Source of the DNA: Marinobacterium arenosum
GTDB lineage: Bacteria; Pseudomonadota; Gammaproteobacteria; Pseudomonadales; Balneatricaceae
Reading direction: 5' to 3'
Length of the DNA stretch: 64,000 nucleotides
NCBI RefSeq assembly: GCF_019795155.1
Contig: NZ_JAILYN010000012.1
Span: 1 to 64,000 of the forward strand
This document shows, piece by piece, positions 1 to 64,000 of this stretch; position 1 is the stretch's first letter; the number at the start of each line of letters is the position of its first letter. The notes below the pieces were generated by a model that was not told the origin of the DNA, did not search any database, and saw nothing but the letters and a program-made list of their open reading frames with translations. The position numbers and the translations under genes are program-made.

Positions 1-122
1 GGACTGGTATCGCTGATGGGACAATACCATCGGCTCAAATGTATGACGTGAACCGCCGTATACGGAACCGTACGTACGGTGGTGTGAGAGGACGGAGGCC
101 GTGAGGCCTCCTCCTACTCGAT
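1..122 (+). mobile_element. Group II intron, 3' end only (domains V and VI)
   Basis: The sequence folds as group II intron domain V: a 9-bp lower helix (52-60 with 75-83), a two-base bulge at 73-74, a 4-bp upper helix (61-64 with 69-72) and a GAAC tetraloop at 65-68. Domain VI follows: 94-100 pairs with 105-111 around a GTGA loop, AGGA at 89-92 pairs with TCCT at 112-115, GAG at 86-88 pairs with CTC at 117-119, and A116 is left as the bulged branch-point adenosine. The intron should end about seven bases from that A, at AT 121-122, which fits the usual AY 3' end. Bases 1-50 hold a further hairpin (TGGTAT with ATACCA). The reverse transcriptase, if present, lies before the window. The intron is oriented towards pilU and ends 20 bp from its stop codon. 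Confidence 0.85.
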
Positions 123-141
123 TGGACGGACACCCTGAGAA

Positions 142-1275
142 TCAGCTCAGGTAGTCGCCGTCGTCCTGCAGCGTAAAGTTGACGTTGTCCGACTTGTCCA
201 GCTGCGGGTTGGTATCGGCGTTCAGCTTGATCATCAGGCGCAGGTCGTTGGCGGAGTCGGCGTGGTTCAGCGCCACGTCGTACTCGATCACCCCCTCCTG
301 GTAGAGCTTGAACAGCGACTGGTCGAAGGTCTGCATACCGAGGTTGGTGGACTTCTTCATTACCTCTTTGATCTCGTGCACCTCGCCCTTGCGGATCAGG
401 TCGGAGATCAGCGGGGTGTTGATCATCACCTCGATCGCCGCGCGGCGGCCCTTGCCGTCCTTGGTCGGCAACAGCTGCTGGGCGATGATCGCTTTCAGGT
501 TCAGCGACAGGTCCATCCAGGTCTGGGCATGCTGCTCCGGTGGGAAGAAGTTGATGATCCGGTCCAGCGCCTGGTTGGCGTTGTTGGCGTGCATGGTGGC
601 CAGGCAGAGGTGGCCGGTTTCGGCGAACACCATGCCGTACTGCATCAGGTCCTGGGAGCGGATCTCGCCCATCAGAATCACATCCGGCGCCTGGCGCAGG
701 GTGTTCTTCAGCGCGGTCTCGTAGGAGTCGGTGTCGATGCCGACCTCGCGCTGGGTGATGATGCTCTGGCGATGTTCATGCATGAACTCGATCGGGTCTT
801 CGATGGTGATGATGTGACCGCGATGGTTGCGGTTGCGGTAGTCGATCATCGATGCCAGCGAGGTGGATTTACCGGTCGAGGTGCCGCCGACGAACAGGAT
901 CAGGCCGCGCTTGGTCATCGACAGGTCGGCCAGGATCGGCGGCAGGTTAAGCTCATCCATGGTCGGGATCACGGTATTGATGCGGCGCAACACCATCCCC
1001 GGCGAGTTGCGCTGGAAGAACGCCGATACACGGAAGCGGCCCAGGTCCGGCGCACTGATGGCGAAGTTGCACTCGCGGGTGCCTTCGAACTCGGCCAGCT
1101 GTTTGTCGTTCATGGTGCTGTAGACCAGCGTTCGGCACTGGGGCGGGGTCAGCGCTTCTTTGGTCAACGGCTTGATGGTGCCATCCGCCTTGATGGCCGG
1201 ACGGGCGCCGGCGGTAATGAACAGGTCGGATGCGTTCCGGTCCACCATCACTTTGAGCAGTTGTGTAAAGTCCAC
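142..1275 (-). CDS. pilU: Type IV pilus retraction ATPase PilU
   Basis: A 377-residue hexameric motor ATPase of the PilT/PilU family, which acts at the inner-membrane base of type IV pili and helps PilT retract the pilus during twitching. Visible parts: the N-terminal PAS-like domain (about 1-100), Walker A GGTSTGKST near 130-138, the Asp box ITIEDPIEF, Walker B ILMGEIR and the His box GHLCLATMHANNA. The long C-terminal tail after residue 345 is typical of PilU rather than PilT. The start is GTG at 1275, 18 bp after the pilT stop, so pilT-pilU form one transcript. Its end lies 20 bp from a group II intron end. The PilU assignment rests on gene order and on the tail. Confidence 0.93.
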   Translation of the reverse strand: MDFTQLLKVMVDRNASDLFITAGARPAIKADGTIKPLTKEALTPPQCRTLVYSTMNDKQLAEFEGTRECNFAISAPDLGRFRVSAFFQRNSPGMVLRRINTVIPTMDELNLPPILADLSMTKRGLILFVGGTSTGKSTSLASMIDYRNRNHRGHIITIEDPIEFMHEHRQSIITQREVGIDTDSYETALKNTLRQAPDVILMGEIRSQDLMQYGMVFAETGHLCLATMHANNANQALDRIINFFPPEQHAQTWMDLSLNLKAIIAQQLLPTKDGKGRRAAIEVMINTPLISDLIRKGEVHEIKEVMKKSTNLGMQTFDQSLFKLYQEGVIEYDVALNHADSANDLRLMIKLNADTNPQLDKSDNVNFTLQDDGDYLS

Positions 1276-1293
1276 AGCTCGGTCCTATATCGC

Positions 1294-2328
1294 TCAGAAA
1301 TTCTTCGGGTTGGCGGCCTTCTCGCGGGCGGCATCGCGGGTGATCAGCCCCTTCTGCAGCAGCTCGGTGAGGCTCTGGTCCAGGGTTTTCATGCCGTGCT
1401 GGGCACCGGTCTGGATCGACGAGTACATCTGCGCCACCTTGTCCTCGCGGATCAGGTTGCGGATCGCCGGGGTGCCGATCATGATCTCATGGGCCGCCAC
1501 GCGGCCGCCGTTCGGCTTCTTCAGCAGGGTCTGCGAAATGACCCCCTGCAGCGACTCCGACAGCATCGAGCGCACCATCGCCTTCTCCGCCGCCGGGAAC
1601 ACGTCGATGATACGGTCGATGGTCTTGGCGGCCGAGGTGGTGTGCAGGGTGCCGAACACCAGGTGGCCGGTCTCGGCGGCGGTCAGCGCCAGCCGGATGG
1701 TTTCCAGGTCGCGCATCTCGCCGACCAGGATCACGTCCGGGTCCTCACGCAGGGCCGAGCGTAGCGCATGGCTGAAGCTATGGGTGTCGCGGTGTACCTC
1801 GCGCTGGTTGATCAGCGACTTCTTGCTTTCATGGACAAATTCGATCGGGTCTTCGATGGTCAGGATATGGTCGGCGCGGTTCTCGTTGATGTAGTCGATC
1901 ATCGCCGCCAGGGTGGTACTCTTACCTGAACCGGTCGGTCCGGTCACCAGCACGATACCGCGCGCCATCTCAGCCAGGTTCTTGAACACCTGGCCCATGC
2001 CGAGGTCGTCCATGGTCAGCACCTTGGTCGGGATGGTACGGAACACCGCCGCCGCGCCCCGGTTCTGGTTGAAGGCGTTGACACGGAAACGGGCCACGTT
2101 GGGCACCTCGAAGGAGAAGTCGGTTTCCAGTACGTCCTCGTATTCCTTGCGCTGCTTGTCATTCATAATATCGTAGACAAGTGCGTGAACCTGTTTGTGG
2201 TCCAGTGGCGGCAGCTTGATGCGGCGTACGTCGCCGTCGACCCGGATAACCGGCGGCATTCCAGCGGTAAGGTGGAGGTCGGACGCGCCCTGCTGTACGG
2301 TGAAAGATAAAAGTTCGGTAATATCCAT
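1294..2328 (-). CDS. pilT: Type IV pilus retraction ATPase PilT
   Basis: A 344-residue retraction ATPase for type IV pili, the usual length for PilT. Walker A GPTGSGKST lies at about 130-138, the Asp box reads LTIEDPIEF, Walker B reads ILVGEMRD, and the C-terminal AIRNLIRE motif needed for retraction is intact (TPAIRNLIRED). It is the first gene of a two-gene operon with pilU and is divergent from yggS across a 90-bp gap that must hold both promoters. The same pilU-pilT/yggS-proC order occurs in Pseudomonas. Start is ATG at 2328. Confidence 0.96.
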   Translation of the reverse strand: MDITELLSFTVQQGASDLHLTAGMPPVIRVDGDVRRIKLPPLDHKQVHALVYDIMNDKQRKEYEDVLETDFSFEVPNVARFRVNAFNQNRGAAAVFRTIPTKVLTMDDLGMGQVFKNLAEMARGIVLVTGPTGSGKSTTLAAMIDYINENRADHILTIEDPIEFVHESKKSLINQREVHRDTHSFSHALRSALREDPDVILVGEMRDLETIRLALTAAETGHLVFGTLHTTSAAKTIDRIIDVFPAAEKAMVRSMLSESLQGVISQTLLKKPNGGRVAAHEIMIGTPAIRNLIREDKVAQMYSSIQTGAQHGMKTLDQSLTELLQKGLITRDAAREKAANPKNF

Positions 2329-2418
2329 GGCTTAGAGACCTGGGACTCCTTTGAATGACCGCTCTAGTTCTAGCAGAATAGCCAGGCCAATCCAATCGTA
2401 TATCCGCCCGGAGTTGAC

Positions 2419-3117
2419 ATGGGTAGTATTGCAGAGAATATCGCTTCAGTGCGCGAATCACTGGCAAAAAGTGCCGCGGCAGCCGGTCGGCCGGTCGATG
2501 GGGTCACCTTGATGGCGGTCAGCAAGACCCGCCATGCCGACGAGTTGCGCGCCGTCGCCGCAGAAGGGATACGCGACTTCGGCGAGAATTATCTGCAGGA
2601 GAGCCTGGACAAGATCGAGGCGCTGGCGGATATGCCGCTGGTGTGGCACTTCATCGGCCCGATCCAGTCCAACAAGACCCGGCCGATCGCCGAGCACTTC
2701 GACTGGGTGCACAGCGTCGACCGCGACAAGATTGGCCGCCGGCTGGCGGAGCAGCGGCCGGCCGGCATGGCGCCGCTGAATATCTGCCTGCAGGTCAATA
2801 TCAGCGGCGAGCAGAGCAAGTCAGGCTGCCTGCCGGAACAGTTGCCGGCGCTGGCAGAGGCGCTGGACGGGTTGCCGAACCTGCGGCTGCGCGGGCTGAT
2901 GGCGATTCCGCAGGCGACCGATGACGAAAGGGCGCAGCGGGCGGTATTCGCCCGGATGCGGGCGTTGCTGAGTGAACTGCAGCAAGAGCATCCGCAGATG
3001 GACACCCTGTCGATGGGGATGTCCGGTGATATGGCGGCGGCGATCGCCGAAGGATCGACCCTGGTCAGGATCGGTACCGCGATCTTCGGGCCACGTGACT
3101 ACAGTCAAAAGTCGTAA
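2419..3117 (+). CDS. yggS: PLP homeostasis protein YggS (PLPBP family)
   Basis: A 232-residue single-domain TIM-barrel protein that binds pyridoxal 5'-phosphate but has no known catalytic activity; the family buffers PLP and affects amino-acid and keto-acid balance. The PLP lysine is K36 in MAVSKTRHA, followed by the conserved FGENYLQE segment near residue 55 and a C-terminal LSMGMSGDM phosphate-binding stretch. Length matches the family. It is the first gene of a run towards proC, yggT and yggU, the standard neighbourhood for this family in gammaproteobacteria. Confidence 0.94.
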   Translation: MGSIAENIASVRESLAKSAAAAGRPVDGVTLMAVSKTRHADELRAVAAEGIRDFGENYLQESLDKIEALADMPLVWHFIGPIQSNKTRPIAEHFDWVHSVDRDKIGRRLAEQRPAGMAPLNICLQVNISGEQSKSGCLPEQLPALAEALDGLPNLRLRGLMAIPQATDDERAQRAVFARMRALLSELQQEHPQMDTLSMGMSGDMAAAIAEGSTLVRIGTAIFGPRDYSQKS

Positions 3118-3200
3118 CATCGTTGAACCGTTAACTATACAAGCAATATCGGGTTGCGGTTCCGGCATTGATGCCGGAGTGCACCCTTGAGGACAGAAAT

Positions 3201-4028
3201 TTGAGCAACTATCCGACACTGGCATTTATCGGCGCCGGCAACATGGCGCGGGCGATCATCGGTGGCCTGCTGGCCAACGGCTATCCGGCCGCGAACATCT
3301 GGGCCTCCGAACCGGACAGCGAAAAACTGCAGGATCTGGCGGCGCAAGGCTTGCAGGTGACCAGCGATAACAACGCCGCCGTAGCGGCTGCCGAACTGGT
3401 GGTGCTGGCGGTCAAGCCGCAGGTGATGAAAGCGGTGACCGGCGATATGGCGGCGGCGGTACAGGCCGGTCAGCCGCTGGTCGTATCGGTGGCGGCCGGT
3501 ATTCCCGCCGAGTCGCTTGATCGCTGGCTGGGTGGCAACTGCGCCATCGTGCGCTGCATGCCGAATACCCCGGCGCTGGTCGGTAAGGGAGCCAGCGGCC
3601 TGTACGCCAACGACCGGGTTAGTGCCGAACAACGCGCCCTGGCCGAGCGGGTGATGCAGGCCACCGGCATCGCTCTGTGGGTCGATGAAGAAGCTCAACT
3701 GGATGCGGTAACCGCGGTCTCCGGCTCCGGCCCGGCCTACTATTTCCTGGTGATGGAGGCGATGATCCAGGCCGGCGTCAAGCTGGGCCTGTCTGAAGCG
3801 GTGTCTCGTCAACTGACCCTGCAGACCGCGCTGGGCGCCGCCGAGATGGCCTCCGCCAGCGAGGTACTGCCGGACGAGTTGCGTCGCCGGGTGACTTCGC
3901 CGAAGGGGACCACCGAGCAGGCGATCCTCAGTTTCGAAGCGGACGGCCTGCGCGATATCTTCATGCAGGCGATGCAGGCCTGCAGCGATCGTTCGGTGGA
4001 GATGGCGGAGCAGCTGGGCAAGGACTGA
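3201..4028 (+). CDS. proC: Pyrroline-5-carboxylate reductase
   Basis: Catalyses the last step of proline synthesis, NAD(P)H-dependent reduction of 1-pyrroline-5-carboxylate. The Rossmann motif IGAGNMA sits at about 10-16, and the C-terminal dimer domain carries the ProC signature AVSGSGPAYYF followed by SPKGTTEQAI. I chose the TTG at 3201 because GAGGA at 3189-3193 is correctly spaced before it and the resulting 275 residues match the family. An ATG at 3168 would add an 11-residue extension with no ribosome-binding site. The gene is 83 bp downstream of yggS. Confidence 0.94.
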   Translation: MSNYPTLAFIGAGNMARAIIGGLLANGYPAANIWASEPDSEKLQDLAAQGLQVTSDNNAAVAAAELVVLAVKPQVMKAVTGDMAAAVQAGQPLVVSVAAGIPAESLDRWLGGNCAIVRCMPNTPALVGKGASGLYANDRVSAEQRALAERVMQATGIALWVDEEAQLDAVTAVSGSGPAYYFLVMEAMIQAGVKLGLSEAVSRQLTLQTALGAAEMASASEVLPDELRRRVTSPKGTTEQAILSFEADGLRDIFMQAMQACSDRSVEMAEQLGKD

Positions 4029-4139
4029 TCCGGCCGCGATGGTACTTTCCCGGCGGCGGGTGTTCCTGCTGCCGGCGGTATAAAAGAGCCGGGGAAGCCT
4101 CTATAATTTTCCGAAATCAAGCGCTTAACAGGATGTCAC

Positions 4140-4682
4140 ATGGGACAGGATCCGATTACGCTGATCATCAGCACCCTCGGTAACCTTTACGCCTTTATCG
4201 TTGTATTGCGATTCCTGCTGCAACTGGCCCAGGCGGACTACTACAATCCGATCTCCCAGGCGGTGGTCAAGGCGACCAATCCGCCATTGATGCCGTTGCA
4301 GAAGGTACTGCCGCGCATGGGTCGTTGGGATCTGTCGGCGCTGGTGCTGGCGGCGTTGGTCAAGTTCGGCACCCTGCTGCTGATCTTCGTGGTGCACGAC
4401 AACCTGCCCAATATTGCCGGTTTGGCGCTGTTCTCGTTGGTCGGTGTGCTCGACCTGATCCTGACCATCTATTTCTGGGCGGTACTGGCGGCGGTGATCA
4501 TCAGCTGGGTGGCGCCGAACAGTTACCATCCGGCGCCACAGCTGTTATTGCAACTGACCGAACCGCTGTTCGCGCTGGTACGCAAGGTGATTCCGCCGCT
4601 GGGCGGGCTGGATCTGTCGCCGATCTTCATCTTCCTGGCTATCCAGATCATCCAGTCGCAACTGTCGCGGCTGGTGATCTGA
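4140..4682 (+). CDS. yggT: YggT family integral membrane protein
   Basis: A 180-residue protein with two copies of the YGGT domain, each a pair of hydrophobic helices with a short amphipathic stretch (roughly 5-100 and 105-178). The second repeat holds the typical [11 protein letters not shown] segment, followed by [16 protein letters not shown]. coli YggT is linked to osmotic-shock tolerance, but its molecular job is not established. It overlaps nothing and is followed by yggU one base after its stop codon, so the two are probably translated together. Confidence 0.92.
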
Positions 4683-4683
4683 G

Positions 4684-4974
4684 TTGGGTTTCTATCAGTG
4701 GCAGGGCGACGATCTGCTGTTGAGCCTGCACCTGCAGCCCAAGGCCTCGAAGGATGAGATCTGTGGTCTGCACGGTGACAGTGTTAAGATACGGATCAGC
4801 GCGCCACCGATCGAAGGGAGGGCCAACGCCCACCTGATCAAGTTTCTGGCCAAGCAGTTCGGCGTGGCCAAGAGCGCGGTGACCATTGTCGGCGGCGAAC
4901 TGGGCCGCCAGAAACGGGTAAAGATCGAGCAGCCGAGCAGGCTGCCCGAGTTGCTTGAGATTGAGCGAGACTGA
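4684..4974 (+). CDS. yggU: YggU family protein (DUF167/UPF0235)
   Basis: A 96-residue DUF167 protein. The family signature is clear: [12 protein letters not shown] near the start, then the [13 protein letters not shown] stretch around residue 40-52 and [17 protein letters not shown]. The function of DUF167 is unknown. The start is TTG at 4684, one base after the yggT stop; no in-frame ATG exists near it, and the N-terminal residues [11 protein letters not shown] match those of homologues, so TTG is well supported. Confidence 0.9.
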
Positions 4975-5193
4975 CGTGTTTGACAGTACCTTCCTGCTGC
5001 AGTGTCGGTTCCTGCTATACGAGATGTGATGCTCGACTGCCGGAGCCGCCGCAAGTCGCTGTAAAGACAGCCCCAGCCGTTGCGGACGGTCCGGAACCAT
5101 TGCGTTGAAAACATGATGTTTGCAATAGGGCGCCCGGCGGCCGGTGAAACCTGAAGTGCCGCGACAGCGCCCGATACAGTCGGGAACACTGAA
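4975..5193 (+). promoter_or_regulatory. Candidate structured 5' leader of metX
   Basis: The 219-bp gap before metX can form nested RNA hairpins. The strongest spans 5040-5094: CCGGA pairs with TCCGG, CCG with CGG and CCGCAA with TTGCGG, giving 14 bp with single-base bulges. Inside it GCTGT (5058-5062) pairs with ACAGC (5067-5071) around AAAG. A second stem-loop follows (ATTGC and AAACAT with ATGTTT and GCAAT, about 5099-5126). A third outer pairing joins GGGCGC to GCGCCC, just before the start codon. I could not match it to SAM, SAH or cobalamin riboswitch consensus elements. An 11-codon reading frame ends with its stop inside the inner hairpin loop. Regulation of methionine synthesis is an inference from position. 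Confidence 0.45.
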
Positions 5194-6357
5194 ATGCCCA
5201 CACCTTTTCCGCACGACTCGGTCGGCCTGGTCCAGCCGCAACTGATCCGTTTCGATCAGCCGCTGCAACTGGCCTGCGGCCGCTCCCTGGAATCCTACGA
5301 GCTGATCGTCGAAACCTACGGCGAGCTGAACGAAGATCGCTCCAACGCGGTGCTGATCTGCCACGCCCTGTCCGGCAACCACCACATTGCCGGTTACCAC
5401 AGCGAAGATGACAGGAAACCCGGTTGGTGGGACAGCGCGGTTGGTCCTGGCAAGCCGATCGATACCAACAAGTTTTTTGTCATTGGTCTGAACAATCTGG
5501 GTGGCTGTCACGGCTCCACCGGACCGAACAGCGTCAATCCGGCCACCGGCAAGCCGTACGGGCCGGATTTTCCGATCGTCACCGTCAAGGACTGGGTCAA
5601 CAGCCAGGCCCGGCTGGCCGACCATTTCGGTATTGCGCAGTGGGCGGCGATAATCGGCGGCAGCCTCGGTGGTATGCAGGCGCTGCAGTGGTCGATCGAC
5701 TATCCCGAACGGCTGCGTCACTGCCTGGTGATCGCCGCGGCGCCCAAACTGTCGGCCCAGAACATCGCCTTCAACGAGGTGGCCCGGCAGGCGATCAGCC
5801 GCGATATCGAATTTCACGACGGCCACTATTACGAGCGCGAAACGGTACCGAAGACCGGCCTGATGCTGGCGCGGATGCTGGGCCATATCACCTACCTGTC
5901 GGCCGACGGCATGCGCGAGAAATTTGGTCGCGAGTTGCGCTCCGGTTCGATCAGTTTCGACTTCACGCCGCAGTTCGAGGTGGAGTCCTACCTGCGCTAC
6001 CAGGGTGAGCGTTTCTCCACTGCGTTCGACGCCAACACCTACCTGCTGATGACCAAGGCGCTGGACTACTACGACCCGGCCGCCGAGTACGGCAACGACC
6101 TGTCCAAGGCGATGGAGCAGACCCGCTGCAAGTTCATGTTGATCTCGTTCACCACCGACTGGCGTTTCGCGCCGGACCGTTCACGCGAGATCGTCGACGC
6201 GCTGGTCGATGCACGCAAGCCGGTCAGCTATGCCGAGATAGACGCACCCCAGGGGCACGATGCGTTCCTGATTCCGATCCCCCGCTACATGGAGGTGTTC
6301 GGGGCGTACATGAAGCAGGTGGCGGGGGATATTCCGGCCGTCAAGGAGGGCAACTGA
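5194..6357 (+). CDS. metX: Homoserine O-acyltransferase MetX
   Basis: An alpha/beta-hydrolase-fold enzyme of 387 residues that acylates homoserine as the first committed step of methionine synthesis. The nucleophile elbow is GGSLGGMQ with Ser157; the oxyanion-region LICHALSG and the SLNNLGG-like block ([15 protein letters not shown]) are present, as are C-terminal acid and base segments ([11 protein letters not shown] and QGHDAFL). MetX family members use acetyl-CoA or succinyl-CoA, and many gammaproteobacterial members use succinyl-CoA; the sequence read here does not settle which. metW starts one base after its stop. A 219-bp leader with strong predicted structure precedes it. Confidence 0.95.
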
Positions 6358-6358
6358 G

Positions 6359-6949
6359 ATGCGCGCAGACCTGGATATCATTCAGCAGTGGATCGCGCCG
6401 GGCAGCCGGGTGCTGGACCTCGGTTGTGGTGACGGCGAACTGCTGCACTACCTGAAGCAGCAGAAGAACATCAGTGGTTACGGTCTGGAGATCGAGCCGG
6501 GCAATATCACCGCCTGCCTGGAGAAGGGGGTGTCGGTGATCGAAAAGGATATCGATGATGGGTTGGCGTCGATCCGCGCCAACAGCTTCGACACGGTGAT
6601 CATGACCCAGGCGTTGCAGATCATGGAGCGACCGGACCTGATCGTCGACGAGATGCTGCGGATCGGCAAGGAGTGCATCGTCACCTTCCCGAACTTCGGT
6701 CACTGGCGGGCGCGCGGCTATCTGGCGTTCCGCGGCAAGATGCCGGTGTCCAAGTTCCTGCCCTATACTTGGTACAACACGCCGAACATCCACTTCTGTA
6801 CCTTCAAGGATTTCGAACGGCTCTGTGTCGAGCGAAATATCTATATTCAGGAGCGTACCGTGGTGGATCATGAACATTGTCACCGCTGGTGGATCAAGCT
6901 GTGGCCCAACATGCTGGGTGAAATCGCGATCTACCGGATTACCAGATAA
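6359..6949 (+). CDS. metW: Methionine biosynthesis protein MetW
   Basis: A 196-residue class I SAM-dependent methyltransferase-fold protein. Motif I RVLDLGCGDGELL lies at about 18-30. In metX/metW pairs MetW is needed for, or stimulates, homoserine acylation by MetX, and the two proteins are expected to act together. The conserved NFGHWRAR and PYTWYNTPNIHFCT segments are typical of MetW. Its ATG lies one base after the metX stop, a spacing that favours coupled translation. Confidence 0.95.
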   Translation: MRADLDIIQQWIAPGSRVLDLGCGDGELLHYLKQQKNISGYGLEIEPGNITACLEKGVSVIEKDIDDGLASIRANSFDTVIMTQALQIMERPDLIVDEMLRIGKECIVTFPNFGHWRARGYLAFRGKMPVSKFLPYTWYNTPNIHFCTFKDFERLCVERNIYIQERTVVDHEHCHRWWIKLWPNMLGEIAIYRITR

Positions 6950-6961
6950 GGGGCAGGGAAT

Positions 6962-7417
6962 ATGCAACCAATCCTCAGCTTTCTACGTGTCGGGCTGGTG
7001 GCGGCGCTGATCGCGCTGGTCAGCGTCAGTGCCCGGGCGGAGCAGTTCGTCAAATATGGCGACTACGAGATCCATTACAATGCCTTCAACAGCAGCTTCC
7101 TGCAGCCGGATGTCGCCCAGTCGGTCGGCATCGTTCGCGGCAAGCGGCGCGCGCTGATCAATGTCTCGGTGTTGAAAATGCAGCCGGACGGTTCCATGAA
7201 GCCGGTCACGGCGATGGTCAATGGCTCGGTGCTGAACCTGATCGAGCAGCAGCAGCAGATGGATTTCAAGAAGATCGACGAGGGTAAGGCGATCTACTAT
7301 ATCGGCTCGTTTGGCTTTACCGACGACCAGCTGATGCGCATCTCGCTGCAGGTGCAGCCCGACGCCAATCAACCGGCATTCGATATCAACTTCGAGCAGA
7401 AATTCTATACCGACTGA
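6962..7417 (+). CDS. Periplasmic DUF4426 protein
   Basis: A 151-residue exported protein. A signal peptide covers about residues 1-26, with a hydrophobic core and a cleavage site after SARA. The remainder is a small beta-rich DUF4426 domain (YGDYEIHYNAFNSSFL, GIVRGKRRALINVSVL). Function is unknown. The gene sits between metW and rdgB in Pseudomonas and relatives as well, only 12 bp after metW here, so it is probably co-transcribed with metXW. Confidence 0.88.
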   Translation: MQPILSFLRVGLVAALIALVSVSARAEQFVKYGDYEIHYNAFNSSFLQPDVAQSVGIVRGKRRALINVSVLKMQPDGSMKPVTAMVNGSVLNLIEQQQQMDFKKIDEGKAIYYIGSFGFTDDQLMRISLQVQPDANQPAFDINFEQKFYTD

Positions 7418-7539
7418 ACCGCCGGTTGGCGGTATCATAAGGGCCGCAGGCGGCTATACTGCCGGTTCGAATCCGTTTCGGACCTCGGGTATGGCGCCGG
7501 CGGCTTTTTTCGTTCGAGTTGCAACAGACAGGGGACAGC

Positions 7540-8142
7540 ATGATCAAGCAGATCGTATTGGCCAGCGGTAACAAGGGTAAGCTACGTGAGTTCAATCAGG
7601 TATTGAGCCACTGGGATATTGAGGTGCTGCCGCAGTCGCATTTTCAGGTCGTCGATGCCGAAGAGACCGGCCTGAGCTTCGTGGAAAATGCGATTCTCAA
7701 AGCGCGCCATGCCGCCCGTGCCACCGGTCTGCCGGCCTTGGCCGATGACTCTGGCCTGGAGGTCGATGCGATCAATGGTCAGCCGGGTATCTACTCGGCA
7801 CGCTTTGCCGGCCCCGCTGCCGACGATATGCAGAACAACGCCAAACTGCTGGAGATGCTGAATGGCCTGCCGGACGACCAGCGCAGCGCCCGTTTTCGCT
7901 GTGTACTGGCCTTTATGCGCCATGCCGAAGATCCGACCCCGCTGATCTGCCAGGGAACCTGGGAGGGGCTTATTCTGCGTGAGCCGCGCGGCGACAACGG
8001 CTTCGGCTACGACCCGCTGTTCCTGGTTCCGACGCTTGGCAAGGCCTCCGCCGAACTGCCGCCGGAGCAGAAGAACCAGCTCAGCCACCGCGGCCAGGCC
8101 GTCAAGGAGCTGATCGCCCGGATCGGCCCTTATCTGCGGTAA
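7540..8142 (+). CDS. rdgB: dITP/XTP pyrophosphatase (non-canonical purine NTPase)
   Basis: Hydrolyses dITP, ITP and XTP to monophosphates, which keeps deaminated purines out of DNA and RNA. The HAM1/RdgB motifs are intact: LASGNKGKLREF at the start, LADDSGLEVDAINGQPGIYS in the middle and GDNGFGYDPLFLV near residue 150. The ATG at 7540 follows AGGGGA with a 5-bp gap and gives 200 residues, as expected; an upstream TTG at 7519 would add seven residues and is less likely. Confidence 0.95.
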   Translation: MIKQIVLASGNKGKLREFNQVLSHWDIEVLPQSHFQVVDAEETGLSFVENAILKARHAARATGLPALADDSGLEVDAINGQPGIYSARFAGPAADDMQNNAKLLEMLNGLPDDQRSARFRCVLAFMRHAEDPTPLICQGTWEGLILREPRGDNGFGYDPLFLVPTLGKASAELPPEQKNQLSHRGQAVKELIARIGPYLR

Positions 8143-8147
8143 GCCAC

Positions 8148-8200
8148 AAGCCACAAGCTTGAAGCTGACCGCTTACAGCTTCCCGCTTTGCGAACCTAAG
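8148..8200. repeat. Degenerate short-motif repeat (GCTT/AGCTG family)
   Basis: The gap between rdgB and hemW contains CAAGCCACAAGCCACAAGC and then GCTT, GCTG, GCTT, GCTT, GCTT separated by three bases each. It resembles a decayed version of the GCTTTCC/GCTGTTA arrays at 33548-33662. No gene is present. Confidence 0.5.
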
Positions 8201-8212
8201 TGAGCAAACTAA

Positions 8213-9349
8213 ATGACGCTGCCTCCACTGTCGCTCTATATCCATATCCCCTGGTGCGTGCGCAAATGCCCTTACTGCGACTTCAACTCCCATGCGGTGC
8301 GCGACGAGTTGCCCGAGGCGGAGTATGTTGCCGCATTGCTGGCGGACCTGGATGATGAAACGACCGCTGCCGCAGGGCGAGAGGTGGCCAGCATCTTTAT
8401 CGGTGGTGGCACGCCGAGCCTGTTCAGTGCCGACAGCATTGCCGACATTCTGCGCGGTGTGGCGGCGCGGGTACCGTTGGCCGCTGATGCCGAGATCACC
8501 ATGGAGGCCAACCCGGGCACCTTCGAGCAGGAGCGCTTTGCCGGCTTTCGGGCCGCCGGGATCAACCGGCTGTCGCTCGGGGTACAGAGCTTCGATGATG
8601 CCTGCCTGAAGGCGCTGGGGCGGATCCACTGTGCCGCCGATGCCGAAACCGCCTTCCGCCGCGCCCGTGAGATCGGCTTCGACAATATCAATATCGACCT
8701 GATGCACGGTCTGCCGGGCCAGACCATCGAACTGGCGCGTGGCGACCTGCTGAAGGGGCTGGAACTGGCCCCGGATCATCTCTCCTGGTACCAGCTGACT
8801 ATCGAGCCGAATACCGAATTCCATGCCCGCCCGCCATCCCTGCCGATTGATGACACTCTGTGGGAGATCCAGCAGATGGGCGGAGAGCTATTGGCGGCGC
8901 AGGGCTACCGGCAATACGAGGTGTCGGCTTATGCCCGCGACGGGCGCCAAGCGGCCCATAACCTGAACTACTGGCAGTTCGGCGATTATATCGGCATCGG
9001 CGCCGGTGCCCACGGCAAGCTGACCTGCGCCGACGGTCGCATCATGCGGCGCTGGAAACAGCGTCAGCCGAAAGCCTACCTGAATCCGCTCAGCCGGCTG
9101 GGTGGCGAGCAACCGGTGGCGGTCGAGGAGCTGCCGTTCGAATTCATGATGAACGTGCTGCGCTTGACCGACGGCGTACCGGCTAACCTATTCAGCCAGC
9201 GTACCGGCCAGCCGTTGAGCATTATTGAACCGTTGCTGGACCAGGCCCGTCGCCGCGGCCTGTTGCTGGATGATCCCGCCCGACTACAGCCGACCGATCA
9301 GGGCCGGCTGTTCCTCAATGACCTGCTGGGGCTGTTCCTGGCCGACTGA
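8213..9349 (+). CDS. hemW: Radical SAM haem chaperone HemW
   Basis: A 378-residue radical SAM protein of the HemN-like group. The 4Fe-4S motif CVRKCPYC is at residues 15-22, followed by the EANPGTF and GVQSFDD segments of the radical SAM barrel, and the HNLNYW and GIGAGAHG stretches of HemW near 245-265. The length and the absence of the N-terminal extension of HemN favour HemW, a haem-binding protein that delivers haem to respiratory enzymes, over the coproporphyrinogen dehydrogenase; older annotations often mislabel it. The rdgB-hemW order is common. Confidence 0.93.
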   Translation: MTLPPLSLYIHIPWCVRKCPYCDFNSHAVRDELPEAEYVAALLADLDDETTAAAGREVASIFIGGGTPSLFSADSIADILRGVAARVPLAADAEITMEANPGTFEQERFAGFRAAGINRLSLGVQSFDDACLKALGRIHCAADAETAFRRAREIGFDNINIDLMHGLPGQTIELARGDLLKGLELAPDHLSWYQLTIEPNTEFHARPPSLPIDDTLWEIQQMGGELLAAQGYRQYEVSAYARDGRQAAHNLNYWQFGDYIGIGAGAHGKLTCADGRIMRRWKQRQPKAYLNPLSRLGGEQPVAVEELPFEFMMNVLRLTDGVPANLFSQRTGQPLSIIEPLLDQARRRGLLLDDPARLQPTDQGRLFLNDLLGLFLAD

Positions 9350-9540
9350 TCCCGCGCATCCTCATTCTACCCGCCTGCCTACCTACTTGCCGCCACGGCG
9401 GCGAGCGGCTCTTTAGCCCCTGTGTCGAAGATCGTGAAGGCATACATCAATAAAAATTCGTAATACCAGAATCATTGTTTGGTAGTATCCGTTCTTTAGC
9501 GCCAATTCAATAAAACGAAGTCCAGCATTAAGAACTCCCT

Positions 9541-11412
9541 ATGATGACAATTAAAACGAAACTATCGGCGTTGGTGCTCTTTGTCGTACTGTCGATTGCA
9601 GCGATGTACGGCCTGCTACAGATTTCGATGGCCTCGATGGGCAGCCTCAAGGATGCCGAGACGGCCGTGGGTACGCTGCAAAGCGATATGTTGCTGCTAC
9701 GTCGCCATGAGAAAGATTTCCTGGCTCGCAACAACCTGAAGTATCAGGTCCGTTTCGACGAAGTTGTCGGCCAGTTCAAGGCCGATATCGACCACCTCAA
9801 CGGCCTGCTGGCGCAGCACGACATCAGCCGCCAGCGTAGTGACCAACTGGCCGGGGTTATCGAGATGTACGGCCGGCACTTTGCCGCGCTGGTTCAACTC
9901 AAGCAGAAGATCGGCCTGAGCCATAAAGAGGGCTTGCGCGGCCGTTTGCGGGATGCGGTGCATGAAGCCGAGGAGCGGGTCAGCGAGATCGGCGATATGG
10001 CGCTGCTGACCGATATCCTGCAACTGCGGCGGGCGGAGAAGGATTTCATGCTGCGGGGCGAGCTGAAATACCGCGCCAAGTTCGAGCAGCGCTTCGAACA
10101 GGCGCTGGCGAAGGTTGAGGCGGCCGAGTTCAATGACGCCGCTTATCGGCAGGACACCCTGCAGCGGCTGGCCAGCTACCGCAGCGATTTCCTGGCATTG
10201 GTGGCGGGCTTCGAGCAGCTCGGCCTGGCCAGTGATCAGGGCTTGCGGGGCCAGATGCGCAGCACCGTGCACCAGTCGGAAACCCTGCTGGAAGAGTTGA
10301 CCGGCGAGCTGAAGCAGCAGATCCAGGCGATGGAACAGCGGCTGCAGGCATGGGCACTGGCCGGCATCTTGCTGATCGCGTTGGCGGTGACGGCGATCGC
10401 GTTCTTTATCGCCCGCAGTGTGCTGGAGCCGATCAACCGCTTTGGTCAGCTGATGAAGCAGGCGCGTGACGAGAAAGACCTGAGGTTGCGCTTCTCGACG
10501 GCCGGCCGGGACGAGATCGATGCCATGGGACGGGACTTTAACAGCATGATGGACGCCTTCCAGGCTCTGCTGGAGCAGGTATCCCGCTCGTCGCTGCAGC
10601 TCAGTGCGGCGGCGGAGGAGTTGTCGTCGATCACCACCGAGACCTCCAGCGGTCTGGAGAGCCAGCAGCATGAAGTGGTGCAGGTGGCGGCGTCGGTCGA
10701 TCAGATGGAAGCCTCGATGCAGGAGATCGCCGGCAACACCGAGTTGACCTCCAGCACCGCGGTGGACAGCCAGCAGAGCGCTCAGCAGAGTCATGCAATC
10801 ATTCAGCGGGCGATTCAGAGCATTGACCAGCTGGCCGAAAAGGCGGAGCAGACCGCCTCGGTGGTGCAGCAGCTGAAAACCGACAGCGACAATATCGGCT
10901 CGGTGCTGGATGTGATCAAGGACATTGCCGAGCAGACCAACCTGCTGGCGCTGAATGCGTCGATCGAAGCGGCCCGGGCCGGCGACCAGGGACGCGGCTT
11001 CTCGGTGGTGGCTGACGAAGTACGCAACCTGGCGGTGCGTACCCAGCAGTCGGCCGGCGAGATTGAGGCGATGATCCGCGAACTGCAGCAGCGAACCGAG
11101 GCGGTGTCCGGCCTGATGGAACAGAGCGTCAGTCAGAGCCGGGCCACCGTCGAGGAAGCCGGCCATAGCCTGGGGACGCTGGACGAGATTACCCAAGGGG
11201 CTGGCCGGATCGTCGATATGACCACTCAGGCGGCCTCGGCAGTCGAAGAGCAGGCGGCGGTGGCGGCCGAGATCAACCGCAACGTGGAGCAGATCCGCCA
11301 GATCATGGCGGTGGCCAACGAGCAGGTCGACCAGAACGCCCAGGCCAGCGGTGAAGTGGCCCAGCAGGCCAATGCGTTGCAGCAGGCGGTGGCACAGTTC
11401 CGGGTAAGTTGA
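9541..11412 (+). CDS. Methyl-accepting chemotaxis protein with HBM sensor domain
   Basis: A 623-residue transmembrane chemoreceptor. The order is TM1 (about 8-30), a roughly 240-residue periplasmic all-helical sensor, TM2 (about 270-292), a HAMP linker (about 295-350) and a cytoplasmic signalling coiled coil whose tip ([19 protein letters not shown]) lies near 460-480. The sensor contains two similar modules, [16 protein letters not shown] and [16 protein letters not shown], which is the hallmark of the helical bimodular (HBM) domain known from McpS-type receptors for organic acids. The ligand here cannot be read from sequence. It is convergent with a second receptor, sharing a bidirectional terminator. 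Confidence 0.93.
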
Positions 11413-11540
11413 TTGTTCACCGGCAAGCGCGACCACAGCAGGCTGCGCCTCCCGCCGCGACGAATTCATGCTGTAGTGCGAATGATGCCAGCCACCGTTA
11501 ACTCATTACGGTTAACTGAACTAACTGACAACTCAAAATA

Positions 11541-11574
11541 AAAAAACGGCAGCCCTGCTAGGCTGCCGTTTTTT
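11541..11574. terminator. Bidirectional rho-independent terminator
   Basis: AAAAAACGGCAGCC (11541-11554) pairs perfectly with GGCTGCCGTTTTTT (11561-11574) around CTGCTA. With an A-run on one side and a T-run on the other it can stop transcription from both convergent chemoreceptor genes. Confidence 0.95.
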
Positions 11575-11612
11575 ATTGCTTCGTTTTCGTCGCTTCGTTT
11601 TTGTTACTGGGC

Positions 11613-13208
11613 TCAGACCTGGAAGCGTTGGATCAGCTTGTTGAGCTCCTGAATCTCCTGGCGGATCTGCTCGGTGGCTGCCACCACCTTGCGGGTATCT
11701 TCCTTGGTATTGCCGGCCACGTCGGAAATATTGATGATCCGCTGGTCGATATCGTTGGCCACCTGGCTCTGCTCCTCGGCGGCGGTGGAGATCTGGGTGT
11801 TCATCGCCGAGATGGTGTCGGCCGAGCTGACGATCTGCTGCAGCGCCTTGACGGCGGACGCCGCCTGGGTACTGCTGTTTTCGGCCAGTTCGGTGCTGCG
11901 GGTCATGGAGCCGACCGCCCGGCCTGCCTGTTCCTGCAGCCGTTCGATGATCGCCTGGATCTCCTGGGTCGACATCTGGGTACGCTGCGCCAGGGTGCGT
12001 ACCTCGTCGGCCACCACCGCGAAACCGCGGCCCTGGTCGCCGGCCCGGGCGGCCTCGATGGCTGCGTTCAGCGCCAGCAGGTTGGTCTGTTCGGCAATCT
12101 CGTTGATCACCGAGGTGACGTTGCCCACTTCGCGGGTGGCCGCTTCCAGCTCATGCAGGGTGGCGGCGGTGCTCTGCAGGGTCTGCTGCATCTCCTGCGC
12201 GCTGACGCCAGCCTGGCTGACCACCTCGCTGCTGCTGCGTGCCTGCTGGTCGGTATTGCGGGCGGCATCTTCGGCGGCGACCGCGTTCTGGGCCACTTCC
12301 TGTACCGTGGCGGCCATCTCGTTCATTGCCGTGGCGACCAGCTCGATATCGCTGTACTGCCGGCTGACGCCGCGCTCGGCGTCTTCGGTGGCGGCCACCA
12401 CGTTACTGACGTGGCGCTCGGTGTTCTGGGCGGTCTGCTGCACCTGACGCATCAGTTCGCTGACATGACCGAGCATCTCGTTATAGCACTCGAACAGTCG
12501 GCCAACCTCGTTGTCGGTATGGATCACGTCGAAGCGGTGGGTAAAGTTGCCCTTGCCGACCTCGGTCATCCGCCGTTGCAGACGGTCCATATTGTCCATC
12601 AGCATCTTCAGGCCGAAGATACGGCCCATCACCACCAGGAACAGGATCAGCAATACGCAGACGAAGGCGATCAGCAGCTGGGTACGGGTAGTGCTGTTGG
12701 CGGCATCGGTCATCATCACCACCGCCTTGTTCATCTCCTTCAGCAGCACCGGTGATTGCTGGTGGATCTGTTGAAGGGTCTGGTCGGACGGGCTGCTGCT
12801 GTGCTGCAGGATAAGTGTCTTGTAGTTGTTCCAAAGCGAGCCGACGCGCTGCATCTGCTTACGAATCGCCGGGTCGCTGATGGCGTTCATCCCCTGGCTA
12901 CTGTCGCCGTCGACGATCGCCCGGTGGGAGCGTTCGAACAGGTCGATGGTTTTCTGCAGCTGGCTCTGCTGTTCGATATTGGCGGCCACCAGCATCGCCT
13001 CCTTGGCGATCCGCTGGCTGAGCATCCGCTGGCGGCCGGCGACATTGATGGTCTGTGGATTGATCGCCATGCTCATATAGAGCGAGATGCCGGAGGCGGC
13101 GGCCAGCAGGAAGATAATGGCGTAGGACAGCAGGAACTGTCGGTTGATGGTCTTACAGCCAACCAGCCTGAGCAGGCGGTCGATTACAGAGACGATAGCA
13201 CTGTACAT
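11613..13208 (-). CDS. Methyl-accepting chemotaxis protein with PilJ-type sensor
   Basis: A 531-residue chemoreceptor. After TM1 (about 25-45) the periplasmic domain begins with [17 protein letters not shown] near residue 55, the signature of the PilJ sensor family, then TM2 (about 170-195), a HAMP segment ([19 protein letters not shown]) and the signalling domain with tip [16 protein letters not shown]. It has one PilJ module, not the two of the pilus receptor PilJ, and its length is close to that of single-module PilJ receptors such as the nitrate receptor McpN of Pseudomonas aeruginosa, in which this motif binds nitrate. A nitrate role is therefore a reasonable inference, not shown. Confidence 0.92.
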
Positions 13209-13457
13209 ACGTGGGGGCCCCGTGCGGTGATCAATCCTGACCGCCCTCGCCGGGCAAGCCGGTCCGGCGGCATATTTCGAAAAGAGGATCCGTTCAACTT
13301 CCGAAAGGCTGCTGAGCCAGTTCCGATTCCGAATGACGTTACCAGTGTCTTGAGTCGTTTGCTAGCGACTGTTCGACCTGTTTCGACTATAGCTGAGGCG
13401 TATCAATAAAAATATGGTAGGGCGGTGCTTTTTGTAATGGCAGGAATGGCTGGAGGC

Positions 13458-13480
13458 GGGGTGGGAGGGTAGCCCACCCC
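13458..13480 (-). terminator. Hairpin downstream of yigB
   Basis: GGGGTGGG (13458-13465) pairs with CCCACCCC (13473-13480) with a 7-base loop, starting 19 bp beyond the yigB stop. No T-run follows on the minus strand, so it may be an mRNA 3'-end stabilising hairpin and not a classical terminator. Confidence 0.5.
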
Positions 13481-13498
13481 GATGAGCGCGTAACAGAT

Positions 13499-14224
13499 TC
13501 AGAGCGTGGCGCGCGATTCCGCTTCCTGGCGGATTGATTCGATCGCCGCATCGATCTGACTCAGGCACTGCACCTCGCGGTCGGCCGGCGCTTCGCCGGT
13601 CCAGTCGGCCCCCTTCAGGTTGACCCAGATCGACCAGACGCCGGCATTCTGGGCGCCCTTGATATCGGTGACCGGATCATCGCCGACATGGACCACCTGC
13701 TCCGGTCGCAGGCCGGTGTGGTGCAGCATCTGATGAAACATCAGCGGATCCGGTTTCTCGCTGCCGACGCCGTCGGCATTGAACTGGAAGTCGAAATGCT
13801 CGCCCAGCCCGACCCGGTGGATATCGGCATTGCCGTTGCTCAGCGCACCCAGTTGGTAGCCCTGTTTATGCAGTCGATCGATCAGCGCCAGGGCATGTTC
13901 GAAGAAGTCGACCTGCTGGCGCGCTTCGAGAAATACCTCGAAGGCGTCGTCGGCCAGCTGCCGTACCCGCTGCGGCGGATAGCCGGCCCGGGTCAGCCCG
14001 GCCTCCAGTAGCTTCAGCCGGATCTGGGTCACGCTGTGGCTGATATCGGGATGAGCCTGAAGTACCTGGCGGCGCAGTTCCGGCAGGTCGTGCAGGCTGA
14101 ACATGCGGGTGAAATCGGCTGCATTGCTGTGCAGCCAGTCGAACAGGGTACGGTTGGCTTGTTCGACCACCGGATCGACCGCCCAAAGGGTATCGTCCAG
14201 GTCGAAGGTAACGCACTTAATCAT
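13499..14224 (-). CDS. yigB: HAD-superfamily phosphatase YigB
   Basis: A 241-residue HAD hydrolase. Motif I TFDLDDTLW is at residues 8-16, motif II LGALSNGNAD near 125 and motif IV VHVGDDPVTDIKGA near 185. E. coli YigB dephosphorylates FMN and other small phosphates. Assignment rests on these motifs and on position: it follows xerC with an 8-bp overlap, the same dapF-DUF484-xerC-yigB order as in E. coli and Pseudomonas. The precise substrate is not visible from sequence. Confidence 0.9.
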   Translation of the reverse strand: MIKCVTFDLDDTLWAVDPVVEQANRTLFDWLHSNAADFTRMFSLHDLPELRRQVLQAHPDISHSVTQIRLKLLEAGLTRAGYPPQRVRQLADDAFEVFLEARQQVDFFEHALALIDRLHKQGYQLGALSNGNADIHRVGLGEHFDFQFNADGVGSEKPDPLMFHQMLHHTGLRPEQVVHVGDDPVTDIKGAQNAGVWSIWVNLKGADWTGEAPADREVQCLSQIDAAIESIRQEAESRATL

Positions 14225-15134
14225 TTTTCTTGCCCTTCTGTGCCCGCGGATGTGCTTTCTCGTACACCGACATCAGATGCTGGAAATCCAGATGGGTGTA
14301 GATCTGGGTGGTGGCGATATCGGCGTGGCCGAGCAGTTCCTGCACGGCGCGCAGGTCGCCACTGGATTCAAGCATATGACTGGCGAAGCTGTGGCGCAAA
14401 CGGTGCGGGTGTACCTTGCCGGAGATACCGAGCCATTGGCCCCAGTGGTCCATCCGCTGCTGCACGGTGCGCGGGCTGATGCGCTGGCCGCGGCTGGAGA
14501 CGAACAGTGCCGGCTCGTCGTAGCTGGCCAGCTTTGGGCGCCGTTCGAGCCACTGCTGCAACGCCTCGACCGCCTTGCGGCCGATCGGCAGCAGGCGTTC
14601 CTTGCGGCCCTTGCCGGTCACGCAGAGGCTGCCGTCGGCCAGATCCGGATCGGTCTGGTTGAGGCTGACCAGTTCGGACAGGCGCAGCCCGGAGGAGTAG
14701 ATCAATTCCATCATCGCCCGATCACGGGCGGCCAGCGGTGAGCCGTCGTCGGGCAGCTCCAGCAGCTCGCCGATCTGGTCGACATCCAGGGTCTTGGGCA
14801 GCCGGCGGGGGCTTTTCGGTGCCTGTACCGCCAACGCCGGATTGTGCTCGACAACCCCTTCGCGGTGCAGGAAGCGGAACAGTGAGCGGATCGCCGACAG
14901 GCAGCGGGCGATGCTGCGGCCGGACAGCTCGTCGCGGTGGCATTCGGCGGCGAAACGGCGGATATCCCGTTCGCTCAGCTGGTCGATCCGGTCGGGGCCG
15001 TGCAGCGCCATGAACCGGGTCAGCCGGTCCAGGTCGCGACCGTAGCTGGACAGGGTGTGGGGCGAGAACTGCCGCTCGCTGGCCAGGTAGCGCAGAAAGC
15101 GCCCCCGCCAGTCGAAGTCGGCGTCCATGCCCAT
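14217..15134 (-). CDS. xerC: Tyrosine recombinase XerC
   Basis: With XerD it resolves chromosome dimers at dif under FtsK control. The 305-residue protein has the SAM-like core-binding domain (about 10-100) and the catalytic domain with all expected residues: Arg151 in SGLRLSEL, Lys175, His244 and Arg247 in HPHRLRHSF, His270 in LLGHADIATTQ and the nucleophile Tyr279. Context in the lysA-dapF-DUF484 operon distinguishes XerC from XerD. ATG at 15134; an in-frame ATG at 15128 is an alternative. Confidence 0.96.
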   Translation of the reverse strand: MGMDADFDWRGRFLRYLASERQFSPHTLSSYGRDLDRLTRFMALHGPDRIDQLSERDIRRFAAECHRDELSGRSIARCLSAIRSLFRFLHREGVVEHNPALAVQAPKSPRRLPKTLDVDQIGELLELPDDGSPLAARDRAMMELIYSSGLRLSELVSLNQTDPDLADGSLCVTGKGRKERLLPIGRKAVEALQQWLERRPKLASYDEPALFVSSRGQRISPRTVQQRMDHWGQWLGISGKVHPHRLRHSFASHMLESSGDLRAVQELLGHADIATTQIYTHLDFQHLMSVYEKAHPRAQKGKKND

Positions 15135-15138
15135 GCCG

Positions 15139-15816
15139 TCAGCCCCGCTGCAGGATGCGGTACAGCACCCGGCTGAGCACTTCGCCGACGTAGCTCAGGT
15201 ACAGGGTGCCCTGGCTGCTCTGGAAGTAGTCCGGGTCGTAGCTGCCGATTGCCAGCAGGCCGATGGTCTGGCCCTTGACCAGTGGCACCACCGCCGCCGA
15301 GCCGATCCGCTCCGCATCCTGCTGGAACAGGAAGCGGTACTGCTCGTCGGACAGCTGGCCGCAGGAGGCCAGGTTGCTCTCTACCAGCAGGTCGACCGGC
15401 GCCGCCTGCTCGCGCGGCATTACCCGCAGGTTGTTGGTGTCCAGAACCTTTTCGCTGAACAGCAGCAGCGCGGTGCTGTCGCCGTGGAAGTCCTGGCACA
15501 GACTCTCCTCGACCGCCACCGCGACATCGTCCAGGGTCTCCGCTTCCAGCAGGTTGAGCACCATCCGCTTGGTCTTCTCGAACTGCATGTCGTTATGGCG
15601 GGCGATATCGACCAGATCGGACAGGTGGGCGTTCAGCCGCTGGGTTTTCTCACGCAGCACGCTGGTCTGGCGTTCGACCAGCGACACCGCCGCGCCGGTC
15701 TGGTGCGGCACGTACAGCTTCTCCAGCAACTTGATATGGCGGCTGAAGAAGTCCGGATGGGCCGCCAGGAAGTCGGCCACCTGCTGCTCGTCCAGTTGGG
15801 AAATCAGGTCGCTCAT
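15139..15816 (-). CDS. DUF484 family protein (GAF-like)
   Basis: A 225-residue DUF484 protein. It starts with the family's short helical segment ([16 protein letters not shown], then [12 protein letters not shown]), continues with a predicted coiled coil around 50-80 and ends in a GAF-like domain (about 85-220). DUF484 genes almost always lie between dapF and xerC, as here; E. coli YigA is the homologue and its function is unknown. It overlaps the end of dapF by 4 bp. Confidence 0.9.
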
Positions 15817-16643
15817 AGGTAGATCTGTCCTTCAAATACGGTGGTGGCCGGGCCGGTCATCAGTACCGGCTGGCCCCGGCCGGCCCAGCGGATCTCCAGG
15901 TCGCCGCCGGGCAGGTGCACGGTGACCCGCTCATCCAGCAGCCCCTGCAACCGGCCGGCAACCACTGCCGCGCAGGCGCCGGTGCCGCAGGCGCGGGTCT
16001 CGCCGGCGCCGCGTTCATAGACCCGCAACCGGATCTCGTTGCGGCTGACCACCTGCATGAAGCCGATATTGGCTTTCTGCGGAAAGCGTGGGTGGGCTTC
16101 AAGCGCCGGGCCGAGAGTTTCCACCGGCGCGCTGGCAACATCATCCACCACCAGCACACCGTGCGGATTGCCCATGCTGACCGCGCCGATCCGGTGGTTG
16201 CTGCCGGCGACCTCGATGTCGTAACTGTCGGCCTGTTCGGCCGCATCGAACGGGATCTCGGCCGGCGCCAGCATCGGTGCGCCCATGTCGACCTCCACCT
16301 GGCGGTTGTCGCACAGCCGCAGTACCGCCCGCCCCTTGGCGGTCTCCACATGGATCTCGTCCTTGTGGGTCAGTTGCTTGTCGCGCACGAACTTGGCGAA
16401 GCAGCGGGCGCCGTTGCCACAGTGCTCCACTTCGGAGCCGTCGGCGTTGTAGATCCGGTAGCTGAAGTCCATCTCCGGATGGCGCGGCGGTTCGACCACC
16501 AGCAGCTGGTCGAAGCCGACGCCGGTGTGGCGGTCGGCCAGCTTACGGACCATCTTCTCGTTCAGCTTCAGCCGCTGGGTGACCAGGTCGAGTACCAGGA
16601 AATCGTTACCCAGGCCGTGCATCTTGGTAAAACGTATCAGCAT
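15813..16643 (-). CDS. dapF: Diaminopimelate epimerase
   Basis: Interconverts LL- and meso-diaminopimelate, giving the peptidoglycan cross-linker and the substrate of LysA. The two catalytic cysteines are Cys75 ([12 protein letters not shown]) and Cys219 ([12 protein letters not shown]), in the two pseudo-symmetric halves. Length 276 fits the family. It lies 10 bp downstream of lysA and overlaps the DUF484 gene by 4 bp. Confidence 0.97.
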
Positions 16644-16653
16644 CGGGGCTCCA

Positions 16654-17910
16654 TCAACGGTCTTTCGGCAGCGGCTGTTCGCCGTGCATCAGCTGGGCCA
16701 GGGTTTCCCGCTTACGGATCAGGTGGAACTGGTTGTCGTCCACCATCACCTCGGCGGCGCGCGGCCGGGTGTTGTAGTTGGAAGCCATGGTGAAACCGTA
16801 CGCGCCGGCAGAGCAGACTGCCAGCAGGTCGCCTTCGGCCAGGTTCAGCTGGCGGTCCTTGCCGAGGAAGTCGCCGGTTTCGCAGACCGGGCCGACCAGG
16901 TCCCAGCTCTTGGTTTCGCCCTCTTCGCGCAGTTCTACCGGCACGATCTCCTGGTAGGCGCTGTACAGTGCCGGCCGGATCAGGTCGTTCATCGCGCCGT
17001 CGATGATGGCGAAGTTCTTCTCGGCGGTCGGTTTCAGGAACTCGACCCGGGTCAGCATCACGCCGGCGTTGGCGACGATCGAGCGGCCCGGCTCCATGAC
17101 CAGACTCAACGGACGATCGCCCAGCTTCTCCAGTATCGCGGCGACGAACTCACCGGTGCTCGGCGGTGTCTCGTCGGTATAGCAGACGCCCAGTCCGCCG
17201 CCGATATCCAGGTGGCGGATCTGGATGCCGTCCTCGGCCAACGCGTCGATCAGCACCAGCAGTCGGTCCAATGCGTCCATGTAGGGGGCGATCTCGGTCA
17301 GCTGGCTGCCGATATGGCAGTCCATGCCGATCACTTCGACGTTGTCCAGCGCGGCGGCAAGGCCGTAGATGCGGCGGGCTTGCTCGATGGCGATACCGAA
17401 CTTGTTCTCCTTCAGGCCGGTGGAGATGTAGGGATGGGTGCCGGCATCGACGTCCGGGTTGACCCGGAAGCTGATCGGCGCCACTTTGCCCAATGCGGCA
17501 GCGACTGCGTTGATCCGTTCCAGCTCCGGCTCGGACTCGATATTGATGCAGTGGATGCCCAGCTCGAGCGCCCGCTTGATCTCGTCCGGCCGCTTGGCGA
17601 CGCCGGAGAATACCACTCGCGCCGGATCGCCGCCGGCCTTGATCACCCGCTCCAGTTCACCGATGGAAACGATGTCGAAACCGGCGCCGAGCCGGGCCAG
17701 CAGGTTCAGCACCGCCAGGTTGGAGTTGGCCTTCACCGCGTAGCAGACCATGCCGTCGTGGCCTTCCAGCGCCTGGGCATAGCCCAGGTAGGCGCGTTCG
17801 ATGGCATCGCGGGAGTAAACATAGAGCGGAGTGCCGTACTGTTCGGCGATACGGCCCAGTGCCACATCTTCACAGTGGAGTCGGCCGTTACGGTATTCAA
17901 AATTGTCCAT
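16654..17910 (-). CDS. lysA: Diaminopimelate decarboxylase
   Basis: PLP enzyme converting meso-diaminopimelate to lysine, the last step of the pathway. The fold-type III barrel carries the PLP lysine K60 (YAVKANSNL), a glycine-rich phosphate site (DIGGGLG) and the C-terminal active-site motif CETGDFL. I chose ATG 17910 (418 residues) because AGGTGA (17920-17925) sits 9 bases upstream; the GTG at 17922 is part of that ribosome-binding site and would add four residues. It follows the tiny lptM gene, and homologues from Pseudomonas also start with a similar MD-F-YR sequence. Confidence 0.95.
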
Positions 17911-17925
17911 CAGTGATGTCACCTG

Positions 17926-18036
17926 TTAGTGCGACTGCTGTTGCGTCGCCATGCTGTCCGGCAGCTGCAGCGGCCCTTTCTGGCCGCAACCCGCCAGCAG
18001 CAGCGCCGCCAGCAGGGCAAATGCGAATCTGTTCAC
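17926..18036 (-). CDS. lptM: Small lipoprotein LptM (YifL family)
   Basis: A 36-codon gene starting with GTG at 18036. The product begins with a short hydrophobic signal (FAFALLAALL) and a lipobox LLAGC whose cysteine is residue 17, followed by GQKGPLQLP, the conserved start of the mature LptM/YifL family. In E. coli LptM binds and helps the LptD/LptE LPS translocon mature. It is the first gene of the lysA-dapF-DUF484-xerC-yigB operon, as in Pseudomonas. GGGG lies 7 bases before the GTG. Shortness lowers certainty, but motif and position together are strong. Confidence 0.88.
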   Translation of the reverse strand: MNRFAFALLAALLLAGCGQKGPLQLPDSMATQQQSH

Positions 18037-18194
18037 CTGGTTACCCCGATTAGAGGGAGGAAACCGGCAATTATACTGTGATCTTCAGCTTTTGCAGACC
18101 TTATGGCCGGTGCAATTGATCGCAGTTTTTCCCGGTTTCGGCTTTTTCACGGTATCCAGCACGCATAAAGCGGGATGCTAGGGCCACTGTGCCG

Positions 18195-18250
18195 TAGGTG
18201 CGGATTTATCCGCGACCCGCGGTGGTTCTTTCGAAATCCGTGGACTGTCT
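18195..18250. repeat. Short REP-like element
   Basis: GCGGATTTATCCGCGACCC followed by GGTGGTTCTTTCGAAATCC. Closely similar copies occur at about 18679-18720 and 19160-19215, flanking the array between cyaY and waaA, and a fragment (GCGGATAAATCC) at about 50676. The inverted GCGGAT/ATCCGC arms suggest a REP-like hairpin. Confidence 0.6.
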
Positions 18251-18311
18251 ACCGGCTACGCTGCTGCTTTATACTGGCGGCAACTTTCTACTGTGAAGCC
18301 GGATAAAGAAC

Positions 18312-18635
18312 ATGACCGAATCTGATTTCAACGAACGGGTGGACGCCACGCTGGAAGAGATCGAAGCGACCCTGGACGATGCCGATACCGATCTGGACTA
18401 CCTGATCAGCGGCGGGGTGCTGACCATCATCTGCGAGAACCGCAGCCAGCTGATCCTGACCCGCCAGACACCGGTGCGCCAGCTGTGGCTGGCTACCCGT
18501 AGCGGTGGCTATCACTTCGATTACGACGCCGACGGCGACCGCTGGGTGCTGGACAGCGACGGCACGTCGCTGGCGGAGCTGCTGGGCCGTGAGTTCGCCG
18601 CCCAGGCCGGCGAAACGCTGGAATTCAAGATCTGA
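18312..18635 (+). CDS. cyaY: Frataxin homologue CyaY
   Basis: A 107-residue frataxin-family protein that binds iron and modulates IscS-dependent Fe-S cluster assembly. The acidic first helix (DATLEEIEATLDDADTD) is followed by the beta-sheet with LTIICENRSQLILTRQTP and the conserved QLWLATRSGGYHF. Length and domain fit the bacterial family. It is divergent from lptM-lysA, the usual arrangement. Confidence 0.95.
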   Translation: MTESDFNERVDATLEEIEATLDDADTDLDYLISGGVLTIICENRSQLILTRQTPVRQLWLATRSGGYHFDYDADGDRWVLDSDGTSLAELLGREFAAQAGETLEFKI

Positions 18636-18652
18636 ACCGAGCGCCGCAGCAA

Positions 18653-19265
18653 GTAGGGCCCCGCAGCAGGGGCTTCAGCCGCGACCTGTAGTGGTTCTAT
18701 TGAAATCCGCGGATGTCGCCCTCGGAGCGGGCTGCTACGAAGCTCGGCCCCGTAGCAGCGGGCTCCGACCGCGATGGGGTTGGCCCGGTCCGCGGGTGTC
18801 GCCCTCGGAGCGGGCTGCTACGAAGCTCGGCCCCGTAGCCGTGGGCTCCGACCGCGATTGGGTTGGCCCGGTCCGCGGGTGTCGCCCTCTGAGCGGGCTG
18901 CTACGAAGCTCGGAACCCGTAGCAGCGGGCCCCGACCGCGATGGGGTTGGCACAGTTCGTGGGTGTCGCCCTCGGAGCGGGCTGCTACGAAGCTCGGCCC
19001 CGTAGCAGCGGGCTCCGACCGCGATGGGGTTGGCCCGGTCCGCGGGTGTCGCCCTCTGAGCGGGCTGCTACGAAGCTCGGCCCTGTAGCAGTGGGCTCCG
19101 ACCGCGATGGGGTTGGCACAGTTCGTGGGTGTCGCCAGCGGAGTGGGCTGCTACGAAGCAGGGAATTTATTCGCGACCCGCGCTGGTTCTATTGAAATCC
19201 GCGACCTGTCGCCCGCGGCATCCAATGGGCAAAAAAGTAGCGGGCTGCTACGAAGCTGGAGCCCA
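18653..19265. repeat. Tandem REP/REPIN-like array, about 83-bp units
   Basis: Units begin at 18752, 18835, 18919, 19002 and 19085 (period 83-84 bp), with divergent end units before and after. Each unit starts GTAGCAGCGGGCTCCGA and ends TCGGAGCGGGCTGCTAC, near-perfect inverted arms that would fold each unit into a long hairpin. Two inner variants exist (CCCGGTCCGCGGG and CACAGTTCGTGGG), and units 2-3 match units 4-5, which indicates a 166-bp block duplication. The array fills the gap between the convergent cyaY and waaA genes. It is not coding, although GC-rich frames stay open through it. Confidence 0.88.
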
Positions 19266-19284
19266 TAGGGAGGGCATTTAGCAT

Positions 19285-20550
19285 TTAGCTCGGCCCGATC
19301 TGTTCCGCTACCAGCTGGTACAACTGCTCCAGTGCGCCCTGGTTGGCGGCGACGAACTGCCGAGCTGCCAGGCCTTGCTGCTGAGCCCGCTTCGGGTTGG
19401 CCAGCAGTCGTGCGAGGTGTTCCTGCAATTGGTCTTCCGATTCCGCCAGTGTCAGCCCGCCCGCCTCGGCCAGCTGGCGACAGATCTCGGCGAAATTGAA
19501 CACCTGTGACCCCATCAGTACCGGCTTGCCGAGCATCGCCGGTTCCAGCGGATTGTGGCCGCCGCGCTCGATCAGGCTGCCGCCGACGAAACAGAGGTCG
19601 GCGGCGGCATAGAACTTGACCAGCTCACCCATGGTGTCGCCGATATAAACCTCGCTGTCGGTATCGACATCGGCCAGGCTGCGGCGGGCGGTTCTGTAGC
19701 CTTGCTGCTGGGCTAGTTCGGCCACCCTGTCGAAACGTTCGGGATGGCGCGGTACCAGCACCAGCAGCAGTTGGGGGTGTTCCTGGCGCAGTGCCGGCAG
19801 CATCGCCAGCAGTGCCTGCTCCTCGCCCTCGTGGGTGCTGCCGGCCACCAGCACCGGCCGGCCTGCGCCCCAACTCTGTCGCAACGCTTCTCCGTGTTGC
19901 TCGATATCCGCCGGCAGCCGGATGTCGAACTTGATGCTGCCGGTGACCTGCAGCCGCTCCAGCGGGAGGCCCAGCGCGACGAAGCGCTCGCCATCGCTGG
20001 CGTGCTGGGCGGCCACCAGGCTCAGCTGGCGCAGCAGCGGCCGGGTCAGCACTCCGAAGCGGTGATAGCCGCGTGCCGAGCGGGCCGACAGCCGGGCATT
20101 GGCGACCAGCACCGGCAGTTGGCGGGCGGCGCAGGCGGCGATCATATTGGGCCACAGCTCAGTCTCGACGACGATCAGGCCGCGCGGATCGGTCCGTTTC
20201 AGGAAGCGGTTCAGCGCATCCGGCAGGTCGTAGGGGCAGTAGCGGTGTTCGACCCGGTCGCCGAACAGTGCCCGCACCCGCTCGGCGCCGGTCGGGGTGG
20301 TGGTGGTCAACAGAATCGGCAGCTGCGGCTGGCGAGCCAGCAGCAGCTCGACCAGCGGCGCGATCGCCAGGGTTTCGCCGACCGATACCGCGTGGATCCA
20401 CAACGGCCGTTCACTGCGTTCGGCGCCGAAGCCGAACCGCTCGCCGAGCCGTTCAGCGTAGGCCGGCGCCTTGCGGCTGCGCCGCCATAACCGCAGCAGC
20501 ACCAGCGGCAGCGCCAGGTAGAACAGCAGGCTGTACAGCAGACGCGCCAT
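19285..20550 (-). CDS. waaA: Kdo transferase WaaA
   Basis: Membrane-associated GT-B glycosyltransferase (421 residues) that adds one or more Kdo residues to lipid IVA, the first core-sugar step of LPS. It starts with a hydrophobic anchor (about 1-20), then LWIHAVSVGE with the catalytic glutamate near residue 60; the C-terminal half holds the sugar-nucleotide segment FVGGSLIERGGHNPLEP. It overlaps the stop of msbA by one base (TGATG), so translation is likely coupled. The number of Kdo units added cannot be inferred. Confidence 0.95.
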   Translation of the reverse strand: MARLLYSLLFYLALPLVLLRLWRRSRKAPAYAERLGERFGFGAERSERPLWIHAVSVGETLAIAPLVELLLARQPQLPILLTTTTPTGAERVRALFGDRVEHRYCPYDLPDALNRFLKRTDPRGLIVVETELWPNMIAACAARQLPVLVANARLSARSARGYHRFGVLTRPLLRQLSLVAAQHASDGERFVALGLPLERLQVTGSIKFDIRLPADIEQHGEALRQSWGAGRPVLVAGSTHEGEEQALLAMLPALRQEHPQLLLVLVPRHPERFDRVAELAQQQGYRTARRSLADVDTDSEVYIGDTMGELVKFYAAADLCFVGGSLIERGGHNPLEPAMLGKPVLMGSQVFNFAEICRQLAEAGGLTLAESEDQLQEHLARLLANPKRAQQQGLAARQFVAANQGALEQLYQLVAEQIGPS

Positions 20551-22331
20551 CAGAAACCACCGGCGGGTTCGCTGAACTGCATCCGGTGCAGCGCCGCGTA
20601 GGCGCCGTCCAGTTCCAGCAGCTGCTGGTGGTTGCCCTGTTCGACAATTTTGCCGCGGTCCATCACCACGATCAGGTCGGCCCGCTCGATGGTCGACAGC
20701 CGGTGGGCGATCACCAGCGTGGTGCGGCCCTCCATCACGTGTTCCAGCGCCGCCTGGATATGACGCTCCGATTCGGTATCCAGCGCCGAGGTGGCCTCGT
20801 CGAGGATCAGCAGCGGTGCGTTCTTCAAAATCGCCCGGGCGATGGCGATCCGCTGGCGCTGGCCACCGGACAGCATCACCCCGTTTTCGCCGACCAGGGT
20901 ATCCAGGCCGTCCGGCATCCGGGCGGCGAACTCGTCGACATGGGCGGCAACAGCGGCGGCCTCGATCGCCTCGCGCGGCGCGTTCTTCAACGCGCCATAG
21001 GCGATATTGTCGGCGATGCTGCCTTCGAACAGCACCACCTGCTGGTTGACCAGCGCGATCTGGCGGCGCAGTTCATCCAATTTCAGCTCGGTCAGCGGGA
21101 TACCATCCAGCCGGATGGCGCCCTCGGTCGGATCGAAGAAGCGCGGCAGCAGGTTGGCCAGGGTGGTCTTGCCGCTACCGGAGCGGCCTACCAGCGCCAC
21201 GCTCTGGCCCGGCTCAACCTGCAGGTTGATATCGTCCAGCGCCAGGTGGTCGCTGCCCTCGTAGCGGAAGCTGACATGCTCCAGACTGAGCCGGCCGTCG
21301 GCCCGCGCCAGGGTGCGGTCGCCGCTGTCCGGCTCCGCCGGCAGGTCGATCAGATCGAACAGGCTCTGTGCGGCGGCGATACCGCGCTGGATGATGGCGT
21401 TGACCTCGGTCATCTGGCGCAGCGGTTTGGCGATCATGCCGGCGGCGGTGATGAAGGCGATGAACTCGCCGGTACTCATGTCAGCCAGTAGTGCCGGGCT
21501 CATCGCCATATAGACCAGCAGCGCCAGCGCCAATGCCACCAGCAGTTGCACCACCGGGGTGTTGATCGCCTGGGTCACCACCATCTTCATGAATTGCTTG
21601 CGGTTGTGCTCGCTGACGTCGATGAAGCGCTGTTGCTCCACCTCGGCACCGCCGAAGATCCGCACCACCTCGTAGCCCTTGATCGCTTCCGAGGCGGTGT
21701 GGGTGACATCGCCGATCGAATCCTGGATCCGGTGGCTCAAGGTGCGGAACCGCTTCGACGCGAACGCCACTGCCGCGACGATAAACGGACCGGCGGCGAT
21801 GAACACCAGGGTCAGTTTCCAGTTCAGGTACAGCAGGTAGCCGAACAGCCCCAGCACCGTCAGGCCCTCGCGGATGGTTACCCGCAGCGCATCGGTGGCG
21901 GCGCCGGTGACCTGCTCGACGTTGAAGGTCAGCCGCGACAGGATCTGGCCGGAGGCCTCCTGCTGGTAGAAGGCGCAGGGCAAGCGCAGCAGTTGGTTGA
22001 ACATCTCGGTGCGCATCCGGTGCACCAGATGGCGGGCGGCATAGGCGATGCCGTACTGGCCGAGGAAGGTGCCGACACCGCGCACCACGAAGATCAGAAT
22101 AATGGCGCCGGCCACCAGGCCGCGCTGGTCCAGCAGGCCCTGTTCCAGCGTCTCCACCATATATTCCATCCACTTGGCGAACGCGGTCTGGCTGGCGGCA
22201 TAGAGTGTGAAGCCGATAAAGCTGACCACGAAGGCGTACCAATGGGGCGCGACATAGTGCACCAGTCGCTTGTAGGTCTCCCAGCCGCTGCGGTGATGAT
22301 CGTCCTGGCCGGGGATGGTCGGTTTGGTCAT
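20550..22331 (-). CDS. msbA: Lipid A export ABC transporter MsbA
   Basis: Half-transporter of 593 residues that flips lipid A-core across the inner membrane. Six transmembrane helices occupy about 30-330, and the ATPase domain follows with Walker A GRSGSGKTT (near 390), the signature LSGGQRQR and Walker B LLILDEATSALD. Fusion order and length match MsbA, and adjacency to waaA and to the LPS genes supports it over a generic multidrug exporter. It is the first gene of a two-gene operon with waaA and is divergent from the acyltransferase gene. Confidence 0.95.
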   Translation of the reverse strand: MTKPTIPGQDDHHRSGWETYKRLVHYVAPHWYAFVVSFIGFTLYAASQTAFAKWMEYMVETLEQGLLDQRGLVAGAIILIFVVRGVGTFLGQYGIAYAARHLVHRMRTEMFNQLLRLPCAFYQQEASGQILSRLTFNVEQVTGAATDALRVTIREGLTVLGLFGYLLYLNWKLTLVFIAAGPFIVAAVAFASKRFRTLSHRIQDSIGDVTHTASEAIKGYEVVRIFGGAEVEQQRFIDVSEHNRKQFMKMVVTQAINTPVVQLLVALALALLVYMAMSPALLADMSTGEFIAFITAAGMIAKPLRQMTEVNAIIQRGIAAAQSLFDLIDLPAEPDSGDRTLARADGRLSLEHVSFRYEGSDHLALDDINLQVEPGQSVALVGRSGSGKTTLANLLPRFFDPTEGAIRLDGIPLTELKLDELRRQIALVNQQVVLFEGSIADNIAYGALKNAPREAIEAAAVAAHVDEFAARMPDGLDTLVGENGVMLSGGQRQRIAIARAILKNAPLLILDEATSALDTESERHIQAALEHVMEGRTTLVIAHRLSTIERADLIVVMDRGKIVEQGNHQQLLELDGAYAALHRMQFSEPAGGF

Positions 22332-22468
22332 GTAAATGCAATCTCGATCCGAACAATCGGGCGATTATACCTGTTCGCAACGGCGCTGGCCCGGCTGGTG
22401 TCAATTCGGCGGCCGTTTTAGCCGACCGCCGGACAGGGTAGAATGACCGCTTCCTGAAGTGGTCTTTG

Positions 22469-23410
22469 ATGTTGATGAGTATTGAATTGAAAGCGGGATC
22501 TCTTTCGCCGCGTTACTGGCCGACCTGGCTGTGGATCGGTCTGCTGCGGTCGGTGGTGCTGTTGCCGCACAGCTGGCGGTTGCGTATCGGCCGAATGTTG
22601 GGCCGGTTGCTCTACCGGCTGGCGGGCAGCCGGCGTCGGGTGGTGGCAACCAACCTGAAACTCTGTTTTCCGGAAAAGAGTGACCAGCAGCGGCGCCAGA
22701 TGGTGCGTGAGGTGTTTGAGCACAACGGTATCGGCGTGCTGGAAGTGGCTATGGCCTGGTGGCTGCCGGACAACCGCTTGTTGCATCGCTACCGGCTGAT
22801 TGGCGAGCAGCATCTGAAACAGGCGCAGCAGGAGGGCAAGGGGGTGATTCTGCTGTCGGCCCATTTCCCCACCCTCGATCTGGGGCCGCGCCTGCTGATG
22901 GAGCACTATCCGGTCGACTGCGTCTACCGGCCGCACAACAACCCGGCATTGGAAGCGGTCATCAAGAAGGGGCGCCGGCGCTATGCCGGCCAGGCGATCG
23001 AGCGACACAATATGCGGGCGATGGTACGCCGGCTGAAGCACGGGAACATTATCTGGTACGCGCCGGACCAGGACCACGGCCCGACTCATTCGGTCTATGC
23101 GCCGTTCTTCGGCGTTGAAGCGGCCACCGTGACCGCCACTGCCCGGCTGGCCCGGCTCAGCGGCGCCAAGGTGATGATGTTTTGCCAGCACCGTTGCGAG
23201 GACGGCAGTTATGAGCTGGAGATCTTCCCGCCGTTGGAGGATTTCCCAAGTGGCGACGACCGGCTCGACTGCAGTCGGGTCAATGCCGAGATCGAACGGG
23301 GCATCCGCAAGTTCCCCAGCCAGTACATGTGGGTGCATCGCCGCTTCAAAACCCATCCGAAAGGTAAGAACTACCTCTATCGGCGCGATGCCGAAACGGC
23401 GGACAGCTGA
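22469..23410 (+). CDS. Lipid A late acyltransferase, LpxL/HtrB family
   Basis: A 313-residue inner-membrane acyltransferase that adds a secondary acyl chain to Kdo2-lipid A. It opens with the PRYWPTWLWIGLL membrane segment; the catalytic HX4D motif is HFPTLD in LLSAHFPTLDLG near residue 130, followed by the YRPHNNPALE and YAPDQDHGP blocks of the family. Whether it is the LpxL or LpxM type is not clear. Several starts are possible (TTG 22466, ATG 22469, ATG 22475); no strong ribosome-binding site decides. The ligase gene begins 2 bp after its stop. Confidence 0.88.
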   Translation: MLMSIELKAGSLSPRYWPTWLWIGLLRSVVLLPHSWRLRIGRMLGRLLYRLAGSRRRVVATNLKLCFPEKSDQQRRQMVREVFEHNGIGVLEVAMAWWLPDNRLLHRYRLIGEQHLKQAQQEGKGVILLSAHFPTLDLGPRLLMEHYPVDCVYRPHNNPALEAVIKKGRRRYAGQAIERHNMRAMVRRLKHGNIIWYAPDQDHGPTHSVYAPFFGVEAATVTATARLARLSGAKVMMFCQHRCEDGSYELEIFPPLEDFPSGDDRLDCSRVNAEIERGIRKFPSQYMWVHRRFKTHPKGKNYLYRRDAETADS

Positions 23411-23412
23411 GC

Positions 23413-24621
23413 ATGTCAGTCGGCATTAGCCTCAATGAACAGCGACTTGGCCGGTCGGCAGCGACCGGCTGGCTGGCGTCGCTGTTCTGTTTTGCCTGCC
23501 TGTACAGCCTGCTGCTGCTGCCGTTGTGGGATATCGCCAAGGTGTCGCTCAGTTCGGTGGTGGCGCTGCTGTTTGCGGTGGCCTACCGGGGCATCCAGCT
23601 GTCCTACCGCTACTACCGGCCAGTGCTGATCTGCTACTTCCTGCTGCTGGCGCTGAACTGTGCCCAGTCGGTGATGCCGCTGAAATCGTTGTCCGGTGGC
23701 CTGCATCTTCTACGCGGGCTGGGCCTGTTCCTGTCGGCGCTGTTGCTGGTCGAATTGACCGATGCGGGTCAGCGCCAGCGCTGGCTGCGCCTGCTGGTAG
23801 GCCTGTGCGGACTTGGCTACCTGCTGCTGTTGTTCATGTTGGTCGATGCCGACAACCGCTACCGCACGGTGGAGGCCTGGGCGGCCGATTACGCCGGCAA
23901 TCTGCATAACCTGGCCAACGTGGCGGCGATAACGCTGCTGGCCGCGGCGGCATTGGTGCTGCGGGATAGCTCCCGCTGCGTACGCCTGGCTGCGGCGTTG
24001 GTGGTGCTGATCTGCCTGCTGCTGCAAGTAGCGATCCAGTCGGAAGGCTCAATGATCGCCCTGGCGGTCGCCGCGCTGGCCGGCGTTGCGATGCTCCGGC
24101 GGGGACTGTGGCAGGCTATGGCGCTGTTGGGGATTACCGGCCTGGTACTGACCCTGCAGCTGTTCTACCTCTGGCCGGAGTTGTTGACCGACCATCTGGG
24201 CGTACAGATGGACAGCTTTATCATCCGCACCGAACTGTACCGGGCGCTGCTCGAGCAATGGCAGCAGGCGCCTTGGTTCGGCTGGGGCGTCAACACTTAC
24301 AAGTACCTGCCGGTGTCGACGCTGGACGGGATCAGCTACCTCTATCCGCACCATATCTATCTGGAGGCGCTGTTCTCATTGGGCGTGGTCGGTGGCGTGC
24401 TGCTGCTCACGCTGTTCTGGCAGCTGGCGAGGCGGGTCGACTGGCAGGCGGTGCGCCATGACAGTCTGACTCTGACCGCCTACCTGCTGCTGTGCTATTT
24501 CGCCGCCAAGGGGATGACCGATATGAAGTTCCTGTCGGCGCAGACCTTCGGCGTCTTCGCGCTCTGCCTGGGGCTGATGTCGCGATTGCCGGCGGGCGGC
24601 GGCTCAGCTGGCGGACGATAG
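23413..24621 (+). CDS. O-antigen ligase/polymerase family protein (WaaL-like)
   Basis: A polytopic membrane protein of 402 residues with about ten to twelve hydrophobic helices. The Wzy_C region contains the large periplasmic loop, ending with WFGWGVNTYKYLP and YPHHIYLEALFSLGVVGG, where the conserved histidine of WaaL-type ligases lies. WaaL joins O-antigen or other polymers to lipid A-core at the periplasmic face. The setting between an LpxL-type gene and core glycosyltransferases favours a ligase over a Wzy polymerase, though sequence alone cannot separate them. Its last 18 bp overlap the end of the convergent glycosyltransferase gene. Confidence 0.82.
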   Translation: MSVGISLNEQRLGRSAATGWLASLFCFACLYSLLLLPLWDIAKVSLSSVVALLFAVAYRGIQLSYRYYRPVLICYFLLLALNCAQSVMPLKSLSGGLHLLRGLGLFLSALLLVELTDAGQRQRWLRLLVGLCGLGYLLLLFMLVDADNRYRTVEAWAADYAGNLHNLANVAAITLLAAAALVLRDSSRCVRLAAALVVLICLLLQVAIQSEGSMIALAVAALAGVAMLRRGLWQAMALLGITGLVLTLQLFYLWPELLTDHLGVQMDSFIIRTELYRALLEQWQQAPWFGWGVNTYKYLPVSTLDGISYLYPHHIYLEALFSLGVVGGVLLLTLFWQLARRVDWQAVRHDSLTLTAYLLLCYFAAKGMTDMKFLSAQTFGVFALCLGLMSRLPAGGGSAGGR

Positions 24622-25641
24622 GTTATCCACCGCCGCCGACAGTCGCTCAACCAGCTTGGCGCGGGTATAGCAGTCGGTGACCCGCTCGAACGCCTTTTCG
24701 GCCATCGCCTGCATAGCGGCTTCATCCTGCAGCGCGCGCTGCAAGGCATCGGCCAGCGCTTCGGCGTTGCCTTTCTCGGCGTACAGCGCGCTGACGCCAT
24801 CCTCGAACATATCCAGGTGGCCGAAGGCGGTCGACAACACCTGCGGGGTGGAGGTGGCGGCGGCATCCAGCGGGGTCAGTCCGAAGGCGTCGGACAGCGC
24901 CGGGATGCAAACCAGGTCAACCTCGCTCAGGAAACCGTTCGGATCGTCGGTCCAGCCGCGTAGCTCGAAACGGTCCTGCAGCTCCAGTTCGGCGATCCGC
25001 TGCTCCAATTCTGATCGCTGGTAGCCGTCGCCGGCCAGTGCAGTGCGGAACTCGACGCCGCGCTGTTTCAGCAGGCCGAGTGCCTCGACCAGCACATGAA
25101 AGCCTTTCACCGGGTCGAGCCGGCCGATCGCGCCGATCAACGGCGGTTGCTGCCAGCGGCGGGGGGCGAACTGCACATTCGGGTCGAAGTTGCCCATATT
25201 GGGGATATGGAACGCCGGCTTGCCGCCGGCGCCGAAGCGCACCATCTCGCGGCCGATATGGCTCGAGATATTGAAGAACGCATCGGCCCGCGCCATCCGC
25301 TTGACGTTGTTGCTGTGGCTGACGCCGACCACTCGGGCCTGGCTGCGCGCCGCGCGCTTGAACAGCGCCACTGAACGGCTGCAGTGGGCGATCACCAGCT
25401 CCGGCCGGAAGCGGCGCACCAGCCGCCAGGCGTTCAGCGTGGCGGCCAGGTCATAGTGGCCGCTGTTGCGCAGGGTGACCAACTCGACATTGGCCGGCAG
25501 CTTGGTGCTGTCGCTGACCTTGCTGCGCTCCGCCACCAGGATCACCTGGTGGCCCAGTTCGGTCAGAATCTCGGCATAGTCGACCACGACCTGCCAACGG
25601 CCGCCGGTGGCGTCGCCCAGTACGCTGTTGATGATCTTCAT
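24604..25641 (-). CDS. GT4-family glycosyltransferase
   Basis: A 345-residue GT-B glycosyltransferase, probably acting on LPS core on the cytoplasmic face. The N-terminal domain starts MKIINSVLGDATGGRW; the C-terminal domain has IGRLDPVKGFHVLVEAL and ALAGDGYQRSELE. The usual EX7E motif of GT4 enzymes reads DAFGLTPLD, with aspartate at both glutamate positions. I chose ATG 25641, where homology-like sequence begins, over ATG 25663-25665. The gene is convergent with the ligase gene (18-bp overlap) and divergent from galE. Confidence 0.85.
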   Translation of the reverse strand: MKIINSVLGDATGGRWQVVVDYAEILTELGHQVILVAERSKVSDSTKLPANVELVTLRNSGHYDLAATLNAWRLVRRFRPELVIAHCSRSVALFKRAARSQARVVGVSHSNNVKRMARADAFFNISSHIGREMVRFGAGGKPAFHIPNMGNFDPNVQFAPRRWQQPPLIGAIGRLDPVKGFHVLVEALGLLKQRGVEFRTALAGDGYQRSELEQRIAELELQDRFELRGWTDDPNGFLSEVDLVCIPALSDAFGLTPLDAAATSTPQVLSTAFGHLDMFEDGVSALYAEKGNAEALADALQRALQDEAAMQAMAEKAFERVTDCYTRAKLVERLSAAVDNLSSAS

Positions 25642-25742
25642 GAAAACTCTGCTGCTGCCTGTCATTCGCGGTGGCCGCAGTATACCCTGTTTGCCCCGGC
25701 TGCGAAGACCGGCCGGGCGATAGAACTTGGTACTACGGGTAG

Positions 25743-26774
25743 TTGAAATTGAACTCAGGGACTCTTTTGATCACCGGTGGCGGCGGCTATATCGGCAGCC
25801 ACACGGTGGTGCAGTTGCAGGCCGCCGGTTACCGGCCGCTGGTGCTGGACAACCTCAGCAACTGCGTGCCGGCGGTGTTTGAGCGTATTGAGCAGATCAG
25901 CGGCCAGCCGGTCGAGCTGATCGAGGGCGACGTGCGCGACAGTGTATTGCTGGAACGGATCTTCAGCCGGTACCCGATCGATGCGGTGATCCACTTCGCC
26001 GGCCTGAAGGCGGTTGGCGAGTCGGTGCAGCAGCCGCTACGTTACTACCGTCATAACGTACAGGGTTCCCTGACCCTGTTCGAGGCGATGCAAAGGCACG
26101 GCTGCAAGCGGCTGGTGTTCAGCTCCTCGGCCACGGTCTACGGCCCGGCCGCAACGATGCCGGTCAATGAGCAGGCGCCGCTGGCGGCCTGCAACCCCTA
26201 TGGCCGCAGCAAGCTGATGGTCGAGGAGATGCTGGGTGATCTGGCCGCCGCCGATTCCGACTGGCAGATCGCACTGCTGCGCTATTTCAACCCGGTCGGC
26301 GCCCACCCCAGCGGCTTGATCGGCGAAGACCCGGTCGGCGTACCCAACAACCTGCTGCCCTACGTGGCCCAGGTGGCGATCGGTCGGTTGCCGCAGCTGC
26401 AGGTGTTCGGCGACGACTACCCGACCCCGGACGGTACCGGGGTGCGCGACTATATCCACGTGATGGATCTGGCCGACGGCCATCTGAAGGCGCTGCAGGC
26501 GCTGACCGACGGGCATGGCTGCGTGCCCTACAATCTGGGCACTGGACGCGGTTATTCGGTATTGGAAGTGGTGGCTGCGTTTGCCGCCGAAAGCGGCCGG
26601 CCGGTGCCGTACGATATCGCGCCACGCCGGGCGGGGGATGCGGCGATCAGCTACGCCGACCCGACCTTCAGCCGGCAACAGCTCGGCTGGCGGGCGAGCC
26701 GCGACCTGGCCGAGATGGTGCGCGACCACTGGCGTTGGCAGCAACGGAATCCGAACGGTTATCCGACCGAGTAG
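25743..26774 (+). CDS. galE: UDP-glucose 4-epimerase (GalE-like)
   Basis: An extended short-chain dehydrogenase of 343 residues. The NAD motif is GGGGYIGSH near residue 12, the catalytic SSSATVYG precedes the YxxxK pair NPYGRSK, and LRYFNPVGAHPSGLIGEDP and the C-terminal RRAGDAA match GalE. It interconverts UDP-glucose and UDP-galactose (or the N-acetyl forms), feeding LPS sugar synthesis. No ATG is near the start: I use TTG at 25743, since the TTG at 25767 would delete the first beta-strand of the Rossmann fold, although it has a better AGGGA upstream. Confidence 0.9.
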   Translation: MKLNSGTLLITGGGGYIGSHTVVQLQAAGYRPLVLDNLSNCVPAVFERIEQISGQPVELIEGDVRDSVLLERIFSRYPIDAVIHFAGLKAVGESVQQPLRYYRHNVQGSLTLFEAMQRHGCKRLVFSSSATVYGPAATMPVNEQAPLAACNPYGRSKLMVEEMLGDLAAADSDWQIALLRYFNPVGAHPSGLIGEDPVGVPNNLLPYVAQVAIGRLPQLQVFGDDYPTPDGTGVRDYIHVMDLADGHLKALQALTDGHGCVPYNLGTGRGYSVLEVVAAFAAESGRPVPYDIAPRRAGDAAISYADPTFSRQQLGWRASRDLAEMVRDHWRWQQRNPNGYPTE

Positions 26775-26791
26775 GGCGTTGTTTTCCCTGA

Positions 26792-27832
26792 TTACGGGCT
26801 TTCGGAATGGCTGCGGATCAGCTGCCAAAGGTACTGCAGCGGGTCTTCCAGCCGCTGGCCTTCAGCAATGCCGTTGACCCGCTCCAGCTCGGCGATGGCG
26901 CGTCGTTCCAGCCAGCCACGGCCGACCAGCCGCTCCAGCGCCGCCAGGTAGCGCGGTTCGGGGGTCATATCCTGCGGTGAAAGCGCGGTAACCGGTTTGC
27001 CGCTGCTGACCGCCTCGGTCAGCATCGACAGGCTGTCCTCGCTGCAGAAGATCCGCTCGGCGGCGCCCAGGTAGGCCGCCATCACCTTGCGCGGCTGCTG
27101 GCCCCACCAGACCGTATCGGCCAGCGCTTGCGGCTTCAGGTTGGCCGCCAGCAGCTGTTCCACCTCCACTCCGGTGCGCGGCGAGCTGGTCACCAGCCAG
27201 CGGATCTGGCGCTGCTCGGCCAGCCGGTTCATCTGCTCGGCCAGATTCTGCCAGTCTTCCGGCTGGAAGCGGTATTCGCTGGTGGCGCCGCCGATCAGCA
27301 TGGTCCACAGCGGGCCGTCCAGCATGCTGGTCAGCTCGCCGCCGGCCTGGGCCAGCTGGCTGCGGTTGATCGGGCTCGGCGCCAGCGGCATCACCAGGTT
27401 GTTGGGGGCACCGATCGGCTCCAGCGTCAGCACCAGGCTGAACAGCTCCGGTTTCAGGCCGCGCAATGAGCCGATGAAATAGTTGCGACAGCCGAAGTGC
27501 TCGGCCAGGGCGGCGTTCAGGAAAGCGGTGTTGCCGCCGGTGGAGATGATCAGTTCCGGCCGCTGGTTGGGCAGTTCACGGCGGTACATCGCCTCCACCC
27601 AATGTCGGTGCAGCGCCGGGTTGCTGTTCAGGCCGGCACGCATCAGTTTGCGCAGCGGCTTGGCGCGCAGCCGCACCTCCAGCCAGTGCTCACTGAGCTG
27701 ATAGCCGCAGGCCAGCGCCTGCAGCAGCCCCTTGCTCTGGTTGTAGTGGCCGGGGCGACCATCGCTCAGGCACCAGACGGTCAGCGGCGTTTTTTTCGGC
27801 TCGGTATTTTGCTCGGTATTCGGCTCAGCCAT
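26792..27832 (-). CDS. ELM1-family (DUF1022) protein, probable glycosyltransferase-like
   Basis: A 346-residue protein of the mitochondrial-fission ELM1 family (PF06258), in bacteria a predicted GT-B-like protein with unproven function. Visible motifs: WCLSDGRPGHYNQSKGL near residue 20-36, LIISTGGNTAFLNAAL, the central LIGGATSEYRF and SEDSLSMLTEAVSSGKPV near residue 265. It is the last gene of the minus-strand operon that also encodes two GT4 enzymes, a deacetylase and a second ELM1 protein. It overlaps the upstream GT4 gene by 8 bp. A part in LPS core assembly is inferred from context. Confidence 0.8.
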   Translation of the reverse strand: MAEPNTEQNTEPKKTPLTVWCLSDGRPGHYNQSKGLLQALACGYQLSEHWLEVRLRAKPLRKLMRAGLNSNPALHRHWVEAMYRRELPNQRPELIISTGGNTAFLNAALAEHFGCRNYFIGSLRGLKPELFSLVLTLEPIGAPNNLVMPLAPSPINRSQLAQAGGELTSMLDGPLWTMLIGGATSEYRFQPEDWQNLAEQMNRLAEQRQIRWLVTSSPRTGVEVEQLLAANLKPQALADTVWWGQQPRKVMAAYLGAAERIFCSEDSLSMLTEAVSSGKPVTALSPQDMTPEPRYLAALERLVGRGWLERRAIAELERVNGIAEGQRLEDPLQYLWQLIRSHSESP

Positions 27833-28814
27833 CGCAGAGCTCCCGGTACAGGGTCAGGGTTTGGTCGAGCATCGCCTGGCGGCTGAAGCGCTCCCTGGCG
27901 AAGTTAAAGTAGGGTTGATACTGCTGATAGTAGCCGTCCAGGTCGGCCAGCGCCCGGTTGATCGCCCGGGCCAGCGCCTCGGGGTTGTTCAGCTCCACCA
28001 GCAGTTCGGCCGGCAAAACCTCGTTGGCGACCGGTACGTCGGTGACCACCAGTGCCCGTTCGGCCAGCAGGCTTTCTGCGAACACATAGGAGAACCCCTC
28101 GCGGCGCGAGCTGATCACCACCAGCGGGCTGTGCGCCAGCAGCTCGGGCACGTCGTCGCGCTGACCGAGCAGGGTGACTTTGTCCCGCAGGCCGAGCTTG
28201 TCGAGCTGTTGCTCCAACGCCGCCCGCAACGGCCCATCGCCGGCAATCCGTAGCTGGGCATCTACCTGCTGCCAGGCGTCCAGCAGCAGGTCGAAGCCTT
28301 TTTCCTCGACCAGCCGGCCCACCGCCAGCACTTGAGGTTGCGATTGCCGCGGCGGCAGCGGCTGGGCCGGGGCGGCTTCGATACCGTTGTAGATCACGCT
28401 GAACCGGTCGAGGCCGAGTCGCTCGCCGGCCTGGCGGCTGACGCAGATGCAGTGGTCCAGCTGCTGGTAGAACGCCGCTTTCTTTTTCAGCCCGTGCACG
28501 GTGGCCAGCTTGATGCCCGGCAGCCAGCGACGCAGTGCGGCCAGGATACGGGCCGCCTTGCCGCCCTGGGCGTGGATCAGGTCCGGCTTCTCCTGGCGGA
28601 TCAGCCGGGCCAGTTGCCACAGCATCAGCGGGTTGCGGCGGCTGCGACTCAGATCCAGGCTGCGGTAGCGCACCTGGTCGTTGAAGCGGTCGCGGTATTT
28701 GTCATGGGCGACGGCGACCAGCTGGCAGTGGCCGGCCAGGTCGTTGCCCAGTTCGACGAAGTGCTTCTCCAGGCCGCCCTCCTCGGCGCCGCCCATCAGC
28801 ATCAGGATCTTCAT
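27825..28814 (-). CDS. GT4-family glycosyltransferase
   Basis: A 329-residue GT-B enzyme with the MLMGGAEEGGLEKHFVELG donor/acceptor-domain start, HAQGGKAARI near residue 82, the linker VIYNGIEAAP and VLAVGRLVEEKGFDLLLDA, and an intact EX7E motif (REGFSYVFAES). Likely a core-oligosaccharide sugar transferase. It overlaps the ELM1 gene downstream and follows the deacetylase gene by 16 bp. Sugar specificity cannot be read. Confidence 0.87.
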   Translation of the reverse strand: MKILMLMGGAEEGGLEKHFVELGNDLAGHCQLVAVAHDKYRDRFNDQVRYRSLDLSRSRRNPLMLWQLARLIRQEKPDLIHAQGGKAARILAALRRWLPGIKLATVHGLKKKAAFYQQLDHCICVSRQAGERLGLDRFSVIYNGIEAAPAQPLPPRQSQPQVLAVGRLVEEKGFDLLLDAWQQVDAQLRIAGDGPLRAALEQQLDKLGLRDKVTLLGQRDDVPELLAHSPLVVISSRREGFSYVFAESLLAERALVVTDVPVANEVLPAELLVELNNPEALARAINRALADLDGYYQQYQPYFNFARERFSRQAMLDQTLTLYRELCDG

Positions 28815-28830
28815 GCCGCTGTGTGTCTCC

Positions 28831-29640
28831 CTATCCGCGCCGACCGGTGCGCAGCCGCAGCCGGAACGCCAGCCAGTTGTCCTTGCCGGAGATCTTGACC
28901 CGCTTCAGTTCGAACGGCTTGGCCGCCGGATCAGGATCGATCCCCTCGACGGTGGTCACCGCGTTGGCGAAGCCGGCCTGCTCGGCCAGTGCCACGTCCT
29001 GCGCATCGTAGATGCCGAACGGGTAGGCGAAGCTGGCCAGCCGGGTGTTGAACTGGGCCTCCAGCGCTATTTTGCTGTCGCGGATCTCGGCCAGCTTGGC
29101 GGCCGCGTCCAGCTTGGCCAGGTTGGCGTGGGTGCGGGTATGACCGCCCAGCTCCCAGCAGCCAGAATCCAGCATCTGGCGGACCTGGTCGTCGCTGAGC
29201 TTGGCTTCGCGCATCAGTTCGCCGCTGTCGTGATGGGCCTTCTTGCTGGTCGACCAGTCGCGCTCGAAGCGATCCTCCACCAGGTAGAGGGTGGCGCGGG
29301 CGTTGTATCGCTGCAGTACCGGGTGGGCGTTGCGGAAGTTGTCCTCGAAGCCGTCGTCGAAGGTCAGCGCGACGGTTTTCGGCGGCAGCTTTTGCGGTTC
29401 GGCCAGCTCGGACATCAGCGCGAAGTAATAGCCGTGGTCCGCCAGCCATTTCACCTGGCGCTCGAACATCGCCGGCGGCACCCGCAGTTTGTTGAACTTG
29501 GCACCCGGCTTCTGCTCGCTGACCATGTGATACATCAGCAGTCGTGGTGCACTGTCCGGTACCGCCTTGCGCCACCACTTGTAGCGTTGGCTGAACAGCA
29601 CAGCGACCAGAATCAGCAGGATCGGCAGTAACCAGCTCAT
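28831..29640 (-). CDS. Polysaccharide deacetylase family protein (NodB domain)
   Basis: A 269-residue protein with an N-terminal membrane anchor (about 1-18) and a NodB-homology domain. The metal and catalytic motifs are present: LTFDDGFEDNF (motif 1, about residue 92), GGHTRTHANL (motif 2 HxxxH) and SFAYPFGIYD (motif 3). Family members remove N-acetyl or related groups from glycans as carbohydrate esterase 4. Four-base overlap with the upstream GT4 gene shows it belongs to the LPS operon, so it may modify an amino-sugar in core or O-antigen; that is inference. Confidence 0.87.
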   Translation of the reverse strand: MSWLLPILLILVAVLFSQRYKWWRKAVPDSAPRLLMYHMVSEQKPGAKFNKLRVPPAMFERQVKWLADHGYYFALMSELAEPQKLPPKTVALTFDDGFEDNFRNAHPVLQRYNARATLYLVEDRFERDWSTSKKAHHDSGELMREAKLSDDQVRQMLDSGCWELGGHTRTHANLAKLDAAAKLAEIRDSKIALEAQFNTRLASFAYPFGIYDAQDVALAEQAGFANAVTTVEGIDPDPAAKPFELKRVKISGKDNWLAFRLRLRTGRRG

Positions 29641-30737
29641 GACAGCAGCTCCCGGTAGATCGCCAGGGTATTGGCCAGCATGTCATCGAGCAGGAAGCGG
29701 TCGTTGGGCTGCGGCTGCTGCGGGTGCTGCAGCAGGTCGGTCACCACCCGTTGCAGCGCGGCGGCGTCCTTCAGCGGAACCCGGCCGGCCGGGAACAGCG
29801 CGGCGAGGATCTCGCCGACGCCGCCGTGGTCGTAGCCGGCCAGCGGTACGCCGAGGCTGAGCGCTTCTAGCGAGGTACGGCCGAACGACTCCGGCTTGGT
29901 GGACAGCGACAGTACCAGGTCGGAGACCGCGTAGATGTCGCGGATATCGCTGCGGTTGCCGGTGAAGGTGATGTGCTCGGCCAGGCCGCGCTGCTGTACC
30001 GTGCGGTACAGCTCCTCGGCGTAGGCTTTGCGCTTGGCATCCTCGCCGCCAACGATCAGGCCGTGCACCGGCTGGCCCTGCTTGACCAGCGCGTCGATCA
30101 GTTCGATCAGGTCGTGGTGGCCCTTCAGCCGGGTCAGCCGGCCGGGCAGGGTGATCACCTGCTTGCCGGCCAGCTGCGGGTACTGCTGGCGCCACTGGGC
30201 CAGCCACTCATCGCTGGGCCGGTAGTCGCGCGGGAAGGCGTCCGGTTCGATCCCGCGGTAGACCACCCTAACCCGTGTCATATCGGTTGTCGGATAGTTG
30301 TCGGCAATGTAGCGGCGCACGGTGTCGGACACCGCGATTACCCGTTCGCCCTTGCACATGATCGCGCTGTAGCGGGACACTGAGTAGAGCCCGTGTACGG
30401 TGGTCACCAGCCGCGGCCGATCGTTGGCCGGCAGCCCTTTCCAGGCCAGGTAGACGATCCAGCCGGGCAACCGCGAGCGCACATGCAGGATGTCCGGCCG
30501 CTGCTGGCGCAGCCAGCAGCGCAACGGCCGCACATGGCGCAGGGTCCACAGCGACTTGCGGCCCAGGTCCCACTGAATATGCTGGCTGCCATCGCGTTCC
30601 AGCTCGGCCACCATGCGGCCGCCGGCGGAGATCACCAGGGATTGATGGCCGGCCTCGACCAGCGCCTTGGCGACCTCCAGGGTGCCGCGCTCGACGCCGC
30701 CGCCGTCCAGGTCGGGCAGAATCTGAATGACTTTCAT
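29637..30737 (-). CDS. GT4-family glycosyltransferase
   Basis: A 366-residue GT-B glycosyltransferase. It starts IQILPDLDGGGVERGTLE, a common opening of GT4 core transferases; LHVRSRLPGWI and TTVHGLYSVSRYS lie in the acceptor domain, VVYRGIEPDAFPRDY forms the linker, TLPGRLTRLKGHHDLIEL begins the donor domain and KPESFGRTSLEA is the EX7E motif. It is the second gene of the five-gene minus-strand LPS operon and overlaps the deacetylase gene by 4 bp. Confidence 0.89.
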   Translation of the reverse strand: MKVIQILPDLDGGGVERGTLEVAKALVEAGHQSLVISAGGRMVAELERDGSQHIQWDLGRKSLWTLRHVRPLRCWLRQQRPDILHVRSRLPGWIVYLAWKGLPANDRPRLVTTVHGLYSVSRYSAIMCKGERVIAVSDTVRRYIADNYPTTDMTRVRVVYRGIEPDAFPRDYRPSDEWLAQWRQQYPQLAGKQVITLPGRLTRLKGHHDLIELIDALVKQGQPVHGLIVGGEDAKRKAYAEELYRTVQQRGLAEHITFTGNRSDIRDIYAVSDLVLSLSTKPESFGRTSLEALSLGVPLAGYDHGGVGEILAALFPAGRVPLKDAAALQRVVTDLLQHPQQPQPNDRFLLDDMLANTLAIYRELLS

Positions 30738-30822
30738 GCAGTTCCTTTAATATCCATCAGGCTCTTTCAAACTTCGGTCAGGCTACCGGCGCACCTTTTG
30801 TTCTTTACTTCTACGGGGCCGT

Positions 30823-31824
30823 TCAGAGCCGCCAGCGGTGCAAAATCAATGATGCACAGCGGGCCGCCTCGTTAAAGGGCTCGGCCGGCGGCGCCAGCGG
30901 CTGGCCCGGCGTCCAGTCCTGGTAGCGGGTGACCCGTTGCTGTTCGACCAGCTGCTGCAGGCCGCTGGCGATCCGGCTGTTGGCCTGTTGCGGTACCTGC
31001 AGGATGCCGGTGGCGCAGCCGGCACTGAGTGCCTCGTAGACCATCGATACGCTGTCGCCGCTGACCCAGCACTGGCCTGCGCGCGGCAGCTGCTCGGCCA
31101 GCCAGCCGGGGCCGGTCTGCTCGAACGGTACGATCTCCAGATTGCCGAGCGATTGCGCTTGCAGCAGCGGCAGCAGCTCGGCCGGGGTGCGGCGTGAGGT
31201 GGTCAGCGTCCAGCGCATATCCGGCGGGCTCTGCCGGCAGATATGCATCAGCTGGCCGATCAGCTGGCCATTGTCCCAGCCGAAATGTTTCGATGGGCCG
31301 CCGATCAGCAGCATGCCGCGCATCGGCTCGGGCCGGCCCGGCTGCATCCGGTTCAGCGCGCCGGCGGTAGTAACGATATTGTTGCGCTGCGCCGGCCGGT
31401 CGTGGGCCGGGATCAGACAGAGATCGTACCAGCCGGTCGGCAGGCTCGGTTTCATCAACAGCACCGTGCGGGCGCCGAACGCCCGGCCGGCGGCCAGCAG
31501 ACTCAGGTGGGTGCCGTGACCGGCGCCGATCACCAGCGCCGGGGGCTCGCCATCGACCGACTCGGGCCAGCGCTTGCGCAGCAGACTGGTCAGGGCCTGG
31601 CCGGGTTTCAGCGGCGCGGTCTGGTGCTGCTGCCAGTCGGGTCGGAACCGGCGCAATGCATCGGCCAGGCCGAGGCTCTGGTTGAGATGGCCGGGTTTGC
31701 CGTCGCTGATGATCCACAGTCGTGTCACAGAGGGTCCGTCGGTGCAGATGGGATAACGGGCGGTACGCCGTTGGGCGACCGGTTTCTGGGCGGCCCACAG
31801 GGCCCGCCGGGCATAACCGGCCAT
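30823..31824 (-). CDS. ELM1-family (DUF1022) protein, second paralogue
   Basis: A second ELM1/PF06258 protein (up to 333 residues) in the same operon. It shares with its paralogue the SDGKPGHLNQSLGL motif, a central LLIGGPSKHFGWD and the SGDSVSMVYEALSAG motif. The ATG at 31824 has AGAGAGG 11 bases upstream but gives a 32-residue N-terminal extension that homologues appear to lack; GTG at 31728 would start just before LWIISDGKPGH (301 residues). It is first in the operon and 85 bp before the GT4 gene. Function is unproven. Confidence 0.78.
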   Translation of the reverse strand: MAGYARRALWAAQKPVAQRRTARYPICTDGPSVTRLWIISDGKPGHLNQSLGLADALRRFRPDWQQHQTAPLKPGQALTSLLRKRWPESVDGEPPALVIGAGHGTHLSLLAAGRAFGARTVLLMKPSLPTGWYDLCLIPAHDRPAQRNNIVTTAGALNRMQPGRPEPMRGMLLIGGPSKHFGWDNGQLIGQLMHICRQSPPDMRWTLTTSRRTPAELLPLLQAQSLGNLEIVPFEQTGPGWLAEQLPRAGQCWVSGDSVSMVYEALSAGCATGILQVPQQANSRIASGLQQLVEQQRVTRYQDWTPGQPLAPPAEPFNEAARCASLILHRWRL

Positions 31825-32205
31825 GATACTAGCAGCCTCTCTGAGTTAACACTGATCTACTGCGGAAAAGCCGTTTTTGGCCGTTTTTTGAGTTCTTTAT
31901 CGTGAAATAGAACCACTATTCGTATCAAAAGAACTCAACAACTGCCTCAAAACGGTCCTTCTCCTTGCGACGATCGATCAAGCCGGACAAACTGCTGGAG
32001 TCTGTGCTCAACGCCCAATAGACCGCTCCGGACACTTGGCGGCACCAGCGCGGTTGATTTGTTGCTCTTTTGGCGATAGGGCAATTCCATTTTCGGACAG
32101 GATGCTTACAATCGACTGTCTTGACGCAGGGAATATCCGTGGCCCTGCCGCCCCAGGACATCCGGGGCGTCCAATAATAAACGCTTTATTTTTAGGAAGG
32201 TCGCT
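31825..32205. other. Intergenic region upstream of ilvE with an 11-bp inverted repeat
   Basis: This 381-bp gap holds the promoters of the divergent ELM1 gene and ilvE. TTGAGTTCTTT at 31888-31898 and AAAGAACTCAA at 31928-31938 form a perfect 11-bp inverted repeat with a 29-bp spacer. The ribosome-binding site AGGAAGG of ilvE is at the right end. No convincing gene is seen; a 78-codon minus-strand frame ending at 31925 has no recognisable domain. Confidence 0.5.
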
Positions 32206-33201
32206 ATGGCTGCTTTTGGTTCTGTTTTCATGCCTGAAATGGCAATTTCCTGGTTCGATGGTTCCGAGTGGAGCCCGACCGAGATCGTCTCCAGCGACAG
32301 CATCCAGTTGCACCCCGGCGCCCATGTGCTGCACTACGCCAGCACCTGCTTCGAAGGCTTGAAGGCGTTCCGTCACGAGGACGGTTCGATCAAGATCTTC
32401 CGCATGGATCGAAACCTGGCCCGTTTTGCGCAGAGTTCGGAACTGCTGGCACTGCCGGCGATCGACCAGCAGGCTACCGGCCAGATGATCGTCGATATCG
32501 TGCGCCGTTTCGCCTCCGAAGTACCGGCACCGCCGGGGTCGATGTACATCCGGCCGACCCATTTCGGTACCGAGCCGGCGATCGGCAAGGCGGCGGCACC
32601 GTCGTTGACCTCCTGCCAGTACGTGCTGCTGTCGCCGGTGGGTGACTATTTTGCCGGTGGCGACAAGGCGCTGCGGCTGCTGGTGGATGACGAAGGGATG
32701 CGTTGCGCGCCGCACAACGGCATGATCAAGAGCGGCGGCAACTACGCCAGCGCGCTGCGGCCGATCATGAAGGCCCGTGCCGAAGTGCAGGCCGACCAGG
32801 TGCTGTTCTGCCCGAACGGCGACGTACAGGAGACCGGCGCCGCCAACTTCCTGCTGATCGACGGCGACGAGCTGATCACCAAGGCGCTGGACGAGAGCTT
32901 CCTGCACGGCGTGACCCGCGACTCGATCCTGACCCTGGCCCGCGATCTGGGGCTGAAGGTGTCCGAGCGCGAGCTGAGCGTCGACGAACTGCTCGACCGT
33001 GCCGGCAAGCCGGGTTGCGAAGCGGCGCTGTCCGGCACTGCGGCGGTACTGGCGCCGGTCGGCACGCTGATCTACCACGGCCGTGAATACCAGGTCGGCA
33101 ACGGCGGCATCGGCGAGACCACCGTCAAATTGCGCCAGGCGCTGAACGATATCCAGTGGGGCAAGGCGGAAGACCGCCACGGCTGGCTGACCAGCATCTG
33201 A
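32206..33201 (+). CDS. ilvE: Branched-chain amino acid aminotransferase
   Basis: PLP-dependent class IV aminotransferase of 331 residues, catalysing the last step of leucine, isoleucine and valine synthesis and the first step of their breakdown. The CFEGLKAFR block near residue 47, YIRPTHFGTEPAIG, the SGGNYASALRP segment after the PLP lysine (MIKSGGNY) and QETGAANFLLID are visible. The longer form resembles the BCAT type found in Bacillus and eukaryotes, not the roughly 305-residue E. coli IlvE. The start has AGGAAGG upstream. A strong terminator follows. Confidence 0.93.
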   Translation: MAAFGSVFMPEMAISWFDGSEWSPTEIVSSDSIQLHPGAHVLHYASTCFEGLKAFRHEDGSIKIFRMDRNLARFAQSSELLALPAIDQQATGQMIVDIVRRFASEVPAPPGSMYIRPTHFGTEPAIGKAAAPSLTSCQYVLLSPVGDYFAGGDKALRLLVDDEGMRCAPHNGMIKSGGNYASALRPIMKARAEVQADQVLFCPNGDVQETGAANFLLIDGDELITKALDESFLHGVTRDSILTLARDLGLKVSERELSVDELLDRAGKPGCEAALSGTAAVLAPVGTLIYHGREYQVGNGGIGETTVKLRQALNDIQWGKAEDRHGWLTSI

Positions 33202-33226
33202 TCATCAGTCCGCCCGGAATCGAACC

Positions 33227-33257
33227 AAAAAGCCAGACTGAAACGTCTGGCTTTTTT
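33227..33257 (+). terminator. Rho-independent terminator after ilvE
   Basis: AGCCAGAC (33231-33238) pairs with GTCTGGCT (33245-33252), with an A-run before and a T-run after; 26 bp beyond the ilvE stop. Confidence 0.93.
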
Positions 33258-33362
33258 GTCTTTGTCGTTTGGCTGTATATCGTCAGGTGACGGCCGTCGT
33301 CTGCGCCAGTCAGAGGGCATGAATAAGGATCTCGGATTAGAGGGAAGCATCTACATCAGCGC

Positions 33363-33396
33363 CGCGTGGGCACAAAAAACGTGCCCACCCTACAAG
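33363..33396. repeat. GTGGGCAC hairpin element, copy 1
   Basis: GTGGGCAC (33366-33373), A-rich loop, GTGCCCAC (33381-33388), then CCTACAAGG. Copies in the opposite orientation occur at 50873-50903 and 56991-57020, so this is a dispersed palindromic element. Confidence 0.75.
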
Positions 33397-33547
33397 GCTA
33401 TACGTCGAACCCTATAGGGCGCCAACCGGGGCGCCTCCGCCGTAGACGGTTAAAAACGCCTGCCGCTATTTGGGTGATTGGACCTGCCCGGCCGGACTGG
33501 TCCTGAAATCAGCTGGAATCATGCCGAACGATCCGATTCGATGAACG

Positions 33548-33662
33548 GCTTTCCGCTTTCCGCTTTCCGCTTTCCGCTTTCCGCTTTCCGCTTTCCGCTT
33601 GAAGCTGTTAGCTGTTAGCTGTTAGCTGTTAGCTGTTAGCTGTTAGCTGTTAGCTGTTAGCT
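33548..33662. repeat. Two adjacent 7-bp tandem arrays (GCTTTCC and GCTGTTA)
   Basis: GCTTTCC is repeated about 7.5 times (33548-33600), then GAA, then GCTGTTA about 8.4 times (33604-33662), ending 13 bp from the glnE stop codon. The second unit also forms the array at 41380-41443. Perfect copies suggest recent expansion by slippage. Confidence 0.95.
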
Positions 33663-33674
33663 CCCCCTTGGGGG

Positions 33675-36584
33675 TCACTCCGATCCCATCAAATCCCGCC
33701 AGATCCGGCTGACCTGGTCGCGGCAGTCGGTCATCTCACGATCGTCGATCACGCTGCCGGACTGGCCCTGCAGGGTCAGCCGGTGGCCCACCGAGCGGTA
33801 CGCCTTGTAGGTTTCGCGCAGCAGTTCGGTATCCACCGCCGGCAACAGGCCAACCCGTTCGACCGCGTCGAGGATGCGGATGTTGTCGGTGAACTCCATC
33901 AGCTCCGGATACTGCCAGCCGTGCGCCAGTACGCAGTACTGCACCATGAACTCGATATCGACGATGCCGCCCTGGTCCTGCTTGAGATGGAACACCGAGG
34001 CTTCATCGCCGCTGTTCTTGCTGCCCAGGTGGCTGCGCATCTTCTCGCGCATCTCGACCACTTCGCCGGTCAGCTTGTCCTGCTCGCGCTTGGCACCCAG
34101 CACCTCTTCGCGCACCGCTTCGAAGCGCTGTTGCAGCGCCGGATCGCCGGCCACCACCCGGGCCCGCACCAGGGCCTGGTGTTCCCAGGTCCAGGCCTCG
34201 TTGAGCTGGTAGTCGCGGAACGCCTTCAGGCTGCTGACCAGCAGGCCGGAGTTGCCGGACGGTCGCAGCCGCATATCCACTTCGTACAGCTGGCCGGATG
34301 GCGTGAAGGTATTGAGGATATGGATGATCCGCTGGCCGAGCCGGGTAAAAAACACCGAGTTGGCGATCGACTTGTCGCCGTCGGTGAACAGGTTCGGATC
34401 GGTATCGTGGATAAACACCAGGTCCAGGTCGGAACCGTAGCTCAGCTCGATACCGCCGACCTTGCCGTAGCCGAGCACGATGAAATCGAGCTCGCAGGGC
34501 ACGCCGGCCTCCTTCATCGGCAGGCCGTGTTTCTCGGTCAGGTTGCGCCAGGCGATATCCAGTACCGCCTCGAGGATCGCCTCGGCGGTCCAGGTCAGGT
34601 AATCGCTGACCTTCATCAGCGGCAGTGCGCCGGTGATGTCGGACGCGGCTACCCGCAGCAGGTGGGCGTGCTTGAAGTAGCGCAGCGCCTCCATCAGCTG
34701 CTCGACATCATCCTCGGGGATGCGCAGCAGCTGCTGGCGCAGTTCCGCCTGCAGCTCGGCTTTGTTCGGGGGCGCATAGAGGCTGCGCGGGTCGATCAGC
34801 TCGTCGAGCAGGATCGGCTGCTTGCTGAGCTGCTCGCCGAACCAGGGGCTGGCGGCGCAGAGCCGTACCAGCTGCTGCAGCGCCATCGGGTTCTCCGCCA
34901 GCAACACCAGATAGGCGGAGCGGCGCAGCACCGCCTGCACCAGTTTCAGCACCCGCGCCAGGGTCTCGCTGGCGTTGTCCACCCGGCTGATCGCCTGCAG
35001 CAGGCTGGGCAGTACCGCCAGCAACCGTTCGCTGGCGATCTGCTGCAGCATCTGCACGGTGCGCGACTGGCGCAGGTCGCGCAGTTGCTGCCAGGCGGCA
35101 GCCGGGTCGTCGAAGCCTTTTTCGGCCAGCAGTTCGATCGCCTGTTGGTCATCGATCTCGGTCTGCCAGAGCAGCAGCCAGTCGCCCAGCTGATCGCTGT
35201 CCGCCTGGCTTTCATCCTCCTCGGCGGGGGCAATCACATCGGCGAAGTGCTGGCGCACCATCGCCCGGCAATGCTCCAGCTCGGCGGCGAAGGCCGGCCA
35301 GTCCGGGTAGCCCATGCTGAATGCCAGCCGGGCCTGTTCGAGCGGGCTGTCGGGCAGCTCCTGGGTCTGCCGGTCGGCGACCGCCTGGATCGCGTGTTCG
35401 GTGTTGCGCAGCAGGGTATAGGCGGTGACCAGCTGGTCGACCGCTTCTTCCGGCATGCCGACCACCTCCGGCAGCAGTGGCAGGATGTTCAGCAGTTCAC
35501 GCTGTTGCAGTCGGCTGTCGCGGCCGCCGCGGATCAGCTGGAATGCCTGGGCGATGAACTCCACCTCGCGGATACCGCCGGAGCCGAGCTTGACGTTACC
35601 CTCCAGCCCCTTGCGGCGCACCTCGCGGTTGATCATCTGCTTCATGTCGCGCAGCGATTCGAACGCGCTGAAGTCGATATATTTGCGGTAGACGAACGGT
35701 CGCAGCAGCGTCAACAGCTCGGCGCCGGCCTGTTTGTCGCCGGCCACCACCCGCGCCTTGATCATCGCGTAGCGCTCCCATTCACGGCCCTGGTCCTGGT
35801 AGTAGCTCTCCAGCGCACCGAAGCTGGCGGCCAGCGGACCGGCGCTGCCGAACGGCCGCAGCCGCATATCGACCCGGAATACGAAACCGTCGACAGTGAT
35901 ATTGTCCAGCGCCTGGATCAGCTTCTTGCCGAGCCGGATAAAGAAATCCTGGTTGGCCAGGGTCTTGCCGCTGCCGTCGGTCTCACCGTTGTGCGGGAAG
36001 GCGAAGATCAGGTCGATATCGGATGACAGGTTCAGCTCGTTGGCGCCCAGCTTGCCCATCCCCAGCACCACCAGCCGCTGCGGCTGTAACTGGCCCTTGC
36101 TGTCGCGTGCCATCGGTTGGCCGTAGCGCTGGCTAAGCTCGTCATGCAGCCAGTCCAACGTGCGGTCGATACAGGCGTCGGCCAGCCAGGACAGTTCCCG
36201 GGTGGTGGCCCGCATATCGGCCAACCGGGTCAGATCGCGCCAGATCAGCCGCACCTGTTCGCGCTGGCGGAACTGACGCAGCAGCCGGTGCAGACCAGCT
36301 TCATTCTCGGCTTCGCTCAGCAGTTGTCCGAGTGCCGAGGCATAGTGGTCGGTGTCGTAGGCGCGGTACAGGTCGCCGCTGGTGCAGAGTTCGGCCAGCA
36401 GGTCGCTGCGTCGCTGCAGCTGTTCGGCGACGAAGTCGCTGCCAACCAGCACCCGGCTAAGGTCGTCGATAAAGCGGTCCGGTTGGTCGGGCAGGCTGTC
36501 GAGCTGGTCGGCGATGACAGACCAGTGTTTTTGCAGTAGCGGGTGCAGGGTCTCGGGGACCCGGTCGAGCGGGGCGGCAACCAT
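33675..36584 (-). CDS. glnE: Bifunctional glutamine synthetase adenylyltransferase/adenylyl-removing enzyme
   Basis: Controls glutamine synthetase by adding or removing AMP in response to PII and glutamine. At 969 residues it has both nucleotidyltransferase halves: the N-terminal adenylyl-removing domain with LSSDIDLIF and GSGGIREVEFIAQ (about 185-330), and the C-terminal adenylyltransferase domain with YGSDLDLVFIHD and QGGIVDIEFMVQY (about 700-890), separated by a helical regulatory linker. It lies 134 bp downstream of the CYTH-domain gene on the same strand, as ygiF-glnE in E. coli. Confidence 0.97.
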   Translation of the reverse strand: MVAAPLDRVPETLHPLLQKHWSVIADQLDSLPDQPDRFIDDLSRVLVGSDFVAEQLQRRSDLLAELCTSGDLYRAYDTDHYASALGQLLSEAENEAGLHRLLRQFRQREQVRLIWRDLTRLADMRATTRELSWLADACIDRTLDWLHDELSQRYGQPMARDSKGQLQPQRLVVLGMGKLGANELNLSSDIDLIFAFPHNGETDGSGKTLANQDFFIRLGKKLIQALDNITVDGFVFRVDMRLRPFGSAGPLAASFGALESYYQDQGREWERYAMIKARVVAGDKQAGAELLTLLRPFVYRKYIDFSAFESLRDMKQMINREVRRKGLEGNVKLGSGGIREVEFIAQAFQLIRGGRDSRLQQRELLNILPLLPEVVGMPEEAVDQLVTAYTLLRNTEHAIQAVADRQTQELPDSPLEQARLAFSMGYPDWPAFAAELEHCRAMVRQHFADVIAPAEEDESQADSDQLGDWLLLWQTEIDDQQAIELLAEKGFDDPAAAWQQLRDLRQSRTVQMLQQIASERLLAVLPSLLQAISRVDNASETLARVLKLVQAVLRRSAYLVLLAENPMALQQLVRLCAASPWFGEQLSKQPILLDELIDPRSLYAPPNKAELQAELRQQLLRIPEDDVEQLMEALRYFKHAHLLRVAASDITGALPLMKVSDYLTWTAEAILEAVLDIAWRNLTEKHGLPMKEAGVPCELDFIVLGYGKVGGIELSYGSDLDLVFIHDTDPNLFTDGDKSIANSVFFTRLGQRIIHILNTFTPSGQLYEVDMRLRPSGNSGLLVSSLKAFRDYQLNEAWTWEHQALVRARVVAGDPALQQRFEAVREEVLGAKREQDKLTGEVVEMREKMRSHLGSKNSGDEASVFHLKQDQGGIVDIEFMVQYCVLAHGWQYPELMEFTDNIRILDAVERVGLLPAVDTELLRETYKAYRSVGHRLTLQGQSGSVIDDREMTDCRDQVSRIWRDLMGSE

Positions 36585-36718
36585 CGGCGCAATCTCCTGT
36601 CGGAACGCCGGCCCGCCTCGCGGGTGGTAAGCGGGTCCGGGCTCCGGCTGTTCAATCCGTTTCTGAGCTGTTATGCCGCCAGAATATCAGAAACCGGGCG
36701 GGCAAAGTCTGCTCCCTG

Positions 36719-37852
36719 TCATTCCGCCTGGTCGAGTCGCTGGTTGGCGCGTTCGCGGTGCTGCGGCTGCCAGTACTGGCGCCAGCTGCGCTGTTGCAGT
36801 GCCTGGCCCAGCAACAGCGCGCAGAGACCCGGTTCCAGAGTCTGGTTAAGCAGCTCCACCCCCTGGTGCGCCTTCTCCTGCTGATGGGCGCTCCAGTCCG
36901 TGCCGGCCGGGCCGAGCAGCTCGCGGCAGCGCTGCCAATCGAGCAGCGGCTGCAGTCGGCCGATCAGCTTGTCCAACAGTGGGCTCAGTGGGTCGTCAGC
37001 CTTCAGCGGCGCCAGGTCGCTGAAGCGGGCACGCAACGCGCTGACATTCAACAGCGATGCCAGCGCCTGTTCGACGTACTGCCACTGCCGGCTGAATTGC
37101 CAGGCTTCCAGCAGCCGTGGCCAGGCCTGAAGCTCCTGCTGCAGCAGCTGGCAGTAGACCTGCTCCAGCGTCAGCTCGCCAGTTGGCTTAGAGCGCTCCA
37201 GCGGTGGCCGATACTGCGCCGGCGCGTGCAGCCGGTAGCCGCGTTCGGCCTTGCTGATATCGCAGATCTGCAACGGCACATGGTGTGCCAGTTCCAGCGC
37301 CACGGCGAACAGGTCTGCCGGCTGGCCCTGTTTCAACTCCAGCTCCAGTTCACAGATCGGATCACTGCGCCGCTCGCCATCCTGTTCCAGCCAGGCTTCG
37401 CCGCGATCCAGCGCCAGCTCGATATCGACCGCTTTGCCGTCGGCGTTCCGGCTGCGGTAACGCCACAGCCGGCGGCTGAAATCGGTACTGAACGCCGGTT
37501 GGATCCCGCTGCTGTCCAGGCCGGCCAGCGCTTCGGGCCAGTCGGCCTCGGCCAGCCGCGCGAAATCCAGCTCCGGTCGCTCCAGCTCCCACTCCCATTC
37601 GTTGCGCTGGTGCAGTCCGGCGGCGGACTGGCCGCGGGTTTTCAGGGTCTGGATATAGCGCTCGCCGATGCGGCGGATACGCAGCGCGACCCGCTCGCGC
37701 TGCAGTGCCTGATCGGCGGTGTCGAAATAGTGGTTGCTCAATTCCCGTTCGCCCTGGGCCTCCGTCTCCGGCAGGTGAAACAGCGGTTGCTGCAGCAGCG
37801 AACCGAGGTAGTGCGGGTTGAACGACAGCTTGAGTTCAATCTCCTGGGCCAT
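36719..37852 (-). CDS. ygiF: CYTH-domain inorganic triphosphatase (YgiF-like)
   Basis: A 377-residue protein with an N-terminal CYTH tunnel domain (about 1-205). The ExExK signature is EIELKL at residues 4-9, and charged strands follow: LRIRRIGERYIQTLK, ELELELKQG and ISKAERGYRL. E. coli YgiF hydrolyses inorganic triphosphate. The C-terminal 160 residues are Leu/Gln-rich and helical, resembling the CHAD-like half of YgiF but weakly conserved. Position directly upstream of glnE supports the assignment. Confidence 0.85.
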   Translation of the reverse strand: MAQEIELKLSFNPHYLGSLLQQPLFHLPETEAQGERELSNHYFDTADQALQRERVALRIRRIGERYIQTLKTRGQSAAGLHQRNEWEWELERPELDFARLAEADWPEALAGLDSSGIQPAFSTDFSRRLWRYRSRNADGKAVDIELALDRGEAWLEQDGERRSDPICELELELKQGQPADLFAVALELAHHVPLQICDISKAERGYRLHAPAQYRPPLERSKPTGELTLEQVYCQLLQQELQAWPRLLEAWQFSRQWQYVEQALASLLNVSALRARFSDLAPLKADDPLSPLLDKLIGRLQPLLDWQRCRELLGPAGTDWSAHQQEKAHQGVELLNQTLEPGLCALLLGQALQQRSWRQYWQPQHRERANQRLDQAE

Positions 37853-38022
37853 GGCCTATGCTCCAATCGGTAGTTCTGGGAACCAGCCCGACAGTTTATC
37901 CTAGCGGGGAATAAAAACGGATATATGTCAAAACGGTGATTGAATTATTGCCGTACGGCTACAAACTAATGACAGCTATCCGTATACTTCGCGCAGTTTT
38001 TAATCCGCACAGGTTGATCCTT

Positions 38023-38703
38023 ATGGTGACCAATAATCCGATCATGCAGATGTTTACGCGCTCGCCGTTTAAACCGATGCAGGAACATATCGCCAAAGCA
38101 CAGGCGTGTGCTGTGGAACTGATCCCGTTCTTCGAGGCGGTGTTTGCTGATGACTGGGGGCAAGCCGAACAGATTCAGAAGCGCATCGCCAAGCTGGAAG
38201 GGGAAGCGGATGCGATGAAAAAGGATGTTCGCCAGCATCTGCCGAAAGGGCTGTTTCTGCCGGTGGCGCGCACCGATCTACTGGAACTGCTGCGCATGCA
38301 GGACAAGATCGCCAACCGCGCCAAGGATGTCGCCGGCCTGATGCTGGGGCGCCAGATGGCGGTGCCGGAAGCGATTCAACCATTGATGAAAGATTACGTC
38401 CGCATGGCGTTGAGTACCTCCGAGCAGGCGCTGACGGCGATGAACGAGCTGGACGAACTGGTGACCAGCGGCTTCGGCGGCCACGAGATTGATGCGGTGG
38501 AAAAGATGATCCATCAGCTGGACGACCTGGAGCATCAGACGGACGAACTGGAACGGGAGATCCGCAGCGCGCTGTTCCAGATCGAGAAGGATCTGTACCC
38601 GATCGACGTGATGTTCCTCTACAACATCATCAACTGGATCGGCGATATCGCCGACCGAGCGCAGCAGGTAGGCAGCCGTCTGCATCTGTTGCTGGCCCGT
38701 TAA
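38023..38703 (+). CDS. DUF47 family protein (PhoU-like), partner of Pit
   Basis: A 226-residue all-helical DUF47/TIGR00153 protein. NPIMQMFTRSPFKPMQEH opens the domain, and LEGEADAMKKDVRQHLPKG and QMDDLEHQTD-like repeats give the PhoU-type bundle. Such proteins are encoded just before Pit phosphate transporters and are thought to regulate them. I chose ATG 38023; the reading frame extends back to 37936, but those 29 residues have no family similarity. The pit gene begins 27 bp downstream. A possible TATACT -10 element lies at 37983-37988. Confidence 0.9.
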   Translation: MVTNNPIMQMFTRSPFKPMQEHIAKAQACAVELIPFFEAVFADDWGQAEQIQKRIAKLEGEADAMKKDVRQHLPKGLFLPVARTDLLELLRMQDKIANRAKDVAGLMLGRQMAVPEAIQPLMKDYVRMALSTSEQALTAMNELDELVTSGFGGHEIDAVEKMIHQLDDLEHQTDELEREIRSALFQIEKDLYPIDVMFLYNIINWIGDIADRAQQVGSRLHLLLAR

Positions 38704-38730
38704 TCCTTATCTGATATCTGAGTTTCAATT

Positions 38731-39996
38731 ATGGAAATCATCACCCAGTACGGTGATGTCATCGTATTGATGGCATGCGTATTCGGTTTCTTTATGGCCT
38801 GGGGCGTTGGTGCCAATGATGTGGCCAACGCCATGGGCACCTCGGTCGGCTCCAAAGCACTGACCCTGAAGCAGGCGATCATTATCGCCATCATCTTCGA
38901 ATTCGCCGGCGCCTGGCTGGCTGGCGGCGCGGTGACCTCCACCATCCGCAAGGGGATCATCGATCCGGCGCTGCTGTCCGGCACCCCGGAACTGCTGGTG
39001 TACGGCATGATGGCGTCACTGCTGGCGGCGGGTATCTGGCTGCTGGTGGCGACCCACTTCGGCTGGCCGGTGTCGACTACCCACTCGATCGTTGGCGCGA
39101 TCGTCGGCTTTGCCGCGGTCGGCATCTCTGCCGATGCGGTGAACTGGGGCAAGGTGAGCAAGATCGTCGCCAGTTGGGTGGTGTCGCCGGTGACGGCCGG
39201 CTTTATCGCCTTCTTCCTGTTCCGCAGCGTGCAGAAGTTGATACTGGACACCGACGATCCGTTCAAGAATGCCAAGAAGTATGTACCGGGTTATATCTTC
39301 ATGGTCGGCTTCATCGTCGCCATGGTGACTTTTACCAAGGGCCTGAAACATGTCGGTCTGCACCTGAGCTGGGGTGAGAGCGCGCTGATCTCGGTCGGCT
39401 TCGGCATCGTGGCGATGCTGGTGGGTATGCAGATGCAGAAGAAGGTTCAGCCGAACCCGGAAGCGGACCGCGATTACCACTTTGCCAGCGTCGAGAAACT
39501 GTTCGGCATCCTGATGATGTTCACCGCCTGCGCCATGGCGTTCGCCCACGGTTCCAACGACGTGGCCAACGCGGTCGGCCCGCTGGCGGCAATTGTCGGC
39601 GTGGTCTCCGCCGGCGGTGAGGTGGCTCAGAAGTCGGCGATGCCGGTCTGGATCCTGCTGCTGGGTGGTGGCGGTATCGTTGCCGGCCTGGTGATGTACG
39701 GCCACAAGGTGATCGCCACCGTCGGTAACAACATCACCGAGCTGACGCCGAGCCGCGGCTTTGCCGCTACCCTGGCCGCAGCCACCACGGTGGTGGTCGC
39801 TTCCGGTACCGGTCTGCCGATTTCGACCACCCATACGCTGGTCGGCGCAGTGCTCGGCGTGGGCATCGCCCGCGGTATGGCGGCACTGAACCTGCGCGTA
39901 GTCGGTACCATCGCTGTCTCCTGGGTGGTGACCCTGCCGGCCGGTGCCGGCCTGGCAATCATGTTTTTCTTCATGTTCAAGGGAATGTTCGGCTGA
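38731..39996 (+). CDS. pit: Low-affinity inorganic phosphate transporter, Pit family
   Basis: A 421-residue proton- or cation-coupled phosphate permease with about 10-11 membrane helices. The duplicated PiT signature appears as GANDVANAMGTSVGS near residue 29 and GSNDVANAVGPLAAI near 272, each followed by a helix pair ending GWPVSTTHSIVG and GLPISTTHTLVG. Transported species are neutral metal-phosphates in characterised members. It forms a pair with the DUF47 gene and ends at a strong terminator. Confidence 0.95.
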   Translation: MEIITQYGDVIVLMACVFGFFMAWGVGANDVANAMGTSVGSKALTLKQAIIIAIIFEFAGAWLAGGAVTSTIRKGIIDPALLSGTPELLVYGMMASLLAAGIWLLVATHFGWPVSTTHSIVGAIVGFAAVGISADAVNWGKVSKIVASWVVSPVTAGFIAFFLFRSVQKLILDTDDPFKNAKKYVPGYIFMVGFIVAMVTFTKGLKHVGLHLSWGESALISVGFGIVAMLVGMQMQKKVQPNPEADRDYHFASVEKLFGILMMFTACAMAFAHGSNDVANAVGPLAAIVGVVSAGGEVAQKSAMPVWILLLGGGGIVAGLVMYGHKVIATVGNNITELTPSRGFAATLAAATTVVVASGTGLPISTTHTLVGAVLGVGIARGMAALNLRVVGTIAVSWVVTLPAGAGLAIMFFFMFKGMFG

Positions 39997-40026
39997 GCTT
40001 CGCTGTACTTTCTTTGATCCCCTTCC

Positions 40027-40053
40027 GCCCGGCCGTTTACGGCCGGGCTTTTT
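40027..40053 (+). terminator. Rho-independent terminator after pit
   Basis: GCCCGGCCG (40027-40035) pairs with CGGCCGGGC (40040-40048) around TTTA, followed by TTTTT. Confidence 0.95.
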
Positions 40054-40174
40054 ATTTCTTTTAATATCTGTTTCGCACACTGTTGCCGAACGCCTCCCCG
40101 TCGAACTGGCCGATAGACCGATCCGGGTAAAGGTTGCACAATGAACAGCAACCCATTGCCGAAAGGACAGCCCG

Positions 40175-41326
40175 ATGCGCAACGCCTGCCCCGACCTGGT
40201 CACCATGCTGGCCGAACTGATCGCCAGCCCATCCGTCAGCTGTACCCAACCGGCGCTGGATCAGAGCAATCTGGCAGTGATCGAGAAGCTGGAAACCTGG
40301 CTGTCAGGGTTGGGCTTCAGCACCGAAGTGATCCCGCTACCCGGCCAGCCGGGCAAGGCCAACCTGATCGCCACCCTGGGCAGTGGTCCCGGCGGTCTGG
40401 TGCTGTCCGGCCATACCGATACCGTGCCTTGCAACCCGGAACTCTGGACGTCGGACCCGTTCAAGCTGGTGGAACGGGATCAGCGCTTCTACGGCCTGGG
40501 CAGTTGCGATATGAAGGGCTTTTTCCCGCTGGCGATCGAGGCGGCCAAGGCGTACCTGGACAAGCCGCTGAAACAGCCGCTGATCATCCTGGCCACCGCC
40601 GACGAGGAGAGCTCGATGGCCGGCGCCAAGGCGCTGGCCGATGCCGGCCGGCCGAAAGCCCGCTACGCAGTGATCGGTGAGCCGACCAGCCTGACGCCGA
40701 TCTACATGCATAAGGGGATGATGATGGAGGCGGTGCGAATTCGCGGCCGGGCCGGCCACTCGTCCGACCCCAGCCTCGGCGCCAGCGCGCTGGAGGCGAT
40801 GCACGCGGTGATGGGCGAGCTGATCGCCTACCGCGGCGAATTGCAGGGCAAATATAGCAACGCCGATTTCAAGGTCAGCGTGCCGACCCTGAACCTCGGC
40901 TGCATCCACGGCGGCGACAACCCGAACCGGATCTGCGGCTACTGCGAGCTGGAGTACGATCTGCGACCGTTGCCGGGCATGGCGATCGATGCACTGCGTC
41001 ACGAGATCGACCACCGTCTGCAGCCGCTGGCCGAGCGCTTCGGTGTGGCGATTGAAACCGACGAGCTGTTCCCGGCGATTCCGCCGTTCGAGAACCGGCG
41101 TGATTCGGAGCTGGTTCTGGCCGCCGAGAAGCTGACCGGCCACCGCGCCGAACCGGTGGCGTTCGGTACCGAGGCGCCGTTCCTGCAGCAACTGGGGATG
41201 GATACCATCGTCATGGGACCGGGCTCGATCGACCAGGCGCACCAACCCGACGAGTACCTCGCATTGGACCAGATCAAGCCCTGCGTGGCGGTGCTGGAAC
41301 AGCTGATCGGCAAATATTGTCTTTAA
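40175..41326 (+). CDS. argE: Acetylornithine deacetylase
   Basis: M20-family metallohydrolase (383 residues) that removes acetate from N-acetylornithine in the linear arginine pathway. Metal ligands are visible: His80 in SGHTDTVP, Asp112 in GSCDMKGFF, the glutamate pair in TADEESSMAG near 145, and the C-terminal AHQPDEY histidine near residue 358. The dimerisation domain spans roughly 180-290. AAAGGA lies 8 bases before the ATG. argA follows on the same strand, separated by a 7-bp tandem repeat array. Confidence 0.94.
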   Translation: MRNACPDLVTMLAELIASPSVSCTQPALDQSNLAVIEKLETWLSGLGFSTEVIPLPGQPGKANLIATLGSGPGGLVLSGHTDTVPCNPELWTSDPFKLVERDQRFYGLGSCDMKGFFPLAIEAAKAYLDKPLKQPLIILATADEESSMAGAKALADAGRPKARYAVIGEPTSLTPIYMHKGMMMEAVRIRGRAGHSSDPSLGASALEAMHAVMGELIAYRGELQGKYSNADFKVSVPTLNLGCIHGGDNPNRICGYCELEYDLRPLPGMAIDALRHEIDHRLQPLAERFGVAIETDELFPAIPPFENRRDSELVLAAEKLTGHRAEPVAFGTEAPFLQQLGMDTIVMGPGSIDQAHQPDEYLALDQIKPCVAVLEQLIGKYCL

Positions 41327-41379
41327 GATTTGAGTTAACAGATGAAAGTTGACAGTGTACTGTCGAGCCCGCTGAGTTA

Positions 41380-41443
41380 GCTGTTAGCTGTTAGCTGTTA
41401 GCTGTTAGCTGTTAGCTGTTAGCTGTTAGCTGTTAGCTGTTAG
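41380..41443. repeat. GCTGTTA 7-bp tandem array upstream of argA
   Basis: Nine perfect GCTGTTA units plus one base, ending 19 bp before the argA ATG. The unit is the same as in the 33604-33662 array. Preceding bases 41327-41360 (GAGTTAACAGATGAAAGTTG) look like a decayed relative. Confidence 0.95.
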
Positions 41444-41462
41444 TTTTCGACCCCGTACCGAT

Positions 41463-42830
41463 ATGGACGGCCATTTTCCGGATAAACCCAACGTGATCGA
41501 CGACATCAAAAAATACGTCAACTGGTTCCGCCACTCTTCACCCTACATCAATGCCCATCGCGGCAAGACTTTCGTGCTGATGCTGGGCGGCGAGGCGATC
41601 CTCGACAGCAACTTCAACAATATCGTGCACGATATCGCGCTGCTCAACAGCCTCGGCGTGCGACTGGTGCTGGTGCACGGTTCGCGACCGCAGATCGAAC
41701 AGCGGCTGCAGGAGAGCAATGTCGATTCGCGATTGCACCACGATCTGCGGGTAACCGACAGCGAAACCCTGCAACGGGTGATCGAAGCGGCGGCGTCGAC
41801 CCGGGTATTGATCGAGACCCGGTTGTCGATGGGGCTGGCCAATACGCCGATGCACGGCGCCCGTATCCGGGTGGTGTCCGGCAATTTCGTGACCGCCAAG
41901 CCGATGGGGGTGCACGAGGGGGTCGACCTGCGTCATACCGGCGAGGTACGGCGAATCGACCGCAAGGCGATCCAGCATCATCTGGACGCCGGTGAAATCG
42001 TACTGCTGTCCCATCTCGGTTACTCGCCGACCGGCGAGCTGTTCAACCTGACGGTGGAGGATGTCGCCACGGCGGCGGCGGTGACCCTGCAGGCCGACAA
42101 ACTGGTGTTGTTCGGCGAGCAGAACGGTGTCACCGACAGTACCGGCGAGCTGCGCAGCGAGCTGCTCGCTCGCAAGGCGGAACGGCTGGTGCACCAGTAC
42201 CTGTCCCGGCTGGAGGATGCGGAAACGCCACACAGCGAACTCTGTTGTCAGCTGGAGGCGGCGGTGGCGGCCTGCAACGGCGGCGTCGAGCGTAGTCACC
42301 TGATCAGCTATCGGGACGATGGCGCGTTGATCACCGAGCTGTTCACCCGCGAAGGGGCCGGCACCATGGTGCTGCGCGAATCCTATGAGCAGGTACGCGA
42401 TGCCGGTATCGACGATGTCGGCGGTATCCTGGAATTGATCCGGCCGCTGGAGAAAGCCGGCGTGCTGGTACGCCGTTCACGCGAGCTGCTGGAGACCGAG
42501 ATCGACCGCTTTACTGTAGTTGAGCGCGACGGTGCCATCATCGGTTGTGCCGCGCTTTATCCGTTTCCGGAGGAGGGCATGGCGGAGTTGGCCTGCGTGG
42601 CGATCTCCAACGACTACCGCGGCGGCCAGCGTGGCGATTCGCTGCTGGAAGCGGTCGAGCGGCAGGCGCGCGAGCAGCAGTTGAACAGGTTGTTTGTACT
42701 GACCACCCGCACTGCGCACTGGTTTATCGAGCGTGGTTTCGCCGAGGTGGCGGTCAGCGAACTGCCGGCCAAGAAACAGGAACTCTATAACCTGCAGCGG
42801 AATTCGAAGGTGTTCGTCAAGGCGCTCTGA
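41463..42830 (+). CDS. argA: N-acetylglutamate synthase (amino-acid acetyltransferase)
   Basis: First enzyme of arginine synthesis: acetyl-CoA plus glutamate gives N-acetylglutamate. The 455-residue protein has an amino-acid-kinase-like domain (about 25-290; LVLVHGSRPQIEQRL near 65-80, LSHLGYSPTGELFNL near 180) that binds arginine for feedback inhibition, and a C-terminal GNAT domain (about 310-455; ACVAISNDYRGGQRGDSLL). ATG 41463 has no clear ribosome-binding site; GTG at 41490 gives MIDDIKKYVNWFRHSSPYIN, also a plausible start. The tandem array immediately upstream may affect expression. Confidence 0.94.
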   Translation: MDGHFPDKPNVIDDIKKYVNWFRHSSPYINAHRGKTFVLMLGGEAILDSNFNNIVHDIALLNSLGVRLVLVHGSRPQIEQRLQESNVDSRLHHDLRVTDSETLQRVIEAAASTRVLIETRLSMGLANTPMHGARIRVVSGNFVTAKPMGVHEGVDLRHTGEVRRIDRKAIQHHLDAGEIVLLSHLGYSPTGELFNLTVEDVATAAAVTLQADKLVLFGEQNGVTDSTGELRSELLARKAERLVHQYLSRLEDAETPHSELCCQLEAAVAACNGGVERSHLISYRDDGALITELFTREGAGTMVLRESYEQVRDAGIDDVGGILELIRPLEKAGVLVRRSRELLETEIDRFTVVERDGAIIGCAALYPFPEEGMAELACVAISNDYRGGQRGDSLLEAVERQAREQQLNRLFVLTTRTAHWFIERGFAEVAVSELPAKKQELYNLQRNSKVFVKAL

Positions 42831-42897
42831 ACGAGCGCCGGCTGACGCCTCAGAACCTATACTGATCAGTCCCAGCCAACTCGCATGGAGCAGAACG

Positions 42898-43914
42898 ATG
42901 GACAGGGAACCTTTGCCGTTACGGCAACCATTGCCATTCGAATTCACCGGCAGCGCTGGTGAGTATTTCCGTATCTGGATCGTCAACGTCTGCCTGACGG
43001 TACTGACCCTGGGGCTTTATGCCCCCTGGGCCAAGGTGCGTACCCGGCAGTATTTCCACGGCCATACCTGGCTGGACGGTGCCAGCTTCGAGTACACCGC
43101 CGACCCGATCACCCTGCTGAAGGGCTGGCTGGTGGTGATGGCATTGGTGGTCGGTTATACCCTGCTGGTGCCGATGGTCCCATTGCTGGACGCGATTATC
43201 GCCATCCCGCTGCTGTTGCTGACTCCCTGGCTGGCGCTACGCACGCTGAAGTTCAACCGTTACCACACCCGCTATCGCAATGTCCGCTTCGGTTTCGAGG
43301 CCGGCTACGGTAGCGCCTTAATGGTATTCGTACTGCTGCCGCTGCTGAGTGCGCTGACGCTGGGGCTGCTGCTGCCCTATATGTTCTATCGCCAGAAGCG
43401 CTGGCTGGTGGCCCACAGCCGGTTTGGCCAGGCAGGATTCGAAGCCCATTTCGGCTTCGCCATGTTCTACAAGACCTACCTGTTGGCGATGCTGCTGATG
43501 CTGGCGATGGCCGGTGGCATCGCGGCGCTGTTCGCGTTGCAATTGCTGCCGGTCGAGCTGACCGGCTTGATCGGCCTGGCGACAGTGCCGCTGTACTACT
43601 GGCTGTACGCCTTCCTGCGGGTGCGGATCACCAACATCGTCCATAACCACAGTTCGCTCGACCGGCACCGGTTGCAGAGCGCACTGCGGGTCTGGCCGTA
43701 CTTCCTGATCCTGATCAGCAATACCCTGGCGATTGTGCTCAGCCTCGGGCTGGCGCTGCCCTGGGCGCGGGTCCGCATGGCCCGTTACCGGGCCGCCTGC
43801 ACCAAGCTGCTGGCCGCCGGCGAGCTGGATAATTTCCTCCAGGCCCAGCAACAGGCGCAGAGCGCAATCGGCGAGGAGGTCGGTGAACTGCTCGATCTGG
43901 AGCTGGGGCTCTGA
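42898..43914 (+). CDS. DUF898 (YjgN family) membrane protein
   Basis: A 338-residue polytopic protein of the YjgN/DUF898 family with around six to eight membrane helices. Family features are visible: FTGSAGEYFRIWIVNV near the start, LTLGLYAPWAKVRTRQYF and the internal repeat-like ALPWARVRMARYRA near the end. Function is unknown. GGAG lies 8 bases before the ATG, chosen over longer frames without similarity. The stop overlaps the M48 peptidase start (TGATG), so the two products are probably made together. Confidence 0.88.
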   Translation: MDREPLPLRQPLPFEFTGSAGEYFRIWIVNVCLTVLTLGLYAPWAKVRTRQYFHGHTWLDGASFEYTADPITLLKGWLVVMALVVGYTLLVPMVPLLDAIIAIPLLLLTPWLALRTLKFNRYHTRYRNVRFGFEAGYGSALMVFVLLPLLSALTLGLLLPYMFYRQKRWLVAHSRFGQAGFEAHFGFAMFYKTYLLAMLLMLAMAGGIAALFALQLLPVELTGLIGLATVPLYYWLYAFLRVRITNIVHNHSSLDRHRLQSALRVWPYFLILISNTLAIVLSLGLALPWARVRMARYRAACTKLLAAGELDNFLQAQQQAQSAIGEEVGELLDLELGL

Positions 43915-44909
43915 TGCAACTGCAGGGCTATCTGTACGCCGCCGGCAGCTCCCGCCGTGAACCTGCCCGGCTCAGCGTCGACCCACAGGGCCGGGTCTGG
44001 TGTGCGCAGGAGTCGCTTGGTTACTGGCAGCAGTTGCAGGTCAGCGATCGGATCGGCAGCTCTGCCCGCTACCTGCAGCTGGTCGACGGCCGGCGCTTCG
44101 AATGCCGCGACAACGACACCATCGACCGCCTCGAACAGCGTTTCAACCCCAGTCCTTCGGGGCGCTGGCTGGCAACGATGGAGAGCCGCTTGCGCTATGT
44201 GCTGCTGGCGTTGCTGATCACCGTTGCCGCCGGATTCGGCCTGTTCCGTTACGGCATCCCGGTGATGGCCGAGCAGCTTGCCCGGCAACTGCCGGAACCG
44301 ATGGTGCGCGAACTGGGCGGCTCGACATTGGCATTGCTGGACCGGCAACTGTTCAAGCCCAGCCAGTTGCCGGCGGAGCAACGCCAGTTGCTGCAGACGC
44401 TGATGGCCGAGTTGAACGGCCAACTGCCCGAAGCCGACTATCGGCTGCTGCTGCGCGATGGCGGCCCGCTGGGCGCCAATGCCCTGGCGCTGCCCTCCGG
44501 TGAATTGCTGATCACCGACCAGCTGGTGCAGCTGGCTGAACACCCGGACGAGCTCAGCGGCGTGCTGGCTCATGAGATCGGCCATCTGCAGCAGCGTCAT
44601 CTGCTGCGTAGCCTGCTGCAGAACAGTGCGATGCTGGTGGTCCTGGCCGCGGTGACCGGCGACGTCAGCGCCGCCCAGGGGGTGCTGGTCGGCCTGCCCA
44701 CCTTCCTGGTGGAGCAGCACTACTCCCGCCAGTTCGAGTTCGAAGCCGATGCCTTCGCCAAGCAACTGCTGTTGGCTCGGGGCCGTGACCCGGCCCGGAT
44801 GGGCCAGTTGCTGGTGCGATTGGCCGAGCAGCAGGGGGGCGGCCAACCTGACTGGCTGGCGACCCATCCCAGTTCTGCCGAACGGCTGCAGCGGCTGCAG
44901 GCGCAATAA
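43914..44909 (+). CDS. M48 family metallopeptidase, membrane-anchored
   Basis: A 331-residue zinc protease. The N-terminal 85 residues are a soluble beta-rich segment, then one membrane helix (about 92-115), then the M48 domain with the HEIGH zinc motif in LAHEIGHLQQRHLL near 222-226 and the third ligand glutamate in FEFEADAFAKQL near 280. The pairing with a DUF898 gene is seen in other proteobacteria. Substrate is unknown; quality control of envelope proteins, as for other M48 members, is only a guess. Confidence 0.9.
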   Translation: MQLQGYLYAAGSSRREPARLSVDPQGRVWCAQESLGYWQQLQVSDRIGSSARYLQLVDGRRFECRDNDTIDRLEQRFNPSPSGRWLATMESRLRYVLLALLITVAAGFGLFRYGIPVMAEQLARQLPEPMVRELGGSTLALLDRQLFKPSQLPAEQRQLLQTLMAELNGQLPEADYRLLLRDGGPLGANALALPSGELLITDQLVQLAEHPDELSGVLAHEIGHLQQRHLLRSLLQNSAMLVVLAAVTGDVSAAQGVLVGLPTFLVEQHYSRQFEFEADAFAKQLLLARGRDPARMGQLLVRLAEQQGGGQPDWLATHPSSAERLQRLQAQ

Positions 44910-45145
44910 GCGCGCAGCGGCCGTTGGCCTCGCCAGGGGGAGGCATGCGCCAGATCAGCCCCCGCCCTCTTTTGTTGAAAATAATGGTTGAAATCCCACT
45001 GAAGGAGGCGTACTAATAAAGGCGTGGCCTTCGGAAGTGTTTGAAAAGGTTTATTTTATCTCCGTTTTCAGTTTGAAAATAAAATGCTTCCCCTGGTTGT
45101 GGTATGTAATAAATCACCCTGCATATTCTGCAGTAAGGATTCAAA

Positions 45146-45496
45146 ATGATCATCAATATCACTAACCGCAACGATAAGGTATCTCCCGCTGTCCGTGAAA
45201 AAATCGAAGCTTGGCTGGGACAGAGTCAGAAGCGGTTCGATATGATCACCAGCGCCCAGATTACACTGGCTAAGGTCGACCAGCAGGATGAAGCTGAAGC
45301 CACCCTGCATGTGGCGGGCAAGGACCTGTTTGCCAAGGCGGTTGGCGATAACCTCTACGCCGCACTGGATTCACTGAGCGACAAGGTCGACAAGCAGCTG
45401 CTGAAAATCCGCAAAAAACAGACCCATAAAAAAGGCACACCGAAACCGCAGGAGATCGAGTCGGCTGTTGAATTGGATGATCTGGATGAGGAATAA
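45146..45496 (+). CDS. hpf: Ribosome hibernation promoting factor, short form
   Basis: A 116-residue S30AE-domain protein that binds the 30S decoding region in stationary phase and promotes 100S ribosome dimers. The beta-alpha-beta-beta-beta-alpha fold is recognisable (VREKIEAWLGQSQKRF helix, ITLAKVDQQDEAEATLHV strands, LYAALDSLSDKVDKQLLKI helix). The acidic C-terminal tail (about 100-116) is typical of short HPF. It is not next to rpoN as in many relatives; it stands alone with its own terminator. AAGGA lies 8 bases before the ATG. Confidence 0.93.
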   Translation: MIINITNRNDKVSPAVREKIEAWLGQSQKRFDMITSAQITLAKVDQQDEAEATLHVAGKDLFAKAVGDNLYAALDSLSDKVDKQLLKIRKKQTHKKGTPKPQEIESAVELDDLDEE

Positions 45497-45540
45497 GTTT
45501 AAGCCTGTCTCTCATTAGAAAATATTAGAAGGCAATAAAA

Positions 45541-45578
45541 GAAAGCGCATGGTTATTTTAATAGCTGTGCGCTTTTTT
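45541..45578 (+). terminator. Rho-independent terminator after hpf
   Basis: AAAGCGCA (45542-45549) pairs with TGCGCTTT (45568-45575) with an 18-base loop, followed by further Ts. It lies 45 bp after the hpf stop. Confidence 0.8.
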
Positions 45579-45787
45579 GTTTTTTATATTATTGTGGGCA
45601 GAATTTCTATAAGTGCGTGGTTGCCGCAGTCTCTAAACCCCCTCCTGCAAGAAAGCCGCGCTTCGTGGCAGCTCGCTTTTTATGCCCGTGGGTGCTGCGA
45701 GTCACTGTTTTGGTTTATAGCCAAAAGGGTCTCAGATAAATCCGCGGCTACACCGGGGTAGCGATCGTGCTGTGAACGCGAGGGTTC

Positions 45788-46684
45788 TTAACGTAAATCA
45801 ATCGGATTGAACCAGGGCTGCTGTTGCAGGAAATCGGTCAGCTGTTCCATCAACACCCGTGCCCGGGCCGACAGACTGCGCCTATAGGGCCAGACCAGGT
45901 AGAGTTCCCGCCGCTGGCCCTGCCAGTGCGGCAATAGCTGTACCAGCTCACCGGATTGCAGTAGCGGATAGACCGCATTGAGCGGTGCCAGGGTAACGCC
46001 GGCGCCGCCTTTCACCAGGTTGATCGCCATCATCAGGTCGTTGCTGATATAGCTGTGCTTTTTCCGCAGTGTCTGACTTTCTCCATCACGGTTTGATAAT
46101 TGCCACTGGTTCAATTGGCCGGTGGCGACGGTCGGTGTTTCCAGCAACTGGTCAATCCGCTCGGGCAATGGCTGATCCATGCTGGGCGAGGTGACCAGCA
46201 CGGTATCGATATGGCCCAGCCTTTTCTGGATCAGCGTGGAATCCGCCTGCGGGCCGATACGGACCGCCAGGTCGGCCTGGGCCTGCTTGAGATCGATGGT
46301 GGCGTTGTTGAGGTCCAGCGTCAGTTCGATCTTCGGGTACTGGCGGATAAAGTCCGGCCAGAACGGGTCCAACGGGCCGACCGCCAGGTTGGTGGGGGCC
46401 AGTACTTTCAGCGGCCCGGCCAGGCTGTGCAGCGCCTTGTCCAACCCGCCGAGCCGTTGGTCCAGCGCCTGGATCAGTTCGGCGCATTCGTTGTAATAGG
46501 TTTCGCCCTCCTGGGTTAGCGTCAGGCCACGCGGTGAGCGGTGCAGCAGTTTGCAACCCAGTTGCCGCTCCAGCGCGCTAAGGCGCCGCGATACGGTGGC
46601 GACGGTGGTCTCCAGCCGCTCGGCGGCGGCGGTCAGACTGGCCTCTTCAACAGCCAGGGTAAACAGCTTAAGGTCATCCAGCAT
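45788..46684 (-). CDS. LysR-family transcriptional regulator
   Basis: A 298-residue LTTR: winged helix-turn-helix at about 1-60 (AAAERLETTVATVSRRLSAL), then the periplasmic-binding-like effector domain. The RGLTLTQEGETYY and GGLDKALHSLAGPLKVLAP segments place it in the large YhjC/DsdC-unlike group of single-substrate regulators; the effector is unknown. It is divergent from a small monooxygenase gene across 94 bp containing two similar TTACAA-based sites, so it probably regulates that pair and itself. Confidence 0.9.
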   Translation of the reverse strand: MLDDLKLFTLAVEEASLTAAAERLETTVATVSRRLSALERQLGCKLLHRSPRGLTLTQEGETYYNECAELIQALDQRLGGLDKALHSLAGPLKVLAPTNLAVGPLDPFWPDFIRQYPKIELTLDLNNATIDLKQAQADLAVRIGPQADSTLIQKRLGHIDTVLVTSPSMDQPLPERIDQLLETPTVATGQLNQWQLSNRDGESQTLRKKHSYISNDLMMAINLVKGGAGVTLAPLNAVYPLLQSGELVQLLPHWQGQRRELYLVWPYRRSLSARARVLMEQLTDFLQQQPWFNPIDLR

Positions 46685-46685
46685 T

Positions 46686-46738
46686 TTACAAAATTGTAAT
46701 AATGGCTTTTAGATTTAACTCTACTTACAAAAATGTTG
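46686..46738. promoter_or_regulatory. Candidate LysR operator pair
   Basis: TTACAAAATTGTAA (46686-46699, arms TTACAA/TTGTAA) lies immediately upstream of the regulator start, and a related TTACAAAAATGTTG is at 46725-46738. Both fit the palindromic T-N11-A pattern of LysR-family sites, 39 bp apart, between the divergent genes. Confidence 0.55.
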
Positions 46739-46778
46739 CCTTGCTAGTCTGACCGCTCTGAAACCTCAGGAGCTGTTT

Positions 46779-47084
46779 ATGAATTCCTACGACCTGATAG
46801 CCCGTATCCGGGTAACCGACCCGCAACGACTGGAAGAGGCCAGAAAAGAGCTGGCCCTGCTGGAACGGGAGACCCGCCATGAACCGGGTTGCCTGCAGTT
46901 TTCGGTGTTCGAGGACAACGATCGCGAAGGGGACTTTCTGCTGTGGGAATCCTGGCGGGGCAAGGAGTCCCTGGATGCCCATTTCGAGGCCGAACACACC
47001 AAGCGTTGCCTGGCGCTTGGGTTGACCGAAGTGGTCGAGATTACGCCGCTGACGCCGGTCGAGCGGCTGGGAGATGCGGCATGA
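46779..47084 (+). CDS. Antibiotic biosynthesis monooxygenase (ABM) domain protein
   Basis: A 101-residue dimeric alpha-beta-barrel protein of the ABM/YgiN type. Visible: RVTDPQRLEEARKELALL, TRHEPGCLQFSVFEDND near 32-48 and LLWESWRGKESLDAHFE. YgiN-like members oxidise quinols; others act on polyketides or degrade haem, so substrate is open. CAGGAG lies 7 bases upstream of the ATG. Its stop overlaps the start of the DUF2798 gene (ATGA), and it is divergent from a LysR regulator. Confidence 0.85.
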   Translation: MNSYDLIARIRVTDPQRLEEARKELALLERETRHEPGCLQFSVFEDNDREGDFLLWESWRGKESLDAHFEAEHTKRCLALGLTEVVEITPLTPVERLGDAA

Positions 47085-47335
47085 AGTTCCGGCTCTGTTT
47101 CGCGTTCCTGCTGTCGCTGGTGCTGTCGTTCCTGATGACCGCCTGGGTGACCTGGCTGAACCTCGGTTTCACGGCGGATTTCATCAGCCGCTGGCTCAGC
47201 GCCTTCATCACCGCCTGGCCGGCAGCGGCGCTGATCTCCTTTACCCTGGCGCCGTCGGTACAGCGGCTGACCCGATATCTGGTGAATTTTTCTGATAATG
47301 GAAAAGGGGGCGGACGCAATGCCGAGCAGGGATAG
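47081..47335 (+). CDS. DUF2798 small membrane protein
   Basis: An 84-residue protein with two membrane helices (about 5-27 and 42-66) in the arrangement of DUF2798: SFLMTAWVTWLNLGF, FISRWLSAFITAWPAA, LAPSVQRLTRYLV. Function is unknown. The ATG at 47081 overlaps the ABM gene stop codon by 4 bp, which shows that they form one transcription and translation unit. Confidence 0.82.
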   Translation: MKFRLCFAFLLSLVLSFLMTAWVTWLNLGFTADFISRWLSAFITAWPAAALISFTLAPSVQRLTRYLVNFSDNGKGGGRNAEQG

Positions 47336-47436
47336 TCTTCCATTCATCGACGCTCCTACATAGGAAGCGCTAGTGGATACGACCTGCCGAGCTCCGTTAA
47401 CTCATAACTGTTAACTAAAAACTGTTCACTCAAAAC

Positions 47437-48789
47437 TCAGCTACTCGGCAGGCTTAACTGAAATAACGCGCCGCCTTCGGGGGCCTCGGCGACGTTCAGA
47501 TCGCCGCCGTAGGTGCTGAGGATGTCTACCGCCACCGCCAGACCGATCCCCTGACCCTGCACCGAGGTATCGGCCCGCTCGCCACGCTGCAGAATCTTCT
47601 GGCGCAGCGCCGGCGAGATGCCGGGGCCGTTGTCGGCGATCTCGATCTGCAGCCAGCGGCTGTTAACCGAGGCGCTGACCCGCACCTGGTCGTCGCCGTA
47701 CTTGAAGGCGTTTTCCAGTAGGTTGCCGAGCAGCTCCATCAGGTCGCGCTCGTCGGCGGCGACGTTCAGGCCGTCCGGCAGCTCCAGCCGGGTATCGATC
47801 CCCTTGTCGCGGTAGACCTTGGCCAGCGCCGCCAGGATCCGCTCCACCACCGGTTTCAAGGCCACCCCGCCGGACAGTGGTGCCGGGCCCTGGCTTTTCA
47901 CCGCCCGGGCCAGCTGGTACTGGACGATCTGGTCCATCCGATCGACCTGCTCCTCGACCGCTTGCTGGTAGTTCTGCTGTGACTGGGATTCTTCGGCTGC
48001 GCCGCGAATCACCGCCAGCGGCGTCTTCAGGCTGTGGGCCAGGTCGCCGAGCGTATTGCGGTAACGGCTGCGCTGCTGCTGTTCACTGTGTAGCAGCAGG
48101 TTCAGGTTATCGGTGACCGCCTGCACCTCGGTCGGGTAATTGCCCTGCAGCTGTTCGGCTTCGCCGGCTTCGATCCGCTTGAGGTCTGCCGCCAGTTGTT
48201 TCAACGGCTGCAGCCCCCAGGTCATGATGCTCCATTGCACCGCCAGCGCCAGCACCAATACGGCAACGAACCAGAAGGTCAGCTGCTTACGGTAGGCGGC
48301 CAGTGCATGGCTGGTCGGCTGGTCGCTTTCCAGCACGGTGAAAAGTAGATGGTGTTCCTTCTCCAGGGTTTCCCAGATCACCGGAAAACGGACCCGGTAG
48401 AGTTGATTGTCGGCCAGGTGGTCGAATTGCAGCTCGCCGGGCAGCGGCATCGGGTCGGGCGGCGGCAGAATGCTGTCGGCCAGCAGGGCACTGGAGGTAG
48501 TGCGCCACAGCAGTCGATTGTCGGCATCGTGCAGCGCGCCATAGAGACCGGATTGCAGCTGGTTGAAGCGCGGCTCGGTCAGCAGTTCCGGCATATGTAC
48601 CTCGCCGCCGGCCACTTCGGCAGCGCCGATCAGCAGATAGACCTGGGTTTGCAGCCGGTCGCGCACCGCGGTTTCCAGGCTGTTGTGGTAGGACTCCAGC
48701 AGCGCCCACCAGGCCACCAGCATCACCAGTGGCATCAGCAGCATCGATGCCAGCAGCAGCCGGCTGCGTAGCGAGTTGGGCAGCCGCAT
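47437..48789 (-). CDS. Sensor histidine kinase, PhoQ-like
   Basis: A 450-residue membrane histidine kinase: TM1 (about 11-32), a 135-residue periplasmic sensor, TM2 (about 172-193), HAMP-like linker, H-box LGDLAHSLKTPLAV with the phospho-histidine near residue 255, and the ATPase domain with N-box LLGNLLENAFKYG, DNGPGIS and QGIGLAVAVDI. The H-box wording AHSLKTPLA is characteristic of PhoQ relatives. The periplasmic domain lacks an obvious acidic Mg2+ patch, so the signal may differ. It overlaps the response-regulator gene by one base. Confidence 0.9.
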   Translation of the reverse strand: MRLPNSLRSRLLLASMLLMPLVMLVAWWALLESYHNSLETAVRDRLQTQVYLLIGAAEVAGGEVHMPELLTEPRFNQLQSGLYGALHDADNRLLWRTTSSALLADSILPPPDPMPLPGELQFDHLADNQLYRVRFPVIWETLEKEHHLLFTVLESDQPTSHALAAYRKQLTFWFVAVLVLALAVQWSIMTWGLQPLKQLAADLKRIEAGEAEQLQGNYPTEVQAVTDNLNLLLHSEQQQRSRYRNTLGDLAHSLKTPLAVIRGAAEESQSQQNYQQAVEEQVDRMDQIVQYQLARAVKSQGPAPLSGGVALKPVVERILAALAKVYRDKGIDTRLELPDGLNVAADERDLMELLGNLLENAFKYGDDQVRVSASVNSRWLQIEIADNGPGISPALRQKILQRGERADTSVQGQGIGLAVAVDILSTYGGDLNVAEAPEGGALFQLSLPSS

Positions 48790-49478
48790 CAGCCGTTGCC
48801 GGACTCGCCGGGCGGTTCGATACGGTAGCCCAATCCGCGCACCGTGGTGATCGGGTTCAGATCGCCGTCCGGGTCCAGCTTGCCGCGCAGGCGGCGCACG
48901 AACACCTCCAGCACGTTGCTGTCACGGTCGTAATCCTGGTGGTACAGGTGCTCGGTCAGCTCGGTCTTGGAGATGGTCTTACCGGCATTCAGCGCCAGGT
49001 ATTCGAAGGTGCGGTACTCGTAGCTGGTCAGCTTGACCAGCTCGCCATGACGGTGCACCGTGCGGGCCACGGTATCGAGCTTGATCGGGCCGATTTCGAT
49101 TACCGGCGAGGCGTGGCCGGCAGCACGGCGCAGCAGGGCGTTCAGCCGGGCGGCCAGCTCTTCCATATGGAACGGCTTGACCAGGTAGTCGTCGGCGCCG
49201 GCCTCCAGGCCGCTGACCTTGTCCTGCCAGTCGCCGCGGGCGGTCAGGATCAGGATCGGGAACTGGATATCATTGGCGCGCCATTGGCGAATCACCTCGA
49301 TACCGGACAGCTTGGGCAGGCCGAGGTCGACGATCGCCAGGTCGTAAGGGAACTCCAGCCCCAGGTAGCGGGCCTCTTCACCGTCAGCCGCCTCTTCGAC
49401 GGTATAGCCGCGGCCATTCAGCGAGCCGCTCAGCTGGCGGCGCAGGTTTTCATCATCTTCGACTAGCAGGATTTTCAT
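48789..49478 (-). CDS. Response regulator, PhoP-like (OmpR family)
   Basis: A 229-residue two-domain regulator. The receiver has the acidic pair EDDEN near residue 8, phospho-acceptor Asp51 (AIVDLGLPK) and Lys101 (YLVKPF); the C-terminal winged helix (about 130-225) ends VFVRRLRGKLDP. It is the first gene of the pair with the kinase, and is 6 bp downstream of a PepSY-protein gene, which is a common target or partner of such systems. Confidence 0.92.
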   Translation of the reverse strand: MKILLVEDDENLRRQLSGSLNGRGYTVEEAADGEEARYLGLEFPYDLAIVDLGLPKLSGIEVIRQWRANDIQFPILILTARGDWQDKVSGLEAGADDYLVKPFHMEELAARLNALLRRAAGHASPVIEIGPIKLDTVARTVHRHGELVKLTSYEYRTFEYLALNAGKTISKTELTEHLYHQDYDRDSNVLEVFVRRLRGKLDPDGDLNPITTVRGLGYRIEPPGESGNG

Positions 49479-49484
49479 ACCGGT

Positions 49485-49796
49485 TTACTTCCTTTTCCGT
49501 TCAAGCGGACGACCGCTGTCGGCATCCATCATGATCTCGCGCACCCGGCCATCCGGCCGAACCAGCCGGATTCGGTAGGCGTTGCGACCGTCGCGTATCA
49601 CCGGGTCGGCCTTGATCACCTTGCCGCCATACTGTTGCTGGGCTCGGCCAGCGGCTTCCTGCAGGGTGAGTTCCCGCTCGGCCAGCTGATACTGGCCGGG
49701 CCCGGCGACCGACTGGTTGGTGAGCAGTGGAAGCATCAGCAATCCCAGCAGTAACGGCTTCACGGAGTGTCGTAAAAAAGAGGAGAGAGCGTGCAT
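49485..49796 (-). CDS. PepSY-domain exported protein
   Basis: A 103-residue secreted protein: signal peptide (about 1-31, hydrophobic LLLGLLMLPLL) and one PepSY module (LTLQEAAGRAQQQYGGKVI, then RIRLVRPDGRVREIMMDA). PepSY domains occur as inhibitors or sensors beside proteases and two-component systems. It begins the operon with the PhoPQ-like genes (6-bp gap), hinting at a role in signal input or as a regulated target. Confidence 0.85.
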   Translation of the reverse strand: MHALSSFLRHSVKPLLLGLLMLPLLTNQSVAGPGQYQLAERELTLQEAAGRAQQQYGGKVIKADPVIRDGRNAYRIRLVRPDGRVREIMMDADSGRPLERKRK

Positions 49797-49821
49797 CCAC
49801 TGAACCTTCTGGTAAATCTGT

Positions 49822-50364
49822 TCAGAGCATCGGTCTTACATTCACCTTTACTCTGATCCGTTTGCCTGGGTGGTGTGCCGTCCGGGTATGGTAGATCCGT
49901 CCCCGGTAGCGGTAGGCGACTCGGTAGCCGGTAACCTCTTCATGATACTCCACATCCTCGGTATGGGCACAGCGCCGCTCGTTGCGGTAGCTGTGACCGG
50001 CGTAGCCGCGGTCGTTGAGATCATTGGCGATGGAGGCTCCCAGTGCCGCACCGATCACGGCCTGAACCTTTTTGTTGCTGTCATTGTGGCCGATCGCGTT
50101 GCCGATCGCACCCCCGATAACCGCCCCGACGATCTCGTCGGTGTAGGAGTCATTGCGGCGGTAGTCGACCCGCACCTGCTCGTTCCAACACTCCTGGCGC
50201 GGCACCCGGTAGCCGACCCGCTCATAGATCGGATCGACGTCGACCACCTTGGCGTAGTCGTAGCCTTTATAGCGATGATCATGGCCGTGGTGGCGATGGT
50301 CGGCCTGGGCTGTCAGCGGGCTGAGCAACAGCGCCGCCAGAATGGCGATGGTTGAACGTTTCAT
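49822..50364 (-). CDS. Glycine-zipper 2TM domain envelope protein
   Basis: A 180-residue exported protein: signal peptide (about 1-21), a His-rich stretch (HRHHGHDHR), then the glycine-zipper motif IVGAVIGGAIGNAIG near residue 80-94 and AVIGAALGASIANDL, the Rick_17kDa_Anti-like 2TM domain, and a basic C-terminal region. Such proteins are usually outer-membrane-associated; a lipobox is not visible. It ends 25 bp before the PepSY gene and may be in the same transcript. The His cluster could bind metal. Confidence 0.85.
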   Translation of the reverse strand: MKRSTIAILAALLLSPLTAQADHRHHGHDHRYKGYDYAKVVDVDPIYERVGYRVPRQECWNEQVRVDYRRNDSYTDEIVGAVIGGAIGNAIGHNDSNKKVQAVIGAALGASIANDLNDRGYAGHSYRNERRCAHTEDVEYHEEVTGYRVAYRYRGRIYHTRTAHHPGKRIRVKVNVRPML

Positions 50365-50938
50365 ACTGACCTCCTTTGCCAGTCGGCGTTTCTAGCAGGC
50401 TGTCGGACTGTTACGCCGTAGATTGGTGCTAAGTCCGGCAGGCTGCCTGACACTGGAGATCAGCATAAGGCGGGGCAACTGAATTGGGTGTGAATGCAAG
50501 CTTGCAGCTAGATTGAGCGGTGTTGGTATTTTGGGTTCTTCACGCTTTAGCGGGAAAGTCTTGAACCCGTTGATGACACTTTGAGCGTCAAGTGTCAGGC
50601 AATTTGCAGCCCGGTTGATATGCTCTTTGGTGTTGCCGGTGACTGATCATGGCGCCGATGGGACCGTCTTTGGTCGCGGATAAATCCCCTCCTACAAGGA
50701 CTGCGCCTCCTAGCCGCTCGCTCCGCGGGCGACGTCTTAACCATGTCGCGGTCAGCATGCCAGGTCCGCTGTTACAGGGGGCGTGCTGCGGCCGTTCAGG
50801 GCGGGAATAGCGGCAAGTATATGGCTGGCGTAAATGGTTCTGCCGTAACCCGCGACGAACCACAACGGAATCTTGTAGGGTGGGCACGTTTTTGTGCCCA
50901 CATAGCGCTTATTGACCTGATGTAGCTCGATAATCCAA
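50365..50938. other. Gene-poor region with REP-like fragments
   Basis: About 570 bp without a convincing gene. It includes GCGGATAAATCCCCTCCTACAAGG at about 50677-50700 split across REP-like arms, a GTGGGCAC hairpin at 50873-50903 and short frames of at most 60-99 codons without domains or ribosome-binding sites. It probably holds the promoter of the glycine-zipper gene at its left end. Confidence 0.6.
50873..50903. repeat. GTGGGCAC hairpin element, copy 2
   Basis: TTGTAGGG, then GTGGGCAC (50880-50887), a T-rich loop and GTGCCCAC (50894-50901). It matches copies at 33363-33396 (inverted) and 56991-57020. Confidence 0.75.
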
Positions 50939-50961
50939 CAAAAAGGGAGGCGATGCCTCCC
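50939..50961 (-). terminator. Rho-independent terminator of the dCache chemoreceptor gene
   Basis: On the minus strand GGGAGGC-ATC-GCCTCCC is followed by TTTTTG; the hairpin occupies 50945-50961 and begins 13 bp beyond the stop codon. Confidence 0.9.
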
Positions 50962-50973
50962 GTTCGGGTTCCG

Positions 50974-52962
50974 CTAGCGCAGGGTTTCCAGTCGTCGGGC
51001 GACGGTGGTGATCTGATCGCTGCGCTCCAGCAGCGCCTTGGAGTCGCCGGCGTTGTTATTGATCAGCTGGTTGATCCGTTCCACCAGGCCATTGAGCTCG
51101 CGGCTGATCGCTTCCTGCTCGTCGGCGGCCACTGCGATCTGGGCATTGCGGTCCGCCACCGAGCTGAACGCTTCGGCGATCGCTTGCAGGCTGTCGCGGG
51201 CGTCGTTGACCTGGCCGACCGCCTGCTGGGTACCCTGTTGGCCGCACTCCATGCTGCTGACCGCCTGTTTTGAGCAGCTCTGCAGTTTGCCGATCATCTG
51301 TTCGATCTCGCCGGCCGACTGCTGCGACTTGGCTGCCAGCGAGCGGACCTCGTCGGCGACCACCGCGAAGCCACGGCCCAGCTCGCCGGCGCGGGCCGCC
51401 TCGATGGCGGCGTTCAGTGCCAGCAGGTTGGTCTGTTCGGCGATGTTCTTGATCACCGTCAGCACCGTGCCGACTTCGCTGCTGCCCTGCGCCAGTTCGT
51501 CGATCACCCGGGTGGTGTCGCCGATGGTGACGTACAGCTGGTCCATCATCTCGACCGCCGCATCCATCTGCCGCTGGCCCGCCCGGATGGTGTCGGCCAC
51601 CGACGCGCTGGTGCCGTTGGCCTGCTCGGCGTTGCGTGCCACCTCCTGGGAGGCGATGCCCAGCTGTTGGGTGCTGCTGGCGATGATAGCGTTCTCTTCG
51701 CTGAGCTTGGCCGCGGCATTGGTGAATTCTTCGCTAAAGTTGCGCAACCCGATCGCCTGCTCTACCAGCTGGTGGGATTCGCCGTGCACGCTGTTGACCA
51801 GGCCGTGCAGCTTGTCGGCGTAGGCGTTGACCGCCGTGCGCAGCTGGCCGATCTCGTCCGGCCGATCGACGCTCAGCTGTTGGTCGTTATTGATATCGCC
51901 TTCGGTCAACTCCTCGATCTGAACCCGGGTATGGTTGATCAGCTTGAGCAATCCTTTCAGGTAGGAGAACGCCAGCAGCAGCACCAAGATCATCGGGCCG
52001 CCGACAATCAGCATCAGTTCGCCGTTGATATCGTCGGCCAGCCCCTCGATCTGGCTGAGCGGGGTTACCAGCGCCAGCGTCCAGCCGGTCTCCGGCATCC
52101 GGTACAGGTCGATCCGCGCGCCTTCGTCGAACTGCGGGTCATGTTCGATGGTCAGGCTGCGATGTTGCCCGGTGCCGGCGTTGCCCAGCTGTTGCAGGGC
52201 GGGGCGCAGCCAGGGGGCTTGTTGGCGCAGTTCGTCCAGCGTGGTGAGACTGCCGCGGGTGCGGGCTGACAGTTGCTTGTCCGGGAAGCCCAGCAGCTGG
52301 CCGTCGCTGTCCAGCGCGAAGGCGTAGCTACCGGTCTCGTCGGCCAGCTGGTCGAGGAACTGCTCCACCGCGTCCAGCGTCATATCGATGGTGCTGACGC
52401 CGTAGAATTTTCCGTCGCGCTGCATGGCGACGGTGCAGGTGATCATCGAGACGTTGGTGGCCGGGTCGAAATAGGCCGCCGACCAGCCGCAACGGCCGGC
52501 CGGCAACGTGCGGCCGACCTGGTACCAGGCCTCGTTGTGGTAACCCAGTTCGTTGAAGTCATCCAGGTAGCCCAACTGGCCGTTGCTGCGGGCCCAGAAG
52601 AAACTGCGCTTGTCGACCTTCGGATCGAAGGCGCCGGGCTCCGGCCAGATGCCGCCACCGGCAATGCCCGCATCGCCGTGCTTGTCGATCATCGCCGGCA
52701 AGGCCGATTTGGTCAGCGCGACATCCTTCGGCATATTGGCGGCGCTGTCGGCCAGCGCCACGGTCAGCGCCTCGATCTCCCGTATCCGGCCGTTGAGCCG
52801 CTGCATAATGGTCTGGGCGCGCTGTTCGATCAGCTGCCCGTTCAGAGACACCAGCTGGGGCTTGGCCCGCCACTGGATCACCGCCCAGACGCTGACCAGC
52901 AGCAGCGCCAGCACGATGACCGATCCAATCTGAATTTTTCGTTGAATATTGAGCGTGGCCAC
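50974..52962 (-). CDS. Methyl-accepting chemotaxis protein with dCache-type sensor
   Basis: A 662-residue chemoreceptor: TM1 (about 11-30), a 270-residue periplasmic double-Cache domain ([61 protein letters not shown]), TM2 (about 300-322), HAMP and the signalling domain with tip [16 protein letters not shown]. The AWY and YFD positions fall where ligand contacts lie in dCache receptors, but a complete amino-acid-binding motif is not evident. Start is GTG at 52962 with AAGGGA 7 bases upstream. A sigma28-like promoter lies about 90 bp upstream. Confidence 0.92.
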
Positions 52963-53046
52963 GATTGATCCCTTCTAATGCAGCTTCTGGGAAACTTTGG
53001 AGAGTGATTACCGAACAGTAACAATTCTCCCTCACCGGCAAAGCCT

Positions 53047-53075
53047 GTATCGGCCACGCTAATGACGAACTATTA
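53047..53075 (-). promoter_or_regulatory. Possible sigma28 (FliA) promoter for the dCache chemoreceptor
   Basis: On the minus strand GCCGATAC (53047-53054) matches 7 of 8 bases of the sigma28 -10 element GCCGATAA, preceded 13 bp upstream by TAATAGTT (53068-53075), a partial match to the -35 TAAAGTTT. The spacer is longer than the usual 11 bp. Confidence 0.4.
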
Positions 53076-53201
53076 CGGATTGCGGGAACGGGAGTGGGCT
53101 TCGAGTTGATAGGTATGAGTTAACAGATAGACGTTAACAGATAGCAGAGGGTTCCACCGGCAAGTCGGTGGGGAGCTGCAAGCCCCGCCGGCCTTGGCAC
53201 C

Positions 53202-53450
53202 TTATTTGTGGTCTTTTTGCTGCGCTTTGAGCTGACGGACCGAAAGAATCACGAAACGGACGTTATAGATCATGCCGATCGCCAGGGCGGTCGCGGCGGT
53301 GACGATAAACAACTTGCCCAGTGCCGGGCTGTGCAGCCATTGACCCAGCCACAAGCTGAGGATGCTGATCAGTGCGACCGGAATGCCGGTCTTCATAAAG
53401 CGCTGCATCCAGGGATCGCGACGGATCGCTGTGCGGTCGACGGTGCTCAT
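53202..53450 (-). CDS. Small two-helix membrane protein of unknown function
   Basis: An 82-residue protein. The ATG at 53450 follows AGAGAGG with a 6-base gap, so it is the likely start; an open frame extends further upstream but runs into ald. Two hydrophobic helices are predicted (about 22-40 and 46-66), with basic ends (MQRFMKTG and VRQLKAQQKDHK). I do not recognise the family. It lies 85 bp downstream of ald on the same strand. Confidence 0.7.
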   Translation of the reverse strand: MSTVDRTAIRRDPWMQRFMKTGIPVALISILSLWLGQWLHSPALGKLFIVTAATALAIGMIYNVRFVILSVRQLKAQQKDHK

Positions 53451-53535
53451 CGGAAACCTCTCTATGACGATGGAGCAGCCAGAGTAGGGGCTGGCCGGTG
53501 GCCCGGCAAGCCCCATTAGCGGAAAGGATAAGTTG

Positions 53536-54657
53536 TCACTGTTCGCCCAGCAGCTCGCCCAGCGGCGCCAGCGGCAATTTGAACGCCTCGGCCACCCCGG
53601 CGCAGTACAGCTTGCCGGCGTGCAGGTTGAGGCCGTTGGCCAGGTGCGGGTCGTCACGGCAGGCTTGTTGCCAGCCCTTGTCGGCCAGCGCCAGCGCGAA
53701 CGGCAGGGTGGCGTTGGTCAGCGCCAGGGTCGAGGTGCGCGCCACCGCTCCCGGCATATTGGCGACGCAATAGTGCACCACCTCGTCGACCAGGTAGGTC
53801 GGGTCGGCATGGGTGGTCGGGTGGCTGGTCTCGAAGCAGCCGCCCTGGTCGATCGCCACGTCGACCAGTACGCTGCCGCGTTTCATGCCGTGCACCAGCT
53901 CGGCGCTGACCAGCTTCGGCGCCGCCGCGCCGGGGATCAGCACCGCGCCGACCACCAGGTCGGCGTCCAGCACCCGCTGTTCGATCTCGCTCTGGGTGGC
54001 GAACAGGGTTTCCACCTGGCTGCCGAACTGGGCGGACAGCTGGCGCAGCCGGGGCAGCGACTTATCGAACAGGGTCACCCGGGCGCCCAGGCCGACCGCC
54101 ATCTGGGCCGCGTTTTCGCCAACCACCCCGCCGCCGATGATCACCACATGGCCGGGCGCCACCCCAGGCACCCCGCCGAGCAGCACGCCACGGCCGCTCT
54201 GGGCTTTCTCCAGACAGTGGGCGCCGGCCTGGATCGACATCCGGCCGGCTACCTCGCTCATCGGCGCCAGCAGCGGCAGGCCACCGTGCCGGTCGGTGAC
54301 GGTTTCATAGGCGATGGCGCTACAGCCGGATTTCAGCAGCGCATCGGTCTGCGGCCGATCGGCCGCCAGATGCAGGTAGGTAAACAGCAGCTGGCCGTTG
54401 CTCAATGCGGCGCATTCGGCCGGCTGTGGCTCCTTGACCTTGATCACCATCTCGCTGCGCTCGAAAATCTCCCGCGCCGACGGCACGATGGTGGCGCCGG
54501 CCTGGCAGTAATCCTCGTCATCGAAGCCGATCGCATGGCCGGCGTGGTGTTCGATCAGAACCTGGTGGCCGCGACCGACCAGCTCGCCGACCCCCATCGG
54601 GGTCAGGCCGACCCGGTATTCGTGAACTTTGATCTCTTTCGGGACACCGATCAGCAT
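53536..54657 (-). CDS. ald: Alanine dehydrogenase
   Basis: NAD-dependent oxidative deamination of L-alanine to pyruvate and ammonia, reversible. The 373-residue protein has the PNT-type N-terminal domain ([38 protein letters not shown] with the catalytic His near 96) and the NAD domain with [15 protein letters not shown] near 175. ATG 54657 has AAGGAGG six bases upstream and starts with the conserved MLIGVPKE; an upstream GTG-like extension is rejected. Transhydrogenase alpha is the related alternative, but its length and single subunit favour Ald. Confidence 0.95.
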
Positions 54658-55002
54658 GCGAAACCTCCTTGCCATGGCAGCACCACTGGGAATGAAAGAG
54701 TCCGGCCAGACCAGCGGGCCGGTGTTTCAAGTGTAGACAAGGAGTTGGCTGAACTTGGTGCAAACGGCTGTCCTTCGTTATGATCGGCCACGCCAGGCAG
54801 GCTCCAAGGAGTCTCGCCAGATGGGCCGGGGGTTCTGGTATACTCGGGAGGAAGCGACGACCGTCCGGCGATCTCAGGCTAACGACGACCGGTCGGCGAT
54901 CCGATAACACACTGACTATAAAAGGCTGCCGGCAGGATGCTGCCCGACGCCGATTGAAGACAGATACACTGACATATAAGCCAAGACTCGAGGGATCAGT
55001 TC
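54658..55002. other. Intergenic region between ald and ilvD
   Basis: 345 bp with the divergent promoters of ald and ilvD. A 19-bp direct repeat is at 54855-54901. Otherwise I see no gene or terminator; the ilvD ribosome-binding site is weak (GAGGGATC). Confidence 0.5.
54855..54901. repeat. 19-bp direct repeat upstream of ilvD
   Basis: CGACGACCGTCCGGCGATC at 54855-54873 and CGACGACCGGTCGGCGATC at 54883-54901, two mismatches, 28 bp apart start to start. The period, near three helical turns, is compatible with a protein binding site pair. Confidence 0.7.
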
Positions 55003-56835
55003 ATGCCCCAGTATCGCTCCAAGACATCCACTGCCGGCCGTAACATGGCCGGCGCCCGCGCGCTTTGGCGTGCCACCGGTATGAAGGATGAAGATTTCCA
55101 CAAGCCGATCATCGCGGTCGCCAACTCCTTTACCCAGTTTGTGCCGGGCCATGTCCACCTGAAGGACATGGGTCAGCTGGTCGCGCGCGAGATTGAGAAA
55201 GCGGGCGGGGTGGCCAAGGAGTTCAATACCATCGCGGTGGATGACGGTATCGCGATGGGCCATGACGGTATGCTGTACTCGCTACCGTCGCGCGACATCA
55301 TCGCCGATTCGGTCGAGTACATGGTCAACGCCCATTGCGCCGATGCCCTGGTCTGCATCTCCAACTGCGACAAGATCACCCCGGGGATGCTGATGGCGGC
55401 AATGCGGCTGAACATTCCGGTAATCTTCGTCACCGGCGGCCCGATGGAAGCCGGCAAGACCAGGCTGGCCGACCACAAGCTGGACCTGGTCGACGCGATG
55501 GTGCTGGCAGCCGACCCGGCCGCCTCCGATGAGCTGGTCGACGAGGTCGAGCGTTCCGCCTGCCCGACCTGCGGTTCCTGCTCCGGCATGTTCACCGCCA
55601 ACTCGATGAACTGCCTGGCCGAGGCGCTGGGGCTGGCGCTGCCGGGCAACGGCACCGTGGTAGCGACCCACGCCGACCGCAAGCAGCTGTTCCTGCGCGC
55701 CGGCCGCACCATCGTCGAGCTGACCAAGAAATACTATGAACAGGATGACGAGCGGGTGCTGCCGCGCTCCGTTGGCCTGAAGGCGTTCGAGAACGCCATC
55801 ACCCTGGATATCGCCATGGGCGGTTCCACCAACACCATCCTGCATCTGCTGGCGATCGCCCAGGAAGCGGAGATCGACTTCACGATGAAGGATATCGACC
55901 GCCTGTCGCTGCAGGTGCCGCAGCTGTGCAAGGTGGCGCCGAACACCCAGAAATACCATATCGAAGACGTGCATCGTGCTGGCGGCATCATGGGCATTCT
56001 CGGCGAGCTGGACCGCGCCGGCAAACTGCACACCGACGTGCCGACCGTCCATGCAGCGACCATGAAGGATGCGCTGGACGAGTGGGACATCATGCGCAAC
56101 CCGTCGCCGGAAGTGGTCGAGTTCTATCGGGCCGGCCCGGCCGGCATCCCGACCCAGCAGGCGTTCAGTCAGAGCACCCGCTGGCCGACGCTGGACGGCG
56201 ACCGCGAGAACGGCTGCATCCGCTCGATCGATCACGCCTTCTCGCAAGAGGGGGGCCTGGCGGTACTGCACGGCAATATCGCGCTGGACGGCTGCGTGGT
56301 GAAATCCGCCGGGGTCGACGAGTCGATCCTGGTGTTCGAAGGGCCGGCGCACATCACCGAGTCGCAGGATGAGGCGGTCGCCAACATTCTGGATGACAAG
56401 GTCAAGGCCGGCGACGTGGTGATCGTCCGCTACGAAGGGCCCAAGGGTGGTCCGGGCATGCAGGAGATGCTCTACCCGACCTCCTACATCAAGTCCAAGG
56501 GGCTGGGCAAAGCCTGCGCGCTGCTGACCGACGGTCGTTTCTCCGGCGGTACCTCCGGCCTGTCGATCGGTCACGTGTCACCGGAAGCGGCGGCTGGCGG
56601 TGCCATCGGCCTGGTGCGCAACGGCGATATCATCCGCATCGACATCCCGAACCGCACCATCGACGTGCTGCTGTCCGATGAAGAGTTGGCCGCCCGCCGC
56701 GTCGAGCAGGACAAGCTGGGCTGGAAACCGGTCGAAGAGCGGCCGCGTAAGGTGTCCGCCGCGCTGAAAGCCTACGCCAAACTGGCTACCTCGGCCGACA
56801 AGGGCGCGGTGCGCGACCTGTCGCTGCTGGACTGA
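55003..56835 (+). CDS. ilvD: Dihydroxy-acid dehydratase
   Basis: Third step of branched-chain amino-acid synthesis; a 4Fe-4S dehydratase of 610 residues, the usual length of the E. coli type. Cluster ligands are visible in [13 protein letters not shown] near residue 122 and [11 protein letters not shown] near 190-195, the family signature [10 protein letters not shown] lies near 270, and [19 protein letters not shown] near 515. The N-terminus [15 protein letters not shown] is nearly the same as E. coli IlvD. A terminator follows. Confidence 0.97.
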
Positions 56836-56893
56836 TCTTTTAGTACCAGCATCCTATTCCAGTCGCTAAGTGACTGGAATTGATTACAAAAAT

Positions 56894-56927
56894 AAAGCCA
56901 GTCAGTTAACCGCTGACTGGCTTTTTT
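56894..56927 (+). terminator. Rho-independent terminator after ilvD
   Basis: AAAGCCAGTCAG (56894-56905) pairs with CTGACTGGCTTT (56913-56924), followed by Ts. Confidence 0.95.
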
Positions 56928-57234
56928 GTTTCTTTTATTGCCTTTGTTTCGGTCGTGCTCGGTCGGGTGTCGCCGAGTGGGGGCCCAGCCTTGCAGGGTG
57001 GGCACGTTTTTCGTGCCCACGCGCGCTCGTTCACCTGTTCTAGATGTTTCCCGCTAACCGGCGATGAGATTTTTTATGGCTGCACGTAGAGGCCGTCTCG
57101 GAATCCCAAAAAGAACGCCTGTCGGCGTTTGGTCGGCTAAGCCTGCCCGGCCGGAACCAACTCTGCAGGGGGCGGTTGCCGCTCGGGGCGCCAACGGAAC
57201 TGAAAGACTCGACAGATATAAAATAAAGAAAAAA
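56928..57234. other. Intergenic region between ilvD and norR
   Basis: About 307 bp between convergent genes: a GTGGGCAC hairpin at 56991-57020, and GC-rich inverted segments such as GGCGCC near 57186. A 65-codon plus-strand frame at 57064 runs into norR and has no domain, so I do not call a gene. Confidence 0.6.
56991..57020. repeat. GTGGGCAC hairpin element, copy 3
   Basis: TTGCAGG, GTGGGCAC (56998-57005), T-rich loop, GTGCCCAC (57013-57020). Same orientation as the copy at 50873. Confidence 0.75.
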
Positions 57235-58777
<1,543 letters not shown>

Positions 58778-58785
<8 letters not shown>

Positions 58786-58873
58786 TTGGATAACTCTGGT
58801 GTCATTAAGACAACATTCTAGTTGTTATCAATTAGATAACAAGTTTTATTTTTCCCTTTGAAATCAATTAGAT
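58778..58873. promoter_or_regulatory. Cluster of NorR-type enhancer sites
   Basis: Four inverted repeats with a common core RTCAWTWRGAY are centred at about 58786 (GTTGTC-N5-GATAAC), 58806 (TGTCATTAAGACA), 58832 (TTGTTATC-N5-GATAACAA, perfect arms) and 58868 (ATCAATTAGAT). The site at 58806 contains GT-N7-AC, the core reported for E. coli NorR sites. Three or more sites upstream of a sigma54 promoter is the known NorR arrangement. The leftmost overlaps the norR start codon, which would also allow autoregulation. Confidence 0.75.
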
Positions 58874-58879
58874 AAATTT

Positions 58880-58895
58880 TGGCACGTAAATTGAT
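58880..58895 (+). promoter_or_regulatory. Sigma54 (-24/-12) promoter for norC
   Basis: TGGCACGTAAATTGAT matches the sigma54 consensus TGGCAC-N5-TTGCW except at the -12 position (TTGA for TTGC). The start would lie near 58906, about 90 bp before norC. Confidence 0.75.
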
Positions 58896-58942
58896 ATACA
58901 GGAGGCACTGAATAATTTTAACCAACCTGGAGGGGAGCAGTG

Positions 58943-59002
58943 ATGACCCCAGACAAACTGCATCGGCAGCCGGCCCGGCTCGAAGGGGGGCGGCATGGCT
59001 GA
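58943..59002 (+). other. 19-codon upstream ORF overlapping the norC start
   Basis: ATG at 58943 follows GGAGGGGAG with a 5-base gap and runs 19 codons to a TGA at 59000-59002, overlapping the norC ATG at 58995 in another frame. It could couple translation to norC or be a leader; the peptide matches no family I recognise. It may equally be chance. Confidence 0.3.
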
Positions 59003-59441
59003 GATGTTCACCAAGGGCATGGCCCGCAATATCTACTACGGCGGCGGAGTGTTCTTCTTCCTGCTGCTGGTCGGACTGACTTTCGACACCTTGCGCGAAC
59101 TGCCGCAGCGTGATCACCGTGAGAATATCACCGAATCGGTGGCGCGCGGTAAGGCGTTGTGGGAGGAGAACAACTGCATCGGCTGCCACAGCCTGATGGG
59201 CGAGGGCGCCTACTTCGCGCCTGAGCTGGCCAACGTGTTCGACCGTTACGGCCAGGGCAGCGAGGAGAACTTCCACCAGTTCATGCAGGCCTGGATGGCG
59301 ATGCAGCCGATGCCGACCGAGGGTCGCCGCAAGATGCCGCAGTTCCACCTGAGTCAGCAACAGGTCGCCGATCTGACCGATTTCCTGATCTGGACCTCGC
59401 GCGTCAACGATAACGACTGGCCGCCGAACCGGGAGGGTTAA
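58995..59441 (+). CDS. norC: Nitric oxide reductase cytochrome c subunit
   Basis: The small subunit of the cytochrome-c-dependent NO reductase, 148 residues. One N-terminal membrane anchor (about 14-33, GGGVFFFLLLVGLTF) is followed by a periplasmic cytochrome c domain with haem motif CIGCH near residue 62 and the conserved FAPELANV; the axial methionine is probably in MPTEGRRKMPQF. GGGGGG lies 5 bases before the ATG. norB begins 3 bp after the stop. Confidence 0.95.
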   Translation: MAEMFTKGMARNIYYGGGVFFFLLLVGLTFDTLRELPQRDHRENITESVARGKALWEENNCIGCHSLMGEGAYFAPELANVFDRYGQGSEENFHQFMQAWMAMQPMPTEGRRKMPQFHLSQQQVADLTDFLIWTSRVNDNDWPPNREG

Positions 59442-60884
<1,443 letters not shown>

Positions 60885-60921
60885 GCGGTGACTTAGCATC
60901 AAAGCATCAACAAGCACTCTT

Positions 60922-60946
60922 GGGGCACGCCTGTGCCCCCTTTTTT
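60922..60946 (+). terminator. Rho-independent terminator between norB and norD
   Basis: GGGGCAC (60922-60928) pairs with GTGCCCC (60933-60939) around GCCT, followed by C and six Ts, 37 bp after norB. It may be a partial terminator that lowers norDQE expression relative to norCB. Confidence 0.88.
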
Positions 60947-60978
60947 CCGAATTTACATTGAATTGAGCGAGGCCTGAG

Positions 60979-62799
60979 ATGGAAGAGTTTGTCGGCGCAC
61001 TCTGGCACCGCCTGGTGACCCGCCAGTCGGCTACCGACTACCCGGACGCGGCAGTCGCCCTGGCCGACCTGCAGCCGCAGCTGGCGCCGTTCTTTCGTGC
61101 ACTGGGCGGCTCGCCCGGTCTGCTGCTGGAAGGCGCCGAGCCGCGTGCGTTCCGGGCGCCGCGCCGGTTTATCCAGCGGGTCGCCGGCAGCCACAGCCGA
61201 TTTACGGTTGGCTGGCAGGATGAACGCAGTCTGCGTCTGCCGCCGATGATCGCTCAGTTCGATGATCCCGCGCTGAACGAAGCGCTCTACTTCTGGCTGG
61301 CCGCCCTGGCCAGCCAGCTACCGACTATCCGTCATTGGCTGGTGGACAACCAGCGGGTGACAGCTGAACTGCTGGCGCGCCGGCCAGGCCTGGCCGCCGG
61401 CTACCGGCGGCTGGTCGAGGCGACGTTGGCGCAGCGCCAACAGCTGCTGCAGCTGGAAGGCGCGGCGCTGGAGCGCGAACAGGCGATCCGCCAGGCACTG
61501 CTGGAGCCCGGCTCGGTCAGCCGGTTGCCCAAGGCGGCCGGCGACCCGTTGCCGGTGCCGCTCTGGCTCTATCCGGCGCCGTTGCGTGATGTTTCCATCG
61601 CGGCTGAAGATGAGCAGGACGAAGTGACTAACCAGTCTGCCGCCCAACCAGAAAAACTGGAACTGGCCCGCAAGCAGGCCCGGCGTACCGATGACCGCAA
61701 AGAGACCGACGGGCTGATGATCTTCCAGCTGGAGGCGCTGTTCACCCGGGTCGAGCAGGTCGATGTCGATCGTGTCCAAGAGGAGGACCTGGACGACGAG
61801 GGTGCGCCGGACGATCTGGATATCATCAGCCTGTCGCGCCAGCGCCGCGCCGGCGCCGGCAAACTGAAGTTCGATCTCGACCTGCCGGCCCCGCAGCAGG
61901 ACGAACTGGCCCTCGGCGACGGCATCCGGCTGCCGGAGTGGGACTACCGTACTCAGCAGCTGCGGCCGGACTACTGCCTGCTGCAGCCGATGCTGGCCGA
62001 CGACGCCGAACCGGCGCCGCTGCCCGAACATCTACGAGGCCCGGCCCGGTTGCTGAAGAACCGCTTTGCCAACCTGAAGCCGCAACGCAGCTGGCAGCGC
62101 CGCCAGCCGCAGGGTGAGGAGCTGGACTTGGATATCTGGCTCGACAGCCTGACCCAGCCCGGCCGCAGCACCGAGCCGGTGGCCTGCTTCCGTCAGCGCC
62201 AGGCGGCGGCGCGGGATCTCTCCTGCCTGCTGCTGGCCGATATTTCGATGTCCACCGACGCCGGCCTCAATGCCGAGCAGCGGGTGATCGACGTGATCCG
62301 CGACAGCCTCGGTCTGTTCGCCGAGGCGCTCAGCGGCTCCGGTGATCGCTTCGCGATCTACGGTTTCTCGTCGATCAAGAACAAGCAGGTGCGCTACCAC
62401 CTGTTGAAGAACTTCAACGAGCCCTACGGCGACCGGGTGCGCGGCCGTATCCAGGCGATCAAGCCCGGCTTCTACACCCGGATGGGGGCGGCGATCCGCC
62501 AATCTACGGCGATTCTCGAGCAGCAGAAAACCGAGCAGAAATTGCTGCTGATCATCTCCGACGGTAAGCCGAACGATATCGATCACTACGAGGGCCGCTA
62601 CGGTATCGAGGATACCCGCCAGGCGATCCAGCAGGCGCGGGCCAAGGGGTTGCAGCCGTTCTGCGTCACCATCGACGAACAGGCCAGCGATTACCTGCCG
62701 TACCTGTTCGGCGATCGCGGCTACGCGCTGGTCAACGACCTGACCCGGTTGCCGATGCTGTTGCCGAAACTTTACCTGAACCTGACCGGCGCTCACTGA
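60979..62799 (+). CDS. norD: NO reductase activation protein NorD (VWA domain)
   Basis: A 606-residue cytoplasmic protein needed for active NorBC. The N-terminal half is family-specific; the C-terminal von Willebrand A domain (about 395-600) has the MIDAS motif DISMSTDAG near residue 405 and ISDGKPNDIDHYEGRYG. With the MoxR-type ATPase NorQ it likely inserts the FeB iron. GAGG lies 7 bases before ATG 60979. norQ follows by 33 bp. Confidence 0.93.
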   Translation: MEEFVGALWHRLVTRQSATDYPDAAVALADLQPQLAPFFRALGGSPGLLLEGAEPRAFRAPRRFIQRVAGSHSRFTVGWQDERSLRLPPMIAQFDDPALNEALYFWLAALASQLPTIRHWLVDNQRVTAELLARRPGLAAGYRRLVEATLAQRQQLLQLEGAALEREQAIRQALLEPGSVSRLPKAAGDPLPVPLWLYPAPLRDVSIAAEDEQDEVTNQSAAQPEKLELARKQARRTDDRKETDGLMIFQLEALFTRVEQVDVDRVQEEDLDDEGAPDDLDIISLSRQRRAGAGKLKFDLDLPAPQQDELALGDGIRLPEWDYRTQQLRPDYCLLQPMLADDAEPAPLPEHLRGPARLLKNRFANLKPQRSWQRRQPQGEELDLDIWLDSLTQPGRSTEPVACFRQRQAAARDLSCLLLADISMSTDAGLNAEQRVIDVIRDSLGLFAEALSGSGDRFAIYGFSSIKNKQVRYHLLKNFNEPYGDRVRGRIQAIKPGFYTRMGAAIRQSTAILEQQKTEQKLLLIISDGKPNDIDHYEGRYGIEDTRQAIQQARAKGLQPFCVTIDEQASDYLPYLFGDRGYALVNDLTRLPMLLPKLYLNLTGAH

Positions 62800-62832
62800 G
62801 CAGAACAGAATAGATTGTTACAGGACACCATC

Positions 62833-63609
62833 ATGACTACTCAACGTCCCTACCTGCCGCAACATAACGAGATCGAACTGTTCCAGTGCGCCGCCGACAA
62901 CCGGCTGCCGGTATTGCTGAAGGGGCCGACCGGCTGCGGCAAGACCCGCTTCGTGCAGCATATGGCCGAGCAGCTGGGCCGCAAGCTGTACACCATCGCC
63001 TGCCACGACGACCTGACTGCCGCCGATCTGGTCGGCCGCCACCTGATCGGCGCCGACGGCACCTACTGGCAGGACGGCCCGCTGACCCGCGCGGTGCGCG
63101 AGGGGGCGATCTGCTACCTCGACGAGGTGGTCGAGGCGCGCAAGGACACCACCGTGGTACTGCACCCGCTGTCCGACCACCGCCGCGAGCTGCCGATCGA
63201 GCGCACCGGCGAACTGCTGCAGGCGCATCCCGATTTCATGCTGGTGATCTCCTACAACCCCGGTTACCAGAACATGATGAAGGGGCTGAAACCGAGCACC
63301 CGCCAGCGTTTCGTGGCGTTGAGCTTTGACTACCCGGATGCCGAACATGAGGTGGTGATCCTCTGCCAGGAATCCGGCATCGACAAGCAGACCGCCGGCC
63401 AGCTGGTAGCGCTGGGCCAGGATCTGCGCCGGCTGAAAGATCAGGACCTGGAGGAAGCCGCTTCCACCCGCCTGCTGATCTACTGCGCGCTGATGATCAA
63501 GGGGGGCACCCCGGCGGCGCAAGCCTGTCGTAGCTGCCTGGCGGAACCGCTCAGCGACGACAGCGAAACCCTGGCGGCGATCGACCGGTTGATCAGTAGC
63601 TATTTTTGA
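62833..63609 (+). CDS. norQ: NO reductase assembly ATPase NorQ (MoxR family)
   Basis: A 258-residue AAA+ ATPase of the CbbQ/NirQ/NorQ group. Walker A GPTGCGKT near residue 33-40, Walker B AICYLDEVVEA, and ISYNPGYQNMMKGLKPSTRQRF with the sensor region are clear. It acts with NorD in maturing NorBC. I chose ATG 62833 (AGGA 8 bases before); the frame starts six codons earlier with a less supported codon. It lies between norD and norE. Confidence 0.93.
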   Translation: MTTQRPYLPQHNEIELFQCAADNRLPVLLKGPTGCGKTRFVQHMAEQLGRKLYTIACHDDLTAADLVGRHLIGADGTYWQDGPLTRAVREGAICYLDEVVEARKDTTVVLHPLSDHRRELPIERTGELLQAHPDFMLVISYNPGYQNMMKGLKPSTRQRFVALSFDYPDAEHEVVILCQESGIDKQTAGQLVALGQDLRRLKDQDLEEAASTRLLIYCALMIKGGTPAAQACRSCLAEPLSDDSETLAAIDRLISSYF

Positions 63610-63666
63610 AGTTTTTGATTCTTTATTAGGGCCGAGGCGGCCAACTCAGCAAGGAAGGAGATTGCC

Positions 63667-64000
63667 ATGACGGCAGCGACGCCCCAGACGATGGCGCCCT
63701 CGGTGCTCTCTCGAGCAGACAGCCATAAAGATAACGTGCCGGGTGGGATTGCGGTCTGGGTGCTGATCTATGCCGAGCTGACCGAGTTCGCGCTGTTCTT
63801 CCTGGTTTACCTGGTGACCCGCGCCCACAATCCGGAGCTGTTCGCCGAGGGGCCGGCATACCTCAACACCACCGCCGGCACCCTGAACACCCTGGTGCTG
63901 GTCACCAGCAGTTTCTGCGTCGCCCGGTCGATGGCGGCGATCCGTCGCAACGACCGGGCCCGCTGCATCCGCTGGCTCTGGTTGACGCTGGCCTGTGCCG
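63667..64000 (+). CDS. norE: NorE, cytochrome c oxidase subunit III-like (5' part, cut by window end)
   Basis: The first 111 codons of a coding sequence that stays open to the window edge. After a polar N-terminus it reads VPGGIAVWVLIYAELTEFAL, then LNTTAGTLNTLVLVTSSFCV, the first and second helices of the haem-copper oxidase subunit III fold as found in NorE. NorE is linked to NorBC function but is not essential. GGAAGGAG lies 7 bases before ATG 63667, 57 bp after norQ, so it belongs to the norDQE unit. Confidence 0.88.
   Translation, partial: MTAATPQTMAPSVLSRADSHKDNVPGGIAVWVLIYAELTEFALFFLVYLVTRAHNPELFAEGPAYLNTTAGTLNTLVLVTSSFCVARSMAAIRRNDRARCIRWLWLTLACA

Follow-up and report, generated by a model that had tools for sequence, protein, structure and literature searches.

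Does the perfect heptamer array that lies between argE and argA of Marinobacterium arenosum act as a slippage-driven switch of argA, as originally predicted, or is it one case of something that is not peculiar to that gene? In the window, by which we mean the whole 64,000-nucleotide stretch of DNA that was analysed, the sequence reads GCTGTTA nine times without a mismatch at 41380–41442, and Tandem Repeats Finder delimits the tract at 41376–41443 (forward strand; period 7, 9.7 copies, 100% match). Two units in a row match the window 15 times, always inside this array or a second one at 33604, and this doubled unit was absent from all 100 dinucleotide shuffles, so the array stands far above chance. 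The nine perfect units originally described are thus borne out by the repeat finder, the doubled-unit count and the shuffles. The view that the unit is not specific to this locus also holds: the whole genome (4,802,898 bases in 115 contigs) has 6 sites with three or more GCTGTTA units.

The argE gene (acetylornithine deacetylase, 40175–41326, forward strand; NF003474, 575.5 bits against a cut-off of 460) is followed on the same strand by argA (N-acetylglutamate synthase; NF003641, 682.5 bits), whose product has its best named match in a Marinobacterium MAG (79% identical). The argA reading frame is open from an ATG at 41463, which is not conserved in the genus; GTGATCGACGA, at window position 41493, is identical across all four aligned genus members, its GTG is conserved, and in the congeners G002 and G003 there is no ATG, GTG or TTG between the last in-frame stop and this GTG. 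Judged by this conservation, argA likely starts at GTG 41493 rather than at the ATG and runs to 42830. The 19 bp originally given between array and start codon is correct arithmetic for ATG 41463, but because the GTG is conserved and the ATG is not, we take the array-to-gene distance to be 49 nt. The array lies in the argE-argA spacer, 49 nt past the argE stop.

This spacer was also said to be where the argA promoter or leader must be. A promoter scan found nothing at the array, and a consensus scan of the argE-argA spacer for intrinsic terminators (a hairpin and then a T-run) was negative, ruling out a canonical terminator there. What does resemble transcription signals stands before argE: a terminator-like stem at 40027–40048 (forward strand), from a consensus scan that is weak on its own (3 sites found, 1.4 expected in shuffles), and a predicted argE-argA promoter, TAGACC-N17-CACAAT, at 40114–40142 (forward strand). 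The core of the promoter-like box is shared with other genera; AA[AG]G..TGCACAAT occurs in 11 of 48 upstream regions (which include repeat records of one genome, e.g. L177 and G020), 8 times before argE and 3 times directly before argA, the last in G015, G023 and G013. G010 has a near variant of the box, and the three congeners G001, G002 and G003 gave no match to it. Since both the terminator-like site and the promoter-like box precede argE, transcription probably enters argA from argE; the two genes would then probably form an operon, with the array behind argE and not in the argA promoter.

Among 30 argA loci compared, the end of argE was recognised in 18, either overlapping the aligned argA start or up to 211 nt before it, a count that omits argE variants without the searched motif (e.g. 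in G018 and G020). In 11 of those 18 the two genes overlap or are separated by at most 25 nt. Spacers in the genus, measured to the GTG, are longer than these close-packed gaps of relatives: 166 nt here, 226 nt in G001, and 84 nt in both G002 and G003. No heptamer array is present in the argE-argA spacer of these three congeners, and that of G001 carries a different tandem repeat.

The array is one of a family of tracts spread over the genome. In 573,781 bases of this genome, RCT repeated at least five times at period 7 forms 22 runs (both strands counted, palindromic arrays twice), and there are none at periods 4–6, 8–11 or 13. The core [AC][AG]CT gives 17 strong tracts in 973,781 bases, all 17 intergenic; eight other cores give 0 to 4 tracts each in those bases. 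Tracts with at least four core hits number 30, again all intergenic, and 20 of them are degenerate. The constancy of the core is inflated, because the tracts were found by it. A single GCTGTTA family is ruled out, the core being common to many words. So is the idea that degenerate tracts are worn copies of one array, since their free letters show no significantly greater similarity inside a tract (0.335) than between tracts (0.317; permutation P 0.225). The commonest free triplet is GTT, and outside the core the words are genome-specific: MACTTGY in G181, MACTGTT and MACTCAA here, and AACTCAA and AACTAAA in G405. Further members in the window, all given on the forward strand, are a degenerate tract at 8156–8190, a GCTTTCC array that runs into the second GCTGTTA array in a convergent spacer (33548–33662), and a degenerate tract at 47399–47440, at the 3′ end of a minus-strand gene that ends at 47437. 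A TAACAGC array that merges into a long AACTCCC array (G000 C99:6310–6500; L028, L284) may be compared with the GCTTTCC-to-GCTGTTA junction near 33600. The window also contains an 83-bp unit in tandem (18706–19159; 5.5 copies, 90% match).

Clusters of tracts gather near stop codons. Of 26 clusters, the 24 that have two predicted neighbours (gene calls from a simple in-house script) include 13 that lie no farther than 30 nt from a stop codon, where 5.7 are expected, and none of 2000 random placements reached 13; within 30 nt of a predicted start there is 1, against 2.4 expected. At 49 nt from its stop, the argE-argA array falls outside this 30-nt class. A strand bias of the tracts relative to neighbouring genes was rejected, the orientations being mixed. 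Samples of G005 and G013 contain 2 and 3 tracts respectively, all called intergenic (the G013 gene calls are poor), and a 160-kb sample of G002 contains none.

Tracts of opposite orientation are arranged in a fixed order. Among 18 pairs of opposite tracts no more than 70 nt apart, drawn from the 974-kb sample and 22 short loci picked for having tracts, 17 run AGY then RCT, and the one reversed pair adjoins a regular pair. Across 274 genomes of the class, a strict inverted pair was found in forward order in 10 and in opposite order in none. Palindromic AGCT arrays fit both orders and were set aside when whole-genome patterns were judged; every opposite-order match listed includes a palindromic AGCT arm, and many non-palindromic sites are among the forward-order matches listed. 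At 18 loci of G366, G273, G405 and G138, both arms (three hits each) stand in forward order at 13 and in opposite order at none. In G181, 11 of 12 elements lie within 8 nt of a predicted stop, with 10 of the 12 in pattern-chosen loci and one of 13 clusters (L330), which is no heptad element, removed by eye. The right arm alone spans about 300 nt of CACTTGY words at one G181 locus (C1:1182074–1182450; L319).

The core pattern by itself matched 20 of 57 relatives, with a backward-read control that was higher in G005 and G020 and high in G045, and a stricter MACT pattern matched 54 of 369 genomes, part of which the control matched too; core-only counts are not specific, because the controls match as well. 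In seven genomes (G140, G180, G196, G227, G263, G302 and G304) the backward control consists of TGA/TCA-core inverted heptad pairs, and in opposite order it matched none of the 274 genomes. Since these control pairs occur in hairpin order only, the ordering seems to extend to pairs with other cores. The heptad class occurs in scattered Gammaproteobacteria, and its rule is searchable.

A heptad element of this kind comprises a left arm of AGYK-NNN words, a short centre and a right arm of MRCT-NNN words, and its transcript could form an imperfect hairpin. At argE-argA the candidate left arm is degenerate and lies at 41333–41357 on the minus strand, with three of four opposite-orientation heptads matching the core (41333, 41347 and 41354). 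When the 52-nt piece was shuffled 20000 times, three matches were reached in 25 cases, and 43 of 3289 intergenic pieces reach that number; this arm is weak, and the locus is not among the 17 forward pairs counted. The orientation of the array itself is set by vocabulary alone, because its AGCT is palindromic. The spacer has a predicted fold of −55.4 kcal/mol (z −3.93; 0 of 200 shuffles as low), in which the beginning of the array is base-paired to the segment after the argE stop, while the remainder of the array folds on itself; the z-score is owed partly to the array, which folds at −32.6 kcal/mol alone. The array may affect argA through leader or spacer structure. Thirteen of 18 elements of this genome fold at z < −2, argE-argA included (median −3.85, with two near or above zero). 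The free letters of the two arms, compared within the same element and between different elements, do not co-vary significantly (P 0.052 in this genome, 0.389 in G181, 0.86 in G366 and 0.169 in G405). Proof of selection for pairing thus failed, and we regard the hairpin as a result of shared words in opposite orientation. The centres of this genome's elements have no mutual homology except for one 10-nt match.

Unit number differs between species at the same place. Two G181 elements were compared with three congeners of that genome, their positions fixed by flanking anchors. At element 1 the four species have 4, 4, 4 and 8 counted units in the right arm and 2, 4, 5 and 4 in the left; the centres differ and the outer ends are similar. 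At element 2 the right arm has 8, 3 and 5 counted units and the left arm 4, 4 and 4. This turnover at orthologous elements, in which the two-arm layout is retained, is between species, and is not switching inside a population. At the element 2 site of G427 C40 (L316 anchors) there is unrelated sequence in which GTAGGAGCGAAT palindromic pieces recur, as though a hairpin of one type had been swapped for another. Of the original interpretation, then, the perfection of the array, its other copies and, in comparable arms of another genus, the change of units between species are supported, but the obligatory promoter at the array is not. The natural differences in unit number amount to a length series for testing the tuning of operons by intergenic hairpins or the recognition of seven-base words.

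REPs, BIMEs and REPINs are familiar examples of short hairpins that lie at the 3′ ends of genes in many copies per genome, and the elements here share that habit; REPs and REPINs have a GTAG/GGAG foot beside the palindrome, and REPs are not known to have period-7 arms. With about even confidence, we read the argE-argA array as part of an intergenic heptad element that follows the 3′ end of argE, namely its right arm, lengthened by slippage. If so, argE and argA would be co-transcribed through the element, which might act like an intercistronic REP-type hairpin, shielding the argE mRNA or dampening argA, and unit number would tune the argE:argA ratio by degrees without an on/off switch of argA. 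The anatomy of the element is far more certain than this function, and the main rival grants it no argA function at all: slippage builds heptamer microsatellites, and selection merely bars them from genes and promoters, so that neutral repeats are tolerated at gene ends. The congeners without an array, the drift of unit number between species, the arms that fail to co-vary and the element centres, unrelated but for that one short match, all suit this rival. Plain slippage, however, leaves the fixed order of opposite arms unexplained, and likewise degenerate tracts that keep their core while their free letters show no more similarity inside one tract than across tracts; we hold neutrality to be a tentative possibility, somewhat improbable as the whole account.

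We consider it very improbable that argA is switched by the gain or loss of units, whether this acts on promoter spacing or on the structure of the leader. Nine perfect units 49 nt from the argA start would suit such a switch, as would the differences in unit number of comparable elements between species, and there is a precedent in Haemophilus influenzae, where a 7-bp tandem array likewise lies upstream of a gene, hmw1A, and heptamer number has a measured, lowering effect on expression (PMC8262952). The hmw1A tract, however, sits between promoters of an adhesin gene (PMC8262952), whereas here the promoter scan is empty at the array, the promoter-like box stands before argE, the unit recurs at 6 sites and argA is a biosynthetic housekeeping gene. 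For the comparable heptamers of Xanthomonas, Rehm et al. 2015 (PMC4692102) judged phase variation unlikely. A trans-acting factor that reads or writes heptads seems to us unlikely, though less so than a switch; because the core is shared while the rest is genome-specific, the arms run one way and they do not co-vary, oriented protein recognition or templated word addition fits better than selection for a hairpin alone. A Y1 transposase (PF01797), the class that includes the RAYT enzymes which mobilise REPs and REPINs, is present in 39 of 57 relatives and in 6 of the 7 array-rich ones; there is none in G008, which rules it out as a necessary mover. All 7 of the array-rich relatives have a reverse-transcriptase domain (PF00078), compared with 17 of the other 50 (Fisher P 0.0013), with the rich set defined post hoc, the match in this genome a contig-end fragment, and kinship and genome size as confounders.

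Heptamers with inverted pairs near stops are already known, and the closest in print are GGGAATC of Xanthomonas and TAACTGA of Beggiatoaceae. The tracts described here are intergenic heptamer SSRs of the type treated in those two reports: period 7, tandem and over-represented between genes. Rehm et al. 2015 (PMC4692102) described GGGAATC and GGGGA(C/T)T heptamers in Xanthomonas and Nostoc. The Xanthomonas arrays resemble ours in being mainly intergenic beside ordinary genes, in often lying within 50 bp of a stop codon, in forming close inverted pairs (70 in Xcc and 75 in Xac) and in changing length between species at kept positions; they differ in that theirs is one G-rich, quadruplex-forming sequence, and ours an [AC][AG]CT core with many words per genome (PMC4692102). 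Neither GCTGTTA nor any other word observed contains a GGG tract in its core. The TAACTGA direct repeats of Beggiatoaceae are intergenic heptamers that, read in phase as AACTGAT, match our core; they are one word in 2–6 copies, mostly just 5′ of start codons in forward orientation, with one inverted case and with related heptamers seldom repeated (MacGregor 2015, PMC4679880). Here the unit is different, and clusters lie near stops; just 1 of the 24 has a predicted start no more than 30 nt away. Stem-loop families that concentrate at the 3′ ends of genes and are numerous in a genome were reported by Petrillo et al. 2006 (PMC1590033), whose text has no match to "heptan-" or "heptam-". In the PMC literature we found no description of an [AC][AG]CT heptad hairpin family. 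The argA array is thereby recast from a single-gene oddity to a member of a rule-bound intergenic class, defined by core, period 7, arm order and siting at gene ends. An Rfam search of 14 loci returned just two glycine aptamers, both in L242, ruling out a known RNA family as the identity of the elements; at that locus (positions 66–242, G366) the tandem glycine riboswitch aptamers lie directly 5′ of a heptad element.
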